64,000 nucleotides of DNA from an uncultured Poribacteria bacterium (GTDB lineage: Bacteria; Poribacteria; WGA-4E; WGA-3G): assembly GCA_951828385.1 (NCBI GenBank), contig OX639973.1, positions 5,695,200 to 5,759,199 of the forward strand, given 5' to 3'. Position 1 is the stretch's first letter, and each line of letters begins with the position of its first letter. Below, piece after piece: positions 1-64,000 of this stretch. The notes beneath the pieces were generated by a model. That model had not been told where the DNA came from. It did no database searches and saw only the letters and a list, made by a program, of their open reading frames with translations. Position numbers and translations under genes: made by a program.

Positions 1-736
1 GCTCCTCCAACGCCAAATATATCTTCTCTCCAAGATCATCTGAAACTGAAACAGTATAACGGATACTGCCTGATAACATATCATCCAGAAAAGAGCGATT
101 GGAAGTATCTGGAACGAATGCCTCACTCCGAAAAAGATAGTAGAAATAACGAAATGCGTCTATATCTTCATCGGTTAGTATCTTTTCAAGGTTGACTTCG
201 TAAAAACTATCCAACTTATAACTTGTATCGCGATGATAGAGCCTCCATAATTTGCCACTCGTCAGAATTCCCCATGTGAGTTCTGATGTGCGAATATAGT
301 AATCAATCTGATGGCTTGGATTATTATTGGAAAACGGATCTCCGCTCCCCACTAATTTTTTGTCAAGGTTTCTGGCCCACGCCTTAGCATCGCCAACAGT
401 AATTGCTGTGCTGAAAAAAGCGTTTGTATTAATCCGCGGATGTGCTTCATCCAATGATTCTTGGTCCGCGAAAAAGGCATAATCTGGCTGCTTTGGACCT
501 AAGGAGGTTCGTAGTAACGGTTGCACTTCAAAGACATGTCCGAGGCATCTCAGCACCGGCCGGATGAACTGTTCTTCTGTCTGTGCTTCATTCAAGTTTT
601 CTACAAAATCAGCTACAGAGATATAAAGCTGTTTAATCTGAGTGTAGACAGACTCCAAGGTAACTGATGCTTGTTCCTTTACTACCTTCTCAAGATGATA
701 ACTGGAAAATAAAGCATTGTTAAAGGATGGTATCAT
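1..736 (-). CDS. Type IIG restriction-modification enzyme, N-terminal part (cut by window edge)
   Basis: An open frame runs on the minus strand from an ATG at 736 to the left edge, giving about 245 residues with no stop. The protein begins MIPSFNNALFSSYHLEKVV. It contains EEQFIRPVLRCLGHVFEVQP, then a QPDYAFF strand and a GDAKAW strand about 40 residues later, then DYYIRTSELTWGILTSG and KLWRLYHRDT. This order resembles the nuclease and scaffold region of Eco57I-like type IIG enzymes, with a PD-(D/E)xK-like core (D...DAK). In that family one polypeptide both cuts DNA and methylates it through an NPPY methyltransferase domain. That domain would lie beyond the left edge and is not seen here. The family call rests on recognition of this pattern and cannot be completed within the window. 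Confidence 0.75.
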   Translation of the reverse strand, partial: MIPSFNNALFSSYHLEKVVKEQASVTLESVYTQIKQLYISVADFVENLNEAQTEEQFIRPVLRCLGHVFEVQPLLRTSLGPKQPDYAFFADQESLDEAHPRINTNAFFSTAITVGDAKAWARNLDKKLVGSGDPFSNNNPSHQIDYYIRTSELTWGILTSGKLWRLYHRDTSYKLDSFYEVNLEKILTDEDIDAFRYFYYLFRSEAFVPDTSNRSFLDDMLSGSIRYTVSVSDDLGEKIYLALEE

Positions 737-898
737 TTTTGATTTTTATATGTTAAGTAGTATAAGTTGTTTACTAAGACACCTATCAATCTCGCAAAAC
801 AAACTTTACTACAAATTTGCTTCGGTACCCTCTCCCTCTGTTTGCGGGGCTAAGGGAGTGAACTCGCTATCGAGTGTAAAAGTGATGTCAAAATCTAC

Positions 899-1000
899 TA
901 TATAACCCAAGTTACCACATCCCGCGGATAATCAACACCTTTGTCTGAAAAAGGATATTTGCATGTCTAAAATCTTGTAAGTAGCAACTTGGGTTATATA
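899..1000. repeat. Inverted repeat in the 737-1040 intergenic stretch
   Basis: TATATAACCCAAGTT at 899-913 is repeated as its exact reverse complement at 986-1000, and the match continues imperfectly inwards to about 20 bp per arm. The arms enclose roughly 72 bp with no convincing ORF. It could be a small MITE-like element or a strong hairpin between the convergently or tandemly read minus-strand genes. Apart from this and the palindromic repeat at 1023-1044, I see nothing in 737-1040. Confidence 0.6.
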
Positions 1001-1022
1001 ATCAATGTGTCGTTCCCCAGCA

Positions 1023-1044
1023 GGTGAGGCAACCTCGTCCCTAC
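1023..1044. repeat. GTAGGG(G/A)CGAGGT-type palindromic repeat overlapping the sulfatase stop
   Basis: On the minus strand this reads GTAGGGACGAGGTTGCCTCACC, a near palindrome (GAGG..CCTC). It is related to the better-preserved repeat at 48845-48895. The sulfatase stop codon (TAG, 1041-1043) lies inside it, so the last codons and the stop of that gene appear to be supplied by repeat sequence. Confidence 0.5.
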
Positions 1045-2477
1045 CGTTCCCGTCCCGAAATGAGCAGGTCAAAGGAATTGCTCTGCCATCCGCCGTCCGT
1101 GACGATGTTGTCTTTTGTTTCACGTAAACGATCGACCATACGCGCCTTCATCCGGCGAAGGACATGCTTGTAACCGAGTTGCTTTGCTACGTTGTGGAGT
1201 TCGTGCGGATCGCTTTTCATGTCGTAGAGTTCGTCTTCACTGTATGGATTATAGACGTATTTCCAAGAATCCGTCCGCACCATCCTGACAGTGGCAAGCG
1301 TCGGCTCGTACCCGTGAAATTCGGCGAACACATCATCGGGCCAGTCCTCCACAGTTTCACCCCTCAAAAGTGGAACAATGGATCTACCATCAAGATTATC
1401 AGGGGTTTCTGCACCACCGAGTTCCAAGAAGGTCGGCATCAAGTCCACAAGGTTCACAAATTCATCACACGTGGTTCCGGGTGATGTTGCGCCGGGCCAA
1501 CGGATCACAAGCGGGATGTGATGTGTCTCTTCGTACATGTGGAAACCTTTGTTGAAAAGCCGATGGCTGCCGAGCATATCGCCATGGTCGGTCGAAAAGA
1601 TGACAACTGTATTCTCCGCCATACCGTTCGCTTCGAGGCAGTCGAGAATGCGTCGCACCTGATCGTCAATGAAAGTGCAGAATCCCCAATACGCAGCGAT
1701 GGCCTTCTGCCAATCGGGCCATGTCAGGTGGCTGGCGTTCCAACGGAGCATCTCCTTCTGCTGGATGAGGGGTTTATTGATGAACTGCTCATCAAAGTTA
1801 CCCCAGCGTTCAACGGTGTCCGGATCGTACATTGTGTCGTAAGGTGCTGGCACGGCGTACGGGAAATGCGGTCCGAAGAAATTCGCAGCAATCATAAACG
1901 GTTGCTCAGAATCTGAATAACCGTCGATTAATTCAATCGTTTTATCCGCAGTCCACGCCTCCATTGTCCGTTCAGCAGGGAGTGGATGTCTGCCGTAGAA
2001 GGGTGCCTCGCCTCCCCATTCAAAGGGTTGCACAGCATCCCTATCAATTCGGAAGTCGATTCCGTCATCGCGGAGCCACTGATGCCACTCATTATAAGGG
2101 TGCCATTTGTCATAACCCCAGAACTCCGTGTCGCCCTGCTTAGCGAGATGCCATTTACCGATGCAACTCACCTGATAGTCTGCATCCCGTAGAAGTTTCG
2201 GGTATGCCGGTTTGCCGAGGATCTGGTTTGCAAATACGCCGTTGAAATTCCCCATGTTCGACAGCTGCCCGTGGTTGTGCGGATAGAGTCCGGTAAGCAG
2301 TGAACCGCGTGCTGGTGAGCAGAGCGCGATGGGGGTATAGGCGTTCGTGAATCGCATACCTGTTGCGGCGATTTCGTCAACGGCAGGCGTTCGGCAGACA
2401 GGAGCGCCGTTGCAGCCGAGTGAATCGTAACGTTGCTGGTCGGTGAGAAGAAAGAGGATATTGGGTTGTCGTGCCAT
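1041..2477 (-). CDS. Sulfatase (type I, formylglycine-dependent)
   Basis: A 478-residue sulfatase of the alkaline phosphatase superfamily, predicted to hydrolyse sulfate esters. It starts MARQPNILFLLTDQQRYDS with Asp13 of the metal site. The signature C-S-P-A-R begins at Cys53, the residue that a formylglycine-generating enzyme would convert. A later STDHGDMLGSH supplies further metal ligands, and near the C-terminus WKYVYNP and ELYDMKSDPHELHNV are typical of the family. No signal peptide is visible, so it may act in the cytoplasm. A promoter is readable upstream at 2555-2583. Multiple sulfatases are common in marine Planctomycetes and Poribacteria and are linked to use of sulfated polysaccharides. 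The natural substrate cannot be read from the sequence. Confidence 0.93.
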   Translation of the reverse strand: MARQPNILFLLTDQQRYDSLGCNGAPVCRTPAVDEIAATGMRFTNAYTPIALCSPARGSLLTGLYPHNHGQLSNMGNFNGVFANQILGKPAYPKLLRDADYQVSCIGKWHLAKQGDTEFWGYDKWHPYNEWHQWLRDDGIDFRIDRDAVQPFEWGGEAPFYGRHPLPAERTMEAWTADKTIELIDGYSDSEQPFMIAANFFGPHFPYAVPAPYDTMYDPDTVERWGNFDEQFINKPLIQQKEMLRWNASHLTWPDWQKAIAAYWGFCTFIDDQVRRILDCLEANGMAENTVVIFSTDHGDMLGSHRLFNKGFHMYEETHHIPLVIRWPGATSPGTTCDEFVNLVDLMPTFLELGGAETPDNLDGRSIVPLLRGETVEDWPDDVFAEFHGYEPTLATVRMVRTDSWKYVYNPYSEDELYDMKSDPHELHNVAKQLGYKHVLRRMKARMVDRLRETKDNIVTDGGWQSNSFDLLISGRER

Positions 2478-2554
2478 ATTATTCCTTTTCAGTTCTTAGT
2501 CCGGTAGGGCCGGAAATCCATGTCCAACTTAGATTTTATATCAAACTCAGGTTA

Positions 2555-2583
2555 AGTATAACCGACTGACAAGAAAACGGCAA
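2555..2583 (-). promoter_or_regulatory. Predicted sigma70 promoter of the sulfatase gene
   Basis: On the minus strand TTGCCG (2583-2578) is followed after 17 bp by TATACT (2560-2555), about 75 bp upstream of the sulfatase ATG. It matches 4/6 and 5/6 positions of the consensus with ideal spacing. Confidence 0.45.
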
Positions 2584-2665
2584 CAAGGAAATCAACAGAA
2601 GCAGTCAGCGATCAGCAAAGAGCGTTAAACAAAAGTGTATGGACACTCCATTGGTTTTCTTCTCA

Positions 2666-3271
2666 TTAGATTTCCTCATCGTCGTCTGATGAGTAATGCT
2701 TGATCAGCATCCCAATGATGGGAATGACAAGCGAAACAATGAGAAGGATGATGAGGTAGCGCGTTGGAATCTGGAATTGCTCCCCGATGAGAGCCATAAG
2801 ATAATAACGCGGGAAACGTCCGAGCAAAACTGCTAAGAGATACAACGGAAGATTGTAGCGTATCAGAATCGCGGCGAATCGAAAAGGTTCAAAGGGGATC
2901 GGTGTGAACCCAGTAAAAACTAAGCATACGAACGCCATGCGACCAAAATAGTAGGAAAATCGTTGGAAGATACGGTTGGTTTCGACGTGCTGCTGGAGTT
3001 CAGTTTTTGAAAAGATCCAAAGCAGCAAGTGATATTCCACAAACGCGGCAATGCAATTTCCAATCGCTCCAGCGAGGCCAACGATGATCGGATCATAGAC
3101 TTTCCCAAGTGCAATGACATACGGCGGTGTCGGCAACGGGATTAGCGTGCAGGCAACACTCATATACCCGAAATAACCAAGCAATTGACTATAGCGGCTT
3201 CCTTCAAGAAAGAGGTATCCCAATGCGAGTGAAAGGATGATTCCGATTGCGGTGAGAATCCATTTTCTCAT
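2666..3271 (-). CDS. VTT-domain (DedA/SNARE-associated-like) membrane protein
   Basis: A 201-residue inner-membrane protein. The segment IPLPTPPYVIALGKVYDP and the later FTGFTPIPFEPFRFAAI followed by LLGRFPRYYLMALIG fit the VTT/DedA pattern, where two re-entrant helices flank a transmembrane core. The family is implicated in lipid scrambling and envelope homeostasis. An N-terminal hydrophobic helix and a C-terminal helix ending in an acidic SSDDDEEI tail are visible. No clear Shine-Dalgarno sequence precedes the ATG. It stands alone between the sulfatase and the methyltransferase/aminopeptidase pair, which gives no functional hint. Confidence 0.7.
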   Translation of the reverse strand: MRKWILTAIGIILSLALGYLFLEGSRYSQLLGYFGYMSVACTLIPLPTPPYVIALGKVYDPIIVGLAGAIGNCIAAFVEYHLLLWIFSKTELQQHVETNRIFQRFSYYFGRMAFVCLVFTGFTPIPFEPFRFAAILIRYNLPLYLLAVLLGRFPRYYLMALIGEQFQIPTRYLIILLIVSLVIPIIGMLIKHYSSDDDEEI

Positions 3272-3321
3272 AAATTAAATTGCAGCTACAAGAACAGTGG
3301 CATCAGCATCTGCTTCAAGGT

Positions 3322-3807
3322 TCAAGTGGGTTCGGATACGATAGCGATATTCTTCGGTCCCTTGAAATCAAGCGCAATTCGATCAAACTGGACCGAATGT
3401 TGCCGATAGTAATCCTCAATTGCCGTTAACAACTCGTACTGCCCACGCCGCTGTTCATCCCAGAAGTTGCAACAAGGAATTATCACAGCGGGCCGAACGA
3501 GGGCTGCCTCTCCCAATTGACGCAACGCGCCATCCGGATGGAGTCCAACCAACAGATCATAATAATCCGCCATCTCTGGTTCAAACTGCTCAGGGCGGTG
3601 ATCAATGCCTTTCAGGACTGTGCGGCGCGGATCAATGAGTTCGCATGCAAAGTTTTTCTTTTTGGTGAGAAGGCGAGTTAATATTCCCTTCCCGCCAGCA
3701 ACATCGGCAATACAGTGGATTGTATTGCCGTATCGTGCGGCAATGAAATCAGCGACGACTTCAAATCGCTGCGGATCACTATGGACTCGATGCTGTTCTC
3801 TACTCAT
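3322..3807 (-). CDS. Small SAM-methyltransferase-like Rossmann protein
   Basis: A 161-residue protein with a single recognisable motif, IADVAGGKGILTRLL, which matches the glycine-rich SAM-binding loop of class I methyltransferases. ACELIDPR follows, where the acidic residue would bind the ribose. Its length covers only the core fold, so it may be a compact or inactive methyltransferase-like protein. Its ATG overlaps the stop of the M29 aminopeptidase gene as ATGA (3804-3807), which indicates translational coupling and probably a shared physiological context. Substrate is unknown. Confidence 0.6.
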   Translation of the reverse strand: MSREQHRVHSDPQRFEVVADFIAARYGNTIHCIADVAGGKGILTRLLTKKKNFACELIDPRRTVLKGIDHRPEQFEPEMADYYDLLVGLHPDGALRQLGEAALVRPAVIIPCCNFWDEQRRGQYELLTAIEDYYRQHSVQFDRIALDFKGPKNIAIVSEPT

Positions 3808-4916
3808 TTCAAGTTTTCCGGATTCAGTGCTTCCAATTCCGGATGGACAAATCGTCCATCTTTCCGAATAAGATTCCCGTCAAAGGACATCTCTCCACCG
3901 CCGTGTTCTGGTGTTTGAATCATTACCATATCCCAATGAACAGCAGAACGGACACTGTTATCCGCTTCCTCATAAGCCTGACCGGGTGTGAAATGAAACG
4001 ACCCAGCGATCTTCTCATCGAACAAAATATCGAGCATTGGGTTAGTAATATAAGGGTTGAACGCGATGGAAAATTCGCCTATATAGCGCGCGCCTTCGTC
4101 TGTATCAAGAATGGCGTTCAGCCTTTCGGTGTTATTCGCCGTTGCTTCAACGATTTTACCGTTTTCAAAACGGAGTCGGATGTCCGTAAAGGTCGTTCCT
4201 TGATAGATTGTCGGTGTATTGAAATGGATGGTGCCGTTGACGGAATCTCGGACAGGTGCAGTGAAGCACTCGCCGTCAGGGATGTTACACTCGCCTGCAC
4301 ACGGAATAACCGGTATATCCTTGATACTGAACCGTAGATCGGTATCCTCGCCGACGATGTGGACTTCATCTGTTTCTTCCATCAGAGACTTGAGGGGGAC
4401 CATCGCTTGTTCCATTCGGCTGTAGTCGAGTGTGCAAACGTCGAAATAGTAATCCTCAAACGCCTCCGTGCTCATCTGCGCCTGCTGTGCCATTGCCGGG
4501 TGGGGCCATCGTAGCACAACCCATTTTGTCTGTGGTACACGGATATCGTTGAGCGGTCGCGACCAATGTTTTTGATAACGCTGCATTGCCTCCGATGGGA
4601 CATCAGACATCTCTGTAATGTTGTGGTTACCGCGGATCCCGATATACGCCTGTACCTTTTTCATACGATATATTTCATATTCGCCAATCCGTTGTATACC
4701 GGCATCGTCGCCACCGAGGATGATTTCGCGTTGGATACGATTTTGCTTGAGTTCAACGAGCGGAATCCCGCCCGCTTTCCGCACGGCGCGGATCAGTGCA
4801 ATGACCATCTCCTGTGGAATATCAATACCTTCTATGAGTACAAATTCGCCGGGTTGGATTTTGGTGGAATGGTTTGTAAGTACATCTGCAAGTTTATCAA
4901 GTCGTGGATCGCGCAT
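3804..4916 (-). CDS. M29-family aminopeptidase
   Basis: A 370-residue metallopeptidase of the thermophilic aminopeptidase (M29, AmpS/AmpT/PepS) family, which removes N-terminal residues from peptides in the cytoplasm. The C-terminal half carries the expected metal-ligand blocks in order: NIPDGECFTAP, YIGEFSIAFNP, SFHFTPGQAY and HWDMVMIQT (Glu, Glu, His, Tyr, His, Asp). The N-terminal half holds PGEFVLIEG and YIGIRG, typical of the family. Length is slightly below the usual 400 or so. It is the upstream gene of a two-gene unit with the methyltransferase-like gene, sharing an ATGA overlap. Confidence 0.88.
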   Translation of the reverse strand: MRDPRLDKLADVLTNHSTKIQPGEFVLIEGIDIPQEMVIALIRAVRKAGGIPLVELKQNRIQREIILGGDDAGIQRIGEYEIYRMKKVQAYIGIRGNHNITEMSDVPSEAMQRYQKHWSRPLNDIRVPQTKWVVLRWPHPAMAQQAQMSTEAFEDYYFDVCTLDYSRMEQAMVPLKSLMEETDEVHIVGEDTDLRFSIKDIPVIPCAGECNIPDGECFTAPVRDSVNGTIHFNTPTIYQGTTFTDIRLRFENGKIVEATANNTERLNAILDTDEGARYIGEFSIAFNPYITNPMLDILFDEKIAGSFHFTPGQAYEEADNSVRSAVHWDMVMIQTPEHGGGEMSFDGNLIRKDGRFVHPELEALNPENLK

Positions 4917-5005
4917 ATTTACCTCGGAAGTGGTTATAGTTGAATAGGTAAAAATTCAAAATGGATTTTATGGGAGATTTCAATCTTCAATATCGTTGGT
5001 TTGAT

Positions 5006-5584
5006 TCAAGGTGTTTCTATCAAAACAGTCATTGCGTCATCAGTGAACGATGCCCACCACATATCATTAGTTCGGATATGTAGCAAGTGTGTGGCACCCG
5101 GTACGTCATTTGCACCTAACCCCCGTTCGATAATATTTGTATATGGGTTCTGTTCAAGTCGTTTAGCGATTTTATTTTCCAAACGTTCAGCGGAACGGAT
5201 AGCAAGGATATTTATAAGTTCTGCCGATTGCAAATCCAAGAGAAAATCGACGTTCCAGTACAAGGTTTTTCCTTGTCTTAGCAATAGATTTCCGCTTCCC
5301 AAACCACATTCGGCGAATTGGTCTATCATCTTTTCTCGGATGGCATGTGGCGGTTTATCACCACTTCGTGTTGCGTGCCGAATGAGCCGTCGCGCCAGCG
5401 AAGTCGCACCTTTCACTGAAAGTGCGGAACCGACATAAGTGTAGTCTCCAGCAGGCAATGAAATCAATTTACCTTTCTTGAACCGTCCGAATTGTAGCGT
5501 CGTCCCTTCTGTGAGCCGAATCCGCAGGATGTATGTGCCAGCCTGTGAATCACCACCGACGATAAGAATGCTCGGAATTTCCAT
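5006..5584 (-). CDS. GIY-YIG nuclease-like protein (DUF123 family)
   Basis: A 192-residue protein with the DUF123 version of the GIY-YIG fold. GTYILRIRL near residue 16 gives the first GxY strand, and PAGDYTYVGSAL the second, followed by ARRLIRHATR. The long second half (SAELINILAIRSAERLENKIAKRL, then GLGANDVPGATHLLHI) is also typical. Members are usually single-copy proteins of unknown role, sometimes fused to endonuclease III, and assumed to act on DNA. Its ATG overlaps the stop of the Rpn gene by one base (TGATG at 5582-5586), so the two are co-translated. Confidence 0.82.
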   Translation of the reverse strand: MEIPSILIVGGDSQAGTYILRIRLTEGTTLQFGRFKKGKLISLPAGDYTYVGSALSVKGATSLARRLIRHATRSGDKPPHAIREKMIDQFAECGLGSGNLLLRQGKTLYWNVDFLLDLQSAELINILAIRSAERLENKIAKRLEQNPYTNIIERGLGANDVPGATHLLHIRTNDMWWASFTDDAMTVLIETP

Positions 5585-6561
5585 CAGTTTTCAAGGTTCA
5601 AGAGGGCATGTGTAAACTCATCAATGCTTGATGCTTGCGCGGCAACACGGTGTAACTGATCCAGACGTTGTAGATCGTCAATGGCACCCAGAAAAGGCTT
5701 TAGCTTTTCTGCGACATCCGTTTGGAACCGGACATCTAACACTGCGAGTATTGCTTCAACTGCGTACTGTTTTTTCCCTTGTTCGATGCCTTGTTCGATG
5801 CCTTGTTCGATGCCTTGTTCGATGCCTTGTTCGATGCCTTGTTCGATGCCTTGTTGTAGGATATATCGGTAAGTCGATGATTCTAACATAGCTCCCTCCA
5901 TGAGATGTTGGATGTCGACAGGGTCAACGATTAAACCACTTAAAATCCATTGCCATAGTAATAAATCCTTCTGAAGCTCCGGCTCTAACGATAGTGCACG
6001 CGTGATTTGATGACATTCCTCTATCCACTGAACCGCTGATACCCCTGTCCGCGGCCGCATCAACGGAGCAAATGCCATCAAGGAAGTCTGATCCGTCTCA
6101 AAAATGGACTGCCCATCAAGTTCACTGAGGCGGATCACTTGATACTCTATTTCAATCTTGTGCCCCGGAAACGCTTGGCTATACTCGCCTGGATCATTCC
6201 GACCCGCATCCGGGCTCAAATAGATGATGTAAGACAAAATCGGCAAACCGTATCTTTCAAAGCATCGCCCGAAATAGCCAACTTTGCGTTGAAGTATCTC
6301 TGCCCTCGTCTCCCTACTCACTTGGAACTCAATATGCACTAAGACTTCTTGCCCTTCAACAAGTGTCTTCGCCAAAACGTCCATACGGCGTATCTCAACG
6401 GTGGGAAGTTCAGTCTCAAGCTGCTCGAGGAACTTCAGCCCTGGGATTTTGGTCAGGGCCCGCAATAAATCTTCGGTAAACGTGCCAAAGATATGTTTGC
6501 TGACAATATCGTACCGGTTGTGCGGTAATTTTTCAAGGAACTGGTTTAAGATATCTTCCAT
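5584..6561 (-). CDS. Rpn-type recombination-promoting nuclease (PD-(D/E)xK) with a GIEQ repeat
   Basis: A 325-residue protein of the Rpn/transposase_31-like group. RRMDVLAKTLV followed by LVHIEFQVSR forms the D...E-x-Q nuclease core, and ILQRKVGYFGRCFERYGLPILSYIIYLSP continues it. Residues around 235-262 are six perfect copies of the tetrapeptide GIEQ, probably a hinge or coiled coil before the C-terminal helical part. Relatives stimulate RecA-independent recombination in E. coli. The upstream promoter (6568-6597) places the transcription start on or next to the ATG, and there is no Shine-Dalgarno sequence, so the mRNA may be leaderless. It heads the pair with the DUF123 gene. Confidence 0.8.
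   Translation of the reverse strand: MEDILNQFLEKLPHNRYDIVSKHIFGTFTEDLLRALTKIPGLKFLEQLETELPTVEIRRMDVLAKTLVEGQEVLVHIEFQVSRETRAEILQRKVGYFGRCFERYGLPILSYIIYLSPDAGRNDPGEYSQAFPGHKIEIEYQVIRLSELDGQSIFETDQTSLMAFAPLMRPRTGVSAVQWIEECHQITRALSLEPELQKDLLLWQWILSGLIVDPVDIQHLMEGAMLESSTYRYILQQGIEQGIEQGIEQGIEQGIEQGIEQGKKQYAVEAILAVLDVRFQTDVAEKLKPFLGAIDDLQRLDQLHRVAAQASSIDEFTHALLNLEN
5777..5848. repeat. Coding 12-bp tandem repeat (6 copies)
   Basis: The unit CCTTGTTCGATG is repeated six times head to tail without a mismatch and encodes GIEQ on the minus strand. Because 12 is divisible by three, gain or loss of units changes linker length but not the reading frame. Perfect identity suggests recent expansion. Confidence 0.9.
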
Positions 6562-6567
6562 ATTCAG

Positions 6568-6597
6568 ATTATACCCCTATTTGTTGATGAATGTCAA
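6568..6597 (-). promoter_or_regulatory. Consensus sigma70 promoter for the Rpn gene (leaderless arrangement)
   Basis: TTGACA (6597-6592) and TATAAT (6573-6568) on the minus strand are both 6/6 consensus with an 18-bp spacer. The Rpn ATG starts at 6561, six bases after the -10 box, where transcription would normally begin. Confidence 0.7.
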
Positions 6598-6616
6598 CTT
6601 TTTTAGAATTCGGGTA

Positions 6617-6645
6617 TTGAAACAAAAGCGAAAATCTATTAGAAT
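6617..6645 (+). promoter_or_regulatory. Predicted promoter of the GT-C-like membrane protein gene
   Basis: TTGAAA (6617-6622), a 17-bp spacer and TAGAAT (6640-6645), each 5/6 consensus. It is divergent from the Rpn promoter, with only about 20 bp between the two -35 boxes. Confidence 0.55.
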
Positions 6646-6764
6646 AGCAGAAGTGGAAGATTGCTACAGCAAGCGCACGTAAGTCCAACTTCGGCGGGCT
6701 GGATAAACGGAACAGCACTTTATTGCCATACCCACTTCAACGAACCGCAAGGAACATTAAAAGA

Positions 6765-8876
6765 ATGCAAGCACGTTTATTCTCTATTGGATATGTCACG
6801 GTCATTGCGCTGATGGTACTACATCTTCTGCCGGTCTGGGGTTTCAAGTATTTCCCAACGCAGGACGGGGCAAGTCATATCTATAACGCTTACGTTGTGA
6901 AGGAATACCACAATCACGAAAACTACCGTTTACGCGAAGTCTACGACCTGAACGCGACTATCTTCCCGAACTGGACATCCCACGCACTTCTACTATTATT
7001 GTTATACATCTTTCCACCGCTCATTTGCGAAAAGATAGTGCTTACGCTCTGCATCGGTCTTCTGCCACTCGCCCTGTTCTATTTCCTCAACGGTGTCGGA
7101 AAGAAAAACACGGTCTTCGGACTACTTGGGTTTATGTATGCCTACAATTACCTACTCCACATGGGGTTCTACAACTTTGTCCTCAGTATGTCTCTGTTTT
7201 TCTTCACGCTTGGCTACTGGTGGAGGGTCAAAGATAAACTCGGATTAACAAACATTGTGGTCATATACATATTGTTGTTGGTGACCTATCTCACGCACTA
7301 TCACTCCTACGCGTTGCTTATCATGTCGCTGACGTTTTTCGCGCTCTACGGATCGGTTTATGATGTCCTGAAAGGGGTATGGGGGTATAAGGAGACATCC
7401 GAGCCACTGATGCACCGTTTCAAGGATGGCGTAGTGAAACTCAAGCCTGCACTGACTTTTGTCGGTGCGCTTGTACCTGCTTATTTTATCCTATTCTCCT
7501 ACTATTTCTATCTTTCCAACGCTCACGGGAGTGATGGTGAACATAAAGGATTTGAATGGCTAAATGACTACTTCTTCTCCATGAAATCCTTGGTCTCTTT
7601 TCGGGACGATCACGTGCTTATCGGACGAGTATTATTAGTCTTTTTTGCTATCGCCTTCGTCCTCACAGTCATCAATAGAATCCGGCAGTGCCATCAATTC
7701 CGTGAATCAGAGGAATGGAAAGAGACTGGCGAACGGATTTGGACACGCGTTGTGACGCAAATGGACGGATTTTTGATCATGGCAATCGCCATCACTGCGA
7801 TGTATTTCATAGCTCCATGGTCCGGTTATAGCGGTGGTTGGATAAACGATCGGTTTCATCTGTACATATTCCTTGTATTGCTTCCGTTCTTCGCTGTCAA
7901 CGTGCATCGGTACGTGAACTATGGGGTGGCAGGGATCATCATCGTCCTATCCTTATGGCATCTCGGCTATAATGTCCACACGTATGCCCTACTTAATCGG
8001 GACATCGCCAACGCGCTCTCACTGGAAGGTATGGATGAAAAGGATACGATTCTCGCGAGTGAACCCGGGGAATGGGGTGGTTTTTCAGATTCGCTCGGTT
8101 TTGAACCCAAATACGTTGAACCGTTCGGGCACCTTGAGTGCCTGTTAGCAACGCACAAAGGAATCGCCTACCTCGATAACTATGAGGCAAATACAGATCA
8201 TTTTCCGCTGCAATACAAGGAGAAAGAGGAATACAAGGCAAAAGAATTGCCGGCTGATTATGCCATCATTTGGCGGACGGAGTATGGCGATGTTGCTGGC
8301 TTGGAGGAAGAATATGAACTCATTGATTCCAACGACTATAACCGACTCTATCGCCGTAAGCGCGCAGCACCGGACTCCGAAATGTGGGGTGGCGGAACCA
8401 CCATCACCTTTGACATGCAACCCGACGATGGACAGACAGCACCCGGACACATCGCTGTCCATGCAGATACGGTCTATACGGATGGTCTATACGGCTGGCT
8501 AACGGAATCAGAACGGGACGACTTTGAAAACGAATCTGAAGTTTCGCAGCCCTACGAGGATAGCATTTGGGGGCAGGAAGATGGCGTTTTCCGAGTGGCA
8601 CTTCCGAACGGCGTATACGAAGTGACATGCTATTTCAGTGCCAGTGAATCTGAACCCTTAGAGATAAACCTCATTGCGGGGGGTGAGAAGCAGATTAAGC
8701 GGTTGCAGATTCCGGCAGGTAATGAGACGATTGAAAGGCGTTACACTATCACGATTACGGATGAACATCTAACGCAGGTGATCTATACGCGTGGAAAAGG
8801 GAAATACAAATGGTGGGGGTGGAGCGGTTTTACCATCCAATCAACCGACGGCGGCCCGAACTTCCGTCTTCCCTGA
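6765..8876 (+). CDS. GT-C-like multi-pass membrane protein with malectin-like C-terminal domain
   Basis: I take the ATG at 6765, preceded by AAGGA at 6749-6753, rather than a TTG at 6723; this gives 703 residues. The first 430 residues hold about nine or ten hydrophobic helices. The first loop contains FKYFPTQDGASHIYNAYVV, whose acidic residue and position resemble the catalytic loop of GT-C lipid-linked-sugar glycosyltransferases. After the last helix (about residue 415) comes a soluble part. Near its end, TFDMQPDDGQTAPGHIAV, YGWLTESERDDFENE and VFRVALPNGVYEVTCYFS match malectin-like carbohydrate-binding folds. A role in transferring sugars to extracytoplasmic acceptors is inferred. The donor and acceptor are unknown. 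Confidence 0.62.
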   Translation: MQARLFSIGYVTVIALMVLHLLPVWGFKYFPTQDGASHIYNAYVVKEYHNHENYRLREVYDLNATIFPNWTSHALLLLLLYIFPPLICEKIVLTLCIGLLPLALFYFLNGVGKKNTVFGLLGFMYAYNYLLHMGFYNFVLSMSLFFFTLGYWWRVKDKLGLTNIVVIYILLLVTYLTHYHSYALLIMSLTFFALYGSVYDVLKGVWGYKETSEPLMHRFKDGVVKLKPALTFVGALVPAYFILFSYYFYLSNAHGSDGEHKGFEWLNDYFFSMKSLVSFRDDHVLIGRVLLVFFAIAFVLTVINRIRQCHQFRESEEWKETGERIWTRVVTQMDGFLIMAIAITAMYFIAPWSGYSGGWINDRFHLYIFLVLLPFFAVNVHRYVNYGVAGIIIVLSLWHLGYNVHTYALLNRDIANALSLEGMDEKDTILASEPGEWGGFSDSLGFEPKYVEPFGHLECLLATHKGIAYLDNYEANTDHFPLQYKEKEEYKAKELPADYAIIWRTEYGDVAGLEEEYELIDSNDYNRLYRRKRAAPDSEMWGGGTTITFDMQPDDGQTAPGHIAVHADTVYTDGLYGWLTESERDDFENESEVSQPYEDSIWGQEDGVFRVALPNGVYEVTCYFSASESEPLEINLIAGGEKQIKRLQIPAGNETIERRYTITITDEHLTQVIYTRGKGKYKWWGWSGFTIQSTDGGPNFRLP

Positions 8877-8921
8877 GAAACCGATGGATAATAATTCGGT
8901 GTAATTTTTAGTCTTTGTGTG

Positions 8922-9716
8922 CTATGCCAGTGGTTTTCCCCAAGTAACCCGCGCTTCTAATTGGAAAGTGAGGAGTCCGGCATCATCAACAAAGTCCGAT
9001 AAGATCTGCGATAGTTCGGCATCAAATTCCCTGACATTTTCCTCGCCCATGTGTTCCTTCGACATGCTTTCTCTGGAATGAAAAGACTGAACATAGTCCA
9101 TAAGTGGCTGAGAGAAACTAACCGGTGCTGTCCGTTTATCTCCAATCAGGCATAGATGTTCTCTATCCACGAGTTCTTGAATCAGATCAATCTGCTCATG
9201 GTGTCTGTTAGTGGAATACTGATGGATCAGTGAAAGCTCCGCATCATGCCAAGGCGATCCGATAGGACGATCTCCATCAATGATTACAAGGTACCCGTCT
9301 GCCGTTAACACGTCCTTGAATCTCGGAAAAACCACGTCCCATTCCATCCAATGGATACTCGCACCAGCCGTCACCATATCGTAGGGTGGATACAGCTGCA
9401 CCTCTTCAACAACTCCATTGATCCATCGGAGGTTTCGGTGATTACCGTTGATGAGCGACTTTCCCACCCGGATCATTTCCTGTGAGAAGTCAACTGCATC
9501 AACACTGTCCACATGCTCAATAAGTCCTCGCGCTATTTTTCCGGGACCACATCCGACATCTAAAACTCTCCCGTGCAATTTCCCTAACAAACTGAGAAGT
9601 ATCTTATATGTCTCCTCAGGATAGGGTGGGCGGAATTCGTATGTTTCTGCTAAGCTTTGGTTCTTGAATCGGGATGCGTAATCGTTCCAGTATTGTCGCG
9701 GTCTGGTAGTTTCCAT
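8922..9716 (-). CDS. Class I SAM-dependent methyltransferase
   Basis: A 264-residue methyltransferase of the Methyltransf_11/25 type. Motif I is GRVLDVGCGPGKIARGL (about residues 49-65), then VDAVDFSQEMIRVG binds the adenosine ribose, and MVTAGASIHWMEWD is the post-I region. Small-molecule methylation in the cytoplasm is likely, but the substrate is not evident. The start lies only 3 bp after the stop of the TrpD-like gene, so the two are probably co-transcribed. A second methyltransferase of the same general type lies at 21527-22282. Confidence 0.87.
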   Translation of the reverse strand: METTRPRQYWNDYASRFKNQSLAETYEFRPPYPEETYKILLSLLGKLHGRVLDVGCGPGKIARGLIEHVDSVDAVDFSQEMIRVGKSLINGNHRNLRWINGVVEEVQLYPPYDMVTAGASIHWMEWDVVFPRFKDVLTADGYLVIIDGDRPIGSPWHDAELSLIHQYSTNRHHEQIDLIQELVDREHLCLIGDKRTAPVSFSQPLMDYVQSFHSRESMSKEHMGEENVREFDAELSQILSDFVDDAGLLTFQLEARVTWGKPLA

Positions 9717-9719
9717 GTT

Positions 9720-10736
9720 TCAATCTATCCCATTGGATAAACGTTTATATTCAAGGAATTTATCTTGAACCAAACCTCTGGCGAAGAGGCTTTTGCTCAG
9801 ATCAAAACCGTCCTTGATAGAGTCTGTCCGTCCAAAACAGTAAAAGGCTGCACCAGCATTCAAGCAGACCAAGTCAAGGATTGGTTCGGGAGTTCGGTTC
9901 TGTAGAAGAGATAGGAATATCTCAGCATTCTCGTCACTATCGCCTCCCGGAATTGTGTCGTAGTTCTGTTCGGTAATTCCGAAGTCCGAAGGTGTGATTT
10001 TATATTCTCTGGTTACATTTCCCGCTCGTTCAAATATATGCGTGGGTCCAGAGATTGAAATTTCATCAATTCCGGGGTCACCGATAACAATTAAGAACCG
10101 TTTCCTCCGAAGTTGGCGGAGTACCTCTGCCAACTGTCTGCCCATCGCTACATCAATTGTCCCGAGGATTTGATACTGCGGATTTGCTGGATTGCACAAC
10201 GGAGCACTGAGATTAAAAATGGTTCTCCTGTCAGCCATTTGCCTTGCAGTTACAACCTTTTTCATGACCGGATGATATGCGCGCGCAAAGAGAAAACAGA
10301 CGTTCGTTTTGGCGAAAATGCGTGCTAACCGGTCATCTTCAAAATCGAATTCACAGCCAAGTTTTTCCAGCAAATCAAAACTTCCATTCGGTCGCTTTGA
10401 ACCTTTGTTTCCATGTTTGACAACCGGAACACCCCCCGCAGACAAAACAAACGCAGCGGTTGTGGATACATTGAACCGATTCAAACCGCTACCACCCGTG
10501 CCGCATGAATCAATAGCGTTGGAAGGCAAAGAAACGGATCTCGATTTTGCCAACAATGCTCTTGAAAACCCAAGAATCTCATCGGCACTTTCGCCTTTTT
10601 CAGAGAGCGCTATAAGCAGTTCTGCTATCTGTCCGTCCGCCACGTCTTTTTCAAGTATTATATTCAAACATTGTTCAGCCTCGTCGGATTGAAGAGATCT
10701 GCCAACTTTGATTTTGTCAATGTACTTTGAAATCAT
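9720..10736 (-). CDS. Anthranilate phosphoribosyltransferase-like protein (orphan TrpD homologue)
   Basis: A 338-residue protein with the TrpD/nucleoside phosphorylase fold. SCGTGGSGLNRFNVSTTAA corresponds to the PRPP loop, but the usual GTGGD aspartate is Ser here. GVPVVKHGNKG and a divergent KRPNGSFDLLEKLG follow, then RRTIFNLSAPLCNPANP and GDPGIDEISISGPTH with the acidic pair that holds magnesium. No other trp gene is nearby. The changed PRPP loop and isolation suggest either a diverged AnPRT or a TrpD2-like nucleic-acid-binding paralogue. AAGGA sits 6 nt before the ATG. Confidence 0.72.
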   Translation of the reverse strand: MISKYIDKIKVGRSLQSDEAEQCLNIILEKDVADGQIAELLIALSEKGESADEILGFSRALLAKSRSVSLPSNAIDSCGTGGSGLNRFNVSTTAAFVLSAGGVPVVKHGNKGSKRPNGSFDLLEKLGCEFDFEDDRLARIFAKTNVCFLFARAYHPVMKKVVTARQMADRRTIFNLSAPLCNPANPQYQILGTIDVAMGRQLAEVLRQLRRKRFLIVIGDPGIDEISISGPTHIFERAGNVTREYKITPSDFGITEQNYDTIPGGDSDENAEIFLSLLQNRTPEPILDLVCLNAGAAFYCFGRTDSIKDGFDLSKSLFARGLVQDKFLEYKRLSNGID

Positions 10737-10826
10737 GATTTTCCTTCTGCACTGAAGTTAGGGGATCAAATGCCAGTGCGTATGAAAACATACCGTTGGT
10801 GCGATCGTTGAGCAGCATTTGAGGCA

Positions 10827-11513
10827 TCATCTCTCCAATACATCGAGACAAGATTTAAAGCGACGGTCATGATCGGCAAACTGTTTTAACCACTCAACGA
10901 CCGTTTTGCCATCCGCAAGTTTGGCTTGCAAATCTGCGCCATGTTCCACGAGATACCGCGTCGTTTCTACATGTCCATGACCGGCTGCGCAGTACAAGGG
11001 AAAATGCGCGTGATCTGATGTTACATTGACCTCTGCACCACTGCCGACCAACTGTTCTACAATTTCCTGGTCACCGTTTCGAGCGGCATGGTGTAAGGCT
11101 GTATCACCACGGGCGTAACGCTCGTGCACTAACGTTGGGTTGTCACGGAGCATTGCGTTGACTCGCTGCACATTGGCTAAGAAAACGGCGTATATAAACT
11201 GACGCGCGGCTTCGCTCGATGGTTTGGCGTGTGCATCCAAGCCTCCATACGCAATGAGTAATGATACGACTTCCTTATTCTCTGGTACTTCTCCAGCATA
11301 GTGAATCGCATAACCGTCATGCGCTGCCAAATCGGCACCACAGTCTATTAGGTATTTAACAACATCATAGTGCCGTCTTAGTCCGGCGTGAAATATAGGA
11401 CGCCATTCGTATTTGTCGTCTTGGTTGACCAGACGAGGGTCCTGTTCAACGATTTTCTTTACGGCATCAAGGTCCCCGTCGGCTGCCGCGTCATGAATTG
11501 AATCGAGTGTCAT
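10827..11513 (-). CDS. Ankyrin-repeat protein
   Basis: A 228-residue soluble protein made of ankyrin repeats. Recognisable units are MTLDSIHDAAADGDLDAVKKI, YEWRPIFHAGLRRHYDVVKYLIDCGAD, GDTALHHAARNGDQEIVEQLVGSGAEVN and FPLYCAAGHGHVETTRYLVEHGAD. The repeats form a protein-interaction scaffold; no enzymatic domain or signal peptide is seen. GGAGA precedes the ATG. Partner unknown. Confidence 0.88.
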   Translation of the reverse strand: MTLDSIHDAAADGDLDAVKKIVEQDPRLVNQDDKYEWRPIFHAGLRRHYDVVKYLIDCGADLAAHDGYAIHYAGEVPENKEVVSLLIAYGGLDAHAKPSSEAARQFIYAVFLANVQRVNAMLRDNPTLVHERYARGDTALHHAARNGDQEIVEQLVGSGAEVNVTSDHAHFPLYCAAGHGHVETTRYLVEHGADLQAKLADGKTVVEWLKQFADHDRRFKSCLDVLER

Positions 11514-11606
11514 ATTTATTCTCCAAGTGTTAGGTTAATTGTGTTTCCAACAATAAATGTGAGGTGTCCATCTTTCGCCCGGTCTATCGAAATCGTATGG
11601 TTTGAC

Positions 11607-12479
11607 TCATGGTGTCCATAATGCGTCAATCTTGTCCATGATTGACGCTACTTTTTCCTGCTGGTTGTGTTCGAGCACATAGAGTAGATCTGGAAATGGG
11701 GCGGTACGGCGGTAAAAAGCGCAGCGAGAATACCAACCCTCGTCAATAACACCATCGTAATAAGCAACCAAATCACCAACATCTTCTGCCGGGTCCCCAA
11801 TCGTGCAACTTCCCCAATCAATAATTCCAGTGACGGTTTCCCTATTGGCATCGACTAAAATGTTGTGTGAATAAAAGTCTTGGTGAATAAGTACGGGGGC
11901 AAAACAAAAGATAGACGAGTTGGCCATCACCTGTTTGAAATAGGTGCTAAGTTCTTCTTGCTGTCGGTGAGTGAGCAGCGGAAGGATGTAGGTTTGTATT
12001 TTTCCGTACATCTTGGTCAGCCCTTCCTGCCATGCCTGGGGTGTCGTATAAACATCGGTCTCAAGTAAGTCTTGAACACGGTCTACGGGAAAGCAATGCA
12101 GTGCGGAGAGAAAATCCGCTAACGGCGGTTTCCACCACGATGCCGATTGTACGTGCGGTGGACACTGATTCAGTGGCGTTCCCTCAATGAAGGCATATCC
12201 CCCAAACACAAACGGGTAATGTTGTGTGGGGTGCCCATGGTAGAGATACTGCGGAATAGGCAACGGAACGGTAGGAGCAAGTTCGGTCAGTAAACGTATC
12301 TCACGGACTAAGGCGTGCGCTGCAACCTGATGTTTCGGGAAGCGAAAAACGAGCCGCCGATTGATTAAAAACGTCCGATTCGCCCAACCTTCGTGGAGTG
12401 GTTCGCATGTTTCAATCGGCAACTGAGGGAAGTTTTCGGTAATTGCTGCGTGATAGTCCGTTTCTGTCAGTTTGAACAT
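11607..12479 (-). CDS. Aminoglycoside phosphotransferase (APH)-family kinase
   Basis: A 290-residue kinase-like protein. The catalytic loop LIHQDFYSHNILVD (H-x-D-x4-N pattern) is followed by TGIIDWGSCTIGDPAEDVGDLV, whose Asp binds magnesium. The N-terminal lobe has LINRRLVFRFPKH, with a lysine in the nucleotide-binding strand. Family members phosphorylate aminoglycosides, macrolides, choline, homoserine or other small alcohols, and chromosomal copies like this one need not confer resistance. The upstream Shine-Dalgarno is weak. No neighbour hints at the substrate. Confidence 0.85.
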   Translation of the reverse strand: MFKLTETDYHAAITENFPQLPIETCEPLHEGWANRTFLINRRLVFRFPKHQVAAHALVREIRLLTELAPTVPLPIPQYLYHGHPTQHYPFVFGGYAFIEGTPLNQCPPHVQSASWWKPPLADFLSALHCFPVDRVQDLLETDVYTTPQAWQEGLTKMYGKIQTYILPLLTHRQQEELSTYFKQVMANSSIFCFAPVLIHQDFYSHNILVDANRETVTGIIDWGSCTIGDPAEDVGDLVAYYDGVIDEGWYSRCAFYRRTAPFPDLLYVLEHNQQEKVASIMDKIDALWTP

Positions 12480-12670
12480 AATCCACCACGAGATCTTGGA
12501 AGTGAAGATCGATCTTTTGTCGTACCCAGTCGCTCACGAATCGGAGACCTTGCTTGGAAATCATTTCCCGTTTTCTCAGTTATGAGCGTCTCGAATAAAT
12601 TAAAGAAAACCTCTTTCAAATTACTGCTCCTTCAGATTGTTAAAGGGATGCGAAGTCTGCGAAAAGCACA

Positions 12671-13735
12671 TTAACCGAGCGCATTCACCACAGCGTTGCC
12701 AACCTGTGTAGTTGTGGCTTGACCGCCTAAATCCGATGGAAGGGTTTTGCCTTCCTCAACGACCTTTAGTACAGCTGCATCTATCGTTTCCGCTGCTTTC
12801 TCCTCACCCATGAAGTGCAACATCATCGAGCCAGAGATAATTGCTGCCAGCGGATTCGCGATGCCTTTTCCCATGATGTCCGGGGCACTTCCGTGAACCG
12901 GCTCGAACATCGAGGGGAATCGACGTTGCGGGTCTATATTGCCGCTCGGTGCCAACCCCATACTTCCAGTGATAATCGCGCCGATGTCCGTGAGGATATC
13001 GCCAAACAAATTGCTGGCGACGACCACATCAAAGTCCTCTGGTCTCCGCACGAAATCCATACATGCTGCGTCTACAAGCAACGATTCCGTTTCTATGTCG
13101 GGATATTTTTCCGCTACTCGCTCGAAGGCTGTATCCCATACAATCATGCCGTAGCCTTGCGCGTTTGATTTGGTGATCGAAGTGACTTTGCGCTTCTTAT
13201 CTCGTGCCCGAGCTTGTTCAAAGGCATAAGTGATAATGCGTTCACAACCGTGGCGCGTAAATACACCCACCTGTACACCGATCTCTTCGGGGAACCCTTG
13301 GTACTGAAACCCGCCGACGTTGGCATACTCGCCTTCTGTGTTTTCCCTTATCACCACGAGATCAATATCCCAAGCACCTTTGTCCTTGAGCGGTGTGTTA
13401 ATACCGGGATAGAGGACACTGGGCCGCTCACAGACGTACTGATCAAACCTCCGTCGGATAGGCAACAAAAGCCCATTAAGCGCAATGTGGTCTTGGATGT
13501 CGGGATGCCCAACTGCACCAAGATAAATCTGGTCAAACGCCGCAAGGGTATCCAAGGCATCTGCTGGCATCATGTGCCCATGCTCGAAATAGTAGTCTGA
13601 CCCCCAAGGGATCTCTACAAAATCCCATTCGATGTTATATTTGTCGGCGATAGCGTTGAGGACCTTGATGCCTTCCTCTATCACTTCAACCCCGATTCCG
13701 TCTCCCCGAATTACTGCAATCTTGTATTCAGCCAT
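12671..13735 (-). CDS. Tartrate / D-malate dehydrogenase-like (isopropylmalate dehydrogenase superfamily)
   Basis: A 354-residue NAD-dependent beta-hydroxyacid oxidative decarboxylase. The order MAEYKIAVIRGDGIGVEVIEEG, YLGAVGHPDIQDHIALNGLLLPIRR, LVVIRENTEGEYANVGG, SITKSNAQ and ASNLFGDILTDIGA (magnesium Asp) followed by EPVHGSAPDIMGKGIANP is typical. The DHIALNGLLLPIRRRFDQY form favours tartrate dehydrogenase or D-malate dehydrogenase over LeuB or isocitrate dehydrogenase. AAGGG lies just before the ATG, and a promoter is readable at 13804-13832. The gene is divergent from the gamma-glutamyltransferase. Confidence 0.87.
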   Translation of the reverse strand: MAEYKIAVIRGDGIGVEVIEEGIKVLNAIADKYNIEWDFVEIPWGSDYYFEHGHMMPADALDTLAAFDQIYLGAVGHPDIQDHIALNGLLLPIRRRFDQYVCERPSVLYPGINTPLKDKGAWDIDLVVIRENTEGEYANVGGFQYQGFPEEIGVQVGVFTRHGCERIITYAFEQARARDKKRKVTSITKSNAQGYGMIVWDTAFERVAEKYPDIETESLLVDAACMDFVRRPEDFDVVVASNLFGDILTDIGAIITGSMGLAPSGNIDPQRRFPSMFEPVHGSAPDIMGKGIANPLAAIISGSMMLHFMGEEKAAETIDAAVLKVVEEGKTLPSDLGGQATTTQVGNAVVNALG

Positions 13736-13803
13736 ATTTTTCCCTTCTAAGATTTCTAATCTAAGTTGGCGTTTACCCCTTTAAGTTTTTTATTGCCAAT
13801 AAT

Positions 13804-13832
13804 ATTTTAACCGAGTTCGATTCATTATTCAA
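13804..13832 (-). promoter_or_regulatory. Predicted promoter of the tartrate dehydrogenase-like gene
   Basis: TTGAAT (13832-13827), a 17-bp spacer and TAAAAT (13809-13804) on the minus strand, about 70 bp before the ATG. It lies back to back with the plus-strand promoter at 13844-13872. Confidence 0.45.
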
Positions 13833-13843
13833 GCCATAAAATA

Positions 13844-13872
13844 TTTACACACATGCGATTTTATGCTATGCT
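13844..13872 (+). promoter_or_regulatory. Predicted promoter of the gamma-glutamyltransferase gene
   Basis: TTTACA (13844-13849), a 17-bp spacer and TATGCT (13867-13872), about 65 bp before the ATG. The core resembles the E. coli lac promoter in both boxes. The preceding AAAATATTTACACAC is nearly repeated, inverted, at 27671 upstream of the PHP hydrolase gene. Confidence 0.5.
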
Positions 13873-13936
13873 TTAAAGCAAAACTGGGGATTGGAAAATC
13901 AGATCAACTTCTGACGCTAAAGCAAAGGAGAAACCG

Positions 13937-15553
13937 ATGTCAAACACGCAGGAAATTGGTTGGAAAGCCGTTAGTAAGACTGGCGTTGTTGCTGCGGGTG
14001 GCGCGAAAGCAGTCGCAGCAGGGATCGAAATTCTGGAAGCGGGTGGAAATGCTGCAGACGCAGCAGCGGGAACGATTCTCGCGCTCAATGTTACAGACCA
14101 CGGTGCCTGTTCTATCGGCGGTGAGGTGCCACTCCTGATCTTCAACGCGGAAAAACAGGAAGTGAAATCACTCTCCGGACTCGGACGTGCACCGCTTTCA
14201 CAAAGTGCTATCGATTGGTATATGGAAAACGGTATTCCAAACGGCGACATCAAAATGGCACCCGTGCCATCGGTTGTAGACCTTTGTACAACCACGCTCA
14301 AACTGTACGGCACTAAGACGTTTGCGGAAATTGTCGCCCCCACACTCACACTACTTGATGCTGGTGAAGCGGATTGGCATGCTGACTTGGCGGTCACCCT
14401 GCGTCGGATGGTTGCGTCGGAACAGAAAACGTCTGGGAGCCGTGAGGAAAAAATTCAAGCGGCAAGTGATCGGTTTTACGGACGGAACGGTGCTGATACC
14501 GATATTGCCGATGCTTTGGAAGGTTTTTACATTGACAAGGGTGGGTTTCTTCGTAAAAAAGACCTCGCCGCGCATGTCACGCGCGTTGCAGATCCCGTAA
14601 CGGTGGACTACCGAGGATATACGGTGTACAAGTGTGGTACTTGGACGCAAGGTCCTTATCTCTGTCAAGCATTGCGCTTGCTGGAAGGCTTCGATCTTAA
14701 AGCGATGGGTAATGCCTCGGCAGACTATGTGCATGCGGTCACTGAAGCACTTAAATTGGCGATGGCTGACCGCGATGCGTACTACGGCGACCCAGAGTTT
14801 GTAGATGTGCCTTTATCCAAGCTGCTCTCCGATGCATATACCGAGATCCGCCAACCCTTAATTGATATGCAGAAAGCATCACATGAAGCGCGACCCGGTG
14901 ATGTGGATAACATGGAACCCCTAAAGGCGGGGGGTGTATTTCGACCCGGCGTAGGTGGAACGACAACTTGTGCGGTCGCCGACCGGTGGGGAAATGTCGT
15001 TGCTGCGACACCGAGTGCTAACGTCTATCATGCAGGTGGCATGGTCGGTCCAACAGGTGTCAGTTATGGTAACCGTTTACGGAGCCTCAACACAACCCCC
15101 GGACATCCGAACTGTATCCAACCCGGAAAGCGTCCGAGAATTACGCTTACCCCTACGCTGGTGCTTAAGGAGGGTGCGCCGATTTTAGCCATCAGTGTTG
15201 CGGGTGGTGATCTGCAAGATCAAGCGACGATGAATTTGCTGCTCAATTTCGTTGAGTTCGGCATGCTACCGGAAGCTGCTGTCACGGCACCGCGTTTTGC
15301 CACGGCACATCACCAAGATTCGTTTGATCCGAATCCGAACCGCATAGAGACGTTTGGGCAAGCAGGTTCGTTGACCATCAACGACAGCGTGAGTGAAAGT
15401 GTTCGGAAAGAGCTTGCCAGCCGTGGGCATCAACTCAGGGCACATGGAGGTGCTATTGCCGCGCCTTCTATGCTTCATATCGACAAAGAGAGCGGAATTT
15501 ACTATGCTGCTGGAGACCCAGCTGCAGGACGGCATGCGGCGGGATTGGAGTAA
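13937..15553 (+). CDS. Gamma-glutamyltransferase family protein (Ntn hydrolase)
   Basis: A 538-residue precursor of the gamma-glutamyltranspeptidase family, which self-cleaves and then hydrolyses or transfers gamma-glutamyl or related amide groups. VAAGGAKAVAAGIEILEAGGNAADAA opens the large subunit. GVGGTTTCAVADRWGNVVA contains the predicted cleavage site and nucleophile, Thr342 by alignment with the TTHYSVVD block of E. coli GGT. PRITLTPTLVL and LAISVAGGDLQDQ follow. No signal peptide is present, unlike periplasmic GGTs, so it may act in the cytoplasm or on a different amide. AAAGGAG sits 7 nt before the ATG. Confidence 0.9.
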   Translation: MSNTQEIGWKAVSKTGVVAAGGAKAVAAGIEILEAGGNAADAAAGTILALNVTDHGACSIGGEVPLLIFNAEKQEVKSLSGLGRAPLSQSAIDWYMENGIPNGDIKMAPVPSVVDLCTTTLKLYGTKTFAEIVAPTLTLLDAGEADWHADLAVTLRRMVASEQKTSGSREEKIQAASDRFYGRNGADTDIADALEGFYIDKGGFLRKKDLAAHVTRVADPVTVDYRGYTVYKCGTWTQGPYLCQALRLLEGFDLKAMGNASADYVHAVTEALKLAMADRDAYYGDPEFVDVPLSKLLSDAYTEIRQPLIDMQKASHEARPGDVDNMEPLKAGGVFRPGVGGTTTCAVADRWGNVVAATPSANVYHAGGMVGPTGVSYGNRLRSLNTTPGHPNCIQPGKRPRITLTPTLVLKEGAPILAISVAGGDLQDQATMNLLLNFVEFGMLPEAAVTAPRFATAHHQDSFDPNPNRIETFGQAGSLTINDSVSESVRKELASRGHQLRAHGGAIAAPSMLHIDKESGIYYAAGDPAAGRHAAGLE

Positions 15554-15593
15554 ACCGAGATCGGACTGTCAATTTTCTGTCTGTTGCCAAATC

Positions 15594-15833
15594 CTAAATC
15601 GGCGTTGCAGTGCTGTCTGTTCCTACAATGATGAGATGCGGTAAATCTTCTTTGTTGTGTTGTAAATCTCGCAAATATTGTTTCAACTCGGTAATGACCG
15701 TTCCATGCCCACCTTGCACACTGGATGCTCTGATACTGACTGTGATGTTGTAATCATCAGCTATCCGACGGATCAATGCTGGGAGAAAATCTTCATGGGC
15801 AACATCTTCAACAAATAGACTGATATTACGCAT
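15594..15833 (-). pseudogene. Truncated TOPRIM-like partner (DUF4276-like) of the AAA ATPase
   Basis: From the ATG at 15833, overlapping the ATPase stop by 8 nt, the frame gives 79 residues: MRNISLFVEDVAHEDFLPAL with the TOPRIM-like glutamate, then LPHLIIVGTDS and a stop. Relatives of this pair are about 200 residues long. Inserting one base after GACAGC near 15612 would restore TDSNCNA, the TDxNC motif I associate with these proteins, but homology then fades into the 3' region of the convergent GGT gene. The copy is therefore probably both frameshifted and 3'-truncated. The family assignment is from motif memory only. Confidence 0.55.
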
Positions 15834-17148
15834 CAAAGTCCCCCCGCAAGATACGTTCGGAAGGAGACAATGCATCTTCGTCTTCCAATGCTACCGCAAT
15901 ATCCGATTTTTTCCATAGGGGCCCCACATGCATCATGCTAAAAGACTCAATTTCTGTGTTCCCGTTAACCTTACGACAAACATATAACGATTCCGGCGGA
16001 ATAAGGTCGGGCAGAAGCGATGAATGTGTTGTCACAATGAACTGGATATCTTCAAGAATCATGCGAGTTTCCAAAAACCGAGCAATGCGTCGAATCCTAC
16101 GAGGATGAATTCCATTTTCTGGTTCCTCAAATCCTATCAACGTTGGAGGTTCTTTGGCACCAACAAGTGCTAAGAGTCCTAATATTCGGAGTGTGCCTTC
16201 CGATAAGACACGGGCAGAGATGCGCTTTTCACCTTCACGAAGATCCAATTCAACCTCACCTAATTCGTTAACACTAACATCAATGCCAGTTATAGATGGA
16301 ATCATGGTATGAAGCGATTTCTGGACAGATTCAAATTGTCGCTTATTACGAGCCTGCAAAGTATTAAGAAAGGCTGCGAGATCCTCCCCCATTGGTCCAA
16401 TATCGTGAACTGCTTTGACTGGATTTGGAAGTCGCATTTGCTCTCTTGGCTCAAGGTAGAAAGTAAGCCAGTTTGCTAACTCTTGCTGCATCGCAGTCAA
16501 GTGAGGATAGTGAGGTGGATAGTGCGACCTCGAAAGGATGCTAAAGTCAAGATAACGCTCATAGTAGAGTGGATGCGACTGTCCCTCCATCCGCAGATGC
16601 AACCGATTCCCGATTCGTTCTAAGAAAGGCTTCCTGTTCTGTTTAGGTTTACCGTCGGCACTAAGCGCTGCAAGGTATTCATCCGCTACGCGCAAAATAC
16701 CCAACTTCGGAAGCATTTCTATCTCAATACGGTAACGCAGATCTTCCTCACGCACGGGTAGTGACCGCCTTGAGACTGGATTGTTTACATTCTGTGAATC
16801 CTTTTCTGCTGTTTCTCTGATTTTCTGAATACGCTGATTGACACTTTCAATAACTGCAGTGGAAAGTTGAACATCTACCTCTATACTAAACGACACTCTC
16901 TCTTTTTCCAGAAGGCTCTTGATGCCCTCTTTTCCAAAAGTGAACGATTCGAGCGGATGCCCTCGGTACGGAGGCTCAAATGCGTCTTCCAAGGTATGAC
17001 AGGTTGACATCCGAGACAAAAGTTGTAGGGCATCAAGGAAATTGCTCTTTCCCGAAGCGTTGGGACCCACAAGCACGGAAAGGGGTTTGAGATTTAACTC
17101 AAGATCCACGAGGGACTTATAACCCCGAATTTTGATTCGCTTCAGCAT
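15826..17148 (-). CDS. AAA family ATPase (SMC/OLD-like, AAA_21 type)
   Basis: A 440-residue ABC/SMC-like ATPase. It begins LKRIKIRGYKSLVDLELNL and has the Walker A GPNASGKSNFLDAL near residue 30. A helical insert follows, then ARVLSEGTLRILGLLALV (ABC signature), PTLIGFEEPENGIHPRRI (Walker B with catalytic Glu) and QFIVTTHSSLLPDLI (switch His). Such ATPases paired with a small TOPRIM-like protein are found among anti-phage and DNA-maintenance modules. Here the partner at 15594-15833 is broken, so the module may be decaying. GGAGG precedes the ATG, and the gene follows the isomerase by 16 bp. Confidence 0.85.
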   Translation of the reverse strand: MLKRIKIRGYKSLVDLELNLKPLSVLVGPNASGKSNFLDALQLLSRMSTCHTLEDAFEPPYRGHPLESFTFGKEGIKSLLEKERVSFSIEVDVQLSTAVIESVNQRIQKIRETAEKDSQNVNNPVSRRSLPVREEDLRYRIEIEMLPKLGILRVADEYLAALSADGKPKQNRKPFLERIGNRLHLRMEGQSHPLYYERYLDFSILSRSHYPPHYPHLTAMQQELANWLTFYLEPREQMRLPNPVKAVHDIGPMGEDLAAFLNTLQARNKRQFESVQKSLHTMIPSITGIDVSVNELGEVELDLREGEKRISARVLSEGTLRILGLLALVGAKEPPTLIGFEEPENGIHPRRIRRIARFLETRMILEDIQFIVTTHSSLLPDLIPPESLYVCRKVNGNTEIESFSMMHVGPLWKKSDIAVALEDEDALSPSERILRGDFDA

Positions 17149-17164
17149 AGGAATGTGCCTCCGT

Positions 17165-17962
17165 TTAATATCCGAGACCCCGCAGATATTCTCGATTTAC
17201 GACTGCGGCTTCGGCTGCGGGACGCGGCGGATACGGACGGTCAAGTTCGACAGAGACCCATCCGTCATAACCGACATCTTCGAGTCCTTGAAGTGCGGCT
17301 TTGACATCAAGTCCTAAGTTTCCCGCGCCAAGTTCCGCGAAACGCGCCTTCTCACCGAAACGTTGCGTTCTGTAATCCCATGTCTCAGGATCATCTGCAT
17401 GGCAGTCTTTGAGATGGACATGTCCAATCCGATTCCGTAAATTTTCGCTCTCAAAGACCTGCATCGGATCGCTGCCCGCAGCGAGCATGTGTCCGGTATC
17501 AAATAGCAACCAGAGACTCGGAGCCACTGCCAAAAGGCGTTCGGCATCTTCAACCGTTTCAAGCATTGTGCCAAGATGTGCGTGATGGAAGCCTTTGATG
17601 TGGTGTGCGTCACAATACGCGAGGATGTCGTCCAATGTTCGGGCAGCGTTCTCAAAATCTGCATCGCTTGGATCGGCACCGCCCCATTCACTTCGACGTA
17701 ATGATGGAACTTCAGCGGCATTATTGCCCAAAGTAATGTTGAAACGGACCCTGTCAAGTCCTGCTCCACCTGCGTTGACGATATGGAGTCCGAGACTGCG
17801 AGCAAGAGTTGCCATTTCAACGAGGCTTTCTGCGCCCTCCATAGGAACACTCTCGACCCCTTCCCAACCGGCATCGGCGACTTCACGCAATACCTTCTCT
17901 GGGTTCTCTTGCTGTTCCCCACCAAACTGGATGAGATGGCACGCGAATCTTAATTTGCTCAT
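17165..17962 (-). CDS. Sugar phosphate isomerase/epimerase (xylose isomerase-like TIM barrel)
   Basis: A 265-residue TIM-barrel protein of the AP-endonuclease-2/IolE-like family. Features are GWEGVESVPMEGAE, IKGFHHAHLGTMLETVEDAERLL, LWLLFDTGHMLAAGSDP (metal-binding Asp and His), IGHVHLKDCHADD and YDGWVSVELDRPY. Family members bind a divalent metal and isomerise or epimerise sugars or inositols. AAGGAGG stands 7 nt before the ATG. It lies between the HTH gene (16 bp upstream) and the ATPase (16 bp downstream), an odd metabolic gene in an otherwise regulatory or defence-like unit. Confidence 0.85.
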   Translation of the reverse strand: MSKLRFACHLIQFGGEQQENPEKVLREVADAGWEGVESVPMEGAESLVEMATLARSLGLHIVNAGGAGLDRVRFNITLGNNAAEVPSLRRSEWGGADPSDADFENAARTLDDILAYCDAHHIKGFHHAHLGTMLETVEDAERLLAVAPSLWLLFDTGHMLAAGSDPMQVFESENLRNRIGHVHLKDCHADDPETWDYRTQRFGEKARFAELGAGNLGLDVKAALQGLEDVGYDGWVSVELDRPYPPRPAAEAAVVNREYLRGLGY

Positions 17963-17978
17963 GAATATACCTCCTTAC

Positions 17979-18254
17979 TTATCCAACTGAAAAATATAAT
18001 TTCTTTCCGAGTACTCTTGCATACTTTCCTAAAGTTGACAATCTAACATCTTCCGCATGGTTTTCTATTCGTGAAATCGCTGATCTTTTAGTATTCAATT
18101 TTTGTGCAACCTCCTCTTGGGTTAAGCCAGCCTCCTCGCGGGCTTGCCGAAGGAGAACTCCAATCTCGAATTCCAAATAACCAGTTTCGTAATTCTCGGC
18201 AAATTCAGGGTCTCTGGCTTTGCGTTTTTCGACGTATTGTTTTAAGTCGCTCAT
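17979..18254 (-). CDS. XRE-family HTH regulator (HigA-like antitoxin form)
   Basis: A 91-residue protein with one Cro/CI-type helix-turn-helix: [45 protein letters not shown], here in two parts, residues about 30 to 76. The N-terminal [19 protein letters not shown] is characteristic of HigA-type antitoxins. No toxin gene is visible on either side, so it is an orphan or a plain repressor. Two near-identical palindromes at 18300-18316 and 18361-18377 lie just upstream and are its likely operators. GGAGG precedes the ATG. Confidence 0.85.
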
Positions 18255-18299
18255 CCTTTTCTTTCCTCCGTTAGATGGATATTAGACTTTCCATACATA

Positions 18300-18377
18300 G
18301 CACTCCGCTGGAGTGCAAGACATTGAGCACCTTATCCTCTATTCTCACTGCGAAGCAATAATACTCCGCTGGAGTGT
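18300..18377. promoter_or_regulatory. Twin palindromic operator upstream of the HTH gene
   Basis: GCACTCCGCTGGAGTGC (18300-18316) is a perfect 7-bp-arm palindrome. ATACTCCGCTGGAGTGT (18361-18377) repeats its 13-bp core with arms ACTCC/GGAGT. Centres are 61 bp apart, close to six helical turns, which would suit cooperative binding and looping. The nearer copy lies 46 bp upstream of the HTH ATG and overlaps a weak TTGCAC -35-like box. The rest of 18255-18465 shows no gene. Confidence 0.7.
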
Positions 18378-18465
18378 GGAAACTTATCACGCCCTGAATT
18401 TACGTCAGAAGAACTATATCAGATTGGATGACTCTAAACAGTAAAATTGAACCAACCTTATTATT

Positions 18466-19158
18466 TTAAAACTTACCACTATTGAGTGATGTTAAGGACA
18501 ACTGCTGATTAGGGTTCTGATATAACCACATCTCCATATTCTTCTTAATAGCAGCCCACTCGCTGTCCAAAATTGAATACCAAGCGGTATCTCTGTTTCG
18601 ACCTTTGATGATCATGTGCTGTCTGAAGAGACCTTCAAATTTAAAACCGAGTCGCAGTGCTGCTGCTCGAGACTTTTCATTCAGAGCATCGCACTTCCAT
18701 TCAACTCGGCGGTATTTTAACCTATCGAAAGCCTCACAGAGCATGAGGTATATGGCTTCCGTGTTCACGTTCGACCGTTGAGAATCCGGTGAATACCATA
18801 AGTGTCCGAGTTCCAGTCGTCGCATATCTGAAACGATGTTCAGGAAACTCACCATCCCAACACGTTGCTTTGATTCCAAATGGTGGACGATAAAGAAGAG
18901 TGGATCCTCTGATTTGGCTCCCTGCTCAAGCCACTTCTGCATGCTGCGTGTGTTATCAAAGGGTCCATAACTCATGTAGGTCCATATCTGCTCCTTGATA
19001 TCCGAACCGTGAGAACACGCATAGAGATCCGTAACATCGGTTTGTGGGTTGACTGGCGATAGCGTAATAAATTTACCTTCGTAGTCTATCCTTTGAGGTA
19101 AACCAATAGGAGCAGTAGATTGGACGATATTTCCAACGGGTAGAGACAATTGTGGCAT
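18466..19158 (-). CDS. GNAT N-acetyltransferase (RimJ/RimL-like)
   Basis: A 230-residue acetyltransferase. FITLSPVNPQTDVTDLYACS opens the fold, RRLELGHLWYSPDSQRSNVNTEA is the acetyl-CoA-binding region in degenerate form, and YRRVEWKCDALNEKSRAAALRLGFKFEGLFRQH followed by GRNRDTAWYSILDSEW is highly typical of RimL-type enzymes that acetylate N-termini or small amines. AAAAGGA precedes the ATG. Separated by 76 bp from the MBL-like gene, it may end the same transcription unit. Confidence 0.85.
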   Translation of the reverse strand: MPQLSLPVGNIVQSTAPIGLPQRIDYEGKFITLSPVNPQTDVTDLYACSHGSDIKEQIWTYMSYGPFDNTRSMQKWLEQGAKSEDPLFFIVHHLESKQRVGMVSFLNIVSDMRRLELGHLWYSPDSQRSNVNTEAIYLMLCEAFDRLKYRRVEWKCDALNEKSRAAALRLGFKFEGLFRQHMIIKGRNRDTAWYSILDSEWAAIKKNMEMWLYQNPNQQLSLTSLNSGKF

Positions 19159-19234
19159 AGCAATCCTTTTTGTATTAGTTATTGTGCGATAGGTGCATTC
19201 ACGGGGCAGGTCGTCTCACTGTCTCATCGAATTG

Positions 19235-19948
19235 TTAGGTGCGATGAAGCACTCTAAGTGCAGGATTTAAACGAAACCCTTCTTCTCGTCTTTGAGCCAA
19301 GTCTTTCCACGTAGCATCACACGCAATAAAGCGTCTCAAAACCTTTTTGGCATCGCGAACAACTGGCGATCCGTGACCGAAACATATAAGATCAAACTCA
19401 AAGTGTAGCAGAATTTTGAGAGATAAACGCGCTTCAGCAAGATCTACCAGATATTCAGGCGCGTTAAATCCCACTTTTCCACCCGGAATGCCGCTGTCTT
19501 TTCTGCCACCACTGAGGAGATCACCGATTATCAGTGCACCTTTGTGATTTTTTAGGTAGAAACAGACTTCCTCACGATGCCGGACATTCGGTACACGCAC
19601 GACTTCAAGGAGATCCCAAAGCACATCTCTGTTAGCGAAAGTATCATCAAAAGCAAATTCAGCGTCCTGTACCTGATTTTCATGGATCAAAACCTTACAA
19701 TCCCATTTTCGCTTGAATTCCGTCAAACTTCTCTCGTGATAGGCACAGGTTAGCATTAGATGTGTCGGACCGCCAAGTTCGTCAATCTGCTGAATCTCAT
19801 CCGCTGACAGTGGGAGCGGATCTATCAATGCTCGGATGCTGTTGCTCTCGTCTTGCACTAAAAAACTATTCCAGTTATATGCTTGATTCCGCGACGCACC
19901 GTGAACTTCCACCCAAGTAAACAGCTGCGGCATCAGTTTAGTCAACAT
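19235..19948 (-). CDS. Metallo-beta-lactamase-fold protein with a degenerate metal motif
   Basis: The start at 19948, after AAGGG, is preferred to an upstream ATG at 20005 that lies deep in the preceding gene; this gives 237 residues. NSFLVQDESNSIRALIDPLPL, GGPTHLMLTCAYHERSLTEF, GALIIGDLLSGG and LICFGHGSPVV follow the order of the MBL fold. The canonical HxHxDH is replaced by CAYHERS, and only the later Asp and His remain, so catalysis as a zinc hydrolase is doubtful or uses an altered site. It overlaps the LamG gene by 11 nt. Confidence 0.65.
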   Translation of the reverse strand: MLTKLMPQLFTWVEVHGASRNQAYNWNSFLVQDESNSIRALIDPLPLSADEIQQIDELGGPTHLMLTCAYHERSLTEFKRKWDCKVLIHENQVQDAEFAFDDTFANRDVLWDLLEVVRVPNVRHREEVCFYLKNHKGALIIGDLLSGGRKDSGIPGGKVGFNAPEYLVDLAEARLSLKILLHFEFDLICFGHGSPVVRDAKKVLRRFIACDATWKDLAQRREEGFRLNPALRVLHRT

Positions 19949-20708
19949 CTCTATCCCTTTTGAGTAAACCCCAAGTCGTCGCAGCTTTGTCCAAGGGTGA
20001 TACACTTAAGACTTGCTCCATATCTTGCTGAATCTCATCCTCAGTCAGAACACGGTTATAGATGACAAATTCATCAAGCTTCCCGCCATAGGGCCACGGA
20101 CCATCTAAACGATTGCCGAACCAGTGATCTGACGGAGAAATAGGAATTTCACCTTTCAGGGTATAGGTATTATCAAGTTTACCGTTGATATAAAGCCGAA
20201 GCTCCTTATCAAACTCGTAAACAGCGGCGACATGCGACCACTTATCGGTCGGAATCTCGTTCTTCGCGCTGTTCCATGTTCGCCCGCCAGCACCGGGGCA
20301 TCCCATCCACACGGAGGGTCTACCTTGATGGATACTCAGATAATACGTGTGGGGTCCCGCCTGCCCGCGGACATTACGATAATCGCCGACACTTTCTGGG
20401 TATATCCATACCTCCATCGTCAAATTCTTGGTAATCGCCAGAGTATCAGACGCTTCGGCAGCGACGACCCCTTTCTGAATCTGTTCATTAAAAAACACCC
20501 CTGAATTGATCTTTCCGTCTTTCTCCCATTTGGCATCACCTTCGAGTGTGCCGTGATTTTTCTTTCCGCTCAGGTCTTCGACCTCTTTTCCCTTTCCCGC
20601 ATCGAACGAGTAGTAAAGGACCATTGCGTCGTCCTGAATTGCTTCGCTCACAAAGGAAAATGTGAAAATGAATGCAACACTCAGAATATAGGAAACTATC
20701 CATCTCAT
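19938..20708 (-). CDS. Secreted LamG/concanavalin-A-like domain protein
   Basis: The ATG at 20708 is chosen because GGAGG lies 6 nt before it; 256 residues. A signal peptide (RWIVSYILSVAFIFTFSFVSEA) is followed by VLYYSFDAGKGKEVEDLSGKKNHG, LTMEVWIYPE, WSHVAAVYEFDKELRLYINGKLD and GKLDEFVIYNRVLTEDEI, the classic LamG order. The C-terminal DKAATTWGLLKRD is shared with the interrupted LamG gene at 42.8-43.6 kb. It is probably an envelope or extracellular carbohydrate- or protein-binding protein. It lies 14 bp after the ASCH gene in a likely ABM-ASCH-LamG-MBL operon. Confidence 0.82.
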   Translation of the reverse strand: MRWIVSYILSVAFIFTFSFVSEAIQDDAMVLYYSFDAGKGKEVEDLSGKKNHGTLEGDAKWEKDGKINSGVFFNEQIQKGVVAAEASDTLAITKNLTMEVWIYPESVGDYRNVRGQAGPHTYYLSIHQGRPSVWMGCPGAGGRTWNSAKNEIPTDKWSHVAAVYEFDKELRLYINGKLDNTYTLKGEIPISPSDHWFGNRLDGPWPYGGKLDEFVIYNRVLTEDEIQQDMEQVLSVSPLDKAATTWGLLKRDRDVD

Positions 20709-20722
20709 TTCATACCTCCATA

Positions 20723-21112
20723 TCAAGATGTCGGTTCAAACGCGTTGAGAAATGTTGAGGTTGTGTCCATGGCGATTTTATAGATCTTCCGGCGTGCAAC
20801 GCACGGGATAGGTGGTTCTATACGCCGCACATTTGACAGTTCCCAACAAACATAGTTAGGGATCCACGCTAATCCTTGCGATGCCGCCTCTTCGCGCGTC
20901 CAGTCGTGAACGCCTGTAATGTCCACGACTGCGCGTGCCAGTCCATTTGGGTCCTCCTGTCCCGCTTCGGTCAGGTAAATCTCATTCTCAACAAGCACGA
21001 GATTGAGAAACGGAATCTCCGGCGGGAGCCACCGTCGTATCTCGACCACTTTCTTTCCCGCAATAATGCGTTGTACGGACGGTGACACTATGGACAGTGC
21101 ATTAACTACCAA
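20723..21112 (-). CDS. ASCH-domain protein
   Basis: A 129-residue protein of the ASCH (PUA-like) superfamily: NALSIVSPSVQRIIAGKKVVEIRRWLPP, LVLVENEIYL, ARAVVDITGVHDWT and PNYVCWELSNVRRI. These proteins bind RNA or modified nucleosides, and some hydrolyse N4-acetylcytidine. The only in-frame start upstream of the domain is a TTG at 21112, 6 bp after the ABM gene stop, with no strong Shine-Dalgarno, so translation may depend on coupling to the upstream gene. Confidence 0.75.
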   Translation of the reverse strand: MVVNALSIVSPSVQRIIAGKKVVEIRRWLPPEIPFLNLVLVENEIYLTEAGQEDPNGLARAVVDITGVHDWTREEAASQGLAWIPNYVCWELSNVRRIEPPIPCVARRKIYKIAMDTTSTFLNAFEPTS

Positions 21113-21118
21113 AATCGG

Positions 21119-21439
21119 TTACTGCCAAGCGTCATCTGGCGGGTAGATGTTGGAACTTCCGCCGCCTGCGCCTTTAAAATCGCTCTCAGCGAACCAGTCT
21201 TTGACAGTATCCCGCCATTTGATGAAGTGCGGTGCTTTCAGATGCTCTTGGAACGCTGCCTCGTCTGTATAGACTTCATAAAGCCAGATCCGATTCGGAT
21301 CGGCCCCGTCTTGAATCACATCAAATCTGAGACAACCCGGTTCGTTTGCAACGGAGCCTTTCGCGTCGTCTATCATGGCTTTGATGAACGCATCTCTGTG
21401 TCCTTCCTTAATTTGAATCGGTGCGATGATAACAAACAT
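21119..21439 (-). CDS. Antibiotic biosynthesis monooxygenase (ABM/YgiN-like)
   Basis: A 106-residue ferredoxin-like dimeric alpha-beta barrel protein: MFVIIAPIQIKEGHRDAFI, SVANEPGCLRFDVIQDGADPNRIWLYEVYTDEAAFQEHLKAPHF. The family includes quinol monooxygenases and small detoxifying oxygenases that need no cofactor. AGGAGG precedes the ATG, making it the first gene of the probable ABM-ASCH-LamG-MBL unit. Confidence 0.88.
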   Translation of the reverse strand: MFVIIAPIQIKEGHRDAFIKAMIDDAKGSVANEPGCLRFDVIQDGADPNRIWLYEVYTDEAAFQEHLKAPHFIKWRDTVKDWFAESDFKGAGGGSSNIYPPDDAWQ

Positions 21440-21526
21440 ACTTTTTTCCTCCTATGAGTGATTTTCTTTTTGGTTTTGGTTCTTGATACCGAATTCATAT
21501 TAGCCTATCACAATTAGGGATAGATG

Positions 21527-22282
21527 TCAATTCGTTTGCCGAAAGTCAAGAACGGCTTCGTAGTGCTTGGTTACTTGACCGTCGTACTTCGTCTCAATGA
21601 GATTGGTAATCCCTTCAAACAGCAGATTTCTATTCTCGTCCGGTAACGCGATGTGCCCCGAATAGGTGCCAAGAAGCTTGATGTACTGCTCAGATGAATA
21701 CGTTTGCGTCCATGGATAGACGCGTCGAATTGGCGAGCGAAATGCCTCCACACCGGGAAAGTTCGTAGCGTGTGTAGAGCGATTCGTGGTCATCGGAGCG
21801 TAGTATTTATCGTAGAGGCTTTGGCTTTCCGCAAAGAATCCTTCGCCTTTTCTCACATGTTGGTTCGCGAAAACAGCAAGGCAACCATTTGATTTAAGTA
21901 CTTGGAAAGCCTTCAGATATCTCACCTTTGGATCTATCCAATGAAAGGCAGTCGCTGAAATAATCAGATCAAACGTCCCTTCCGGTTTCCATGCCTCAAA
22001 CGCTTGTTGGACAAACGAAACATTTGGATATTTTCTCAACCTTTCCCGCGCAACAGCAATCAAGTCAGCACCAATATCCAGACAGACCAATTCGTATCCG
22101 CGTTCCGCAAAGGGTTGAGTTGCTTTTCCAGTTCCACAGCCGACTTCAAGGATTCTGCTGTGATCGTTAATCCCAGAGAGTTCCACGATATCCTGTATCA
22201 GTTCTTCAGGGTAGCCGGGTCGTATATCCTCATAAAGCACTGCAGCGGTATTGAACGTAGTTTTGAGCTCGGTGCTTGGCAT
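21527..22282 (-). CDS. Class I SAM-dependent methyltransferase
   Basis: A 251-residue methyltransferase. FNTAAVLYEDIRPGYPEELIQDI leads to HSRILEVGCGTGKATQPFAERGYELVCLDIGADLI (motif I and the acidic ribose-binding residue), then FDLIISATAFHWIDP. Architecture and the RPGYPEEL lead-in match the paralogue at 8922-9716. Substrate unknown. It follows the PhyH gene by 48 bp. Confidence 0.87.
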   Translation of the reverse strand: MPSTELKTTFNTAAVLYEDIRPGYPEELIQDIVELSGINDHSRILEVGCGTGKATQPFAERGYELVCLDIGADLIAVARERLRKYPNVSFVQQAFEAWKPEGTFDLIISATAFHWIDPKVRYLKAFQVLKSNGCLAVFANQHVRKGEGFFAESQSLYDKYYAPMTTNRSTHATNFPGVEAFRSPIRRVYPWTQTYSSEQYIKLLGTYSGHIALPDENRNLLFEGITNLIETKYDGQVTKHYEAVLDFRQTN

Positions 22283-22330
22283 AATAGATTTTGTTTCTAC
22301 CGACTTCGCTGGGTTGGAGTTGTTCTATCT

Positions 22331-23098
22331 CTACGCCAACTTGCCGCGCAGCAGTGGGTTGTCTTTCATCACCTCGCCATCGCGATTTCGCGTACCGGAT
22401 GGCATGTAATGGATAGCCAGTGCCCGACGGTCTCGCGATGAGCGGTTCGGGTTCGTTTGGTGGAGTGTCATGCAGTGATGGACCATCACACATCCGGCTT
22501 TAACTGGCACTGGCACAGCACGATCCACATCAGCATCTACCTGCAACAACGCGGGCAATTTACCTTTCTCTGACTCAGCACGTCCGTGCGATGCTAATCC
22601 TTCTAAATAACTGCCGGGGATAACGTTCATACAACCGTTCCTCTCGTCGGCATCATCGAGTGCTAACCAGATACTCACAAGATTGGGCGGGACACACTGC
22701 CAATATGCGTTGTCCTGATGCCAATACACTTCACCACCGTGATAGGCGGGTTTGTAGAGTGCCTGATCATGAAATAACTGGATATCGGTACCGATTAAAC
22801 TCTCAACGATGTCCAACAGCGGTTCGTGGTAGAGTAACTTCCGATATTCCTCATCAAGCCGCCACATCTCCATGATCTGTAGCATTTCTTCTTCACGATC
22901 AGCGTCTTCATCGCCTTCCGAGTCCCCGACGACTGCGAGGTTACGCAATCCTTCGCCGATTGTGCCGCGTCTCTGTGAAAATTGGGCATCGTAATGTTCG
23001 CGTAGCACGGTAAGGTGTTCGTCATCAATAACGCGTCCATCGATTTTGAGATAGCCTACGCGCTTGAATTGCTCGACCTCTTGAGGCATAAGTTTCAT
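22331..23098 (-). CDS. Phytanoyl-CoA dioxygenase (PhyH) family protein
   Basis: The ATG at 23098 has AAGGAG 8 nt upstream and gives 255 residues; a longer frame to 23197 is not supported. It is an Fe(II)/2-oxoglutarate oxygenase. Metal residues are His127 and Asp129 in VYWHQDNAYW and the distal His213 in MTLHQTNPNRS, and Arg224 in RDRRALAIHYM binds 2-oxoglutarate. NGCMNVIPGSYLEG is the usual turn. These enzymes hydroxylate lipids or secondary metabolites and are strongly expanded in Poribacteria. A 5' fragment of a second copy survives at 24153-24186. Confidence 0.88.
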   Translation of the reverse strand: MKLMPQEVEQFKRVGYLKIDGRVIDDEHLTVLREHYDAQFSQRRGTIGEGLRNLAVVGDSEGDEDADREEEMLQIMEMWRLDEEYRKLLYHEPLLDIVESLIGTDIQLFHDQALYKPAYHGGEVYWHQDNAYWQCVPPNLVSIWLALDDADERNGCMNVIPGSYLEGLASHGRAESEKGKLPALLQVDADVDRAVPVPVKAGCVMVHHCMTLHQTNPNRSSRDRRALAIHYMPSGTRNRDGEVMKDNPLLRGKLA

Positions 23099-23159
23099 AA
23101 TACTGCTCCTTAAAAAATTTATGTAAACGCCTTGTGTTTGGGGTCTCAGCCTATTCTTT

Positions 23160-23858
23160 CTATTCTGCCTTTTCATCTTTTTCATTCTTCCAAGCATGCG
23201 TCCATAACCGAAGCAGGCGAGGCTTACGCACCTGTCGCACCCCTTTTCGGTTCATGAAAAAACGCATGAATAAGCCCCACGCAAAGCCTCCTACTATCCA
23301 AATTGGCAACTGAATAAACATTATTATCAAATCCCATTCTCTTCCGGACCAAACGTTCAACACAACCTCGAAAGTGACCCATGTAGGTACACCCCAACCG
23401 AAAACGCCTATCAAAACCCAATTTATGGACTTTGCTTGAATCAGAGGGCGTTCAAGGACCTTCGCCAATCTTTCTTTTTCTTTTTCAAGCCATCTTCGGC
23501 GGAAGAACCGTGCGGGGAAATACCACAGCGGAAAAGTAATCGCCAATACCGCGAGACTAAAAATATTCCATAGACACGGAATGATTTGATGGCAACTGGG
23601 ACAAACGAAGCCAAACCAATGCCCAAAACTATTCCATTTTGCCCACAAACGGCTGTTATTCAGCGTTTCACAGTGCGGACAGGGAATATAAATGCGTTCC
23701 ATCAAAGGTTTATCACTCTTTTGGTCAATCAAGGTGACTTTGGGGGCTCGTTGCCCGAAAATCAGCTCGTTGATTATCAGCACTGGGTTCAATACCAAAA
23801 ATAAGACATTGGGGTGAGGTAGTGCGTATATTTTGAATCTGTTTTTGTCGTATTGCAT
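23160..23858 (-). CDS. Zinc-ribbon multi-pass membrane protein, copy A
   Basis: The start at 23858 (MQYDKNRFKIYALPHP) is favoured because AAGGAG lies 9 nt upstream and the same start is conserved in copy B. The protein has about 232 residues. PCPHCETLNNSRLWAKWNSF and FVCPSCHQIIPCLWNIFS form a CPxC...CPxC zinc ribbon. Two or more transmembrane segments follow (IFSLAVLAITFPLWYFPARFF and later helices) with a KEKERLAKVLERPLIQAKSIN module. Function is not known to me. It arose by tandem duplication with copy B (24249-25154). Confidence 0.7.
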   Translation of the reverse strand: MQYDKNRFKIYALPHPNVLFLVLNPVLIINELIFGQRAPKVTLIDQKSDKPLMERIYIPCPHCETLNNSRLWAKWNSFGHWFGFVCPSCHQIIPCLWNIFSLAVLAITFPLWYFPARFFRRRWLEKEKERLAKVLERPLIQAKSINWVLIGVFGWGVPTWVTFEVVLNVWSGREWDLIIMFIQLPIWIVGGFAWGLFMRFFMNRKGVRQVRKPRLLRLWTHAWKNEKDEKAE

Positions 23859-23915
23859 GGGGTTCATCTCCTTTTCTCAAGAAATTTCATAGATTTTAGT
23901 TCCGACTTCAGTACC

Positions 23916-24152
23916 GTAGGTTGGGTTGAACGGAACTCAGAAGACTGATGTGTTCGCCAAATACCCCTCAAATCCAGCCTGTCGTCGTATGGAATCAAGA
24001 ACGCAGTGAAACCCAACTTCATACCGGCAGCGTCTCGGTAACCACAAAAATGTTGGGTTTCACTCGGTTTTTGTTTGATGTAACATCTACGGATCCGATT
24101 GATTTTTCTATTGTTTTTCAGATTTTGGTGGCATCCGTTCAACCCAACCTAC
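23916..24152. mobile_element. MITE-like element with 19-bp terminal inverted repeats
   Basis: GTAGGTTGGGTTGAACGGA (23916-23934) is exactly inverted at 24134-24152, bounding 237 bp. An inner inverted pair, GTGAAACCCAAC near 24007 and GTTGGGTTTCAC at about 24051-24062, makes a nested structure. No transposase is encoded. The right end abuts the surviving 5' fragment of a phyH copy, where homology to the intact gene stops exactly, so the element appears to mark an insertion or deletion point. No target-site duplication is obvious. Confidence 0.75.
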
Positions 24153-24186
24153 TAAATTGTTCGACCTCTTGGGACGTAAGTTTCAT
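24153..24186 (-). pseudogene. 5' fragment of a duplicated phyH gene
   Basis: Reading from ATG at 24186, MKLTSQEVEQF closely matches MKLMPQEVEQF at the start of the PhyH gene (23098). The leader also matches: AAGGAGCAGTA(C/T)T directly upstream is shared. Homology ends at the MITE terminus (24152). It shows that the unit duplicated was zinc-ribbon gene plus phyH start, and that the second phyH was lost. Confidence 0.75.
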
Positions 24187-24248
24187 AGTACTGCTCCTTA
24201 TAGTCAATCATAAAAATACCTGATTGTAGGCATTAATGGCTTCTTTAG

Positions 24249-25154
24249 TCAGATTCGGGTCTTTCTGCCAGATTCCAAACTATAGAAAACATACATGACT
24301 GCTCCCATTAGCCATCCTGCTAACAAACAAACTGGCAATATATCAAACATCCTCATCAAATCCCATTCTCTTCCCTTCAAAACCATCTGAACCTCCAAAG
24401 CCACCCACATGAATCCACCAAAATAAAAGATGCCTCTAACAAACCACCTTATGGACTCAAACCGATTTATGGACTTTGCTCGAATCAAAGGACGTTCAGG
24501 GACATTCGCCAATCTTTCTTTGTCTTTCTCTGTCCATATCGTTAATGAACTCGTCCAAAAGCCAATTACGATGACAAGTGGCAAAAAGTCGAGCATTGTC
24601 TGCAAATCCCATACTCTTCCGTTCGACAGAACCTGCAGTACAATCACCGACATCATCCCTATCCCGATAGATATACCCCAAACGACAACGCCTACACCTA
24701 ACGAAAGCCGATTTATGGACTTTGCTTGGCTCAAAGGATGTTCAAGGACCTCCGCCAACCTTTCTTTTTCTTTCTCAAGCCATCTTCGGCGGAAGAACGG
24801 TGCGGGGAAATACCACAGCGGGAAAGTAATCGCCAACACGACGAGACTAAAAATGTTCCATAGACACGGAATTATTTGATGGCAGCTTGGACACACAAGG
24901 CCGAACCAATGCCCAAAGGCAAAGATATTTCCTTTTCCCCACAAACGACTGTCATTCAGCGTTTCACAGTGCGGACAAGGAACGTAAGTGCGTTCCATCT
25001 GAGGTTTATCACTCTCTTTATCTATCAAGGTGACTTTGGCGACTCGTACCCCGAAAATCAGTTCACCAAATATTACGCATGGGTTCAGGATCCAGTGTAA
25101 GATAAGCGGATGAGGGAGTTTCCATATTTTGAATCTGTTTTTGTCGTATTGCAT
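24249..25154 (-). CDS. Zinc-ribbon multi-pass membrane protein, copy B (with internal duplication)
   Basis: Start at 25154 after GGAG, conserved with copy A; about 301 residues. It has the same CPHC...CPSC zinc ribbon and helices, but is longer because the module (E/D)KERLA-V-E(R/H)PL-AKSINR plus a pair of helices occurs twice (EKERLAEVLEHPLSQAKSINR and DKERLANVPERPLIRAKSINR). The region upstream (25170-25213) is homologous to that upstream of copy A. Role unknown; a membrane-bound zinc-ribbon sensor or partner is only speculation. Confidence 0.7.
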   Translation of the reverse strand: MQYDKNRFKIWKLPHPLILHWILNPCVIFGELIFGVRVAKVTLIDKESDKPQMERTYVPCPHCETLNDSRLWGKGNIFAFGHWFGLVCPSCHQIIPCLWNIFSLVVLAITFPLWYFPAPFFRRRWLEKEKERLAEVLEHPLSQAKSINRLSLGVGVVVWGISIGIGMMSVIVLQVLSNGRVWDLQTMLDFLPLVIVIGFWTSSLTIWTEKDKERLANVPERPLIRAKSINRFESIRWFVRGIFYFGGFMWVALEVQMVLKGREWDLMRMFDILPVCLLAGWLMGAVMYVFYSLESGRKTRI

Positions 25155-25219
25155 CGGGTTTATCTCCATGTCAAACGGTTAATCTTCTCAAGAAACTTCA
25201 TACATTTCAGTTCTAACTT

Positions 25220-27556
25220 TCAGTCCACATCAGATTCCTCGAGAATCTTTTGATATGTTTGCGATGCGACGTTGTATGCTTTGCGAGCGGCATCGCGTTC
25301 TTCCTCTCGGATACGGTTGACCTTTTGGTTCCAGCAGACCTCCACGGCATCCAAACACCATTGCGCACTTCTGCGACTCGCGCGGATCGGTTTACCGTCT
25401 ACAACGACAAAAACAGGATTCGTATGAGACGAAGGGAAGATGCGTAACGCAACCCAACTCGATCTGTCAATAGATGTCTCAAACTGAATGGGTACAATTT
25501 CACCGTCAGCGACAATTTCTTGCGTCTCAACCGCTTGACCGTTGACGATGAGTTCAACAGGCACTTTTTCGCTTTCCGCTATACGCGCCCGCTCAACATC
25601 CCAATACGGCTGCTGATCCAAAGCGCGGTTCTTTATTTCAAGGTTCGGCGTTTCGCCAAGGCGTGCAGCGACGCGAGCTGTGATCGTTACCGTGCCGGGT
25701 GCTTCCAAATCCAACTGGCTAAGCTCTCCAGTTGCTGTCTTTTCTCCAACGGGTACACCACCGACAGCGAAGTCTAACAGATGACTTTTACCGTCTCCGA
25801 CATAAGAACGACCGTCTTTCAATCCTGCCACCCATGCGTCAAAATCAAGGGCACCTGCAGGCATTTTCACATAGATACGACCCAACCCGACGCGTTCTCC
25901 GTAAATGCAAGGGAAATCTGTCTCACCACTGATTCGCGTGCGGAAACCACAATTCAGGGTATGATACCAGATATTCAGTTCCCAAACAGCAGGCGTATCT
26001 ACCGTAGAGATGAAATCAACGGCATCATGAACAACATCAACGATATATTCATTCGCACCGATGCCATCGAAAGGCGGCATGTTGTAATTGGGAAGTTCGT
26101 CTCCAGTAACTTTCAAACCCCAACCACTATGACTGAAGCCTGTTACCGCGCCCTGTTCTTTCGCCCACTGAAGGACAGGGAGATCCCAACTCGGCCACTC
26201 TTCGATCCGTTCAACACCGTTGTAGTCGTCCTCAGTCAACCCCAGTAATGAGAGATGTCCAGCGTGCGAGGAAGGGAACCCCGAAACCTCCACATCGTAT
26301 CGCATCACGTAGTCATCGGTCGAGAGTTCATGAACCTTGCCATCAAAAAACTGTTTCTGAAAATACCAACAGGGTCCCCACGAGAGCACACACCCGACGT
26401 TGAGGTCCTCACCGAGAATGTGGCGCATCATGTCTTCCGGGGTAACACCTTCGGTGGGACTTTCATAGTGAGAGCAACCCGCCGCGTGTACATGATGATC
26501 ACCGGAACGCCAACCCTCCGCTGCGATATGAATCCATCTCTCCAGATGAAAGGTCTCTTGATGCGTCTCGGCATTCGGGACAGTAACGGTTTGGGTCTTT
26601 ACCTTATATTCCGGTCCGCGTGTGTATTCAACAGTATAGTTGCCCGGCGGCAAGAGAACAGATTCGCCACTGTGCCGATAGATTTGGTTATGAAAGAAGA
26701 AATCGGGTGCAAGTCGCCGTCCGCGTGACGGATATACCCGGTTCAATGCGTCGCGAATGATAAAAGCCGCGGTTGTCGGTTTGCCGTCGAAGTCCAATAC
26801 TTCCAGGGTTACCTTTACCGCTGGTACACAATTGAATAGGATCGGCACTTCGCTGCGGAATCCGATGTCTTGTGTTCCCTGACCGACGTTGAAACTCAGC
26901 ATTGCCTCTCGTTTGCCGGCATCGCGACTGTAAAGTTGAACAATACGATATTCGAGTTCCAATCCGGACAGACTTGCCTTCAAGGGTGGATTGCCATAGA
27001 CTTCAATATCCAGAAAACGGTGTGGAATGTCGCTTTTCGGGACGGTCATTTCTGGGTCAGGGCTGCCAGTGGAACGCTTATAGAGTGGCGCAGCATTTTC
27101 GCTTTCCGCGGCTAAAGGTGCCGTCACGCCTGCTTCATTGTGTACTTTTACCAAGAAGGTCCGCCACCCCTGTTGCATCAGTTCCTTATTCACTGGACCT
27201 TCCTTAACTTTGACCCGACTTTCAGGGTTGATATTGACGCCTGCTACACAGTACGCATCAAGGATTTTTTGAATGTCAGCAATTGCCTGCTTGTGATTCT
27301 CAGAAACCAACGCTTCTTTGATTGCGGAGAGGTCGTTTTCAGAGAGCGGTGAACCGAGATAATCCAACGCCTCAATGAGCCGTTGTGTTGCTGACGCGAG
27401 CGGTTGAAATTCTACTTCAGCAACCAGACGTAGTTCATTGGTGAAACCTACAGAAGCAAAGGTAAGGAACAATATGCAGCCGATGTATATCAAGTAAAGC
27501 TGCCTGTTAAACGCTTTTCTCAAAAGAGTGTTGGATCGATCGGTCGTCCGTTGCAT
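25220..27556 (-). CDS. CehA/McbA-family PHP-type metallohydrolase, exported
   Basis: A 778-residue protein with an N-terminal hydrophobic segment (LYLIYIGCILFLTFASVGF), probably a signal peptide. The central part holds GWRSGDHHVHAAGCSHY, the PHP-type metal motif, then NVGCVLSWGPCWYFQKQF, SSHAGHLSLLGL and GAVTGFSHSGWGLK, giving further His and Asp ligands as in CehA/McbA hydrolases. About 350 N-terminal residues include beta-rich, carbohydrate-binding-like sequence. CehA and McbA hydrolyse carbaryl esters, but most relatives are uncharacterised phosphoesterases. A promoter is seen at 27626-27654. Confidence 0.82.
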   Translation of the reverse strand: MQRTTDRSNTLLRKAFNRQLYLIYIGCILFLTFASVGFTNELRLVAEVEFQPLASATQRLIEALDYLGSPLSENDLSAIKEALVSENHKQAIADIQKILDAYCVAGVNINPESRVKVKEGPVNKELMQQGWRTFLVKVHNEAGVTAPLAAESENAAPLYKRSTGSPDPEMTVPKSDIPHRFLDIEVYGNPPLKASLSGLELEYRIVQLYSRDAGKREAMLSFNVGQGTQDIGFRSEVPILFNCVPAVKVTLEVLDFDGKPTTAAFIIRDALNRVYPSRGRRLAPDFFFHNQIYRHSGESVLLPPGNYTVEYTRGPEYKVKTQTVTVPNAETHQETFHLERWIHIAAEGWRSGDHHVHAAGCSHYESPTEGVTPEDMMRHILGEDLNVGCVLSWGPCWYFQKQFFDGKVHELSTDDYVMRYDVEVSGFPSSHAGHLSLLGLTEDDYNGVERIEEWPSWDLPVLQWAKEQGAVTGFSHSGWGLKVTGDELPNYNMPPFDGIGANEYIVDVVHDAVDFISTVDTPAVWELNIWYHTLNCGFRTRISGETDFPCIYGERVGLGRIYVKMPAGALDFDAWVAGLKDGRSYVGDGKSHLLDFAVGGVPVGEKTATGELSQLDLEAPGTVTITARVAARLGETPNLEIKNRALDQQPYWDVERARIAESEKVPVELIVNGQAVETQEIVADGEIVPIQFETSIDRSSWVALRIFPSSHTNPVFVVVDGKPIRASRRSAQWCLDAVEVCWNQKVNRIREEERDAARKAYNVASQTYQKILEESDVD

Positions 27557-27625
27557 GGTGCATTCCTCCTAATCGCTGAAGGGGTTGTTTTCGGCACAAT
27601 CTTAAACTCACTCACGCCATAATCT

Positions 27626-27654
27626 ATCATAATGTGGAGCAGATGTCAAGTCAA
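27626..27654 (-). promoter_or_regulatory. Predicted promoter of the PHP hydrolase gene
   Basis: TTGACT (27654-27649), 17-bp spacer, TATGAT (27631-27626) on the minus strand, 70 bp before the ATG. Consensus match is 4/6 and 5/6. Confidence 0.55.
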
Positions 27655-27730
27655 CAACGACTCAACGGGTGTGTAAATATTTTGGCATGGAAAATCAGAG
27701 CCATTCAATTGCCGGATTTTCTGGTATAAC

Positions 27731-27847
27731 TTGTAGCATAGGAGACCGTTGGTTTCCTGTGCATCGGTAGAGACATTCAGTTATCAAGGTTGCAGTGCAC
27801 TTTTGGATCATAGCATTGGAGGCACAACCTAACAGGTTATGCTACAA
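27731..27847. repeat. Inverted repeat in the 27557-28007 intergenic stretch
   Basis: TTGTAGCATA (27731-27740) is inverted as TATGCTACAA (27838-27847), and AACCTAACAGGTT just inside the right arm is itself a palindrome. It could be a small mobile remnant or a structured RNA. Besides this and the promoter at 27626-27654, the 450-bp stretch shows a TTGACA near 27911 without a gene behind it and no convincing ORF. Confidence 0.4.
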
Positions 27848-28007
27848 AAAGCAACTTTTTCTTAAACTCACGTCTTCTTAGCCGCTAAATCTTCAGAATA
27901 GCACCACTTATTGACAAAAACTTTACACACCGCGACTCAACTGTCTCGGAATCAAAGAGTCGAAACAGTGATATGCAATGTGATATTAGGGTGTCTCCTT
28001 ACTCATA

Positions 28008-28712
28008 TCATGTCACATGGTAGTCCACACCATACTGCACCAAGCTCAATCGTCGGGCCACACGTTGAGAAGCCAAATTGTCCCACGATGTGCTGTAGAG
28101 AGGAATGCGGTTCAAGGCACGGACAGCAAGCGCCCAAGCAGCAACAACAGAAGTTGCATACCCACGCCGACGATAACCAATCTGTGTATCAACTCCCGCT
28201 TCATGGGCACGTGATGATGAGCGGACACTTCGGCAAATTGACACTGCCTGTGAATCCTCTATGACCGCTAAATAGGGCTGCGAACTGTTTAGTTCCGGCA
28301 CCATTTCGGCAAAGTTTCCTTTCAAAAGTCCCGCGTCTGTACGTGATAGTCGGACAACATTTGGCGGTGGTGCAATCTGTTCGGGAAAGCGATAAGCGGG
28401 ACCGACCCAGACCCGTTCAATCGGCGCGTGACTTTGAAGAATCTCCTTGAATTGTCCGTGAACACTTGGAATTTTCTGAGAATTCATAAGCATTGGTTCG
28501 GCGGCAGCGACTTCCTTCAGCTGCGTAACGATATTGTCCGGAAGATCCTGCCGAAATCTACATATTGCACCCTCATTGGTGTATCCAAAGAAAAAACGAG
28601 GTGCTGGTATTACATCACCGACAGGTTCGTTGATACGTTGAAGGCATCCATTTTCATCCTGTGTGAATAGTACCTCAACTTGCATTTTCATCAGTTCCGT
28701 ATTAGACAGCAT
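28008..28712 (-). CDS. GNAT-like acetyltransferase
   Basis: A 234-residue protein whose C-terminal third fits the GNAT acetyl-CoA site: AHEAGVDTQIGYRRRGYATSVVAAWALAVRALNRIPLYSTSW (read in two parts) followed by NLASQRVARRLSLVQYGVDYHV. The N-terminal 110 residues are divergent, as in the FR47/GNAT_acetyltr_2-like groups. Its ATG overlaps the stop of the nucleosidase gene by 11 nt, so the two are likely co-translated; ATGs at codons 8 or 10 are possible alternatives. Substrate unknown. Confidence 0.7.
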   Translation of the reverse strand: MLSNTELMKMQVEVLFTQDENGCLQRINEPVGDVIPAPRFFFGYTNEGAICRFRQDLPDNIVTQLKEVAAAEPMLMNSQKIPSVHGQFKEILQSHAPIERVWVGPAYRFPEQIAPPPNVVRLSRTDAGLLKGNFAEMVPELNSSQPYLAVIEDSQAVSICRSVRSSSRAHEAGVDTQIGYRRRGYATSVVAAWALAVRALNRIPLYSTSWDNLASQRVARRLSLVQYGVDYHVT

Positions 28713-29433
28713 CCCATAGAATCTCCCTGTTCTTATTGAAGTCCATCAAAGCATTTACGTACGCGGTTGTGGATTTATGTAAGCGTTCAACCCGCTCTTC
28801 CGGAATAGGTCCGCTATCCTCTTCAATACACAAGTCAGATATGATGCGGACACCGACATATTTGACGTTATTAATCGCACAGACATCTACAATCGCCGAT
28901 GACTCCCAATTGACTGCGACAGCTCCGCTCTCTATGGCAATCTTGTCCCTCACCTCACGATTATATATGTCCATATCACCGCAAATCACAGCGGATTTTG
29001 TAATCGTAACATTGGGATTGGTTGATAGAGTCGTTGCAAATTTGCTTATTGACGATGCAGAAGCCTGAAACAAACGTTCCCGCCATGTCTCTTGTTCACG
29101 CTGAATTTCGGATCTATTCGGCACGTCGTGTTCAGAGACACCGGTAATCACTACAATGTCTCCGATATTCAAGGTGTCGACCAAACCACCGGCAAATCCG
29201 AACTCAAAGAAGGTATCCACCTGATACGTGTCTATTATCATCTGGCACATTGATGCCGCACGCACTTTGCCCATACCCGACTGCATGACAACCCATTGCT
29301 TGTTTCCATCAACGCCTTCAAACTGAAGTCTACTGTTCCAATCAACTGAACTACCAACATCCTGTCCTAAGACGTTGAGAAGTGCTAAGGTTTCATCGGC
29401 GTAAGCTGTCATAATGCAAAGTTTTGTACGCAT
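28702..29433 (-). CDS. MTA/SAH nucleosidase-like (PNP/UDP phosphorylase family)
   Basis: The start at 29433 (MRTKLCIMTAYADETLALL) is chosen because GGAG lies about 8 nt upstream and an extension to 29487 would run into rsgA; 243 residues. QSGMGKVRAAS, FFEFGFAGGLVDTLNIGDIVVI and AVAVNWESSAIVDVC correspond to the nucleobase and ribose site, and VRIISD carries the catalytic Asp. Both acidic residues expected in MTA/SAH nucleosidase are present, though VEMEA is changed to VNWES. It is likely to cleave a nucleoside N-glycosidic bond. Confidence 0.78.
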   Translation of the reverse strand: MRTKLCIMTAYADETLALLNVLGQDVGSSVDWNSRLQFEGVDGNKQWVVMQSGMGKVRAASMCQMIIDTYQVDTFFEFGFAGGLVDTLNIGDIVVITGVSEHDVPNRSEIQREQETWRERLFQASASSISKFATTLSTNPNVTITKSAVICGDMDIYNREVRDKIAIESGAVAVNWESSAIVDVCAINNVKYVGVRIISDLCIEEDSGPIPEERVERLHKSTTAYVNALMDFNKNREILWDAV

Positions 29434-29461
29434 AGATTGTACTCCATAATGAAATAGTTTA

Positions 29462-30673
29462 TTAATCGTTCGATTTTTGAAATTCACAATAACTCCGATA
29501 CCGAAACTCTGAGATGTCGCCTTTTCTCAACGCCATCTCCACCGCACAACCTTCCTCATAAGTATGCGTGCAGGAACCTCTTGTACAATGCTTTCGGAGC
29601 GAATTCATCTCTGGAAAATAGCGGTCCATTAAGCGAGGCTCAATGTCGTAAAAGTGCAATTCGCGAAGTCCGGGTGTATCGGCGATAAAACCGCCGAAAT
29701 CCAATTTGTAAAGTTGGGTTGCAGCAGTCGTGTGTCTTCCGCCTCGTTTCGGATTCACTGCGTTCGTCTTCAATTTCAAACCGGGCTGTATGGCATTCAG
29801 GAGCGAGGATTTTCCAACACCGGACAACCCAGAGAGTGCAGAAGTCCTCCCCTTCATCCACGCTTTCAAATCCTCGATTCCCTCACCGGTTGTCGCACTC
29901 GTGACGATTGCCGGATAACCGATTTTTTCGTAAAGTGTGACCATCGCGTCTACTTCTGAACGGTTTTCAAGCATATCAATTTTATTAAAACAGACAAGTG
30001 GCTCAATCCCCGATGCTTCGGCGATAACGAGGAATTTGTCCAGCATTCGTTGCCAGATCGGTGGCTCTTTTACGGAAGAAACAATGACAAGTCCATCAAG
30101 ATTCGGAATGAGAATAATCCCTTTAGATTGTGTTCCCTTGCGTTTATATTGACGCTTACGACGCATAACAGCCGCAATGACACCATGCCTTTCATCAATC
30201 ACCCGAATTTTGACGCGGTCTCCAACATAGACTTGCTGATTTCTACTAAACGTGTCTCGTTTTCCGCGTAGCGAACATTGATATTGATTCACATCACACT
30301 GCACAAGGTAAACACCATTGCTTGCACGCATCACGACACCTTCGGGAAGCCCAACCAATTTTTTGCTATCAAAGAGATAGCCTGTCCGTTTGAGAAGTTC
30401 CTCGTCCGGTATAATTCGCGCGGTTTTGATGGCACTGAGATGCTTGACCCTATTTTTGACAAGCATTTTCTCTGATTTGAGCAGCAATGCGACAACAACG
30501 GGTTTGTCCGCGTCGTTGTCAAGAGCATTCTCCGCATCCCGAATCGCTGGATTCATGCCAAGATACACCTTGCGATAGACGACACGCTCCCGCCAATCAA
30601 AAGTTGAGTAATCACCTTCAACGATTTTTTGTGCTTCTATTAAAGTTGTGCCTGCATAAACAGACATTGCCAT
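29462..30673 (-). CDS. rsgA: Ribosome small-subunit-dependent GTPase A (RsgA) with long N-terminal extension
   Basis: A circularly permuted GTPase that assists 30S subunit maturation. The start at 30673 (ATG, GAGG upstream) gives 403 residues; a TTG at 30682 is possible. An OB-fold (VVMRASNGVYLVQCD) precedes the permuted G motifs: CFNKIDML (G4), TSATTGEGIEDL (G5), GLSGVGKSSLLNAI (G1) and IADTPGLREL (G3). The zinc site is CTRGSCTHTYEEGC. About 100 residues before the OB-fold exceed the usual 300-350 total length. These have an acidic NDADKPVVVALL stretch and no recognised domain. Confidence 0.93.
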   Translation of the reverse strand: MAMSVYAGTTLIEAQKIVEGDYSTFDWRERVVYRKVYLGMNPAIRDAENALDNDADKPVVVALLLKSEKMLVKNRVKHLSAIKTARIIPDEELLKRTGYLFDSKKLVGLPEGVVMRASNGVYLVQCDVNQYQCSLRGKRDTFSRNQQVYVGDRVKIRVIDERHGVIAAVMRRKRQYKRKGTQSKGIILIPNLDGLVIVSSVKEPPIWQRMLDKFLVIAEASGIEPLVCFNKIDMLENRSEVDAMVTLYEKIGYPAIVTSATTGEGIEDLKAWMKGRTSALSGLSGVGKSSLLNAIQPGLKLKTNAVNPKRGGRHTTAATQLYKLDFGGFIADTPGLRELHFYDIEPRLMDRYFPEMNSLRKHCTRGSCTHTYEEGCAVEMALRKGDISEFRYRSYCEFQKSND

Positions 30674-30894
30674 AGGTTTCAATTACCTCTGTTTTGCCTA
30701 CCCCAAATCACCGCGAATTTTCGCGAAGGATTCAAGGGGACGTTCGTTAAGACGATGATAAAACGTGATAATCTTTCACCTACATACAATTTTGGATGCA
30801 CTTTAGGCGGCATCACGTAAACGATTCAAGGTTCTTTCGCTGCAACGAACCTGACCTTTGTAAAAAGTCAAAGGGTACACGATTTGTGTCTGTT

Positions 30895-30951
30895 CGTCAA
30901 GAAAAAACCGGATTGATTTTTCTTGACGTGTTTCACGAAATTGGTTATTCT
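30895..30951 (+). promoter_or_regulatory. Promoter with overlapping 12-bp inverted repeat, upstream of the oxidoreductase
   Basis: CGTCAAGAAAAA (30895-30906) is exactly inverted at 30917-30928. The right arm ends in TTGACG (30923-30928), which serves as a -35 box 17 bp before TATTCT (30946-30951). A protein bound to the palindrome would block the promoter, so it is a likely operator. It lies about 77 bp before the oxidoreductase ATG. The rest of the 345-bp gap (30674-31027) has no gene. Confidence 0.6.
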
Positions 30952-31027
30952 TTTACTGAGTGAACAATTGATCGAATGCGGTAGAAGAACCTATCAAATC
31001 ATTTTATTCAGGACAAGGAGAATACAG

Positions 31028-32107
31028 ATGAAAACGTATCGTGCCGCTGTTATTGGGTGTAGCCGGATGGGTGCATTCATTGATAACGAAGTCCCCGATT
31101 ACGAAGCGATCAAATTACCTTATTCCCATGCTGCAGGCTATTTTGCCGAAGAACGAACCGATCTTGTTGCATGTGCTGATCTGCGTCCAGAAGTCATGGA
31201 ACATTTTGGAAACCGATACAGTGTCCCAAAAGCGAATCAGTACACCGATTATCGTGAAATGCTTGAAAAAGAACAGCCGGATATCGTCAGTGTTGCCACA
31301 CAACCCGAGCACCGCGCAGAAATTGTTGTTTATGCAGCAGAGCACGGTGTGAAAGCCATTTACGCGGAAAAGGCGATGGCAGCTTCTATGGACGAAGCCG
31401 CAGCAATGGTATCCGCGGTAGAAGAAAACAACGTCGCCTTTAACCTTGGCACAAATCGCCGGTGGCATACAGGTTTCGACAAGATGAAAGAGATTATCGA
31501 CAGTGGTGAAATCGGTAAACTCCGTACCTTGATTATCTATTCAAACGGTACACTTTTCAACTCAGCCAGCCATCACCTCGACTTAATTTTACGTTTGAAT
31601 AGCGATGCATCCGCGAGTTGGGTCACAGGTTATCTGCCACAAGGCGATTCGGTTTTTGAGGGGAATGAACTGCGAGCCGATCCGTCTGGCAGCGGCACAA
31701 TCCAGTTTGAAAATGGTGTGACGACACACGCACTGCTAACACCACGGAGTAGTGAATGGGAAGCGATTTGTGATGGCGGAACCGTTACATGCTGGAACAA
31801 CGGCTGGCAGTGGCATCTCCGTAAGCAGCAAGATATACCGGGGTGGCGGACATGTCAAGTACCCGAAACTTTTCCTGAATTTGAACGGACCAGTAGCACA
31901 GCAAACTTGATTAAAGACCTTGTGCACTCGTTAGATACTGGGGAACCGACCCGCGGCGGTGTTCGGTGTGCGTATGCCAGCACGGAACTGATCTTTGGGA
32001 TAATTGAATCGCATTTACACAACGGCGCACGTATTGAACTGCCGTTGAAAGACTCAAAAGTCCGTTTACAAAGAAATCCATCTGCACGACAACCCCGGGT
32101 CGAGTAA
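31028..32107 (+). CDS. Gfo/Idh/MocA-family oxidoreductase
   Basis: The ATG at 31028 has AAGGAG 8 nt upstream and gives 359 residues. The N-terminal Rossmann domain opens TYRAAVIGCSRMGAFIDNEV, followed by DYREMLEKEQPDIVSVATQPEHRAEIVVYAAEHGVKAIYAEKAMA, where the EK pair is the conserved lysine motif. FNLGTNRRWHTGF and ASHHLDLILRL belong to the C-terminal catalytic half. It is probably an NAD(P)-dependent dehydrogenase of sugars or inositols. A potential operator overlaps its promoter, so expression may respond to a substrate. Confidence 0.9.
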   Translation: MKTYRAAVIGCSRMGAFIDNEVPDYEAIKLPYSHAAGYFAEERTDLVACADLRPEVMEHFGNRYSVPKANQYTDYREMLEKEQPDIVSVATQPEHRAEIVVYAAEHGVKAIYAEKAMAASMDEAAAMVSAVEENNVAFNLGTNRRWHTGFDKMKEIIDSGEIGKLRTLIIYSNGTLFNSASHHLDLILRLNSDASASWVTGYLPQGDSVFEGNELRADPSGSGTIQFENGVTTHALLTPRSSEWEAICDGGTVTCWNNGWQWHLRKQQDIPGWRTCQVPETFPEFERTSSTANLIKDLVHSLDTGEPTRGGVRCAYASTELIFGIIESHLHNGARIELPLKDSKVRLQRNPSARQPRVE

Positions 32108-32121
32108 CCATTTCAATATAC

Positions 32122-32619
32122 TTATCCGAGGGGATTTTCGTCTGATTCTCTCAGATTGATACAGAATATGGGAAGTTCACGGTTGGGAATACTTGCAGAT
32201 TTCCTTGTGCCGACCAGCAAGCCGCCCGCTGAGCGATAAAATCGTTCAGCGTTCGGGTCTCCTTGAATAATCATTTTACTATATCCGAGGTGTCGCGCTT
32301 CTTCTTGTGCATGCGTTATTAACTTTCGACCATAGCCTTTTCCAATAAAATCTGGCTCAACAAATAGAAAACTCAACTCTACTTCAGCAGCAGAGATGCG
32401 TTCCAAGGAATAGAACCCTACTGCGTTTCTTGCAGCTTCAATCACAAAAGTAGGGTTTTTCTCAATATAGCACTTGTCAATAGTGAGTTCCTCAAGGCAT
32501 GCCTGCATAAATCGGTCAGAATAGCCCCAATATGACTTGGAACGGAAGGCAAGCCCGCTCAAATGCTCAACTTCACTCGGCAAAGCCTGTCGAATTCGCC
32601 ATTTTTGTGTGTTAGACAC
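32122..32619 (-). CDS. GNAT-family N-acetyltransferase
   Basis: A 165-residue acetyltransferase. WRIRQALPSEVEHLSGLAFRSK starts the fold and VELSFLFVEPDFIGKGYGRKLITHAQEEARHLGYSKM holds the acetyl-CoA pyrophosphate loop (GKGYGRKL). AERFYRSAGGLLVG is the usual C-terminal block. The start is GTG with AAAGGAG 9 nt upstream. Convergent with the oxidoreductase, 14 bp apart. Confidence 0.88.
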   Translation of the reverse strand: MSNTQKWRIRQALPSEVEHLSGLAFRSKSYWGYSDRFMQACLEELTIDKCYIEKNPTFVIEAARNAVGFYSLERISAAEVELSFLFVEPDFIGKGYGRKLITHAQEEARHLGYSKMIIQGDPNAERFYRSAGGLLVGTRKSASIPNRELPIFCINLRESDENPLG

Positions 32620-32750
32620 AGTTTACTTCTCCTTTACACGGTTAACTATAGCGATTTTACACTTACTTACTGATACACTATGGACAGACTCGGAATTCAC
32701 CAAATTAAACCGATACAACAAAGTCGAAACTGATAGAACAAAAAGGAAAA

Positions 32751-34736
32751 CTACCAATTGAACGCAATTTTTGTAAACAGTTGGTTGACGGTTCCCTCGG
32801 TGTACTGGTCTCCATAGACAACGTATAGCACGAGGTTTTCAATGAAGGTATACTTAAAGACGGCATTGAAATTCGGCTTGTGGTCACCTCCTGAACGCAG
32901 CCGAAATGTTATCCATTTTTCGGTTCCTATCTCAATATTCATACTTGCTCGGAGAGAAAATTCACGAGTTTTTTCTCCATCTGGAAAGGTCTGCCAGAGA
33001 TTTTCACCTTCAATTCCAACAGATAAAAAGCGAAACGGGATTAGGTTCATCGCGGTCGTGACAAATGTTGCCGTGGCACCCTCAAACTCACCGTGTTGAT
33101 AGACGACAAAAATGCGGTCAGGTTTTTGGCGGTTATACGTTGTTTGCGCTGCGATCACCCAATTTGAGTGGACATCATAAGACCAGTTTCTGTAGAAAAA
33201 CCCTGTCTCTATCTTTTCTCCCAAATCGAAACCGATCAGTTGAAAATGATTGCCACGTGTTTTTTCTCCGTCTTGGTTCCACGTCATAGATTGGACAGAT
33301 TCAAATTTGATAGTTCGCAAAAACCCTTTCTCAACGGGCCACTGGTACACGCCCCAGAAACTCGGTTGCCGGATGTCCGTGAGTCGAACGTATCCATTGA
33401 CAGGATTAAAGCCTGCTGTGAAGTCGCGATAGGCAAGACTAACAATAGGGTTCCCCCTGCGATATATTTCCGCCAGGAATGCGCGGGTGCTGTCGTGTTC
33501 CGGCTCCCAATTCCGTGCATAGTTGGTAACGAAGTTCAGTGCCTTGGGTAAGCGAATAGACCCATCAAAAGCGATAGCTCTGTTATATGTCTCTGGCATC
33601 TCTTTCGATGCAAAGAAGAGCCCAAGCGAGGACGAGTTACCGGCATCCCAAAGTCCGCGTAGCAAGACATTATGGCTGTCGTCGGTTTTCTCTTTGACCT
33701 CCATCAATCCATACGTTGCCCTTCCTGTTTTGCCGATTAATTTCGCGCCATACGCCATTTCACCAATGCGACGGCTATAAAAAAGCGCGATGGGTGCTCT
33801 AAAAATTCGTCCATCTTCCTGAAAGAAAGGACGTCGGTCAGTTAACCGTTGCTCCAGATCAGACAAAACGATTCCCTGAACTTCTGATTCAATGTGACTG
33901 AAGTCAGGATTTAGCGTGCCGATGAAAGAGGTGCTGGTTGTGAGTTTATAAGCGACATCGCCACCTATTGCCCCTGTTAATCGTTCAGAGAAGGCTTCAG
34001 ATGTGGAAGCGTCCTCAGATTTCACAGAGGCATATCCGCCGAGTTGAATCTTTCTGCCAGTGTCCTTCGGATTGAATTCAAGATTTGTCAAGGTCCCGAA
34101 TTGATTTGCATCAGAGACGTTGACTCCGGTGTCCGCCCAAATGCTGGTTCGATCGTGACTTTGATGGCGGCGCACGAGATTAAGTCCCCATGTCTGTTTT
34201 TCAGACTGTGGTAAATCGAGCATGTCATAAGGGATTTTTATCTCAACGCTCCACACAGATGCTTCTACCATTGCAGCGGCACCCCATTCGCCATCCCACC
34301 CTAAGTCCCCCTGTTTCTCATCCCGCTGTGTACCGAGTGGGCTCACTGCAAAACAATAGGAACGGCGCCGGTCATGATGTGTATCAAGATACACGGCAAC
34401 ATGGTCTTCGTACTGAAAACTTCCATCCCTTCGCGTTTGATTCGCAATTATGGATGATTCTTCTTGAGCGCAACGAAAACCGAGATAGAGTGCTTCGTCA
34501 TCATACCCTAAAAATACTTCGGTTTTGTCTGGAACAGTCGTCTCTAACTCCGCGATTTTGAATTCATCAACTGCTGGCACGCGTTGCCAACATCCATCAT
34601 CAAGTTTACCATCAATCATGGGAGGTGTTTGGAATTTAATAGCTTCTATCGTTTGAGAATGGGCAACGAGGTTTGCCATGATGAAAAGAGCTATAGAACT
34701 CAGTAAAATTTTCAAATAGAGAGTTACAAAACTCAT
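32751..34736 (-). CDS. DUF5916 protein with CBM9-like N-terminal domain (outer membrane), copy 1
   Basis: A 661-residue exported protein. After a signal peptide, AIKFQTPPMIDGKLDDGCWQRVPAVDEFK, VFLGYDDEALYLGFRCAQ and VWSVEIKIPYDMLDLP fit a CBM9-like, DOMON-related domain. The C-terminal 450 residues alternate polar and hydrophobic residues in beta strands with RRPFFQEDGRIF, as in DUF5916 outer-membrane barrel-like proteins. It may bind or admit carbohydrates, although no catalytic residue is evident. AAAAGGAG precedes the ATG. A longer paralogue lies at 60649-62802. Confidence 0.78.
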   Translation of the reverse strand: MSFVTLYLKILLSSIALFIMANLVAHSQTIEAIKFQTPPMIDGKLDDGCWQRVPAVDEFKIAELETTVPDKTEVFLGYDDEALYLGFRCAQEESSIIANQTRRDGSFQYEDHVAVYLDTHHDRRRSYCFAVSPLGTQRDEKQGDLGWDGEWGAAAMVEASVWSVEIKIPYDMLDLPQSEKQTWGLNLVRRHQSHDRTSIWADTGVNVSDANQFGTLTNLEFNPKDTGRKIQLGGYASVKSEDASTSEAFSERLTGAIGGDVAYKLTTSTSFIGTLNPDFSHIESEVQGIVLSDLEQRLTDRRPFFQEDGRIFRAPIALFYSRRIGEMAYGAKLIGKTGRATYGLMEVKEKTDDSHNVLLRGLWDAGNSSSLGLFFASKEMPETYNRAIAFDGSIRLPKALNFVTNYARNWEPEHDSTRAFLAEIYRRGNPIVSLAYRDFTAGFNPVNGYVRLTDIRQPSFWGVYQWPVEKGFLRTIKFESVQSMTWNQDGEKTRGNHFQLIGFDLGEKIETGFFYRNWSYDVHSNWVIAAQTTYNRQKPDRIFVVYQHGEFEGATATFVTTAMNLIPFRFLSVGIEGENLWQTFPDGEKTREFSLRASMNIEIGTEKWITFRLRSGGDHKPNFNAVFKYTFIENLVLYVVYGDQYTEGTVNQLFTKIAFNW

Positions 34737-35458
34737 GAAGATTTGCTCCTTTTACAAGTGTTTTGAACGGAATAGAACTTGTTCATTTTTTAATTTCTGT
34801 AAGAGATCCTTACAAGGCGCGGATACTAAGGGGAAACACCCAAGCAAAAACTCCCTCGCCAGCGGCGGTGAGAGGTTCATTTATTGAAAACCTGTCCACA
34901 TGTTTCGAGCTTTACTATAAATTGTCCAAATTTTAGTAATTACAAGGAAAACTAATGTATTTAACAAAAGAAGTGAAAATAAATTCAAATTAAATTTATC
35001 TCGACAGATCTCGTCAAAAAGTGCTCTTTGAGTATATTCTTCCTTGAAACGAGATCGCTGTTGTTAATGACGCGATTTGTTAACTAAAAGGTTGCATAAT
35101 TTCAGAAAAACTGCAAAAAAACACCTTATGCTTCCCGGATTGGTTTGCATAAGGCTTCAACGGAATTTAAAAATGAAAAACGACGATTTTCAATCTATAT
35201 TTCAGTTATCCGTTTGCGCGCACACCCACGACAAGCAATTAGGTCGCTTATTATGCCAACGCTTAAACATGCTATGCGAACTGGAGTGTGAGCGTAAAAG
35301 TGTCATTTCCCTTATTTCCAACAACGGTTGATAACCGCTAAATATTGGGATTTATCTGCGTTAGATTTTAGAGACTACATCTACTTTGCCTTGTTGAATT
35401 TTTATTTATAGTAAAGCCCATAATTACCTTTAGACCAACGGAATGGCGAGATTCCTAA
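34737..35458. other. 722-bp stretch without a supported gene
   Basis: The stretch is A+T-rich. An 84-codon plus-strand frame at 35077-35331 has no recognisable domain, no good ribosome-binding site and unusual composition, so I do not call it. The leader and ribosome-binding site of the DUF5916 gene occupy the first 20 bp. I see no clear promoter consensus or repeat elsewhere in it. Confidence 0.5.
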
Positions 35459-36406
35459 TTAACCGAGACCAGTGATGGACGCGTGCCGAATATCATTTAA
35501 CTCTTCGGCACTGAAGACCCCTGCTTGGTAGAGATTCCGATATTCCTCGGAGACACTCTGACCAAATATCATTAGGTCGTCTGTGTTAATCGTCACCGGT
35601 ACGCCGTTGTCAAACAAGATACGGATTGGATGCGAGGCGAGATCCGACACACCGTCCAGCATCACGTTGCTCGTTGGACATACGTTCAATTGAATCTGAT
35701 GCTTGGAAAGCCATTGCATGACTTCAACCGATTCCGCGGCAGCGATACCGTGTTGGACCTCGTCTAAGTCGAGGACTTCAACGGTTCGTCGGATTTCCTC
35801 CGCGTCTTCAAATTCTCCAACGTGTGCTTTCAGTTTCATTCCTGCTGCGCGTGCTTTTGTAAACAACGGCTTCATAACCTCTGGTGGACACACCTCTTGA
35901 CGGCTATACAAATCAATTGACTGAAAAAAACCTAATTCCACCGCTTCGTGCGCTAACGCCATCAGGTTTGGGTGGTCAGCATTTCCACGAGAAAAACCAA
36001 GCTCTGGACGTAGGTTTGCTTGCGCTTGATACCGCTCAACTAACGTTTCAACAAAGGTACGAAGTTCCGTTAATCCATTGGGATAGAACTCTGCCAATCG
36101 GATGTCGAAACTCATCTCAAGCATAACAACACCATCTTCGATTGCATCATTCATTGCCGACACAGAAACGAACTCGAAACCTTCCCGGTGTTTTATGTGA
36201 GATGCTAAAACGGCATCGGCGTATTCCATCATCCCTTCAACGCCTTTCATTTTGAGGGGTGGTTTGGCGACGGAGTGTCCCAGCCAATGCTCGACACTTT
36301 CCCGTCGTGCACTGAAGAACGCATGGCAGTGAACATCGGTTTTAGGAGATGCTTTTATAGCGGTTAGATTGTCTGTGGAGAGTGCTTCAACGAAATCAAT
36401 AGACAT
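35459..36406 (-). CDS. Adenosine deaminase-family amidohydrolase
   Basis: The first ATG in frame is at 36406, and a TTG at 36430 is an alternative; 315 residues. TDVHCHAFF supplies the first metal histidines, KAHVGE the substrate-binding His and Glu, VQHGIAA another His, and NVCPTSNVMLDG with GVPVTINTDDLMIFG the catalytic Asp pair. These match the adenosine/adenine/AMP deaminase family. The substrate could be adenosine or a modified purine such as N6-methyl-AMP. No strong Shine-Dalgarno is visible. Confidence 0.85.
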   Translation of the reverse strand: MSIDFVEALSTDNLTAIKASPKTDVHCHAFFSARRESVEHWLGHSVAKPPLKMKGVEGMMEYADAVLASHIKHREGFEFVSVSAMNDAIEDGVVMLEMSFDIRLAEFYPNGLTELRTFVETLVERYQAQANLRPELGFSRGNADHPNLMALAHEAVELGFFQSIDLYSRQEVCPPEVMKPLFTKARAAGMKLKAHVGEFEDAEEIRRTVEVLDLDEVQHGIAAAESVEVMQWLSKHQIQLNVCPTSNVMLDGVSDLASHPIRILFDNGVPVTINTDDLMIFGQSVSEEYRNLYQAGVFSAEELNDIRHASITGLG

Positions 36407-36523
36407 AATACGAAATTCAGAGGTATTCAATTTTCAGTTATCAGTCGTCAGTTTTCGGTTTCCGTCAGAAAAGAGCATTTAGCAAAGGAGTGACGTAGGT
36501 TGATATGAATCTCCCTGTCTCAT

Positions 36524-36666
36524 TTACAGATGAGCAATGTCGCCCCTCCTTGTATATTCGATAATACGTAGGTACTCACCATATACGCGACCTCTCGATA
36601 CCTCGTGCTGATACCAATCTTCTTTGGATATTTTGACACCTTCATATTCAGCAAGATATGTAACAG
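36524..36666 (-). pseudogene. C-terminal part of a DUF218/YdcF-like gene split by the tnpB element
   Basis: Minus strand from 36666 reads in frame (P)VTYLAEYEGVKISKEDW, then YQHEVSRGRVYGEYLRIIEY, then TRRGDIAHL and stop (36524-36526). It has no start of its own. Removing the element at 36667-38135 joins it exactly in frame to the N-terminal part at 38136-38637 (TLSP-VTYL), giving a protein of about 214 residues, the size normal for this family. Confidence 0.85.
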
Positions 36667-36800
36667 GTCAAGTACCCCTCACTAAAGTAAGGGGAAACCT
36701 GTTAAGAGTGTTAACAAGCCTATCGGTCTACCGATAAGTTTCTCGCTTCATAGAGGTCGGTAACCCAACGCTCTCCACGATGGGCGCAAGCCGCCCTGAA
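36667..36800 (-). ncRNA. Predicted omega-RNA (reRNA) region at the right end of the tnpB element
   Basis: TnpB nucleases use an RNA spanning the 3' end of tnpB and the right end of the element, with the guide copied from flanking DNA. Hairpins here are TATCGG-tcta-CCGATA (36721-36736) and the right-end hairpin (36675-36694). The guide would start at 36666 (CTGTTACATATCTTGCTGAA). The 5' limit is a guess. Confidence 0.5.
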
Positions 36801-37919
36801 AAGTATGTTTACGGCAGCATTGTGGTCTCGGTCTAACGAAGTGCCACAAAACTGACAATCAAAGGTCCGTATCGCAAGCGAGAGTTTCTTTTGCGATTTC
36901 TCACCACAAGTAGAGCAGGTTTGCGAAGTGTTCTTAGGATCGACTTTGTGGAAATGGAAACCGTCTCTTTCGGCTATGTTTCCAGCCCACTCAAAGAATG
37001 TTCCCCAAGATGCATCGGAAATGCTCTTGCTGAGGTGTTTGTTCTTGACCATATTGGATATGCTCAAATCCTCTGTCACTAAGACATTGTTTTCGTAATG
37101 GTGGTAGAGTTTGTAGGTGAGTTTTCCAATAAAGTCTTTACGTTTATTTCTCGTCCTTTCCTGATGCAGAGCAGACGCATGAACGGCTTTATACCAACGA
37201 CGGCTCCCTTTTTGACGGCGTGCCATCGTCTGATTCTGCTTATGCAGCAAACCTTCTGCTTGACGATACCAACGCGGGTTGTCCTCTTTTTTACCTTCAG
37301 AGGTGGTGAGATAATGCGTCGTTCCCATATCAACGGCAATCGCATCCGTCGGTTCAACTTTCGGCGTATCTCCTATATCGCAACTGATATGAGCATACCA
37401 ACCGCTGGCTTTCTTGACGAGTGTTACCTCTTTCGGATCGCCTTGTAACGGACGGTGCATATAGATTTTGACTTCGCCTAACTTTGGCACTTTTAAGCGA
37501 TTGTGTCTAAAATCGGTTTCTATTATCGGATTTTGACGGACACGTTCACCTGTTTTGAGTGTGTGCTTTCGCAAGCACCATGTGAGAGAACGGACACGCG
37601 TTTTGTAGCGAGGATACCCTTTTTTCTCCGCACCTGCCTTACAACGCCTACGGAACGCATCAAAGGCTTTGTCAACGCGCTTGAGGATGGAAACTTGGAA
37701 ATCTTGAGGCACTTCCCGAAAATCGTCATATTTTCCGCGCGCGACCTTCAAAAGTTTCTCTTGCTCAGTGCGCGGGACGAAACGACCTTCTTCTTCATGC
37801 GCATACTTGCGGTTATCGCGGGCAGAATTTTGAAGTTCACACAAGTGGTCTAACCACTCTAACAATGTTCGCTCTTGTGCTTGGGTGGGGCGCAAGGCAT
37901 ATCTAAAGGTTAATTTCAT
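36720..37919 (-). CDS. tnpB: RNA-guided endonuclease TnpB
   Basis: The start at 37919 (MKLTFRYALRPTQAQERTLLEW) gives 399 residues, normal for TnpB; an upstream extension to 38078 is non-coding. The RuvC triad is intact: Asp197 in IAVDMGTTHYL, Glu283 in LVTEDLSISNM and Asp365 in DRDHNAAVNIL. The zinc ribbon has Cys335, Cys338, Cys355 and Cys358 (CSTCGE...CQFCGT). TnpB cuts DNA next to a short TAM, guided by RNA from the element's right end, which helps the element persist. The predicted TAM here is TTCAC. Promoter at 38017-38045. Confidence 0.95.
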   Translation of the reverse strand: MKLTFRYALRPTQAQERTLLEWLDHLCELQNSARDNRKYAHEEEGRFVPRTEQEKLLKVARGKYDDFREVPQDFQVSILKRVDKAFDAFRRRCKAGAEKKGYPRYKTRVRSLTWCLRKHTLKTGERVRQNPIIETDFRHNRLKVPKLGEVKIYMHRPLQGDPKEVTLVKKASGWYAHISCDIGDTPKVEPTDAIAVDMGTTHYLTTSEGKKEDNPRWYRQAEGLLHKQNQTMARRQKGSRRWYKAVHASALHQERTRNKRKDFIGKLTYKLYHHYENNVLVTEDLSISNMVKNKHLSKSISDASWGTFFEWAGNIAERDGFHFHKVDPKNTSQTCSTCGEKSQKKLSLAIRTFDCQFCGTSLDRDHNAAVNILFRAACAHRGERWVTDLYEARNLSVDR

Positions 37920-38016
37920 GGTATATCCGTTATCCGCCTTTAACCCCTGTTTAGTGGGTGGGACCGACACATTACCAAGCGGTAATGCTAAACATGCCGG
38001 TCCAACGGATACTCTA

Positions 38017-38045
38017 ATTAGACCACAATTTGAACGGAATGTCAA
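38017..38045 (-). promoter_or_regulatory. Predicted tnpB promoter inside the element
   Basis: TTGACA (38045-38040), 17-bp spacer and TCTAAT (38022-38017) on the minus strand, 100 bp before the tnpB ATG. It corresponds in position to the promoter in the related element at 59777-59805. Confidence 0.55.
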
Positions 38046-38135
38046 GGTTTTTCTATAAGAAACGCCTTGGTCTAACATATAGGAGCGGACATTCCTCCTC
38101 GCCTTAAAAGACGAGGCTTCCTGCCCGAAAATTAG

Positions 38136-38637
38136 GTGAAAGTGTTTGAGAAGGGAAGAATTTTCTCAAGGTTCGCAGGCATCGACCGCTGTGGTGTGCC
38201 TTGCATAGAAACGCTATACTCTCAGGAGAAATGTCGTGCTGTTTTAATACATCAAGACTGAAGGCAACATCCTCAAGCGTGTTCGTTGACCTGTCCTGAA
38301 CGAGAATTACCTCTGATGGAACACCGCGTACTATAAGTTCATCACGCATTATGCGTGCTACAGGTTTGCCTGTTTCATAGTAGAGCCGTCCACTCAAACC
38401 GGTGACCAACACTCTTGGAAAGCGACCTTTTTGATAATCACGCGCCACAGATTCCAAAACCTCACCATCAATCGTAGAAGTTCCAAAGATGAAAAGGAGA
38501 TCGACAGGTTGAGATTCAGGAGCGACAAACACGGTTTGCGTGATGCGCTCAATCTCCTCTGGTGATAAATCGTCTACTGCAACTTCTCTTGGAATTGATA
38601 AATTTTTGAGGTCATCTGCGTAACTGTTTTTCGGCAT
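38136..38637 (-). pseudogene. N-terminal part of the interrupted DUF218/YdcF-like gene
   Basis: 167 codons from the ATG at 38637. LLFIFGTSTIDGEVLESVARDYQKG, VLVTGLSGRLYY, EVILVQDRSTNTLEDVAFS and AFLCKAHHSGRCLRTLRKFFPS match the YdcF/ElyC/SanA-like DUF218 family, which acts on envelope or nucleotide-linked substrates. Reading on into the element adds NFRAGSLVF and a stop at 38104. The remaining C-terminal 47 residues lie beyond the element at 36524-36666. It is probably non-functional. Confidence 0.87.
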
Positions 38638-38693
38638 CTATATCAATTCCTTAACCTTTTATTTTCCTGTTCCATTCAAAAGCATCACAAAAT

Positions 38694-39467
38694 TTATGCT
38701 TCTTTCTTCGCGACAACGGCGAAACTCACGTTGTAAGCCATTTCGTGCGTCCAACTTCCGGGTGTAGCATCAATATCTGGCTGTGTCCAAGAACGTTCCT
38801 CAACCCGCTCAATTTGAAAACCGTTGTCCACAAGTCCGTTGAATATATCACTCAAATAGTGTCGGAAATCGAATGCCCCGTCTGGATACCTGAAAACGCG
38901 TTCGGAATACGGCTCGGTGACGCGATAGCATTCACCATCCCATTCCCAAAAATGATTGGCAGGATTCCCAAAATCTACGCGATATTGACCACCGGGTCGG
39001 ATAATTCTCGACACGCCTTTATAAATCTCATGAACAGATGGCACCCAACTCATAGAGGGTCCCTGATAGACGAGATCATACGATGCCTCTTCAATTGCGG
39101 ATAAATCGCGGATGTTAGCGCAAATCGTCTTAACCGGATAGCCGTAACGCTTCGCGGCAGTAATATCGCCATCAAGCTGACCTTGCGTAAAATCAATCAC
39201 GGTCACATTCGCATCAAGCAGACCGAAGACTGCCGACTGCTGTCCGCCACCTGCTGCGAGACACAGAACGTCCTTGTCCACAACATCCTTGAGCAGGTAC
39301 GCTGGGTAAATTTGGTAGAGGTCGGACGGCACCGGATCGAGCCGATCCTCAGCATATTTCAGAATCTCATCTCTATCAAGATCAAGCCACGGCACGGTAA
39401 AGCCGTTCTTTCTTACGACTTCGGCTTCCCAATGTGTTCGATTGGCAATCGTGATTTCGTCATTCAT
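38694..39467 (-). CDS. SAM-dependent methyltransferase
   Basis: A 257-residue methyltransferase: KDVVDKDVLCLAAGGGQQSAVFGLLDANVTVIDFTQGQLDGD carries motif I (LAAGGGQQS) and the acidic ribose-binding residue, then EEASYDLVYQGPSMSWVPSVHEIYKGVSRIIRPGGQYRVDFGNP. The AAGGGQQS form is seen in a distinct group of uncharacterised methyltransferases. The start lies 6 bp after the rhamnonate-dehydratase-like gene, so they form an operon. Substrate unknown. Confidence 0.83.
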   Translation of the reverse strand: MNDEITIANRTHWEAEVVRKNGFTVPWLDLDRDEILKYAEDRLDPVPSDLYQIYPAYLLKDVVDKDVLCLAAGGGQQSAVFGLLDANVTVIDFTQGQLDGDITAAKRYGYPVKTICANIRDLSAIEEASYDLVYQGPSMSWVPSVHEIYKGVSRIIRPGGQYRVDFGNPANHFWEWDGECYRVTEPYSERVFRYPDGAFDFRHYLSDIFNGLVDNGFQIERVEERSWTQPDIDATPGSWTHEMAYNVSFAVVAKKEA

Positions 39468-39473
39468 TTTGAT

Positions 39474-40640
39474 TTACACCATCACACTTTCTATCCAAGC
39501 CTCGTCAATTTCGAGTCCGAAACCGGGGGCATCCGAAGGGGCGACGTAGCCATCCTTGATAACTGAGGTGCCGGGCAGCTTGACCATCTCTTCGAGAGGC
39601 ACACCGGGAGCAGAAACGCCCTCAGAGCGTTCACCCCACGTGATGGCAGGCATGGCATAAGCGAGATGTTGACCGTATGGATAATTCATGCCGCCGTGCG
39701 TAATCACGTTAATCCCATTCGCCTCAGCAATGTGACAAATCTTCGCCGCCGAGGTAATACCGCCACACCACAAAACATCCGGTTGGAAGATGTCAACCAA
39801 CCGTCGTCCTGCTGCTGCTGCGAATACAGTTGGCAGATACCAGTGTTCTCCCGTTGCAAGCGTCTGCCAAGGGAGACGTTGACGCACTGTTTCGTAGCCG
39901 ACAAAATCATCGGCGGGAATGTAATCTTCCATCCACTTCAAACCGTAAGGCTTCATGGTTTCGCAAACGCGGACGGTATGTTCAACATCAAAACCCGTCC
40001 AAGCGTCTAAACTCAAATCAACCTTATCGCCGATGACTTCCCGTGTACTTGCGACCAACTCTTCAAGTTTTCGCAAACCTTCCAACCCGTGTTCGGGACC
40101 CCATGGTGTGAAAAGTTTTGTCGCTTTGAACCCGAGTTCCATATACCATTCCTGATCGAACCCGGAAGCGTAGCAGAAAATCTTTTCTTTTTGGGGACCA
40201 CCGAGTAGTTCGTAGACAGGCCTTTTCAGAATTTTGCCTTTGAGATCCCAGAGAGCGCAATCAACCGCACTGATGGCGTAACTCGTCAAGCCGGTCGCGC
40301 CAAAGGCGGTTGACCGCCGCACCATCATATCCCATAACTTCTCAGTCGCCATACAATTTTCGCCAACGAGGCGCGGCGCAAAGTGATCATTGATGATTCG
40401 GGTCACGGGACCCGCATAAAGCGAAATACCGAATCCCCGTGTGCCATCTTCTGCTGTTACAATGCACGCGGGACGTTTCCAATCCGAGCTGGAGATATGT
40501 TTCTCTTTTCTGTCGGGTGCGGGATAGCGGGAGTCGGGTCGGTTCATCGGAAATGTTCTGGATCGACTCGGTGTGCGTGGTGGTGTTGTCGGTTTTGGAT
40601 TGAGTTCGATTTCTACGGCACGAATCTCTTTTATGTTCAT
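39474..40640 (-). CDS. Enolase-superfamily dehydratase (L-rhamnonate dehydratase-like)
   Basis: A 388-residue mandelate racemase/muconate-lactonising-type enzyme that would dehydrate a sugar acid. Magnesium ligands appear in LSLDAWTGFD (Asp), LKWMEDYIPADDF (Glu) and ATGEHWYL (Glu). The GEH form and the later ITHGGMNYPYGQHLAYAM with the catalytic His are characteristic of L-rhamnonate dehydratase. FGISLYAGPVTRIINDHFAPRLVGEN matches the N-terminal capping domain. It is first in an operon with the methyltransferase. Confidence 0.87.
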   Translation of the reverse strand: MNIKEIRAVEIELNPKPTTPPRTPSRSRTFPMNRPDSRYPAPDRKEKHISSSDWKRPACIVTAEDGTRGFGISLYAGPVTRIINDHFAPRLVGENCMATEKLWDMMVRRSTAFGATGLTSYAISAVDCALWDLKGKILKRPVYELLGGPQKEKIFCYASGFDQEWYMELGFKATKLFTPWGPEHGLEGLRKLEELVASTREVIGDKVDLSLDAWTGFDVEHTVRVCETMKPYGLKWMEDYIPADDFVGYETVRQRLPWQTLATGEHWYLPTVFAAAAGRRLVDIFQPDVLWCGGITSAAKICHIAEANGINVITHGGMNYPYGQHLAYAMPAITWGERSEGVSAPGVPLEEMVKLPGTSVIKDGYVAPSDAPGFGLEIDEAWIESVMV

Positions 40641-40745
40641 AAAAGTCCCTTTCTGTGACCCATGTGATATTTATGATAAACTATCAAAATAATACCAATT
40701 CTAATTGATGATTCCTCTTAAAAGAATCCACTGTTTTTGGTTATG

Positions 40746-40777
40746 CCCGGTTCGGTTAGGAAACCGAACCTACCGGG
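40746..40777. repeat. Nested palindromic repeat (GGTTCGGTT..AACCGAACC)
   Basis: GGTTCGGTT (40749-40757) and AACCGAACC (40762-40770) form a 9-bp stem with an AGGA loop, flanked by CCCGGT and ACCGGG as an outer pair. It lies between the dehydratase gene and the coiled-coil gene and resembles short dispersed palindromes of bacterial genomes. It could also terminate transcription, although no T-run follows. Confidence 0.65.
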
Positions 40778-40852
40778 GTTTGGCTGAAAGGTGCGGTTAA
40801 TGTAATATAAACTTTTAGAAATGGTATAAGTAGACTTTTCAATGCGCAATAA

Positions 40853-41149
40853 TCACTCAGACGCTTCGCCGTCCCTGACGATGGAGGGCCCCCGCCCCAG
40901 TATAGCGAGTTCATCACGAAAACGCTTTTCACTGGCAGCAAGCAAATTTTCAATGACTTTTTCTGTACTCCCACCCTCCGCAACAAGGGTTTCCATCTGC
41001 TCTACTGCGAAAGTTTGAACATGGCTAAAACAATTCTTAGTAGACTTGTCAAGATGGTTCCCAACGTTTAAACTCAGCACCAACAAAAGTGCTCTTTCCA
41101 GTTTTTCAATGCGCTCGTCACGCGCTTTTAATTCTTCCAATATATCCAT
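40853..41149 (-). CDS. Small coiled-coil protein of unknown function
   Basis: A 98-residue protein beginning MDILEELKARDERIEKLERALLL, a heptad-like amphipathic helix, then FSHVQTFAVEQMETLVAEGG and VIENLLAASEKRFRDELAIL. No catalytic motif, signal peptide or membrane helix is visible. It is not a family I recognise. Coding character is supported by codon use and the coiled-coil pattern, but it has no obvious ribosome-binding site. It might associate with a partner through the N-terminal helix. Confidence 0.5.
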   Translation of the reverse strand: MDILEELKARDERIEKLERALLLVLSLNVGNHLDKSTKNCFSHVQTFAVEQMETLVAEGGSTEKVIENLLAASEKRFRDELAILGRGPSIVRDGEASE

Positions 41150-41560
41150 TTGGTCTTCAAGCTCCAGTCCTTTTATCCCCCTACACTACGGTGGGAGGGT
41201 GGCAGAAGAGCATGTAGATTTTTCGTGGCGTTACCACCCAAAACTGGGTTGATAGAGTATATCACGAGCAGGGAAAAGATACAATATTTTCTCATAGATT
41301 TTGATGTAGAGAGGAACCACCAAAGCCCGCTAAACATGCAGGGTGCATGGTCATAAAAGCCTGAGAAGCAGCGCGTATAACAACGTGAGTTGACAATTTT
41401 ACTTGCACGAAACCTTTCTTTACTGTATCATAAAGATTTATTAAGAGGTGTTCTTGTACTTGCTTAAAGTATAGCATCTTTCGTTGTTTTTCTCTATCAA
41501 AAACAGCATTTCTAATTCCTGCCGCTGAAAGCGCAGGATGTAACATTAAGGAGGCAAGAA
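41150..41560. other. Intergenic region ahead of the interrupted LamG gene, with a possible promoter
   Basis: No supported gene. A plus-strand promoter candidate is TTGCAC (41403-41408), 17-bp spacer, TATCAT (41426-41431), which would serve the LamG gene starting at 41561. AAGGAGG at 41548-41554 is a perfect Shine-Dalgarno 6 nt before the GTG at 41561. A minus-strand frame at 41292-41546 is not convincing. Confidence 0.4.
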
Positions 41561-41584
41561 GTGAAATTGAAGTGCATACGCTTA
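41561..41584 (+). pseudogene. 5' end of a LamG gene, cut off by an IS3-family insertion
   Basis: A GTG at 41561, 6 nt after AAGGAGG, starts the peptide M-KLKCIRL (8 codons) before the insertion sequence begins at about 41585. These residues would supply the n-region of a signal peptide whose hydrophobic part lies on the other side of the element (KYRLSVIIVLTIAISLWSIGAFA). Confidence 0.7.
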
Positions 41585-41606
41585 TTTAGGCCACAATTTA
41601 GCAAAG

Positions 41607-42462
41607 TTAAGACAAGTTTTGTCGTTGAAATTCGATAGGTGTCAAATATCCTAACGCCGAATGTGGACGTTTCTGATTATACACCTGTTCGATAAAATGT
41701 CCGATGCGATCTCTCGCCTCGGTGATGCTTTGATAGTCATTGATGTGAACTTCTTCCTCTTTGAGCGTGCGGATGAGTCTTTCAGCATATCCGTTCTCCC
41801 AAGGGCATCCGCGACGGGCGACGGAAATCTCAATGCCATGTGCTTCGAGCGTGGTAATATAGACCTTTGAAAGATACTGCACGCCTTGATCGGAATGATG
41901 AATCTCTGGGACGCTGTGGTCCAATGCCTCTTTCAGCGGTTTGAGTGTCAAAGAGTGGTTCAAGTGCTGGAGAACCGATATGCCAGGAAACCCTGATCAA
42001 CCGGGTGAAAACATCCATGAGCAGGCAGAGATAAATGAAGCGTCCCTTGAGACGAATATAGGTAATATCTGCCACCCAGACCTGATCCTGACGAGAGACT
42101 TCAAGGTTTTCGAGACGGTTGATCCAGGGGTTATCCCCCTGAAACGATTTTGTTGTTTGACACGCACGCTTGACAGAGACCAAGAGATTATTAGTTTTCA
42201 TCAACCGAGCAACACGTCGGGTTCCAACGGTGTATCCCTGACGCTGTAGCAACTGCGTGATACGCCTATACCCGTATCTCGGATACCGTCCCGCAAGTTT
42301 CTCTATTTCAGCGCGCAGAACCGCTTCGGACGGATCCTCTTGGGGGTGATAATAGAAACTGCCCCGGTTGACACCGAGGATGCCAGAAATATCTCGCACG
42401 GAATGCTCCTGCTGCAATGCCGAAATGAAGCATCGCTTTTCAGCTAACGTGAGTCCAACCAA
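41607..42462 (-). pseudogene. IS3-family transposase orfB, frameshifted
   Basis: The first part (42462 down to about 41970) reads VGLTLAEKRCFISALQQEHSV, SGILGVNRGSFYYH, YPRYGYRRITQLLQRQG, then DQVWVADITYIRLKGRFIYLCLLMDVFTR with the first catalytic Asp. Near 41970-41985 the frame changes, and the second part (from 41963) continues LNHSLTLKPLKEALDHS, EIHHSDQGVQYLS (second Asp) and CPWENGYAERLIRTLKEEE (catalytic Glu). A one-base indel therefore separates the two halves of the DDE domain, and this copy is probably unable to transpose on its own. Confidence 0.88.
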
Positions 42463-42734
42463 GTCAATAGTTTTTTTTGGATGTCTAACGCTACAGCCAT
42501 TCTCCCAATGAGATGCTCAAGGTGAGCGATACGCTTCTCGGCATCGCTGGACGGTTTATCAGTAGAATCAAACAGCGAGGGCGCTTTTTCAAGAAACTGC
42601 TGCTTCCATTTCGAGAGTTGGTCCTCATTGAGATTATGACGCCGACACACTTCTGCTTGAGAAGTCGCACCGCTAAGAACCTCCAGAACGAGTTCCGTCT
42701 TAAACTCGGAGGTGAATTTCCTTCGTTTGGCCAT
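42444..42734 (-). CDS. IS3-family transposase orfA (HTH)
   Basis: A 96-residue protein: RRKFTSEFKTELVLEVLSG, TSQAEVCRRHNLNEDQLSKWKQQFLEKAP is the helix-turn-helix, followed by AEKRIAHLEHLIGRMAVAL, a leucine-zipper-like helix. It binds the element's ends. An A8 run at 42471-42478 close to its 3' end allows -1 frameshifting into orfB. Confidence 0.9.
   Translation of the reverse strand: MAKRRKFTSEFKTELVLEVLSGATSQAEVCRRHNLNEDQLSKWKQQFLEKAPSLFDSTDKPSSDAEKRIAHLEHLIGRMAVALDIQKKLLTWLDSR
42471..42478 (-). promoter_or_regulatory. Programmed -1 ribosomal frameshift site (A8) between orfA and orfB
   Basis: On the minus strand CC-AAAAAAAA-CT lies within the last codons of orfA. Slipping back one base gives KTIDLVGLTLAEKR, which continues straight into orfB, as in other IS3 elements. 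Confidence 0.75.
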
Positions 42735-42796
42735 TAGATAACTCCTTTCAGTGAGATTGTATTATAGCACAATCTTGTTTTAGGGAGTGGCCTAAA

Positions 42797-43568
42797 AAAC
42801 CGTAGGCAGTACAAATACAGATTGAGCGTTATTATCGTTTTAACTATCGCCATTAGTCTCTGGTCTATAGGGGCGTTTGCAGCGGAACTGACTGAGGGAC
42901 TCGTTGGTTACTGGCCCCTTGATGGCAATGGCAACGACGAATCCGGTAATGGAAAGGATGCCAAATTGGAAAAGGGCGCGAAATGGTCTGACGACGGTTG
43001 GGTGAACGGTGCCGTTGACTTTGATGGCGGTGGCGGACACGTCGTTGTCGATGATACGTTTGAACTCACAACAGACAAGATCACCGTGGTCGCTCGGATC
43101 AACGGTTGGAAAACGATAGATTGGTCAGGAATTGTCGTAGGTCGAAGTGATCCAGCATCGTGGTGGATGGGTGTCGCCGCGAACAATACCCTAACCTATG
43201 TATGGAACAATAACTCCGCAGAGACGTGGAACTGGCAAGGTGCCCCAGAAATCCCAGAAAATAAATGGGCACTCGTGGCGATAGCAATTGAACCTACTAA
43301 AGCAACGAGTTACATTTATCACAGAGACAGTGACAAACTTGACTCTGAGGTAAACGACATTCCGCATATCGAGCAGACGGTTATGAATTTAAAGTTCGGG
43401 TGGGATGAATGCTGCGGTGCCAGATACTTCAAAGGGCTAATAGACGAAGTGATGATCTATGACTGGACGTTGAACGCCGACGACATCAAAAGATTGGCAA
43501 CCGTTGGGCTGCCTGTCGAGAGTAAAGGGAAACTCGCGATGACGTGGGCGGCACTCAAGACGGATTAA
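42797..43568 (+). pseudogene. LamG-domain protein gene, main part, separated from its start by the IS3 element
   Basis: The frame is open from inside the element end, KNRRQYKYRLSVIIVLTIAISL and then WSIGAFAAE, a signal peptide missing its start. A TTG at 42822 is the first possible start, without a ribosome-binding site. The LamG domain follows: LVGYWPLDGNGNDESGNGKDA, DKITVVARINGW, NKWALVAIAIEP and KFGWDECCGARYFKGLIDEVMIYDWTL. The C-terminus GKLAMTWAALKTD parallels the paralogue at 19938-20708. The original start lies at 41561. It may be silent unless the element provides transcription and a start. Confidence 0.8.
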
Positions 43569-43621
43569 ACGTATAGCAGACATCAAGAAAGTTACACCAG
43601 ACCAAAAGGATCGTCTCCAAT

Positions 43622-45364
43622 TTGGAAAAAGTCCGATTTAGGCAGTATGCTGCACTCCTTTCACAATATCTCAAACCGCAGTGGATACGTGTGACGCTGC
43701 TCGCCATCTTCATGTTCAGCGGCATCGGTCTTGCCCTACTGAATCCTCAGATTCTTCGCTACTTTATTGACACAGCAAAAGCTGGGGGTTCAATGCGAAG
43801 TCTGATCATTGCTGGCGTTGTGTTCTTTGGAATTGGTGCGCTTGGACAAGTCGTGATGTTAGTCAGTTCTTATTTAGGGCAAGATGTCGGTTGGCGCGCA
43901 ACTAATCAGATGCGCGGCGACCTTGCGCATCATTGTCTACAACTCGACATGTCCTTCCACCATGAACACACCCCCGGCGAAATGGTCGAGCGCGTTGACG
44001 GCGATACAGCAGCACTTTCAAACTTTTTTTCTGAGTTCATAGTTCAGGTCGTAGGCAGTTTGTTGCTGCTTGGCGGTATCCTGATCGTGATTACGCTTGA
44101 AGACTGGCGCATCGGTGTGGCACTGGCCGGTTTCGTAGCGGTTTCCATCTATGTTTATAATCTCACCCGGAACATTGCCGTTCCCGTCTACACGGCTGAA
44201 CGAGAGGGTTATTCCAGATTGTTCAGTTTTTTTGAAGAACGGTTAACAGGCATTGAAGACCTCCGCACAAATGGTGGCATCAACTATACGATGGATCGGT
44301 TCTACGATGTGAATCGGGATGTATACGGTCGTGCCGTAAAAGCACATGTGATGGGAGAAGTACTTCAAACAATCAGCGGTGTGCTTTTTGCATTAGGGCT
44401 TGTCCTGACAATGGGGATGGGCATCTACCTGTTTCAGATAGGGGCGTTCACAATTGGGACCGTTTATCTCGTCATTCATTACACGGCAATGCTCCGAGGT
44501 CCGTTAATCATGATTAGTCGGCAGATTAACGAACTGCAGCGGGCAACCGCGGGGCTCAAACGGATTGAAGAACTCTATCGCATCACCCCAAGGATCGCGG
44601 ACGGAACAGAGGCACTTCCGACATCAGACGCGCTCGGTATTGAATTTAACCATGTCACATTTGGTTACACCGAAGACGAATCGGTGCTGAAAGATGTTTC
44701 ATTCCAATTACAACCCGGAAAATCATTGGGGTTGTTGGGACGGACAGGTAGCGGTAAAACAACGATCACCCGTCTCCTATTTCGGTTCTATGAAATTAAT
44801 AGCGGACAGATTCGCGTCGGTGGCAAGCAAATTGAGCGAATTCAGTTGGACGATTTACGGAACCGGATCGGTATGGTCACGCAAGATGTGCAACTCTTCA
44901 ACGCAACGGTCCGCGAGAATTTAACACTCTTTGATGCCGAAATCAGCGACAATCGGATTTTATCGGTCATTGAAGAACTGGGGTTATCCGAATGGATTCA
45001 ATCTTTGCCGAACGGGCTTGATACCGTTCTTGAAGGCACCGGTATGTCTGCAGGAGAGGCGCAGCTGCTGGCATTTGCGAGGGTTTTCCTCAAAGATCCG
45101 AAGATTGTTATTCTCGATGAACCGTCATCAAGACTCGACCCGGCGACAGAGCAACGGATTGATAGCGCGGTGCAACGGTTATTGAAGGGACGCACCAGTA
45201 TCATCATTGCGCATCGACTCGGAACGGTTCAACAGGTTGATGAAATTATGGTCCTCGCCGACGGCGAAATTCAGGAACACGGCGAACGAAATCGGCTTGT
45301 TCAAGACCCCGATTCGGTCTTCTCACAATTGCTAAGAACAGGGTTAGAGGAGATGACGCAGTGA
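43622..45364 (+). CDS. ABC exporter half-transporter, subunit with consensus Walker B
   Basis: 580 residues from a TTG at 43622 (AAGGA about 15 nt upstream). Six transmembrane helices fill residues 1-310. The nucleotide-binding domain has [17 protein letters not shown] (Walker A), [16 protein letters not shown] (Q-loop), [17 protein letters not shown] (degenerate ABC signature) and [14 protein letters not shown] (Walker B with Glu), then IIAHRLGTV (H-loop). It overlaps the next gene by 4 nt (GTGA). With that gene it forms a heterodimeric exporter of the kind where one ATP site is degenerate. Substrate unknown. Confidence 0.9.
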
Positions 45365-47217
45365 CGACAGGCCAAGCCTCAATTCGCCTTATCCGTTACC
45401 GTCCACTCCTTTTTCTCGGCACTATCTTTTTTCGGGGATTAGACGACCTGATGCCGTTTTTCGACGGATTGATTAGGAAGGCATTTTTTGATACACTTGA
45501 TCCCACCATTAGCGGCAGTATTCTTTTCCCAGGACTCAACGACCTCATGCCCTTCCTCGACAGACTGATTGGGAGGGTACTTTTTGATACGCTTGATCCC
45601 GCTACTGGCGGATCGGGTGCAGGCCCCAGTCCTTGGATATTCGTTGCGCTCTTCGTTGTCGCCCACCTTAGCGATCGAGGCGTACTTATATCGTCCGCGT
45701 TTGTATGGGCGCGTTGGCGTTATGCTATTTCAACACTTCTCCGAAAAAACATGATGACAGCCATCATGAACATGTCGGCTCCGCATAGCGTGTCAACAGC
45801 CTCTGGCGAAGTGACGAATCGGTTGCGTGACGACGTTCAAGCAATCCTGAGTTATCTGGAGCAGTATATCCACTTATGGGGAAACCTCATTTTCGTGATT
45901 TTGGCAATCGCTTGGATGGCTCGCATCAATATAATGGTGACAGCGATCGCAGTTATCCCATCTATCCTGATTATCACAATTGTCAACGTGTTAAGACGAT
46001 TCGTTCAGAGGTATCGCACAGTGCAGCGTATCACCACAGAACAGTCAACCAATTTTATTAATGAACTGTTCCAATCCATCTTAGCAGTAAAGGTTGCACG
46101 GACGGAGTCGAATGTGATTGCACATTTTCAGAAACTCAACGATGCGCGCCGCAAGGCAACAGTAATAGACAACTTGTTTGATCAAGTCTTGCGATCTATA
46201 AGCTCCAATATTAATACGCTCGCCACCGGCGTGATTTTGATTCTGGTTGCAGAACAGATGAAAGCAGGGGCATTTACCGTGGGGGACCTCGCGCTGTTCA
46301 CAACCTACGTCGGAGAAGTTGCGAGAAGCGGATCGCTTGTCGGCAGTATAATGGCACAGCATCAACGCGCAGCGGTTTCGTACTCGCGTATGGAACAGAC
46401 CGTTGACGAGATGCCGCAGGAAAAATTAGTCGAACACACGCCGATATATCTCCGAGAAAACCAACCGCCGCTCGTCATCCCACAACGGACCGAGGCAGAT
46501 CGATTGAGTGAACTCACTGTCTCTGGACTCACCTACTGCTACGATGGGGACGCATCTGGAATCGCTGAGGCTGACTTGAAAATCTCTGCAGGATCGTTCA
46601 CTGTTGTTACCGGACAGATCGGTTCCGGCAAATCGACGCTGGTGCAAACACTCTTGGGTGTCCTGCCGAAACAGGCAGGCGAAATCCGCTGGAACGGCGA
46701 AATCGTTGCGGATCCGAAGTCGTTCTTCGTCCCACCCCGTTGTGCGTATACACCACAAACGCCGAAACTCTTCAGTGAAAAACTGAGTGCCAACATTCTC
46801 ATGGGTTTGCCGTGGAACTGGGACAACCTGAATCGGGCAATCCGACTCGGTGTTATGGAGAAAGACCTACCGACACTCGAAGACGGTCTTGAAACTGTCG
46901 TTGGGCCGCGAGGCGTTAAACTTTCGGGCGGGCAGATGCAGCGCACAGCAGCGGCGCGGATGTTTATCCGAGACTCAGAATTACTCGTTTTTGACGATCT
47001 CTCGTCTGGACTTGATGTGGAGACGGAACAGACTTTATGGGAACGTCTCTTTGAAACCAGACGCGCAACCTGTCTCGTCGTTTCGCACCGGCGACCCGCG
47101 CTCCGTCGAGCGGATCAAATTGTTGTACTAAAGAATGGCAGGGTTGAAGCCGTCGGAACGTTGGACGAACTGCTCGCCTCCTCCGAGGAGATGCGGAAGT
47201 TGTGGTCAACAGATTGA
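45361..47217 (+). CDS. ABC exporter half-transporter, subunit with degenerate Walker B
   Basis: 618 residues starting at a GTG that overlaps the previous stop. The N-terminal 32-residue unit G(T/S)I-F-GL-DLMPF-D-LI-FDTLDP is present twice in tandem (codons 20-51 and 52-83), an internal duplication that would alter the first transmembrane region. The nucleotide-binding domain has [19 protein letters not shown] (Walker A), [16 protein letters not shown] (canonical signature) and [15 protein letters not shown], where Asp replaces the catalytic Glu, then [10 protein letters not shown]. Its Walker B change pairs with the degenerate signature of the partner to form a non-hydrolytic site, while its own signature completes the active one. 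Confidence 0.9.
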
Positions 47218-47315
47218 TCTGAATCAAACTAACAAACACATCGGACGGAAAACATTTCCAGTTCTAACTTCGCAATATTGGGCTTGCAAGCCACATCCTA
47301 ATCGAGGAAAACAAC

Positions 47316-48848
47316 GTGAATTCAAATACCGTTCATATACTTGATACTGGCACAGAACTGTTTATTGATGACATACTGATTGCTTCTAAACACGGCGTGA
47401 CGCGCACATTGCATCAGTGCGTAAAACACGATGTTCCCGTCCTTGAGCCAGACCCCGACAATCCTTGGGAACACGGCGGACCCGATCAGTCCAGACGTGT
47501 GCACCTCTACGGCACCACACTCTACGATGCAGCGTACGGAAAATACCGCATGTGGTACATGTGTCGTATGGGACCGCACTGGCGATTTGAAGCGAATGAG
47601 ATTCCGGGACTTTACGTCCCACGTCCTGACCGAAACCCGTCAACATACAGAGGGCAGACCCACGATGCTCACGGACGGAAGTTCGTTGAAAACGATCGGG
47701 GCGATCTCACCTGCTATGCAGAAAGCGATGATGGATTGACATGGACGAAACCGAATCTCGGTCTCTTTGAATTTAACGGAAACTCAAATAATAACATTGT
47801 GTGGGACCTACACGGTGCGTGTGTCTTCCGTGATGACGATGAACCGGATCCGCAGAGACGGTATAAGATGATCGGTTTTTGTCGGCGGTATCGTAACATC
47901 TTCCTGCTTATGTCACCCGATGGCATCCGATGGGACGACTCGGATTACCTTAAACCGATTGCGGATCGGGAGAACGAAGGCGCGTTCAACGTCATCTACG
48001 ATAAAAAAACAGACCTATTCCGTGCGTATGCGCTGATACGTGGGGACGATAAAGACGCAAGGCGCATGATCGCATACACCGAAAGCCCGCGTCTTGAGGG
48101 ACCGTGGAAACCCCTTGAACCGATGTTCGGTGCAACGGATGCGGACGACGCAGTGGGTGTGCAGCGATACGGTGCGGATCGTGCCGAAATCCACAATATG
48201 TCTGGCTTCCTCTATCATAACATCTACATCGGCATCCCCGGTGTGTTATATGTGACGGGACCGGGCGCGGCGGAGCATGAAATCCCGATTGATGGACCCA
48301 TTGATGCGCAACTCGTTTGTAGCCGAGACGGGTTCAATTGGGACTATCCTGATTCGGACCGAACGCCGATTATACCGCGTGGTGAGAGCGGCACATTCGA
48401 CACTGGCATGGTTATGGGAACCGCCATCGAACCGATCATCACCGACGACGAAATTCACTGGTATTATACAGGGACAGAGCACACCCACGGTGCCCAGATG
48501 AAGGACAGGCACAAGGCGATCGGGCTTGCGAAATGGCGATTGGACGGTTTTGTCTCGCTTGACGCGGACGAAACTGGAGGCGTGGTTGAAACAGTCCCGC
48601 TGCAGCTTCCAAATGGAGGACTTGAAATTAATGCTGATGCAAGCGGGGGGCAGGTCGGTGTTGAAATACTGACAGCTGATGGACAGGTTCAACAAGGATT
48701 TTCGATGGATGACTGCGTCCCGTTGACAGCGGATAGTATACGGCACTCGGTGCAGTGGAAATCGGCGACATTCGCAAACGCTACGCAGCCGTTGCGACTC
48801 CGTTTTGTGCTGAACCGTGCAAGGCTCTATGCCTTCCGTATCCAGTAG
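47316..48848 (+). CDS. Beta-propeller glycosidase-like protein
   Basis: A 510-residue protein starting at GTG 47316 after GAGGAAAA. Blades are recognisable from TTLYDAAYGKYRMWYMC, LTCYAESDDGLTWTKPNLGL, FLLMSPDGIRWDD, MIAYTESPRLEGPWKPLEPM, LVCSRDGFNWDYPDSD and EIHWYYTGTEHTHG, repeating the Asp-box-like S-DG--W turn of five-bladed glycosidases (GH43/32/sialidase-like). No signal peptide is seen. The catalytic acids cannot be assigned with confidence, so glycosidase function is inferred from fold only. Confidence 0.65.
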   Translation: MNSNTVHILDTGTELFIDDILIASKHGVTRTLHQCVKHDVPVLEPDPDNPWEHGGPDQSRRVHLYGTTLYDAAYGKYRMWYMCRMGPHWRFEANEIPGLYVPRPDRNPSTYRGQTHDAHGRKFVENDRGDLTCYAESDDGLTWTKPNLGLFEFNGNSNNNIVWDLHGACVFRDDDEPDPQRRYKMIGFCRRYRNIFLLMSPDGIRWDDSDYLKPIADRENEGAFNVIYDKKTDLFRAYALIRGDDKDARRMIAYTESPRLEGPWKPLEPMFGATDADDAVGVQRYGADRAEIHNMSGFLYHNIYIGIPGVLYVTGPGAAEHEIPIDGPIDAQLVCSRDGFNWDYPDSDRTPIIPRGESGTFDTGMVMGTAIEPIITDDEIHWYYTGTEHTHGAQMKDRHKAIGLAKWRLDGFVSLDADETGGVVETVPLQLPNGGLEINADASGGQVGVEILTADGQVQQGFSMDDCVPLTADSIRHSVQWKSATFANATQPLRLRFVLNRARLYAFRIQ

Positions 48849-48895
48849 GGGCGAGGTCCCCTCGCCCCAATAGAACGATGTGACCTCACCCCTAC
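48845..48895. repeat. Nested GTAGGGGCGAGGTC palindromic repeat
   Basis: GGGGCGAGG-TCC-CCTCGCCCC (48848-48868) is a perfect 9-bp hairpin. The larger pair GTAGGGGCGAGGTC (48845-48858) and GACCTCACCCCTAC (48882-48895) matches in reverse complement except at one base, so two alternative stems can form. It starts in the last codons of the propeller gene and lies before the retropepsin-like gene. A related copy is at 1023-1044. Confidence 0.75.
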
Positions 48896-48923
48896 GTTAG
48901 CATAAGGACAGGAGCTGTGAAAA

Positions 48924-49337
48924 ATGAGACACACCACACAAATTGAACTCGAAAATCTATACGATTTAGTCGCGGTAAAGTTAGGCGTTATGAATCCGGA
49001 AGAGGTACGGAAACTTACCGTCACAGATGCGCTCGTTGATACCGGCGCAACAGGACTCTGCCTACCGACATCGGTCATTGAGCAACTTGGTCTCACGCCT
49101 ATTGAAACAACACGGGCACGCATCGCTACCGGTATTGTTGAGCGTATTCTCTATTCAGAAGTCCAATTTACGATATTGGAACGAACAAGGTCTATGCCGG
49201 TTACCGATCTGCCTGAGGGTTCGCCCGTCCTCGTTGGGCACATGGTATTGGAGCATCTCGACCTCTGTGTTGATATAAAAGAGGGGTTAATCTATAATCC
49301 TGCACATGATGGCGAATGGATCACAGAGATCCTCTGA
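48924..49337 (+). CDS. Retropepsin-like aspartic protease-fold protein
   Basis: A 137-residue protein with a single pepsin/retropepsin-like half: VTDALVDTGATGLCLPTSVIEQLGL carries the DTGA active-site motif, and PVLVGHMVLEHLDLCVDI the psi-loop strand. Small bacterial proteins of this clan AA group are assumed to dimerise to form an active site. No signal peptide or substrate hint. Shine-Dalgarno AGGAG lies about 10 nt upstream. Confidence 0.82.
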   Translation: MRHTTQIELENLYDLVAVKLGVMNPEEVRKLTVTDALVDTGATGLCLPTSVIEQLGLTPIETTRARIATGIVERILYSEVQFTILERTRSMPVTDLPEGSPVLVGHMVLEHLDLCVDIKEGLIYNPAHDGEWITEIL

Positions 49338-49373
49338 CAACCGGTATCAGGTATTTAAGAGTATTATCTGTAA

Positions 49374-49493
49374 TCACTTTCCGACATCTGGATCCAATTT
49401 TTTCGCCTTCTCAAAATCTGATTTTGCGGCCTCATTTTGCCCAAGTGCTTTTTTCGCACGCCCGCGATCGTAGTAGTATTTTGGTATTTCCAT
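49374..49493 (-). pseudogene. Decayed C-terminal fragment of a protease-TPR lipoprotein gene
   Basis: The minus-strand frame reads MEIPKYYYDRGRAKKALGQ then NEAAKSDFEKAKKLDPDVGK and stop. This is the last TPR unit and end of the 50.9-58.6 kb lipoproteins (YYDRGRAKETLGQPEAAKAD there). No upstream coding sequence remains; the phyH-like gene begins at 49591. It indicates that the tandem array once extended further or sent a copy here. Confidence 0.8.
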
Positions 49494-49526
49494 CGCCCAA
49501 CCCGAAGCTGTTCTTTATAGGAGCGA

Positions 49527-49554
49527 TTTCCAATCTTCTGTTTCACGCTATAAT
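49527..49554 (+). promoter_or_regulatory. Possible promoter of the divergent PhyH-like gene
   Basis: TATAAT at 49549-49554 is full consensus, with TTTCCA (49527-49532) 16 bp upstream as a weak -35 box, 37 bp before the ATG at 49591. Confidence 0.4.
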
Positions 49555-49590
49555 TAAACATCGTGAATTCTCTCACCAAAGGAGAAGTGA

Positions 49591-50730
49591 ATGGATACCT
49601 TATCAACACACGACGGCTCCCCGGAAAATCGTGTGGACAACCTATTGAAACTGGAAGTACTTGAAGCGTTTGACCGGACTGCGTTTGAGCGCGATGGATA
49701 TTGGGTGTGGGAAGGGATACTAACGGATGCTGCCCGTAAGCAGTGGACAACCAGCTTACAGAAGTTACAACAGATGAACGATGCGATCCTCATGGATACG
49801 GAGTGGAGTGCTATTAACTTTGAGGCGCGGGGGTTTCCGCAGCCTTTGCCAGAACAAATTGCGCCGGCGTTTTTGGCGGCGTGCTGCGGTGGTTCAGAGC
49901 AAATGCCCGGTTTCCTCAGAACCGCTGAGTTGCGTCAATATATGCATACTCAGGGGCTGTTCGGACCGGGCAATGCGTTGGTCACACATGGGTTCAAGTC
50001 ACAAGGTGTCATGCCGGAATACTTTCCTGCAGGATACGACGACTTTATAATGGATGTGACGTCTGCTCATCCACAGATGATGGCACTCTTCAGGAAACTT
50101 TTCGGAGACCGATTTATACTCGATCACTGCTTCATGCTCAACCGGGCACCGGGTTCAAAAGGGCGCCGGTGGCATGCCCACCAGTATCGGGACGGACAGT
50201 ACGAAGTTGAGGACCCGATTGGGACTGGACACGCCTTTACTACTGATTTTCTACAACGGCAGTGTATTCGGACGCTGTGCTATCCAGAAGGTGCAACTAT
50301 CGAGGATGGCGGTGAACTTGCGATTATTCCCGGGGCACATCTCTATAGGATTCCGTACAAATGGAGCACGGAACGACCCGATGATGACGCTGCCATGAAA
50401 GCGGGATGGCTGAAAGGCAAAATCCACGCCTTCACTGGGAAACCGTTGGAAATCGTACACCTCTCACTACCGCCCGGAAGCATGGTTTCGTTTGTCCATC
50501 ACATGCCGCATTATGTTGGATATCGAAGGCAAGGGATACCGACCCGGTGGGGGCTGCTTATGGCGTACCGAACGCCTGACCCAGAAGCAGATTCAGCCAA
50601 ATGGACAAATGGGATTCCGACCCACTGGGTGGAACAGGCCGCGGCCCAAGGAAAACTATCCGCTGCGGCACAGCGTGTATTTGAGGCAGATAATCCCTTC
50701 GATATGCACTCACAGAGTTGTAAAGAATAA
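49591..50730 (+). CDS. Divergent phytanoyl-CoA dioxygenase-like protein
   Basis: A 379-residue double-stranded beta-helix protein. FERDGYWVWEGILT is a typical PhyH start. GRRWHAHQYRDGQYE stands where HxD is expected; the second ligand would be His or a shifted Asp. GGELAIIPGAHLYRIPYKW and GSMVSFVHHMPHYVGYRRQGIPTRWGLL hold the distal His and an Arg for 2-oxoglutarate. The altered first motif leaves iron binding uncertain. AAAGGAG lies 5 nt before the ATG. It is longer than the ordinary PhyH at 22331-23098. Confidence 0.7.
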   Translation: MDTLSTHDGSPENRVDNLLKLEVLEAFDRTAFERDGYWVWEGILTDAARKQWTTSLQKLQQMNDAILMDTEWSAINFEARGFPQPLPEQIAPAFLAACCGGSEQMPGFLRTAELRQYMHTQGLFGPGNALVTHGFKSQGVMPEYFPAGYDDFIMDVTSAHPQMMALFRKLFGDRFILDHCFMLNRAPGSKGRRWHAHQYRDGQYEVEDPIGTGHAFTTDFLQRQCIRTLCYPEGATIEDGGELAIIPGAHLYRIPYKWSTERPDDDAAMKAGWLKGKIHAFTGKPLEIVHLSLPPGSMVSFVHHMPHYVGYRRQGIPTRWGLLMAYRTPDPEADSAKWTNGIPTHWVEQAAAQGKLSAAAQRVFEADNPFDMHSQSCKE

Positions 50731-50906
50731 GATTACCTTATTGGGAGGTCCCACCTCAAGGTAGAAACCGGAAGATTTCGAGTCCGGTGTTTCCGTATGC
50801 AAGACGTTCCATTTTACCCGCCTTTACGCCAAAAGCCCATTTCCTTGTACCATTGGGCGTTTGGATACAAAGCCATAATGGATACCTCTAATTTTATTGC
50901 CCAGAG

Positions 50907-53900
50907 TTACTGTCCGACATCTGGATCCAGTGCTTTAGCCTTTTGAAAATCTGCTTTTGCGGCCTCATTTTGCCCAAGTGCTTTTTTCGCCTGCCCGCGA
51001 TTGTTGTAAGCACCCGCATGTTCCGGATTAATCTGGATGGCTTGCGTAGCGTCCCCAACGGCTGCTTCATACAAACGTTGCGCTTTTTTTACTTGTCCAC
51101 GGGCTGCCGCATATCCCCCAAGTCTCAACCTCACTGCACCCCGATTACTATAAGCAACGGCATCCTCTGGGTCAACCTCAATGGCTTTATCATAATCAAC
51201 CCTTGCTGCCTCATACGATTTTTGTGCATACTTAGCATCCCCGCGCGCTCTTTCGGATTCCGCAATTTCGTACCTCGCTGCACCCCGATTACCATAAGTA
51301 TCGGCATCCTCTGGATCAATCTCAATGGCTTTATCATAATCAGCTATCGCCGCCTCGTAGTCACCAAACATAAGATGTGCTGTTCCTCGACCAAAGTAAA
51401 TATTGAAGACCTCATCTTTTATTTCAATGGCTTTATCATAATCAGCTATCGCCGCTTTGTAATCACCAAGCGTAGATTTCACCTTTCCACGCATGTAATA
51501 GGCATAAAAAAATTGGGGGTTTATTTCGATGGCTCTACTATAGTCAACTAATGCTTCCTCATAATGTTCACCATCTTCTTTATTTTGTCCATGAACAAAA
51601 TAAGCATAGGCTCTGACCAGTGCTCGCTTGTGCCACTTCATCAAAGGTTCCATTGGTTTCGACTGAGCAAGTAACGCCTTAAGTACCTTTGAGGGGATAG
51701 CGTAACCATGATGCTCATCTCCAGCAGCATTAATCCCTATTACCTGTCCACTCCTACTATTTAGCACAGGGCTGCCACTACCGCCACTACCAACATTAGA
51801 ACTCATCCGGAGCCAGGCACCACTATTCGGAGCACTAAGTATCGCCCCTTTGATGACTTTGTATTTTTTCTTAGGGTATCCCACGACAACAATAGGTTCA
51901 CCATCTTGAATAGCTTCACTATCACCAACGGATAACGGAATGCCTTCGCTCGCAATCTTTAAGATCACGAGATCATTTTCCGCATCAAAAGCAGTGACTC
52001 CCTCAACCGCACAAATTTCCGCTTTGTCCCTGAGTTTGACGAAAACGGGACCCGGTTGGGCAACAACATGGATATTGGTCACAATCTTGTTTGTATCTAC
52101 AAAGAAACCGCTACCACCGAAGAAGTTGCCTGAGGCCTCAATCCAACCTATTACGAGCACCGTAGAATTCCCTACTTTTTTGAATTCCAAATCCGCTGTC
52201 TTCGGATCAATATCATCTGGATTGTTCAACTGAATAGCTTTATCATAGTCAGTAATGCCTTCATGATACAATTTTTGCGCTACTTCTGCATCACCACGCT
52301 TAGCTTCAATATCACCAAACTTACATTTCGCTGCCGCCCGATTCTCGTAAGCCTCAGCATATTTTGGATTAATCTCAATGGCTTGCGTATAGTCCGCAAT
52401 TGCCGATTCATATAACGCTTGCGTTTTCTCCATATTTCCGCGAGTGGATTCCAATCCACCAAAGGCAGTCTTCGCTAGCCCTTTATTGTTGTAAGTATTA
52501 GCATCCTCCGGATCTAACTTGATGGCTTGCGTATAGTCCGCAATCGCCGATTCATAGAAACGCTGTGCTTCTTTAGTATTCCTACGAGCAGCCTCGGATT
52601 TGCCAAGCCTAAACTTCATCAATCCCCGATCATTGTAGGCTGAGTCATCCTCTGGATTTACCTCAATGACTTGCGTAAAATCTTCAACCGCCGATTCATA
52701 TAACTTTACTGTTTTCTCCGCATTTCCGCGGGCCGATTCTAATTCACCAAGGGCCAACTTCGTGACACCACGATTCCCATAGAAACCAACATTCTCTGGA
52801 TCTACCTTGATGGCTTGCGTAAAATCTTCAATTGCGGCTTCATACAAACGTTGTGCTTCTTTAGTATTCCCGCTTGCGTTCTCGGATTCGCCAAACTTGG
52901 ATTTTGCCGATCCACGATTGTTGTAGTAATCAGTATCCTCTGGGGCAATCTCGATGGCTTTGTCGAAATCAAGTATTGCCTTGTTAAAATCACCCAGAGC
53001 CCACTTCGCGGCCGCTCGAAAATTATAAGTATTGGCATCCTCCGGATCAAGTTGGATCGCTTTATCACAATCGACTATCGCTGCTTCATATAAACGCTGC
53101 GCTTTCTCCGCATTCCCGCGTGCGGTTTCGGACTCGCCCAATACGAACTTCACACCACCTCGATTACTATAAGCATCGGCATGCTGAGCGTCAAGTTCAA
53201 TCGCCTTATTAAGATCAACGATCGCATCAGCATAGTTACCAAGTCGAGATTGTATAGTTCCACGACCATAGTAGGCATCAGCCTCATCCGGATCCATTTC
53301 GAGTACTTGCGTACAGGAGGCAATCGCACTGTCAAGTTTACCAAGGCGAGCCTGCGCTCTTCCGCGCTCGTAGTAGGCACGAATATACTCCGGGTTGAGT
53401 TCAATGGCTTTATCAAAGTCAATGATCGCGCCAGCATAATCTTTGACACTGAATTTTTCTTTACCTAAATTGTAGAATGCCGCAGCGCGGATAGGTTTCC
53501 ACTGCTGCCACGCCGCCAAAGATTCTATCGGCATAGACCCGACAAGCAACGCCTCAAGCACACTTGAAGAAACTGCATAACCACTATACGGCACAATAAC
53601 CCCGATAACCTGACCATTATTGTTAAACACTGGACTCCCATTAGTCTTTTTAGAAATCGTTGTATTTAACCTGAACCATCCATTACTCTTTCGGATGCTC
53701 TGTATACTACTTTCTGAAACTTTGAATTCTCCATCAGGGTAGCTGAGGATAGAAACAGACTCACCGATTTGAACCTTGTCTGCCAAGGACAGTGGCTCGC
53801 CTTCACTTGTGAGTTTTAGGATGACAAGGCTGTTTTTAGCATCAAATCCAACAATACCTTCTATCGTCCAATTTTTCTCCTTGTCAGGAGATTTTACAGA

Positions 53901-54143
53901 AACAGGACCAGAATGGGCAATGACGTGAATGTTCGTTGCAATCTTGTCTGGCGCGACGAAGAAGCCTGTACCAGATGCGTTCCCACTCTCAATCAATACG
54001 ATAGAATCTCTTATTTTTTCGGACGTTAAGTCCACTGGCGGTGCGACCAGTTTCTCGGAAGTCATCTGTTGCGGTGTTGGGGCACACGAGAAAAGAAAAC
54101 CCAACGTCAGTAAAACTAATATAGATTTCCGGTCAACTTTCAT
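50907..54143 (-). CDS. Lipoprotein with two HtrA-like domains and TPR arrays (tandem copy 3)
   Basis: About 1,078 residues from the ATG at 54143. A lipoprotein signal (VLLTLGFLFSCAP, Cys22 counted from an ATG two codons upstream, as all residues here) is followed by a first S1C-type domain in which His75 is kept but the Asp is Ser107 (KNSLVIL) and the Ser is Asn170 (KKTNGSPV), so it is probably inactive. About twelve TPR units follow (A-DYDKAIEINPEDADTYGNRG type), interrupted by a second protease domain with His694, Asp726 and Ser791 intact (TNIHVVAQ, AENDLVIL, GGSGSPV), then more TPRs. It is likely an envelope scaffold-protease. Confidence 0.85.
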   Translation of the reverse strand: MKVDRKSILVLLTLGFLFSCAPTPQQMTSEKLVAPPVDLTSEKIRDSIVLIESGNASGTGFFVAPDKIATNIHVIAHSGPVSVKSPDKEKNWTIEGIVGFDAKNSLVILKLTSEGEPLSLADKVQIGESVSILSYPDGEFKVSESSIQSIRKSNGWFRLNTTISKKTNGSPVFNNNGQVIGVIVPYSGYAVSSSVLEALLVGSMPIESLAAWQQWKPIRAAAFYNLGKEKFSVKDYAGAIIDFDKAIELNPEYIRAYYERGRAQARLGKLDSAIASCTQVLEMDPDEADAYYGRGTIQSRLGNYADAIVDLNKAIELDAQHADAYSNRGGVKFVLGESETARGNAEKAQRLYEAAIVDCDKAIQLDPEDANTYNFRAAAKWALGDFNKAILDFDKAIEIAPEDTDYYNNRGSAKSKFGESENASGNTKEAQRLYEAAIEDFTQAIKVDPENVGFYGNRGVTKLALGELESARGNAEKTVKLYESAVEDFTQVIEVNPEDDSAYNDRGLMKFRLGKSEAARRNTKEAQRFYESAIADYTQAIKLDPEDANTYNNKGLAKTAFGGLESTRGNMEKTQALYESAIADYTQAIEINPKYAEAYENRAAAKCKFGDIEAKRGDAEVAQKLYHEGITDYDKAIQLNNPDDIDPKTADLEFKKVGNSTVLVIGWIEASGNFFGGSGFFVDTNKIVTNIHVVAQPGPVFVKLRDKAEICAVEGVTAFDAENDLVILKIASEGIPLSVGDSEAIQDGEPIVVVGYPKKKYKVIKGAILSAPNSGAWLRMSSNVGSGGSGSPVLNSRSGQVIGINAAGDEHHGYAIPSKVLKALLAQSKPMEPLMKWHKRALVRAYAYFVHGQNKEDGEHYEEALVDYSRAIEINPQFFYAYYMRGKVKSTLGDYKAAIADYDKAIEIKDEVFNIYFGRGTAHLMFGDYEAAIADYDKAIEIDPEDADTYGNRGAARYEIAESERARGDAKYAQKSYEAARVDYDKAIEVDPEDAVAYSNRGAVRLRLGGYAAARGQVKKAQRLYEAAVGDATQAIQINPEHAGAYNNRGQAKKALGQNEAAKADFQKAKALDPDVGQ

Positions 54144-54174
54144 AAACAAACACCTCTAAATCGATGATCCACAG

Positions 54175-55713
54175 TTATTGTTCCATATCCGGTTTTAGTT
54201 TTTTAGCCTTCTCAAAATCTGCTTTCGCTGCTTCGGGCTGTCCAAGTGTCTCTTTGGCGCGTCCGCGATCGTAGTAGATTTCCGTATATTCGGGGTTAAT
54301 CCGGATGGCTGCATCAAAATCCTTTATTGCGCCCTCAGGATTTCCAAGCGAGGCTTTGACAACACCGCGATTCCCGTAAGCGTATGCACTCTCTGGATCC
54401 AACTCTATCGCTTCGGTGAAGTCTTGAACGGCTGCCGCATACAATTCCCGCGCACTCGCCATGTCTTCGTGATCCGCTTTCGTCTTGCCGAGGCGGAACT
54501 GTGCATATCCACGATTGATATATGGTTCGGCATACGCTGAGTTTAAGCGTATTGCTTGGGTGCAGTCCGCAATCGCCTCAGCATATAATTCCTGCGCGCC
54601 TGCGATGTCGCCCTGATTGTCTTTAGATTCACCGAGGATCGCCTTTGCTATTCCGAGATTGTTATACGGATCGGCAAGCTCTGGATTGAGTTTGATAACT
54701 TGGGTCCAATCTTGGATCGCCCCTTGATAGTACCGTTGTCCTCTCGCTATATCGCCTTGATTTGCCGTGGATTGACCGAGTCGGAACTTTCCACCTGCGC
54801 GATTGTGATACGCATAGACATCTTCAGGGGCCAGTTTGATGGCTTGCGTGCTGTCCTCAATTCCAGCTTCATATAATTTCCAAGCTTCTGCCCAGTTTCC
54901 TTGAGCGAATTCAAGGTCTCCGAGCGTGAATTTTGCCAGCCCTCGGTTGTAGTAGGCATCCGCCTTCTGAGGGTACAGTTTGATGGCTTTATCAAAATCT
55001 GCTATGGCTTCAACATAGCGATTGGCGTTGTATTTACGTTGCCCTCGAACAGAGTATATATAGGCACGAATAGGGTCTCGCTTACGCCATTGTGTCAAAG
55101 GCTCCACAGGTCCCGATCGGGTCATCAATGTCCGTAGCGTGTTTGAAGGAATAACATAACTGTAAGGATCTTCCACGGCGGAAACGATGCCAATAATTTG
55201 ACCGTCCCTGTCTTGTACAGGACTGCCGCTGCTGCCACCCGAAAGGTCAATTTCCATCTGTAGCCATTTATCGTTATTGCGTACACGATGGACGATGCCC
55301 TTCGTGACCTTGTACGTTCCACCCGGATAGCCTGTGGCAATAATTGTATCACCTACCGCAACAGCATCGCTGTCGCCAAGCAGAGAGGGAGTGCCGTCTT
55401 CACCTATAATCTTTAAGAGCACGAGATCATTTTTGACATCAAACGCCGTGACACCTTCTACAGTCCAGATATTCTTTTGGTCAAGGGATTTTATGAAAAC
55501 GGGTCCGGGATGTGCGACAACATGGATGTTCGTTGCGATCTTGTGGGGTGCCACGAAAAAGCCGCTCGCAGCCCCATATCTGCCCTCTACACGGACCACC
55601 GTAAAATCGACGCTTTTCTCAAAAATTTCAACACCCTGTTGGGGCACCCTCGCACATGAGAACAGAACCGCCAAGGTTAGTAAACTGAGTAAAGATATTC
55701 TATTTCTTTTCAT
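54175..55713 (-). CDS. Lipoprotein with one HtrA-like domain and TPR array (tandem copy 2)
   Basis: 512 residues from ATG 55713 (MKRNRISLLSLLTLAVLFSC, lipidated Cys20). One S1C-like protease domain with an intact triad: His64 (TNIHVVAH), Asp96 (KNDLVLLK) and Ser162 (GGSSGSPV). Seven or so TPR units follow, with the recurrent insert G(E/Q)--A-QGD-A-A--LY between helices, ending EAAKADFEKAKKLKPDMEQ. Gaps to its neighbours are 32 bp on both sides, so the three lipoprotein genes form an operon. Role inferred: protein quality control or processing at the envelope. Confidence 0.87.
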   Translation of the reverse strand: MKRNRISLLSLLTLAVLFSCARVPQQGVEIFEKSVDFTVVRVEGRYGAASGFFVAPHKIATNIHVVAHPGPVFIKSLDQKNIWTVEGVTAFDVKNDLVLLKIIGEDGTPSLLGDSDAVAVGDTIIATGYPGGTYKVTKGIVHRVRNNDKWLQMEIDLSGGSSGSPVQDRDGQIIGIVSAVEDPYSYVIPSNTLRTLMTRSGPVEPLTQWRKRDPIRAYIYSVRGQRKYNANRYVEAIADFDKAIKLYPQKADAYYNRGLAKFTLGDLEFAQGNWAEAWKLYEAGIEDSTQAIKLAPEDVYAYHNRAGGKFRLGQSTANQGDIARGQRYYQGAIQDWTQVIKLNPELADPYNNLGIAKAILGESKDNQGDIAGAQELYAEAIADCTQAIRLNSAYAEPYINRGYAQFRLGKTKADHEDMASARELYAAAVQDFTEAIELDPESAYAYGNRGVVKASLGNPEGAIKDFDAAIRINPEYTEIYYDRGRAKETLGQPEAAKADFEKAKKLKPDMEQ

Positions 55714-55745
55714 ACAACGGATGCCTCTAATTTCATCATCCAAAG

Positions 55746-58625
55746 TCACTTTTCTACATCTGGATCCAGTGCTTTAGCCTCTTCAAAATCTGCTTCTGCT
55801 GCTTCCTTTTGCCCAAGTGCTTCTTTTGCCCGCCCACGTTCATAGTAAGTTTCGGCGTTCACAGGATCAATTTGGATGGCTTTATCAAAATCCGCAATCG
55901 CATCCTGGAGGTTACCAAGTATAGCCTTTATGGTCCCCCGCCTTCTGTAGGCATCAGCGTTATCTGAATCTAATTGGATAGATTTGTCAACATCAATCAG
56001 TACCGCCTCATATAGTTTTCTGGCTTTTTCCATATTTCCCGCTTCGGCTTCAGATTTTCCGAGAAGATACTTTGCCCATCCACGGTTGTTGTAAGCATAA
56101 GCATATTCTGGATCTAATTGTATTACCTGCGTATAATCTGCAATCGCTGCTGTATATAGCCCTTGGGCACCCGATACATTCCCCTGCGCTGCTTTAGATT
56201 CGCCAAGGCGGACTTCCGCGTATCCTCGATGGTTGTAAGCATGAGGATACACTGGAGCCATCTGTATCGCTTGCGTATAATCTGCAATCGCTGCTTCATA
56301 CAGTTGCTGGGCTTCGGTTATATGATGATCTACTTTAAATTTGGCGAGTTCAAATTTTGCAACCCCACGACTGTCGTATGCCAAGAATCCGTCTGGTTCT
56401 AACTTGATGACCTGCGTGCAGTCCTGAATTGCCATTTCGTATAAACGTTGTACTTTCCCTGGATCTCCTCTATCCGCTTCAAGCTTACCAAACGCAATTC
56501 TCACAGCGGCGCGCGTTCTATAGGCATCGCTGGACTCAGGGTTTAGTTTGACAGCCTCCTCAAGGTCTTCAATCGCTGTTTGATACAGACGCTGTGCTTT
56601 TTCTATATTTCCTAACTTCGTTTCAGCCTCACCGATCATAATTTTCACGGCTGCACGTCCATTATACGCGCCAATAAGTTCAGGGTTTAACTGAATGGCT
56701 TTATTTAAGTCAGCTATCGCATCTTCGTAGCGTTTCGCACCATATTTCAGATTTGCCAAAGAATAATAGTGATAGGCAGATATTTGGTCTCTCTTCTGCC
56801 ATTGTGCCAAAGACTCCGTTGGTTCCGACTCCGAAAGCAATGCCTTAAGAGCATTTGAAGGAATAACATAGCTGTAAGAAGGGTATCCAACAGCATCCAC
56901 CCCTATGACTTGTTCTTCGCTGTTTAGGATGGCACTGCCACTGTTTCCGGGACCAGTGTTAATTTTCACCCTGAGCCATTTGTCACTGTTCCGGACACTA
57001 TGTATAGTCCCTTCTGTGACCTTGTATTCTCCACCGGGGTACCCCACGGCAACAACAGGTTCACCTACGCGAACGGTATCGCTGTTTCCAAGTGGAAGCG
57101 GCACCCCCTCCCCTGCGACTTTTAAGATAACAAGATCGTTTTTGACATCGAATGCTGTGACACCTTTAATCGTCCAGAATTTCTTTTTTTGAACCGACTC
57201 TACAAGAATAGGTCCGGGCACTGAGACAACGTGAATGTTCGTCGCTATCTTGTTGCGTGCCACGAAAAAACCGGTAGCAAACCCAACGGAATGTTTCCCT
57301 ACACGAACCGTAGCCTGTCCCCTCTTTAAAGTTTTAGCCTTCTCCAAATCTAATTTCGCTTCTTCCTGTTGTCCAAGTATCTTTTTTATCAATCCACGAC
57401 CGTAGTAGGCTTTGGCATAATCAGGTTTGAGTTTAATGGCTTGCGTATAGTCCTCAACCGCTGCGTTATAGTGCTGTTGCGCCTCTACCGCATTTCCGTT
57501 CTTAGACTCAAACTTACCAAAGTTTTTTCTCGCAGTCCCGCGACCGTCGTAACTTGCAGCATTGTTCGGCATTCGCTTGATGGCTTGCGTATAGTCCTCA
57601 ATCGCTGCGCTGTAGTGCTGTTGTGCCTCTACATTCCCTGTGTTGGCTTCAGCGTCGGCAAGTAACCTTTCCGTGAGTCCCCGATTTTTGTAAACAGTGG
57701 TGGAATCTGGATTCAATTGGAGAGATTTATCAAGGTCATCAATTGCAGCGTTATAGTGTCGCTTTGCCTTCACTTCATTTCCGTTTTCAGATTCAAACTC
57801 ACCGAGGTATAACCCACCCTTACCGCGCTCGGCGTAGGCAGTGGCAAACTCCGGGTACAACTTGATAGCTTCATTGAGTCCCGCTATCATTCCGTTATGG
57901 TCGCCGTCACTGAGTTTGCGTTTTGCTTGCTCTACGTAACCATAAGCACGTATCACATCTCCCTGCTGCCACTGCGCGAGAGGTTCCGCTGTGTCCGATT
58001 CGGCGAGCAAAACCTTGAGGACGTTTGAAGGGATGGCGTAACCAAACTCTCCGTCAATAACTTCAATTCCTATGACTTCGCCTTTACTGTTCCAAATAGG
58101 GCTTCCACTCACATCTGGATCAGGATCAAGCGTTGTTGAAAACCATTTGTCACTACCCCGAACTCCAAGTACAGTCCCTTGTGTGACCCTATTGCGTTCT
58201 CCTGCCCGGAAACCATTAGCGGAAATAGCGTCCCCCGTTTTAACAGCGTCGCTGTCACCAAGTGAAAGTGGTACACCTTCAGCCGACACTTTTAAGATGA
58301 CAAGATTGTTTTTAACATCATACGCTGTAACACCGCTGATGGCCCGTGTCCCACCGCTACCCCTCACGTGCACAGAAACAGGATTAGCAACGGCAACAAA
58401 ATGAATATTCGTCGCTATCTTGTCAGGTGCTACAAAGAAACCGTTGCCCGCTCCCCTAATTTCCGATGTACTCACGACACGAACGATAGACCGCCTTACA
58501 TCTTCAGGTTTTAAAGGGACAGCGGGTACCAAGGCCTTTTCTTCAATTTCTTGGGGAGCCCGCGCGCAGGCGCACAAAATTATTAAAGCCAGTAAGCCTA
58601 ACGAAAATTTTCTGTTCGTTTTCAT
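55746..58625 (-). CDS. Lipoprotein with two HtrA-like domains and TPR arrays (tandem copy 1)
   Basis: 959 residues from ATG 58625 (MKTNRKFSLGLLALIILCAC, lipidated Cys20). The first protease domain keeps His75 and Ser173 (DVSGSPI) but has Asn107 for the catalytic Asp (KNNLVILK). After about five TPR units comes a second domain with the full triad motifs (TNIHVVSV, KNDLVILK, GNSGSAIL), then eight or so TPR units ending EALGQKEAAEADFEEAKALDPDVEK. The 5' end is overlapped by the lamin-tail gene by 83 nt. Confidence 0.86.
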   Translation of the reverse strand: MKTNRKFSLGLLALIILCACARAPQEIEEKALVPAVPLKPEDVRRSIVRVVSTSEIRGAGNGFFVAPDKIATNIHFVAVANPVSVHVRGSGGTRAISGVTAYDVKNNLVILKVSAEGVPLSLGDSDAVKTGDAISANGFRAGERNRVTQGTVLGVRGSDKWFSTTLDPDPDVSGSPIWNSKGEVIGIEVIDGEFGYAIPSNVLKVLLAESDTAEPLAQWQQGDVIRAYGYVEQAKRKLSDGDHNGMIAGLNEAIKLYPEFATAYAERGKGGLYLGEFESENGNEVKAKRHYNAAIDDLDKSLQLNPDSTTVYKNRGLTERLLADAEANTGNVEAQQHYSAAIEDYTQAIKRMPNNAASYDGRGTARKNFGKFESKNGNAVEAQQHYNAAVEDYTQAIKLKPDYAKAYYGRGLIKKILGQQEEAKLDLEKAKTLKRGQATVRVGKHSVGFATGFFVARNKIATNIHVVSVPGPILVESVQKKKFWTIKGVTAFDVKNDLVILKVAGEGVPLPLGNSDTVRVGEPVVAVGYPGGEYKVTEGTIHSVRNSDKWLRVKINTGPGNSGSAILNSEEQVIGVDAVGYPSYSYVIPSNALKALLSESEPTESLAQWQKRDQISAYHYYSLANLKYGAKRYEDAIADLNKAIQLNPELIGAYNGRAAVKIMIGEAETKLGNIEKAQRLYQTAIEDLEEAVKLNPESSDAYRTRAAVRIAFGKLEADRGDPGKVQRLYEMAIQDCTQVIKLEPDGFLAYDSRGVAKFELAKFKVDHHITEAQQLYEAAIADYTQAIQMAPVYPHAYNHRGYAEVRLGESKAAQGNVSGAQGLYTAAIADYTQVIQLDPEYAYAYNNRGWAKYLLGKSEAEAGNMEKARKLYEAVLIDVDKSIQLDSDNADAYRRRGTIKAILGNLQDAIADFDKAIQIDPVNAETYYERGRAKEALGQKEAAEADFEEAKALDPDVEK

Positions 58626-59709
58626 ACAACAGATACCTTTCAAAGTAACGAGAACCACTAATATGCCCTTTGAGGCGACTCATGCGGAGTGTCTGACGGG
58701 TCCCGTCTACAGAGACACATTCAAGCTGATAATAGTAAACAACATTCGGTTTGGCAGTCTTATCGGCGTAGGTATAGGATTGTTTCTTGTCAGTTGTGCC
58801 TGCACCGGGAATCATGCCGATGATTTTGAACTCACCATCACTGGATGCGCTTCGTTTGATGTTGAAGCCTGCACAGTTCACCTCAGATTCGGTTATCCAT
58901 TTGATGGTGATTGGCCCATCCGGTTTTTCACGCGCAGGGCGGAATTTAGAGAGTTCCACAGGCAAAGGCGCACGTACGCGATACCCCGGTGTGCCGTGAT
59001 CGCTGCGGTGCCCGTAGTAGGTATTGCGCTGTATTATATACCGAGAACCTTTTTTGCCGGTAAGCTCCCATCCGTCTGCTGCCGTGCCATCGAACGGATC
59101 ACCCGTTACGTTGTTACCCTCATACGCTCGGATAATAGAACTCCGTTGGTTTCCCTCAATCAGTGGCAGCTTCCATTCGGGTGCTTCCCCAAGGTTGCCA
59201 GCGATGTCGCTTGGTATCCTGTGCACGGTTTTCGTGGCAGCCGCTGACATGAGGGTGACTTTGAAGGCGGTTTGGCTCAAGAGGCGATAGCCCGGTGTGC
59301 CACCAACAAGGTCTTTTAGGATGACGATACGGTCTGCTCGGAAGTCGTCCCTTACAGCTCCGACACCAGAGCTGGGTCCCTGTTCAGTCACAAGTAACAG
59401 CACTTGGTTTCTATCGAGTATCTTTGCATCTAAAGTGAAGGTGAGTGTGGTGGCGAGTACGGACTTATCCGCCGGGTGGTTCTTAATTGTAACTTCCCAC
59501 CCTTCAAGGCTAACTTTCTTTCCACTTCTGTTGTGGAGTTCAATCCACTGCGGAAGTTTGTCGGCGTTGGTGACGTACATGATCTCACTGATGGCGATAT
59601 CGTACCTTGCAGCTACCGGGACGGTATCATCTTCAGCACCTACAGTGCCTTGGATGCCAAACGCTAACATGAGTGTCGCAAATATACTAAGAACGATCAA
59701 GCTTTTCAT
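58543..59709 (-). CDS. Exported lamin-tail-domain protein with an altered C-terminus
   Basis: 388 residues from ATG 59709. A signal peptide (KSLIVLSIFATLMLAFGIQGTVGA) precedes a lamin-tail domain: ISEIMYVTNADKLPQWIELHNRSGKKVSLEGWEVTI. A fibronectin-like or sorting-type domain follows (ITIKWITESEVNCAGFNIKRS, YTYADKTAKPNVVYYYQLECVSVDG). After RLKGHIS the sequence (GSRYFERYLLYENEQKIF) is read from the leader and start of the downstream lipoprotein gene in another frame, giving an 83-nt overlap. The natural C-terminus seems lost. A mobile RNA element abuts its 5' side, 15 bp before the ATG. Confidence 0.75.
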   Translation of the reverse strand: MKSLIVLSIFATLMLAFGIQGTVGAEDDTVPVAARYDIAISEIMYVTNADKLPQWIELHNRSGKKVSLEGWEVTIKNHPADKSVLATTLTFTLDAKILDRNQVLLLVTEQGPSSGVGAVRDDFRADRIVILKDLVGGTPGYRLLSQTAFKVTLMSAAATKTVHRIPSDIAGNLGEAPEWKLPLIEGNQRSSIIRAYEGNNVTGDPFDGTAADGWELTGKKGSRYIIQRNTYYGHRSDHGTPGYRVRAPLPVELSKFRPAREKPDGPITIKWITESEVNCAGFNIKRSASSDGEFKIIGMIPGAGTTDKKQSYTYADKTAKPNVVYYYQLECVSVDGTRQTLRMSRLKGHISGSRYFERYLLYENEQKIFVRLTGFNNFVRLRAGSPRN

Positions 59710-59776
59710 CAAAATCTTCAGTGTGGAAACCCCTGCCTTTAGGTAGGGGAGGAAACACTGCTCCTATGTTTTTCAT

Positions 59777-59805
59777 TTGACAAAATATGTCAAAAATGTT
59801 AGAAT
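59777..59805 (+). promoter_or_regulatory. Near-consensus promoter inside the TnpB-less element
   Basis: TTGACA (59777-59782), exactly 17 bp, TAGAAT (59800-59805). A perfect palindrome TTTGACA-AAATA-TGTCAAA (59776-59794) overlaps the -35 box and could be an operator. It points toward the hairpin-rich region and the right end. Confidence 0.65.
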
Positions 59806-59811
59806 GCTTTC

Positions 59812-60096
59812 AAAGGCAAGTCGGAAGTGTCTGCCTTATAGGACACGTTGATTATATCCGTGTCCAAGTAACTCGAAGACGTTAGAACGCTCGTTCTGCT
59901 TCCGAATGCTTCGCAGTGAGAAAAGTGTCTGAGGTTCTGTATGGAGAGCGTGAAGCAATCTCTCTAACCCCCTGTTTGAGGGGTGCGGTGGCATACAGGT
60001 AAAGTTACGAGTTTCCAAGACCGCGGAACATAAACTGCTGAGAACGACGGGGCAACTTCGCTACAAGCCCCTGACTTTAGTCAGCGGGTACTTGAC
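59812..60096 (+). ncRNA. Predicted structured RNA (omega-RNA-like) of the TnpB-less element
   Basis: Transcription from the internal promoter would give an RNA with successive hairpins: GGACACG/CGTGTCC (59841-59865), AGAACG/CGTTCT (59884-59897), GAGAG/CTCTC (59944-59964), CCCCT/AGGGG (59969-59983) and the right-end hairpin (60068-60088). No ORF of convincing quality is present on either strand. By position it corresponds to the omega-RNA of IS605 elements, with a guide that would begin at 60097 (GAAATATCTCCCTTTATTGC). RNA function is inferred. Confidence 0.5.
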
Positions 60097-60329
60097 GAAA
60101 TATCTCCCTTTATTGCCAAGTTTCAGTTTCAACATGTGTCTTGCCAGTTATTATAACCCACATCCGCTGTCTCGTCAAGTTTTCCGAAGCTGTAAAACTG
60201 AGATACAACTATTTATTTTCATCTTTAGTTGTGAACCACTTCGCCTTTTTTTAAAGAAATTTAAAGAAATATGAATTTTTCAGAAACCTGCAGGTTAAAT
60301 GTTTGAGTATCTATAGGAATCGTAAAAAT
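60097..60329. other. Intergenic stretch without a supported gene
   Basis: A+T-rich sequence between the TnpB-less element and the DUF5916 promoter. I see a CCTGCAGG palindrome near 60287 and no coding potential. Confidence 0.4.
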
Positions 60330-60359
60330 TTGACACCCATCCCTAAAATATGTTATAAT
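60330..60359 (+). promoter_or_regulatory. Perfect-consensus sigma70 promoter of DUF5916 copy 2
   Basis: TTGACA (60330-60335) and TATAAT (60354-60359) are both 6/6 with an 18-bp spacer. The predicted transcript has an unusually long leader of about 280 nt before the ATG at 60649. In it CGCCCATC and GGTGGGCG can pair across the small ORF. Confidence 0.7.
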
Positions 60360-60394
60360 ACTTAACATACATGAATTCTAAATAGGACTCTCGG

Positions 60395-60508
60395 ATGTTT
60401 TATTTATCGCCTATCACACTGATGCATAAAAATTGCCTCTGCACGCCCATCGGTCTTGGTGTCGTGCTGACTGGTATTGCCATGTGTCGCGCAGTGGTGG
60501 GCGAATAA
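60395..60508 (+). CDS. Possible 37-residue leader peptide
   Basis: ATG at 60395 follows AGGA by 7 nt and opens a frame of 37 codons ending in TAA (60506-60508): MFYLSPITLMHKNCLC then TPIGLGVVLTGIAMCRAVVGE. The second half is hydrophobic enough for one short membrane helix. It lies inside the long leader of the DUF5916 mRNA and could be a regulatory upstream ORF or simply chance. No homologue is recognised. Confidence 0.25.
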   Translation: MFYLSPITLMHKNCLCTPIGLGVVLTGIAMCRAVVGE

Positions 60509-60648
60509 TTGAAGCATAAAATGTTTTCCGAGTTATAAAATACAACGCCCATTACTGAACAAATGAGATTTCGGTGAGGGTCTTTCTTTTTTAAAAGACA
60601 ACAAAATATCACGTTTGCAGGCAAGAAAAATCTAAAAGAGGAGAAAAG

Positions 60649-62802
60649 ATGCGCCACAGAATCGTTCTTCTGATATTCGCAGCGATTGCTGCAGCGGCCC
60701 TAAATGTTGAAGCCAACAAAGAAATTAAACCGCTGCTAACGCGTGACGCGATCGAAATTGATGGGCACCTCAACGAAGAAGCCTGGTCTCAGACGCAAAT
60801 GATTGACGACTTTACGCAACAATTCCCTGACGAAGGTCAACCGACTACCGAGCGCACGGAGGTTCGCATATTGTATGACACAGAGAGGCTTTATATTGGA
60901 TTTGAGTGCTACGACTCCGAACCCGAAAAGATTGTCGCCAACGAAATGCGGCGCGACGGGCAACTCTGGCAAAATGATAACGTTTACATCATGCTCGACA
61001 CCTATGGCGATAAACGGCAATGCTTCTTTTTTCGGACAAATGCCCTCGGTGCGCTGTCAGACACTGCCGTCACAGATGGTGGCGAAAACCTCAACGGGAG
61101 TTGGGACTGTATCTGGGAAGCCGCGGGACGACAACACGAAAAAGGGTGGACAGTTGAAATAGCGATTCCCTTTAATCAGTTGCGGTTTAAGAAAAATGAT
61201 TCGATGGTATGGGGTGTAAATTTTGGACGCAACATTGCAAGGCTTAATCAAACGACGCAGTGGATTCAGGTGCCGCGAAGCCAGAGTTGGCCCGGGACGT
61301 ACCATCCAATATATCAAGGTAAACTCACAGGGTTACAAGGTATTGTGTCGCCATCCTATTTTGATGTTAAACCGTATCTCCTCGGTGGTTTGGCGAGGAA
61401 TCTCGAGGATGGAGACTGGCAGCGCACCACCGAACGCGATCTCGGATTGGACATGAAATATGGCATGACCTCAAACTTGACGTTGGACTTAACACTCAAC
61501 ACCGATTTCGCACAGGTAGAAGCGGATCAGGAAGAGGTCAACCTCACACGGTTTAGTCTTTATTTTCCTGAGCGGCGCGATTTCTTCCTTGAGGGTAGTG
61601 GACTGTTTGCATTCGGTGCAGGCATCGGGAACTTCGGTCCACCGCCATTGTCGGTTTTCTATAGTCGCAGCATTGGGATCGAAGATGAAAGAGAGGTCCG
61701 GCTACTCGGCGGGGGTAAACTGACGGGAAAGGTTGGTGCTTACAGCGTAGGCGCGCTCAACATGACAACCGCTGCTTCCGGGGAAATTCCGATGACGAAC
61801 TTCTCTGTACTCAGAATGCAGCGGGACATTCTCAGCGATTCAACCGTCGGCTTCATTCTCACCAACCGGCAGAGCGATTTCGGTAGCGATTATCATCGCA
61901 ACGGCGGGATAGACCTGTTTTTGAGACCACACGATCAGTGGCGGATGCGTGCGATGACGGTTGGGAGTTGGTCGCCAGACCCAGAGGAACGCGATATGGC
62001 ATGGTATCTCTCAAATAACTGGCGAAACAAGTATTTCCGCGTTAACGCTTCGTACCTCGACATCGGTCCCCAATTTACGAGCGAAATGGGGTTCATGCAT
62101 CGCAGGGACATACGATCACTCATGTTGAATACCAACTACGAAGTCCAAGTCAATCGGTACGGTATACGAGATGTCGGAGCAGGTTTCGCTGGGGGTTACT
62201 TACTGGATCACGATAACACGACCATCGGTTGGGACATCGGGATCAGCGCGGATATAATTCGGTATTCAGACGACGGGCTCAATCTTGATTTTCGACGGTT
62301 TTTTGACCGTGTCGATGAATCTTTCAGTATCAACGACGCTGAGATTCCTGCTGGTGATTACGAGATGAATCAGGTTTCGCTAAGAGGGTTCACCGAGAGT
62401 AGCAGACCGTTTTCTGTATTCGCCCGCATAGATTATGGGGACTACTTTCACGGCAACCGCGTCGGGGTCAGCCTTGATAGTCAGTGGCGGATGACCTATC
62501 AACTCGCGATCGAAACGCGATACCAACGTAATTGGATTAACCTCCCCGAAATCGACCTATTTACAACAAATGTTGTCGGGACACGTATCAGTTATGCCTT
62601 AAACACACGTTTCTTTACCAAGTTGTATGCGCAGTGGAACGATAGCGCGGAACGGGTCAGCGCGAATTTTTTGCTTAATTACATCTATCGTCCGGGGAGC
62701 GATTTTTACCTTGTGTACGATCAAGCGTGGGACACATCAGATGGTTTCCACGCACATGACTGGACGGTGTTGAGCAAATTTACATATTTATTGAGTCTAT
62801 AG
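60649..62802 (+). CDS. DUF5916 protein with CBM9-like N-terminal domain (outer membrane), copy 2
   Basis: A 717-residue exported protein. Signal peptide RIVLLIFAAIAAAALNVEA, then the CBM9-like block AIEIDGHLNEEAWSQTQMIDDFTQQFPDEGQ, VRILYDTERLYIGFECYDSEPE and WTVEIAIPFNQLRF. The C-terminal part is beta-rich with FPERRDFFLEGSGLFAFG and VFYSRSIGI, as in copy 1 (RRPFFQEDGRIF, ALFYSRRIG), and ends in an aromatic residue-rich strand (WTVLSKFTYLLSL) typical of outer-membrane barrels. GGAG precedes the ATG. It may bind or transport glycans at the cell surface. Confidence 0.82.
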   Translation: MRHRIVLLIFAAIAAAALNVEANKEIKPLLTRDAIEIDGHLNEEAWSQTQMIDDFTQQFPDEGQPTTERTEVRILYDTERLYIGFECYDSEPEKIVANEMRRDGQLWQNDNVYIMLDTYGDKRQCFFFRTNALGALSDTAVTDGGENLNGSWDCIWEAAGRQHEKGWTVEIAIPFNQLRFKKNDSMVWGVNFGRNIARLNQTTQWIQVPRSQSWPGTYHPIYQGKLTGLQGIVSPSYFDVKPYLLGGLARNLEDGDWQRTTERDLGLDMKYGMTSNLTLDLTLNTDFAQVEADQEEVNLTRFSLYFPERRDFFLEGSGLFAFGAGIGNFGPPPLSVFYSRSIGIEDEREVRLLGGGKLTGKVGAYSVGALNMTTAASGEIPMTNFSVLRMQRDILSDSTVGFILTNRQSDFGSDYHRNGGIDLFLRPHDQWRMRAMTVGSWSPDPEERDMAWYLSNNWRNKYFRVNASYLDIGPQFTSEMGFMHRRDIRSLMLNTNYEVQVNRYGIRDVGAGFAGGYLLDHDNTTIGWDIGISADIIRYSDDGLNLDFRRFFDRVDESFSINDAEIPAGDYEMNQVSLRGFTESSRPFSVFARIDYGDYFHGNRVGVSLDSQWRMTYQLAIETRYQRNWINLPEIDLFTTNVVGTRISYALNTRFFTKLYAQWNDSAERVSANFLLNYIYRPGSDFYLVYDQAWDTSDGFHAHDWTVLSKFTYLLSL

Positions 62803-62841
62803 GGTTCGTAGATGCAGTTTTGCTTTAAAACAGAGACGGCT

Positions 62842-62870
62842 TTGATATTCTCGCTCAGATCGGTTAGAAT
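62842..62870 (+). promoter_or_regulatory. Predicted promoter of the RimJ/RimL-like gene
   Basis: TTGATA (62842-62847), 17 bp, TAGAAT (62865-62870); 5/6 in both boxes, 53 bp before the ATG. Confidence 0.6.
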
Positions 62871-62923
62871 CGTAGGTATCAAAACGACACGCAATTTCAA
62901 AACTTAATGGAGGGATTTCAGAT

Positions 62924-63502
62924 ATGACCCAACCAGATAACTTTGCTGGACATAATATTCACTTGGAAACCGAACGCCTGAAACTTCGGCCATTTAAGGA
63001 TGCCGATTTTGATATTGCGGTACCTTTTTACAGAGATCCTGATTTTCTACATGCGATGGAAGGTGCCGTGCCTGACGAACCTGTGACGAGCGATTATCTC
63101 AAAAGCGCGGGTAAGGTGATGGCAAAAGACGGATTCCTGTTTGCTATTGTGGAAAAGGCAAGCGGACGTACCATCGGCGAGGTCTGCTTACAATGGATGA
63201 ACTTAGAGCGGGCAAAAATTGCGGGTGAAAAAGTGATGCGCTCACCTATCGGAATTTGGGACAAAACGTTGTGGGGTAAAGGTTACGGCAAAGAGGTCGT
63301 GCAATGCTTGATGGCGCACGCGTTTGAGAAATTGGGAATTGATCGGTTCTGTCCAGTGGATGTTGATGCCGATAATGCGCGCTCAAAAGCACTATGGGAA
63401 TCGCTCGGCTTCACCGTCGCAAGGGAAGTGGATGACGGAAAGACGTTAGACTTTGAGATGACACGCGCAAAATACGAGAAGGCGGCGCAAAGTAACACTT
63501 GA
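62924..63502 (+). CDS. GNAT N-acetyltransferase (RimJ/RimL-like)
   Basis: A 192-residue acetyltransferase. LETERLKLRPFKDADFDIAVPFYRDPD is the standard RimL opening, GIWDKTLWGKGYGKEVVQCLMAHAFEKLGIDRF contains the acetyl-CoA loop (GKGYGKE), and VDVDADNARSKALWESLGFTVARE the C-terminal block. Such enzymes acetylate protein N-termini, amines or antibiotics. GGAGG lies 10 nt before the ATG. It is convergent with the partial alcohol dehydrogenase. Confidence 0.9.
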   Translation: MTQPDNFAGHNIHLETERLKLRPFKDADFDIAVPFYRDPDFLHAMEGAVPDEPVTSDYLKSAGKVMAKDGFLFAIVEKASGRTIGEVCLQWMNLERAKIAGEKVMRSPIGIWDKTLWGKGYGKEVVQCLMAHAFEKLGIDRFCPVDVDADNARSKALWESLGFTVAREVDDGKTLDFEMTRAKYEKAAQSNT

Positions 63503-63545
63503 ACAGAAACTCCGCCGCCTCCAAGACGCGACCCCTAAGAGCTGA

Positions 63546-64000
63546 CTAATCCCATGGATGCAGCACGACTTTACCGCATTCGCCTGTCGCCTGAAGTTCC
63601 CACGCCTTCTGTACATCACGCATCGGGAAGGTGTGTGTGATAAATGTGTCTAAAACTTCAGGTGAATTTTGGATGACCTGCATTAATCTTGGATAGACAC
63701 CGAGGTTGTAGTGCCAATTCCCACGTAGAACTAAGCCTTTCCGAATCATATCCCGACTTGCCGCAAGCGGAAATTCGCCACCTTCCCCAATGAACGTAAC
63801 CTGTCCTTTTCTTCGAGCTGCGTCAACCATCAACCGATGTGCTGCAGACGCGCCAGAGCAGTCTAATGCTTTGTCAATCCCGACACCGTCTGTCAGGTCA
63901 CGAATTTGATCAAGAATATCTTCATCATTTGGGTTCAAGACTTCGTCTGCTCCCAACTTCTTAGCGAGTTCGGCACGATACGGATGGCTTTCTACGCCGA
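63546..64000 (-). CDS. Zinc-type alcohol dehydrogenase, C-terminal part (cut by window edge)
   Basis: The frame is open to the right edge; about 151 residues are visible. GVESHPYRAELAKKLGADEVLNP is the end of the Rossmann nucleotide-binding block, followed by GVGIDKALDCSGASAAHRLMVDAARRKGQVTFIGEGG and the family-typical RKGLVLRGNWHYNL, ending in GECGKVVLHPWD. It belongs to the medium-chain dehydrogenase/reductase family (sorbitol, threonine or alcohol dehydrogenase-like). The catalytic-zinc region lies outside the window, so the substrate cannot be judged. Confidence 0.9.
   Translation of the reverse strand, partial: GVESHPYRAELAKKLGADEVLNPNDEDILDQIRDLTDGVGIDKALDCSGASAAHRLMVDAARRKGQVTFIGEGGEFPLAASRDMIRKGLVLRGNWHYNLGVYPRLMQVIQNSPEVLDTFITHTFPMRDVQKAWELQATGECGKVVLHPWD

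Follow-up and report, generated by a model that had tools for sequence, protein, structure and literature searches.

A tnpB-less mobile element of Candidatus Poribacteria with a structured RNA gene resembling TnpB omegaRNAs

The locus was studied within a window of 64,000 nucleotides (the whole stretch of DNA analyzed) from an uncultured Poribacteria bacterium, whose genome consists of a single 6.66-Mb contig. Positions 59710–60096 of the forward strand are occupied by a mobile element of 387 bp, located directly after the target tetranucleotide TCAT (59706–59709). Both of its edges are fixed by the empty site in relatives, which moves the left edge to 59710 from position 59725 given in a preliminary description of this DNA. 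A query composed of the joined flanks aligned unbroken in five related species of the same genus, and at loci L249 and L250 the junction of TCAT with GAAATATCTCCC is identical at every base, with zero duplication. A seamless empty site is the signature of IS200/IS605 insertion; therefore, the element is mobile, as had been proposed. A second full copy, 95% identical, lies at 329475–329854 of the same genome, together with a 285-bp relative at 4275325–4275609 and a degenerate copy (L238) near 5171091.

Read on the minus strand, the TCAT at 59706–59709 is the ATGA at which the neighboring gene of that strand starts. Left ends in the window and in relatives follow TCAT or TCAC, which read ATGA or GTGA on the other strand. 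At 35 of 55 left ends this RTGA begins an ORF of at least 50 codons, compared with 29% of all TCAY sites, and many such RTGA sites are evident start codons followed by signal peptides.

Both ends agree with those of the tnpB element at 36.7–38.1 kb (36640–38100, minus strand; PF07282, PF01385, NF040570), a possible source of TnpB, in the order that had been described: a left hairpin, AGGA and GCTCCTAT on one side, and a right hairpin with a TTTA loop and TACTTGAC on the other. The left-end hairpin (59719–59760, forward strand) has CAGTGT and ACACTG outside CCCCTGCC-TTTA-GGTAGGGG and recurs with varied arms in other units of this kind. No ORF of at least 80 aa is confined to the interior, and no TnpB-like reading was found in the three forward-strand frames of 59811–60096, in agreement with the earlier view of an element without protein gene, tnpB or tnpA. 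The element shows features of a non-autonomous IS200/IS605 member, namely subterminal hairpins, insertion at a fixed tetranucleotide without target duplication, and the absence of internal tnpA and tnpB. The host genome contains 12 matches to Y1 transposases and 54 strong matches to tnpB; where the left end of a Y1 tnpA gene was inspected, its target was of the TTAAC or TTATC type, and no TnpA targeting TCAT was recognized.

Within the left end, TTGACA (59777–59782) and TAGAAT (59800–59805) are separated by 17 bp, and none of 100 shuffled sequences contained a promoter as good. Across units, 25 of 30 retain TTGACA/TATAAT boxes that lie 16–18 bp apart and have no more than two mismatches. The proposal that the element is promoter-driven is supported by this conservation, and the sigma70-type promoter (59777–59805, forward strand) is predicted to transcribe rightward. 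In four units (L011, L137, L138 and L140) only 7 nt separate the -10 box from GTAAC, which puts the predicted transcription start on the first base of stem H1; by eye, units of a second family (L223–L228) show this placement too.

The interior is structured, although not as the simple row of five hairpins initially suggested: it comprises two 5' hairpins, a junction-plus-double-pseudoknot fold and the right-end hairpin, all on the forward strand. The 5' hairpins (AAGGCA/TGCCTT and GGACACG/CGTGTCC; 59813–59865), evident from sequence and alignment, are optional and are missing in the shortest units, the same four listed above. Stem H1 (GTAAC 59868–59872 with GTTAC 60004–60008) closes the fold, has 100% of its cells paired in the alignment of relatives, and shows one compensatory change plus G-U changes. 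It encloses a three-way junction (59877–59930) formed by H2 (59877–59880/59927–59930), H3 (59884–59888/59893–59897) and H4 (59899–59903/59921–59925), which is 93–98% paired, with compensatory changes in H2 and H3 and hardly any variation in H4. In the window copy H4 is damaged, having gained an insertion of 11 nt and lost two pairs; the same insertion occurs in L117 from another species. Pseudoknot 1 (59933–60016) joins GGTT 59933–59936 with AG 60010–60011 and CC 60015–60016 and is paired in 17 of 17 rows, its changes being one-sided only (UG to UA). Stem H5 (CTGTAT 59937–59942 with ATACAG 59993–59998) shows two-sided changes at five of six pairs and encloses the optional H6 (59944–59948/59960–59964) and the hairpin H7 (CCCCT-GTTTG-AGGGG, 59969–59983), in which all five pairs have two-sided changes. 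Pseudoknot 2 (59984–60025) pairs TGCGGT 59984–59989 with ACCGCG 60020–60025, and the 28-row alignment contains the compensatory variants TGCGGT/ACCGCG, TGCAGT/ACTGCG, CTCGGG/CCCGAG, CTCAGG/CCTGAG and TTCGGT/ACCGAA. The omegaRNA-like 3' end (60064–60096) consists of the tail CAAGC (60064–60068), to which the H7 loop, GCTTG in most units, is complementary, the right-end hairpin with its UUUA loop, and the terminal UACUUGAC. A further candidate, 5' CAAGUA with 3' UACUUG as an ISDra2-type pseudoknot, was rejected; these segments are complementary in most units and show no compensatory changes.

Folding of single strands proves little by itself, because the minus strand (z = -2.25) is nearly as good as the forward strand (z = -2.75); covariation across relatives decides. 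Alignment A3 contains 17 scaffolds, with the optional H6 arm removed from eight long forms so that H7 aligns, and with the last six letters of row L135 typed in to complete its end, outside every counted pair. In A3, 97.5% of cells are paired compared with 85.8% in shuffles, 65 cells are changed on both sides compared with 19.4, and the covariation score is 0.377 compared with 0.156; none of 500 shuffles reached these three values. Additional pair types were not unusually numerous (50 of 500 shuffles). When the partners were slid along each other, pairing dropped from 97.5% to 31–44%. The unmodified 28-row alignment has 63 G-U cells and 7 A-C cells, and therefore the RNA corresponds to the forward strand, since a minus-strand fold would convert G-U to A-C. 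The RNA fold is real, as shown by covariation.

Matches to the element were found at the DNA level in 44 of 98 relatives, many of them being left ends only. A covariance model of the scaffold (R1), built from tnpB-less units only and excluding right-end sequence, identified 59 places in 22 of 146 genomes, and it matched in 21 of 85 genomes of the phylum. Copies and conserved pairs are present in relatives, as the stand-alone interpretation had anticipated. Named genomes that match the scaffold pattern all belong to Candidatus Poribacteria, and several loci are cut at one end by MAG contig boundaries. With proteins of the host genome as queries, no TnpB or IscB similarity was detected in scaffold-bearing loci, and such protein matches were limited to loci recruited through an end alone. 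The plasmid search gave no match to the unit; in IMG/VR a 16-mer pattern occurred in three contigs, in which the covariance model scored nothing. Rfam 15, including the group I intron, gave no family in the window at gathering score, and the sub-threshold matches FTX_1 and HgcC were judged to be chance. Our literature searches returned no report of this family of tnpB-less units. In L109, L125, L137–L139 and L144 the scaffold is joined to another right-end hairpin (CCTCACGA-TTTA-TCGTGAGG), which indicates that scaffold and right end recombine.

Known TnpB guide RNAs form the tail of the tnpB transcript. When R1 was run unfiltered on six tnpB loci, its three best matches were the TnpB omegaRNA at the tnpB 3' end (rough E-values of 0.0035, 0.052 and 0.053), on the correct strand and in the correct register; L018 and L049 gave weaker matches at the corresponding position, and the omegaRNA hairpin of L155 and L158 was matched as well. 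The core of the match is GGGCNGCUUGNGCCCUUCG, which corresponds to the H7 hairpin and its 3' neighbor. In a 22-nt comparison, short-form units and tnpB family A shared 18 of 22 positions, a value reached by 0 of 200 shuffles, while the other pairs tried were not significant. By eye, most units and the local TnpB omegaRNAs have an H7 loop, GCUUG, that is complementary to CAAGC or CAGGU just before the right-end hairpin. From H7 to the end, units measure about 120 nt and local TnpB omegaRNAs 104–130 nt. As judged by the G-U and A-C counts and the orientation of the promoter, the RNA strand runs toward the right end, as in TnpB omegaRNA. These similarities support homology of the unit to TnpB omegaRNA in both sequence and structure, with scores that are weak and clear for tnpB family A only. 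The scaffold is not simply that of the tnpB element at 36.7–38.1 kb: the unit adds a 5' domain, and sequence similarity between these two copies taken alone was not significant (24 of 200 shuffles were as good). TnpB omegaRNAs also differ from the unit in the middle of the scaffold. The 3' half is omegaRNA-like, which adds weight to the omegaRNA reading, and the 5' domain is new; the preliminary interpretation as a whole is partly supported. Overlap with the tnpB 3' end, a canonical omegaRNA trait, is absent, with no TnpB similarity at core-bearing loci, and the unit was therefore classed as a stand-alone, omegaRNA-like RNA outside the canonical members.

The omegaRNA of ISDra2 has a scaffold of 116 nt, a comparable stem 2, a pseudoknot, and a UUUA tetraloop that caps stem 4 (PMC10097598). 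The unit resembles TnpB omegaRNAs (reRNAs) of this type in its predicted 3' guide position, terminal UUUA-loop hairpin, pseudoknot, scaffold of ~116–120 nt and homology in H7 and its 3' neighborhood; in contrast, it does not overlap tnpB, has its own promoter, and bears an additional 5' domain in which a three-way junction is combined with two pseudoknots. PATEs, ends-only IS605 derivatives of which examples made of ends plus a tnpB tail are known (PMC7290912), share with the unit both hairpin ends, the lack of tnpA and of an intact tnpB, and mobility in trans, whereas the interior of the unit holds a conserved, promoter-bearing RNA gene in place of a tnpB fragment. Like HEARO/IscB omegaRNA (RF02033), the RNA of the unit would be a non-coding guide that moves within an IS605-type element, and HEARO/IscB-type elements of this genome have left ends related to that of the unit. 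However, HEARO carries its guide at the 5' end, and its RNA direction is opposite relative to the ends. The RF02033 model did not match the unit; its sole match was the iscB element L012, below gathering score.

Taken together, these findings are probably best explained by a non-autonomous IS200/IS605-type element whose sole cargo is an omegaRNA-class RNA gene, with TnpA and TnpB supplied in trans. A putative Y1 transposase would excise the element, whose mobility is evident from the empty sites, and paste it after TCAT or TCAC. The predicted sigma70-type promoter in the left end would drive rightward transcription, and the RNA has the fold shown by covariation, with the 5' domain of three-way junction and two pseudoknots followed by the omegaRNA-like 3' half ending at the right-end hairpin. 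Because the transcript would read unterminated into the flank, each copy would gain a new guide that fits the empty site of its own locus beside TCAT; by analogy with TnpB biology the guide of the window copy is predicted at 60097–60116 (forward strand). TnpB from elsewhere in the cell could then bind the RNA and cut the empty site, and such cutting would help the element to be retained, so that it would be a satellite of TnpB elements. A search of the host genome for targets of this guide gave two sites with three mismatches, near chance, and no second target beyond it, which is expected if guides fit empty sites only. Whether the unit is in full a satellite transposon consisting only of a guide-RNA gene, that is, a tnpB-free omegaRNA with a 5' double-pseudoknot domain and its own promoter, evolving and spreading alone across Poribacteria with TnpA and TnpB taken from other elements, is in our judgment evenly balanced.

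It is also conceivable, if rather unlikely, that the mobile RNA gene of the unit serves another purpose, such as regulation or control of transposition, and that the omegaRNA appearance of its 3' part reflects a reused IS605 right end. Known omegaRNAs lack an equivalent of the large 5' domain, local tnpB elements also bear a separate pseudoknotted 5' leader, and there is a precedent in Salmonella, where a gene-regulating small RNA derives from the IS200 tnpA transcript (PMC12594629). Nevertheless, the similarity to omegaRNAs was found in H7 and its 3' neighborhood by a model that excluded the right end, and the loop–tail pairing is common to the unit and TnpB omegaRNAs. Nuclease-dead TnpB-type repressors exist, and the genome encodes many diverse TnpB genes, so the RNA might guide such a relative to repress targets instead of cutting them; we consider this improbable, and the genome offers no second target of the guide in excess of chance. 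We consider it very improbable that the unit acts in cis as a promoter or leader for the gene past its right end: the second copy (L009) lies immediately upstream of argB in the same direction, but the orientation of the next gene is not constant and selection on the fold and pseudoknots exceeds the needs of a promoter. A decayed tnpB relic, i.e., an ordinary PATE of ends and tnpB tail (PMC7290912) without RNA function, is hardly credible despite the single degenerate copy, since it is contradicted by compensatory changes across copies and by an interior without decayed tnpB or any TnpB-like reading.

If the preferred reading of an omegaRNA-class gene served in trans is true, a separate, promoter-driven, mobile guide-RNA gene would resemble the step by which guides became independent of their nuclease, as in CRISPR-Cas12, and would represent a new sort of parasite on RNA-guided transposons. 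The host is a sponge-symbiont bacterium, in which the element may depend on a nuclease from another source in the same cell, and the new scaffold is a natural candidate trans guide RNA for testing.

Several related elements were observed in the host genome and relatives. Elements of tnpB carry a conserved pseudoknotted 5' leader (GTATCACGTTGGCAGACA..TGTCTGCC..GGGGTTAAAG..CGTGATAC) between promoter and ATG, located at 37919–38020 (minus strand) in the window and also present in L015, L048–L051, L154 and L157. The leader had no Rfam match in the window, and it was rejected as a source of the 5' domain of the unit, with the model giving no match at tnpB loci. L012, L013, L014 and L017 share the left end of the unit and encode IscB-like proteins; L013, the one tested, matched NF040563 below the cut-off. 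Trans-encoded IscB omegaRNAs were reportedly part of the 2021 OMEGA work. L016, L019 and L020 (G000 5254369, 2913935 and 1732933) are ~540 bp long with the same left-end motif and no iscB, and their interiors align, in opposite strand orientation, with the sequence upstream of the L013 iscB (score 31–39 compared with a shuffled maximum of 20.5–23); these are apparently stand-alone IscB-type omegaRNAs. Finally, L155 (1760–2130) and L158 (2010–2430) are tnpB-deleted and combine the left end and promoter type of the unit with a 5' double-pseudoknot domain, comparable by inspection, and a tnpB C-terminal omegaRNA tail. Unlike the unit, they keep a recognizable tnpB C-terminus, and they are possible intermediates.
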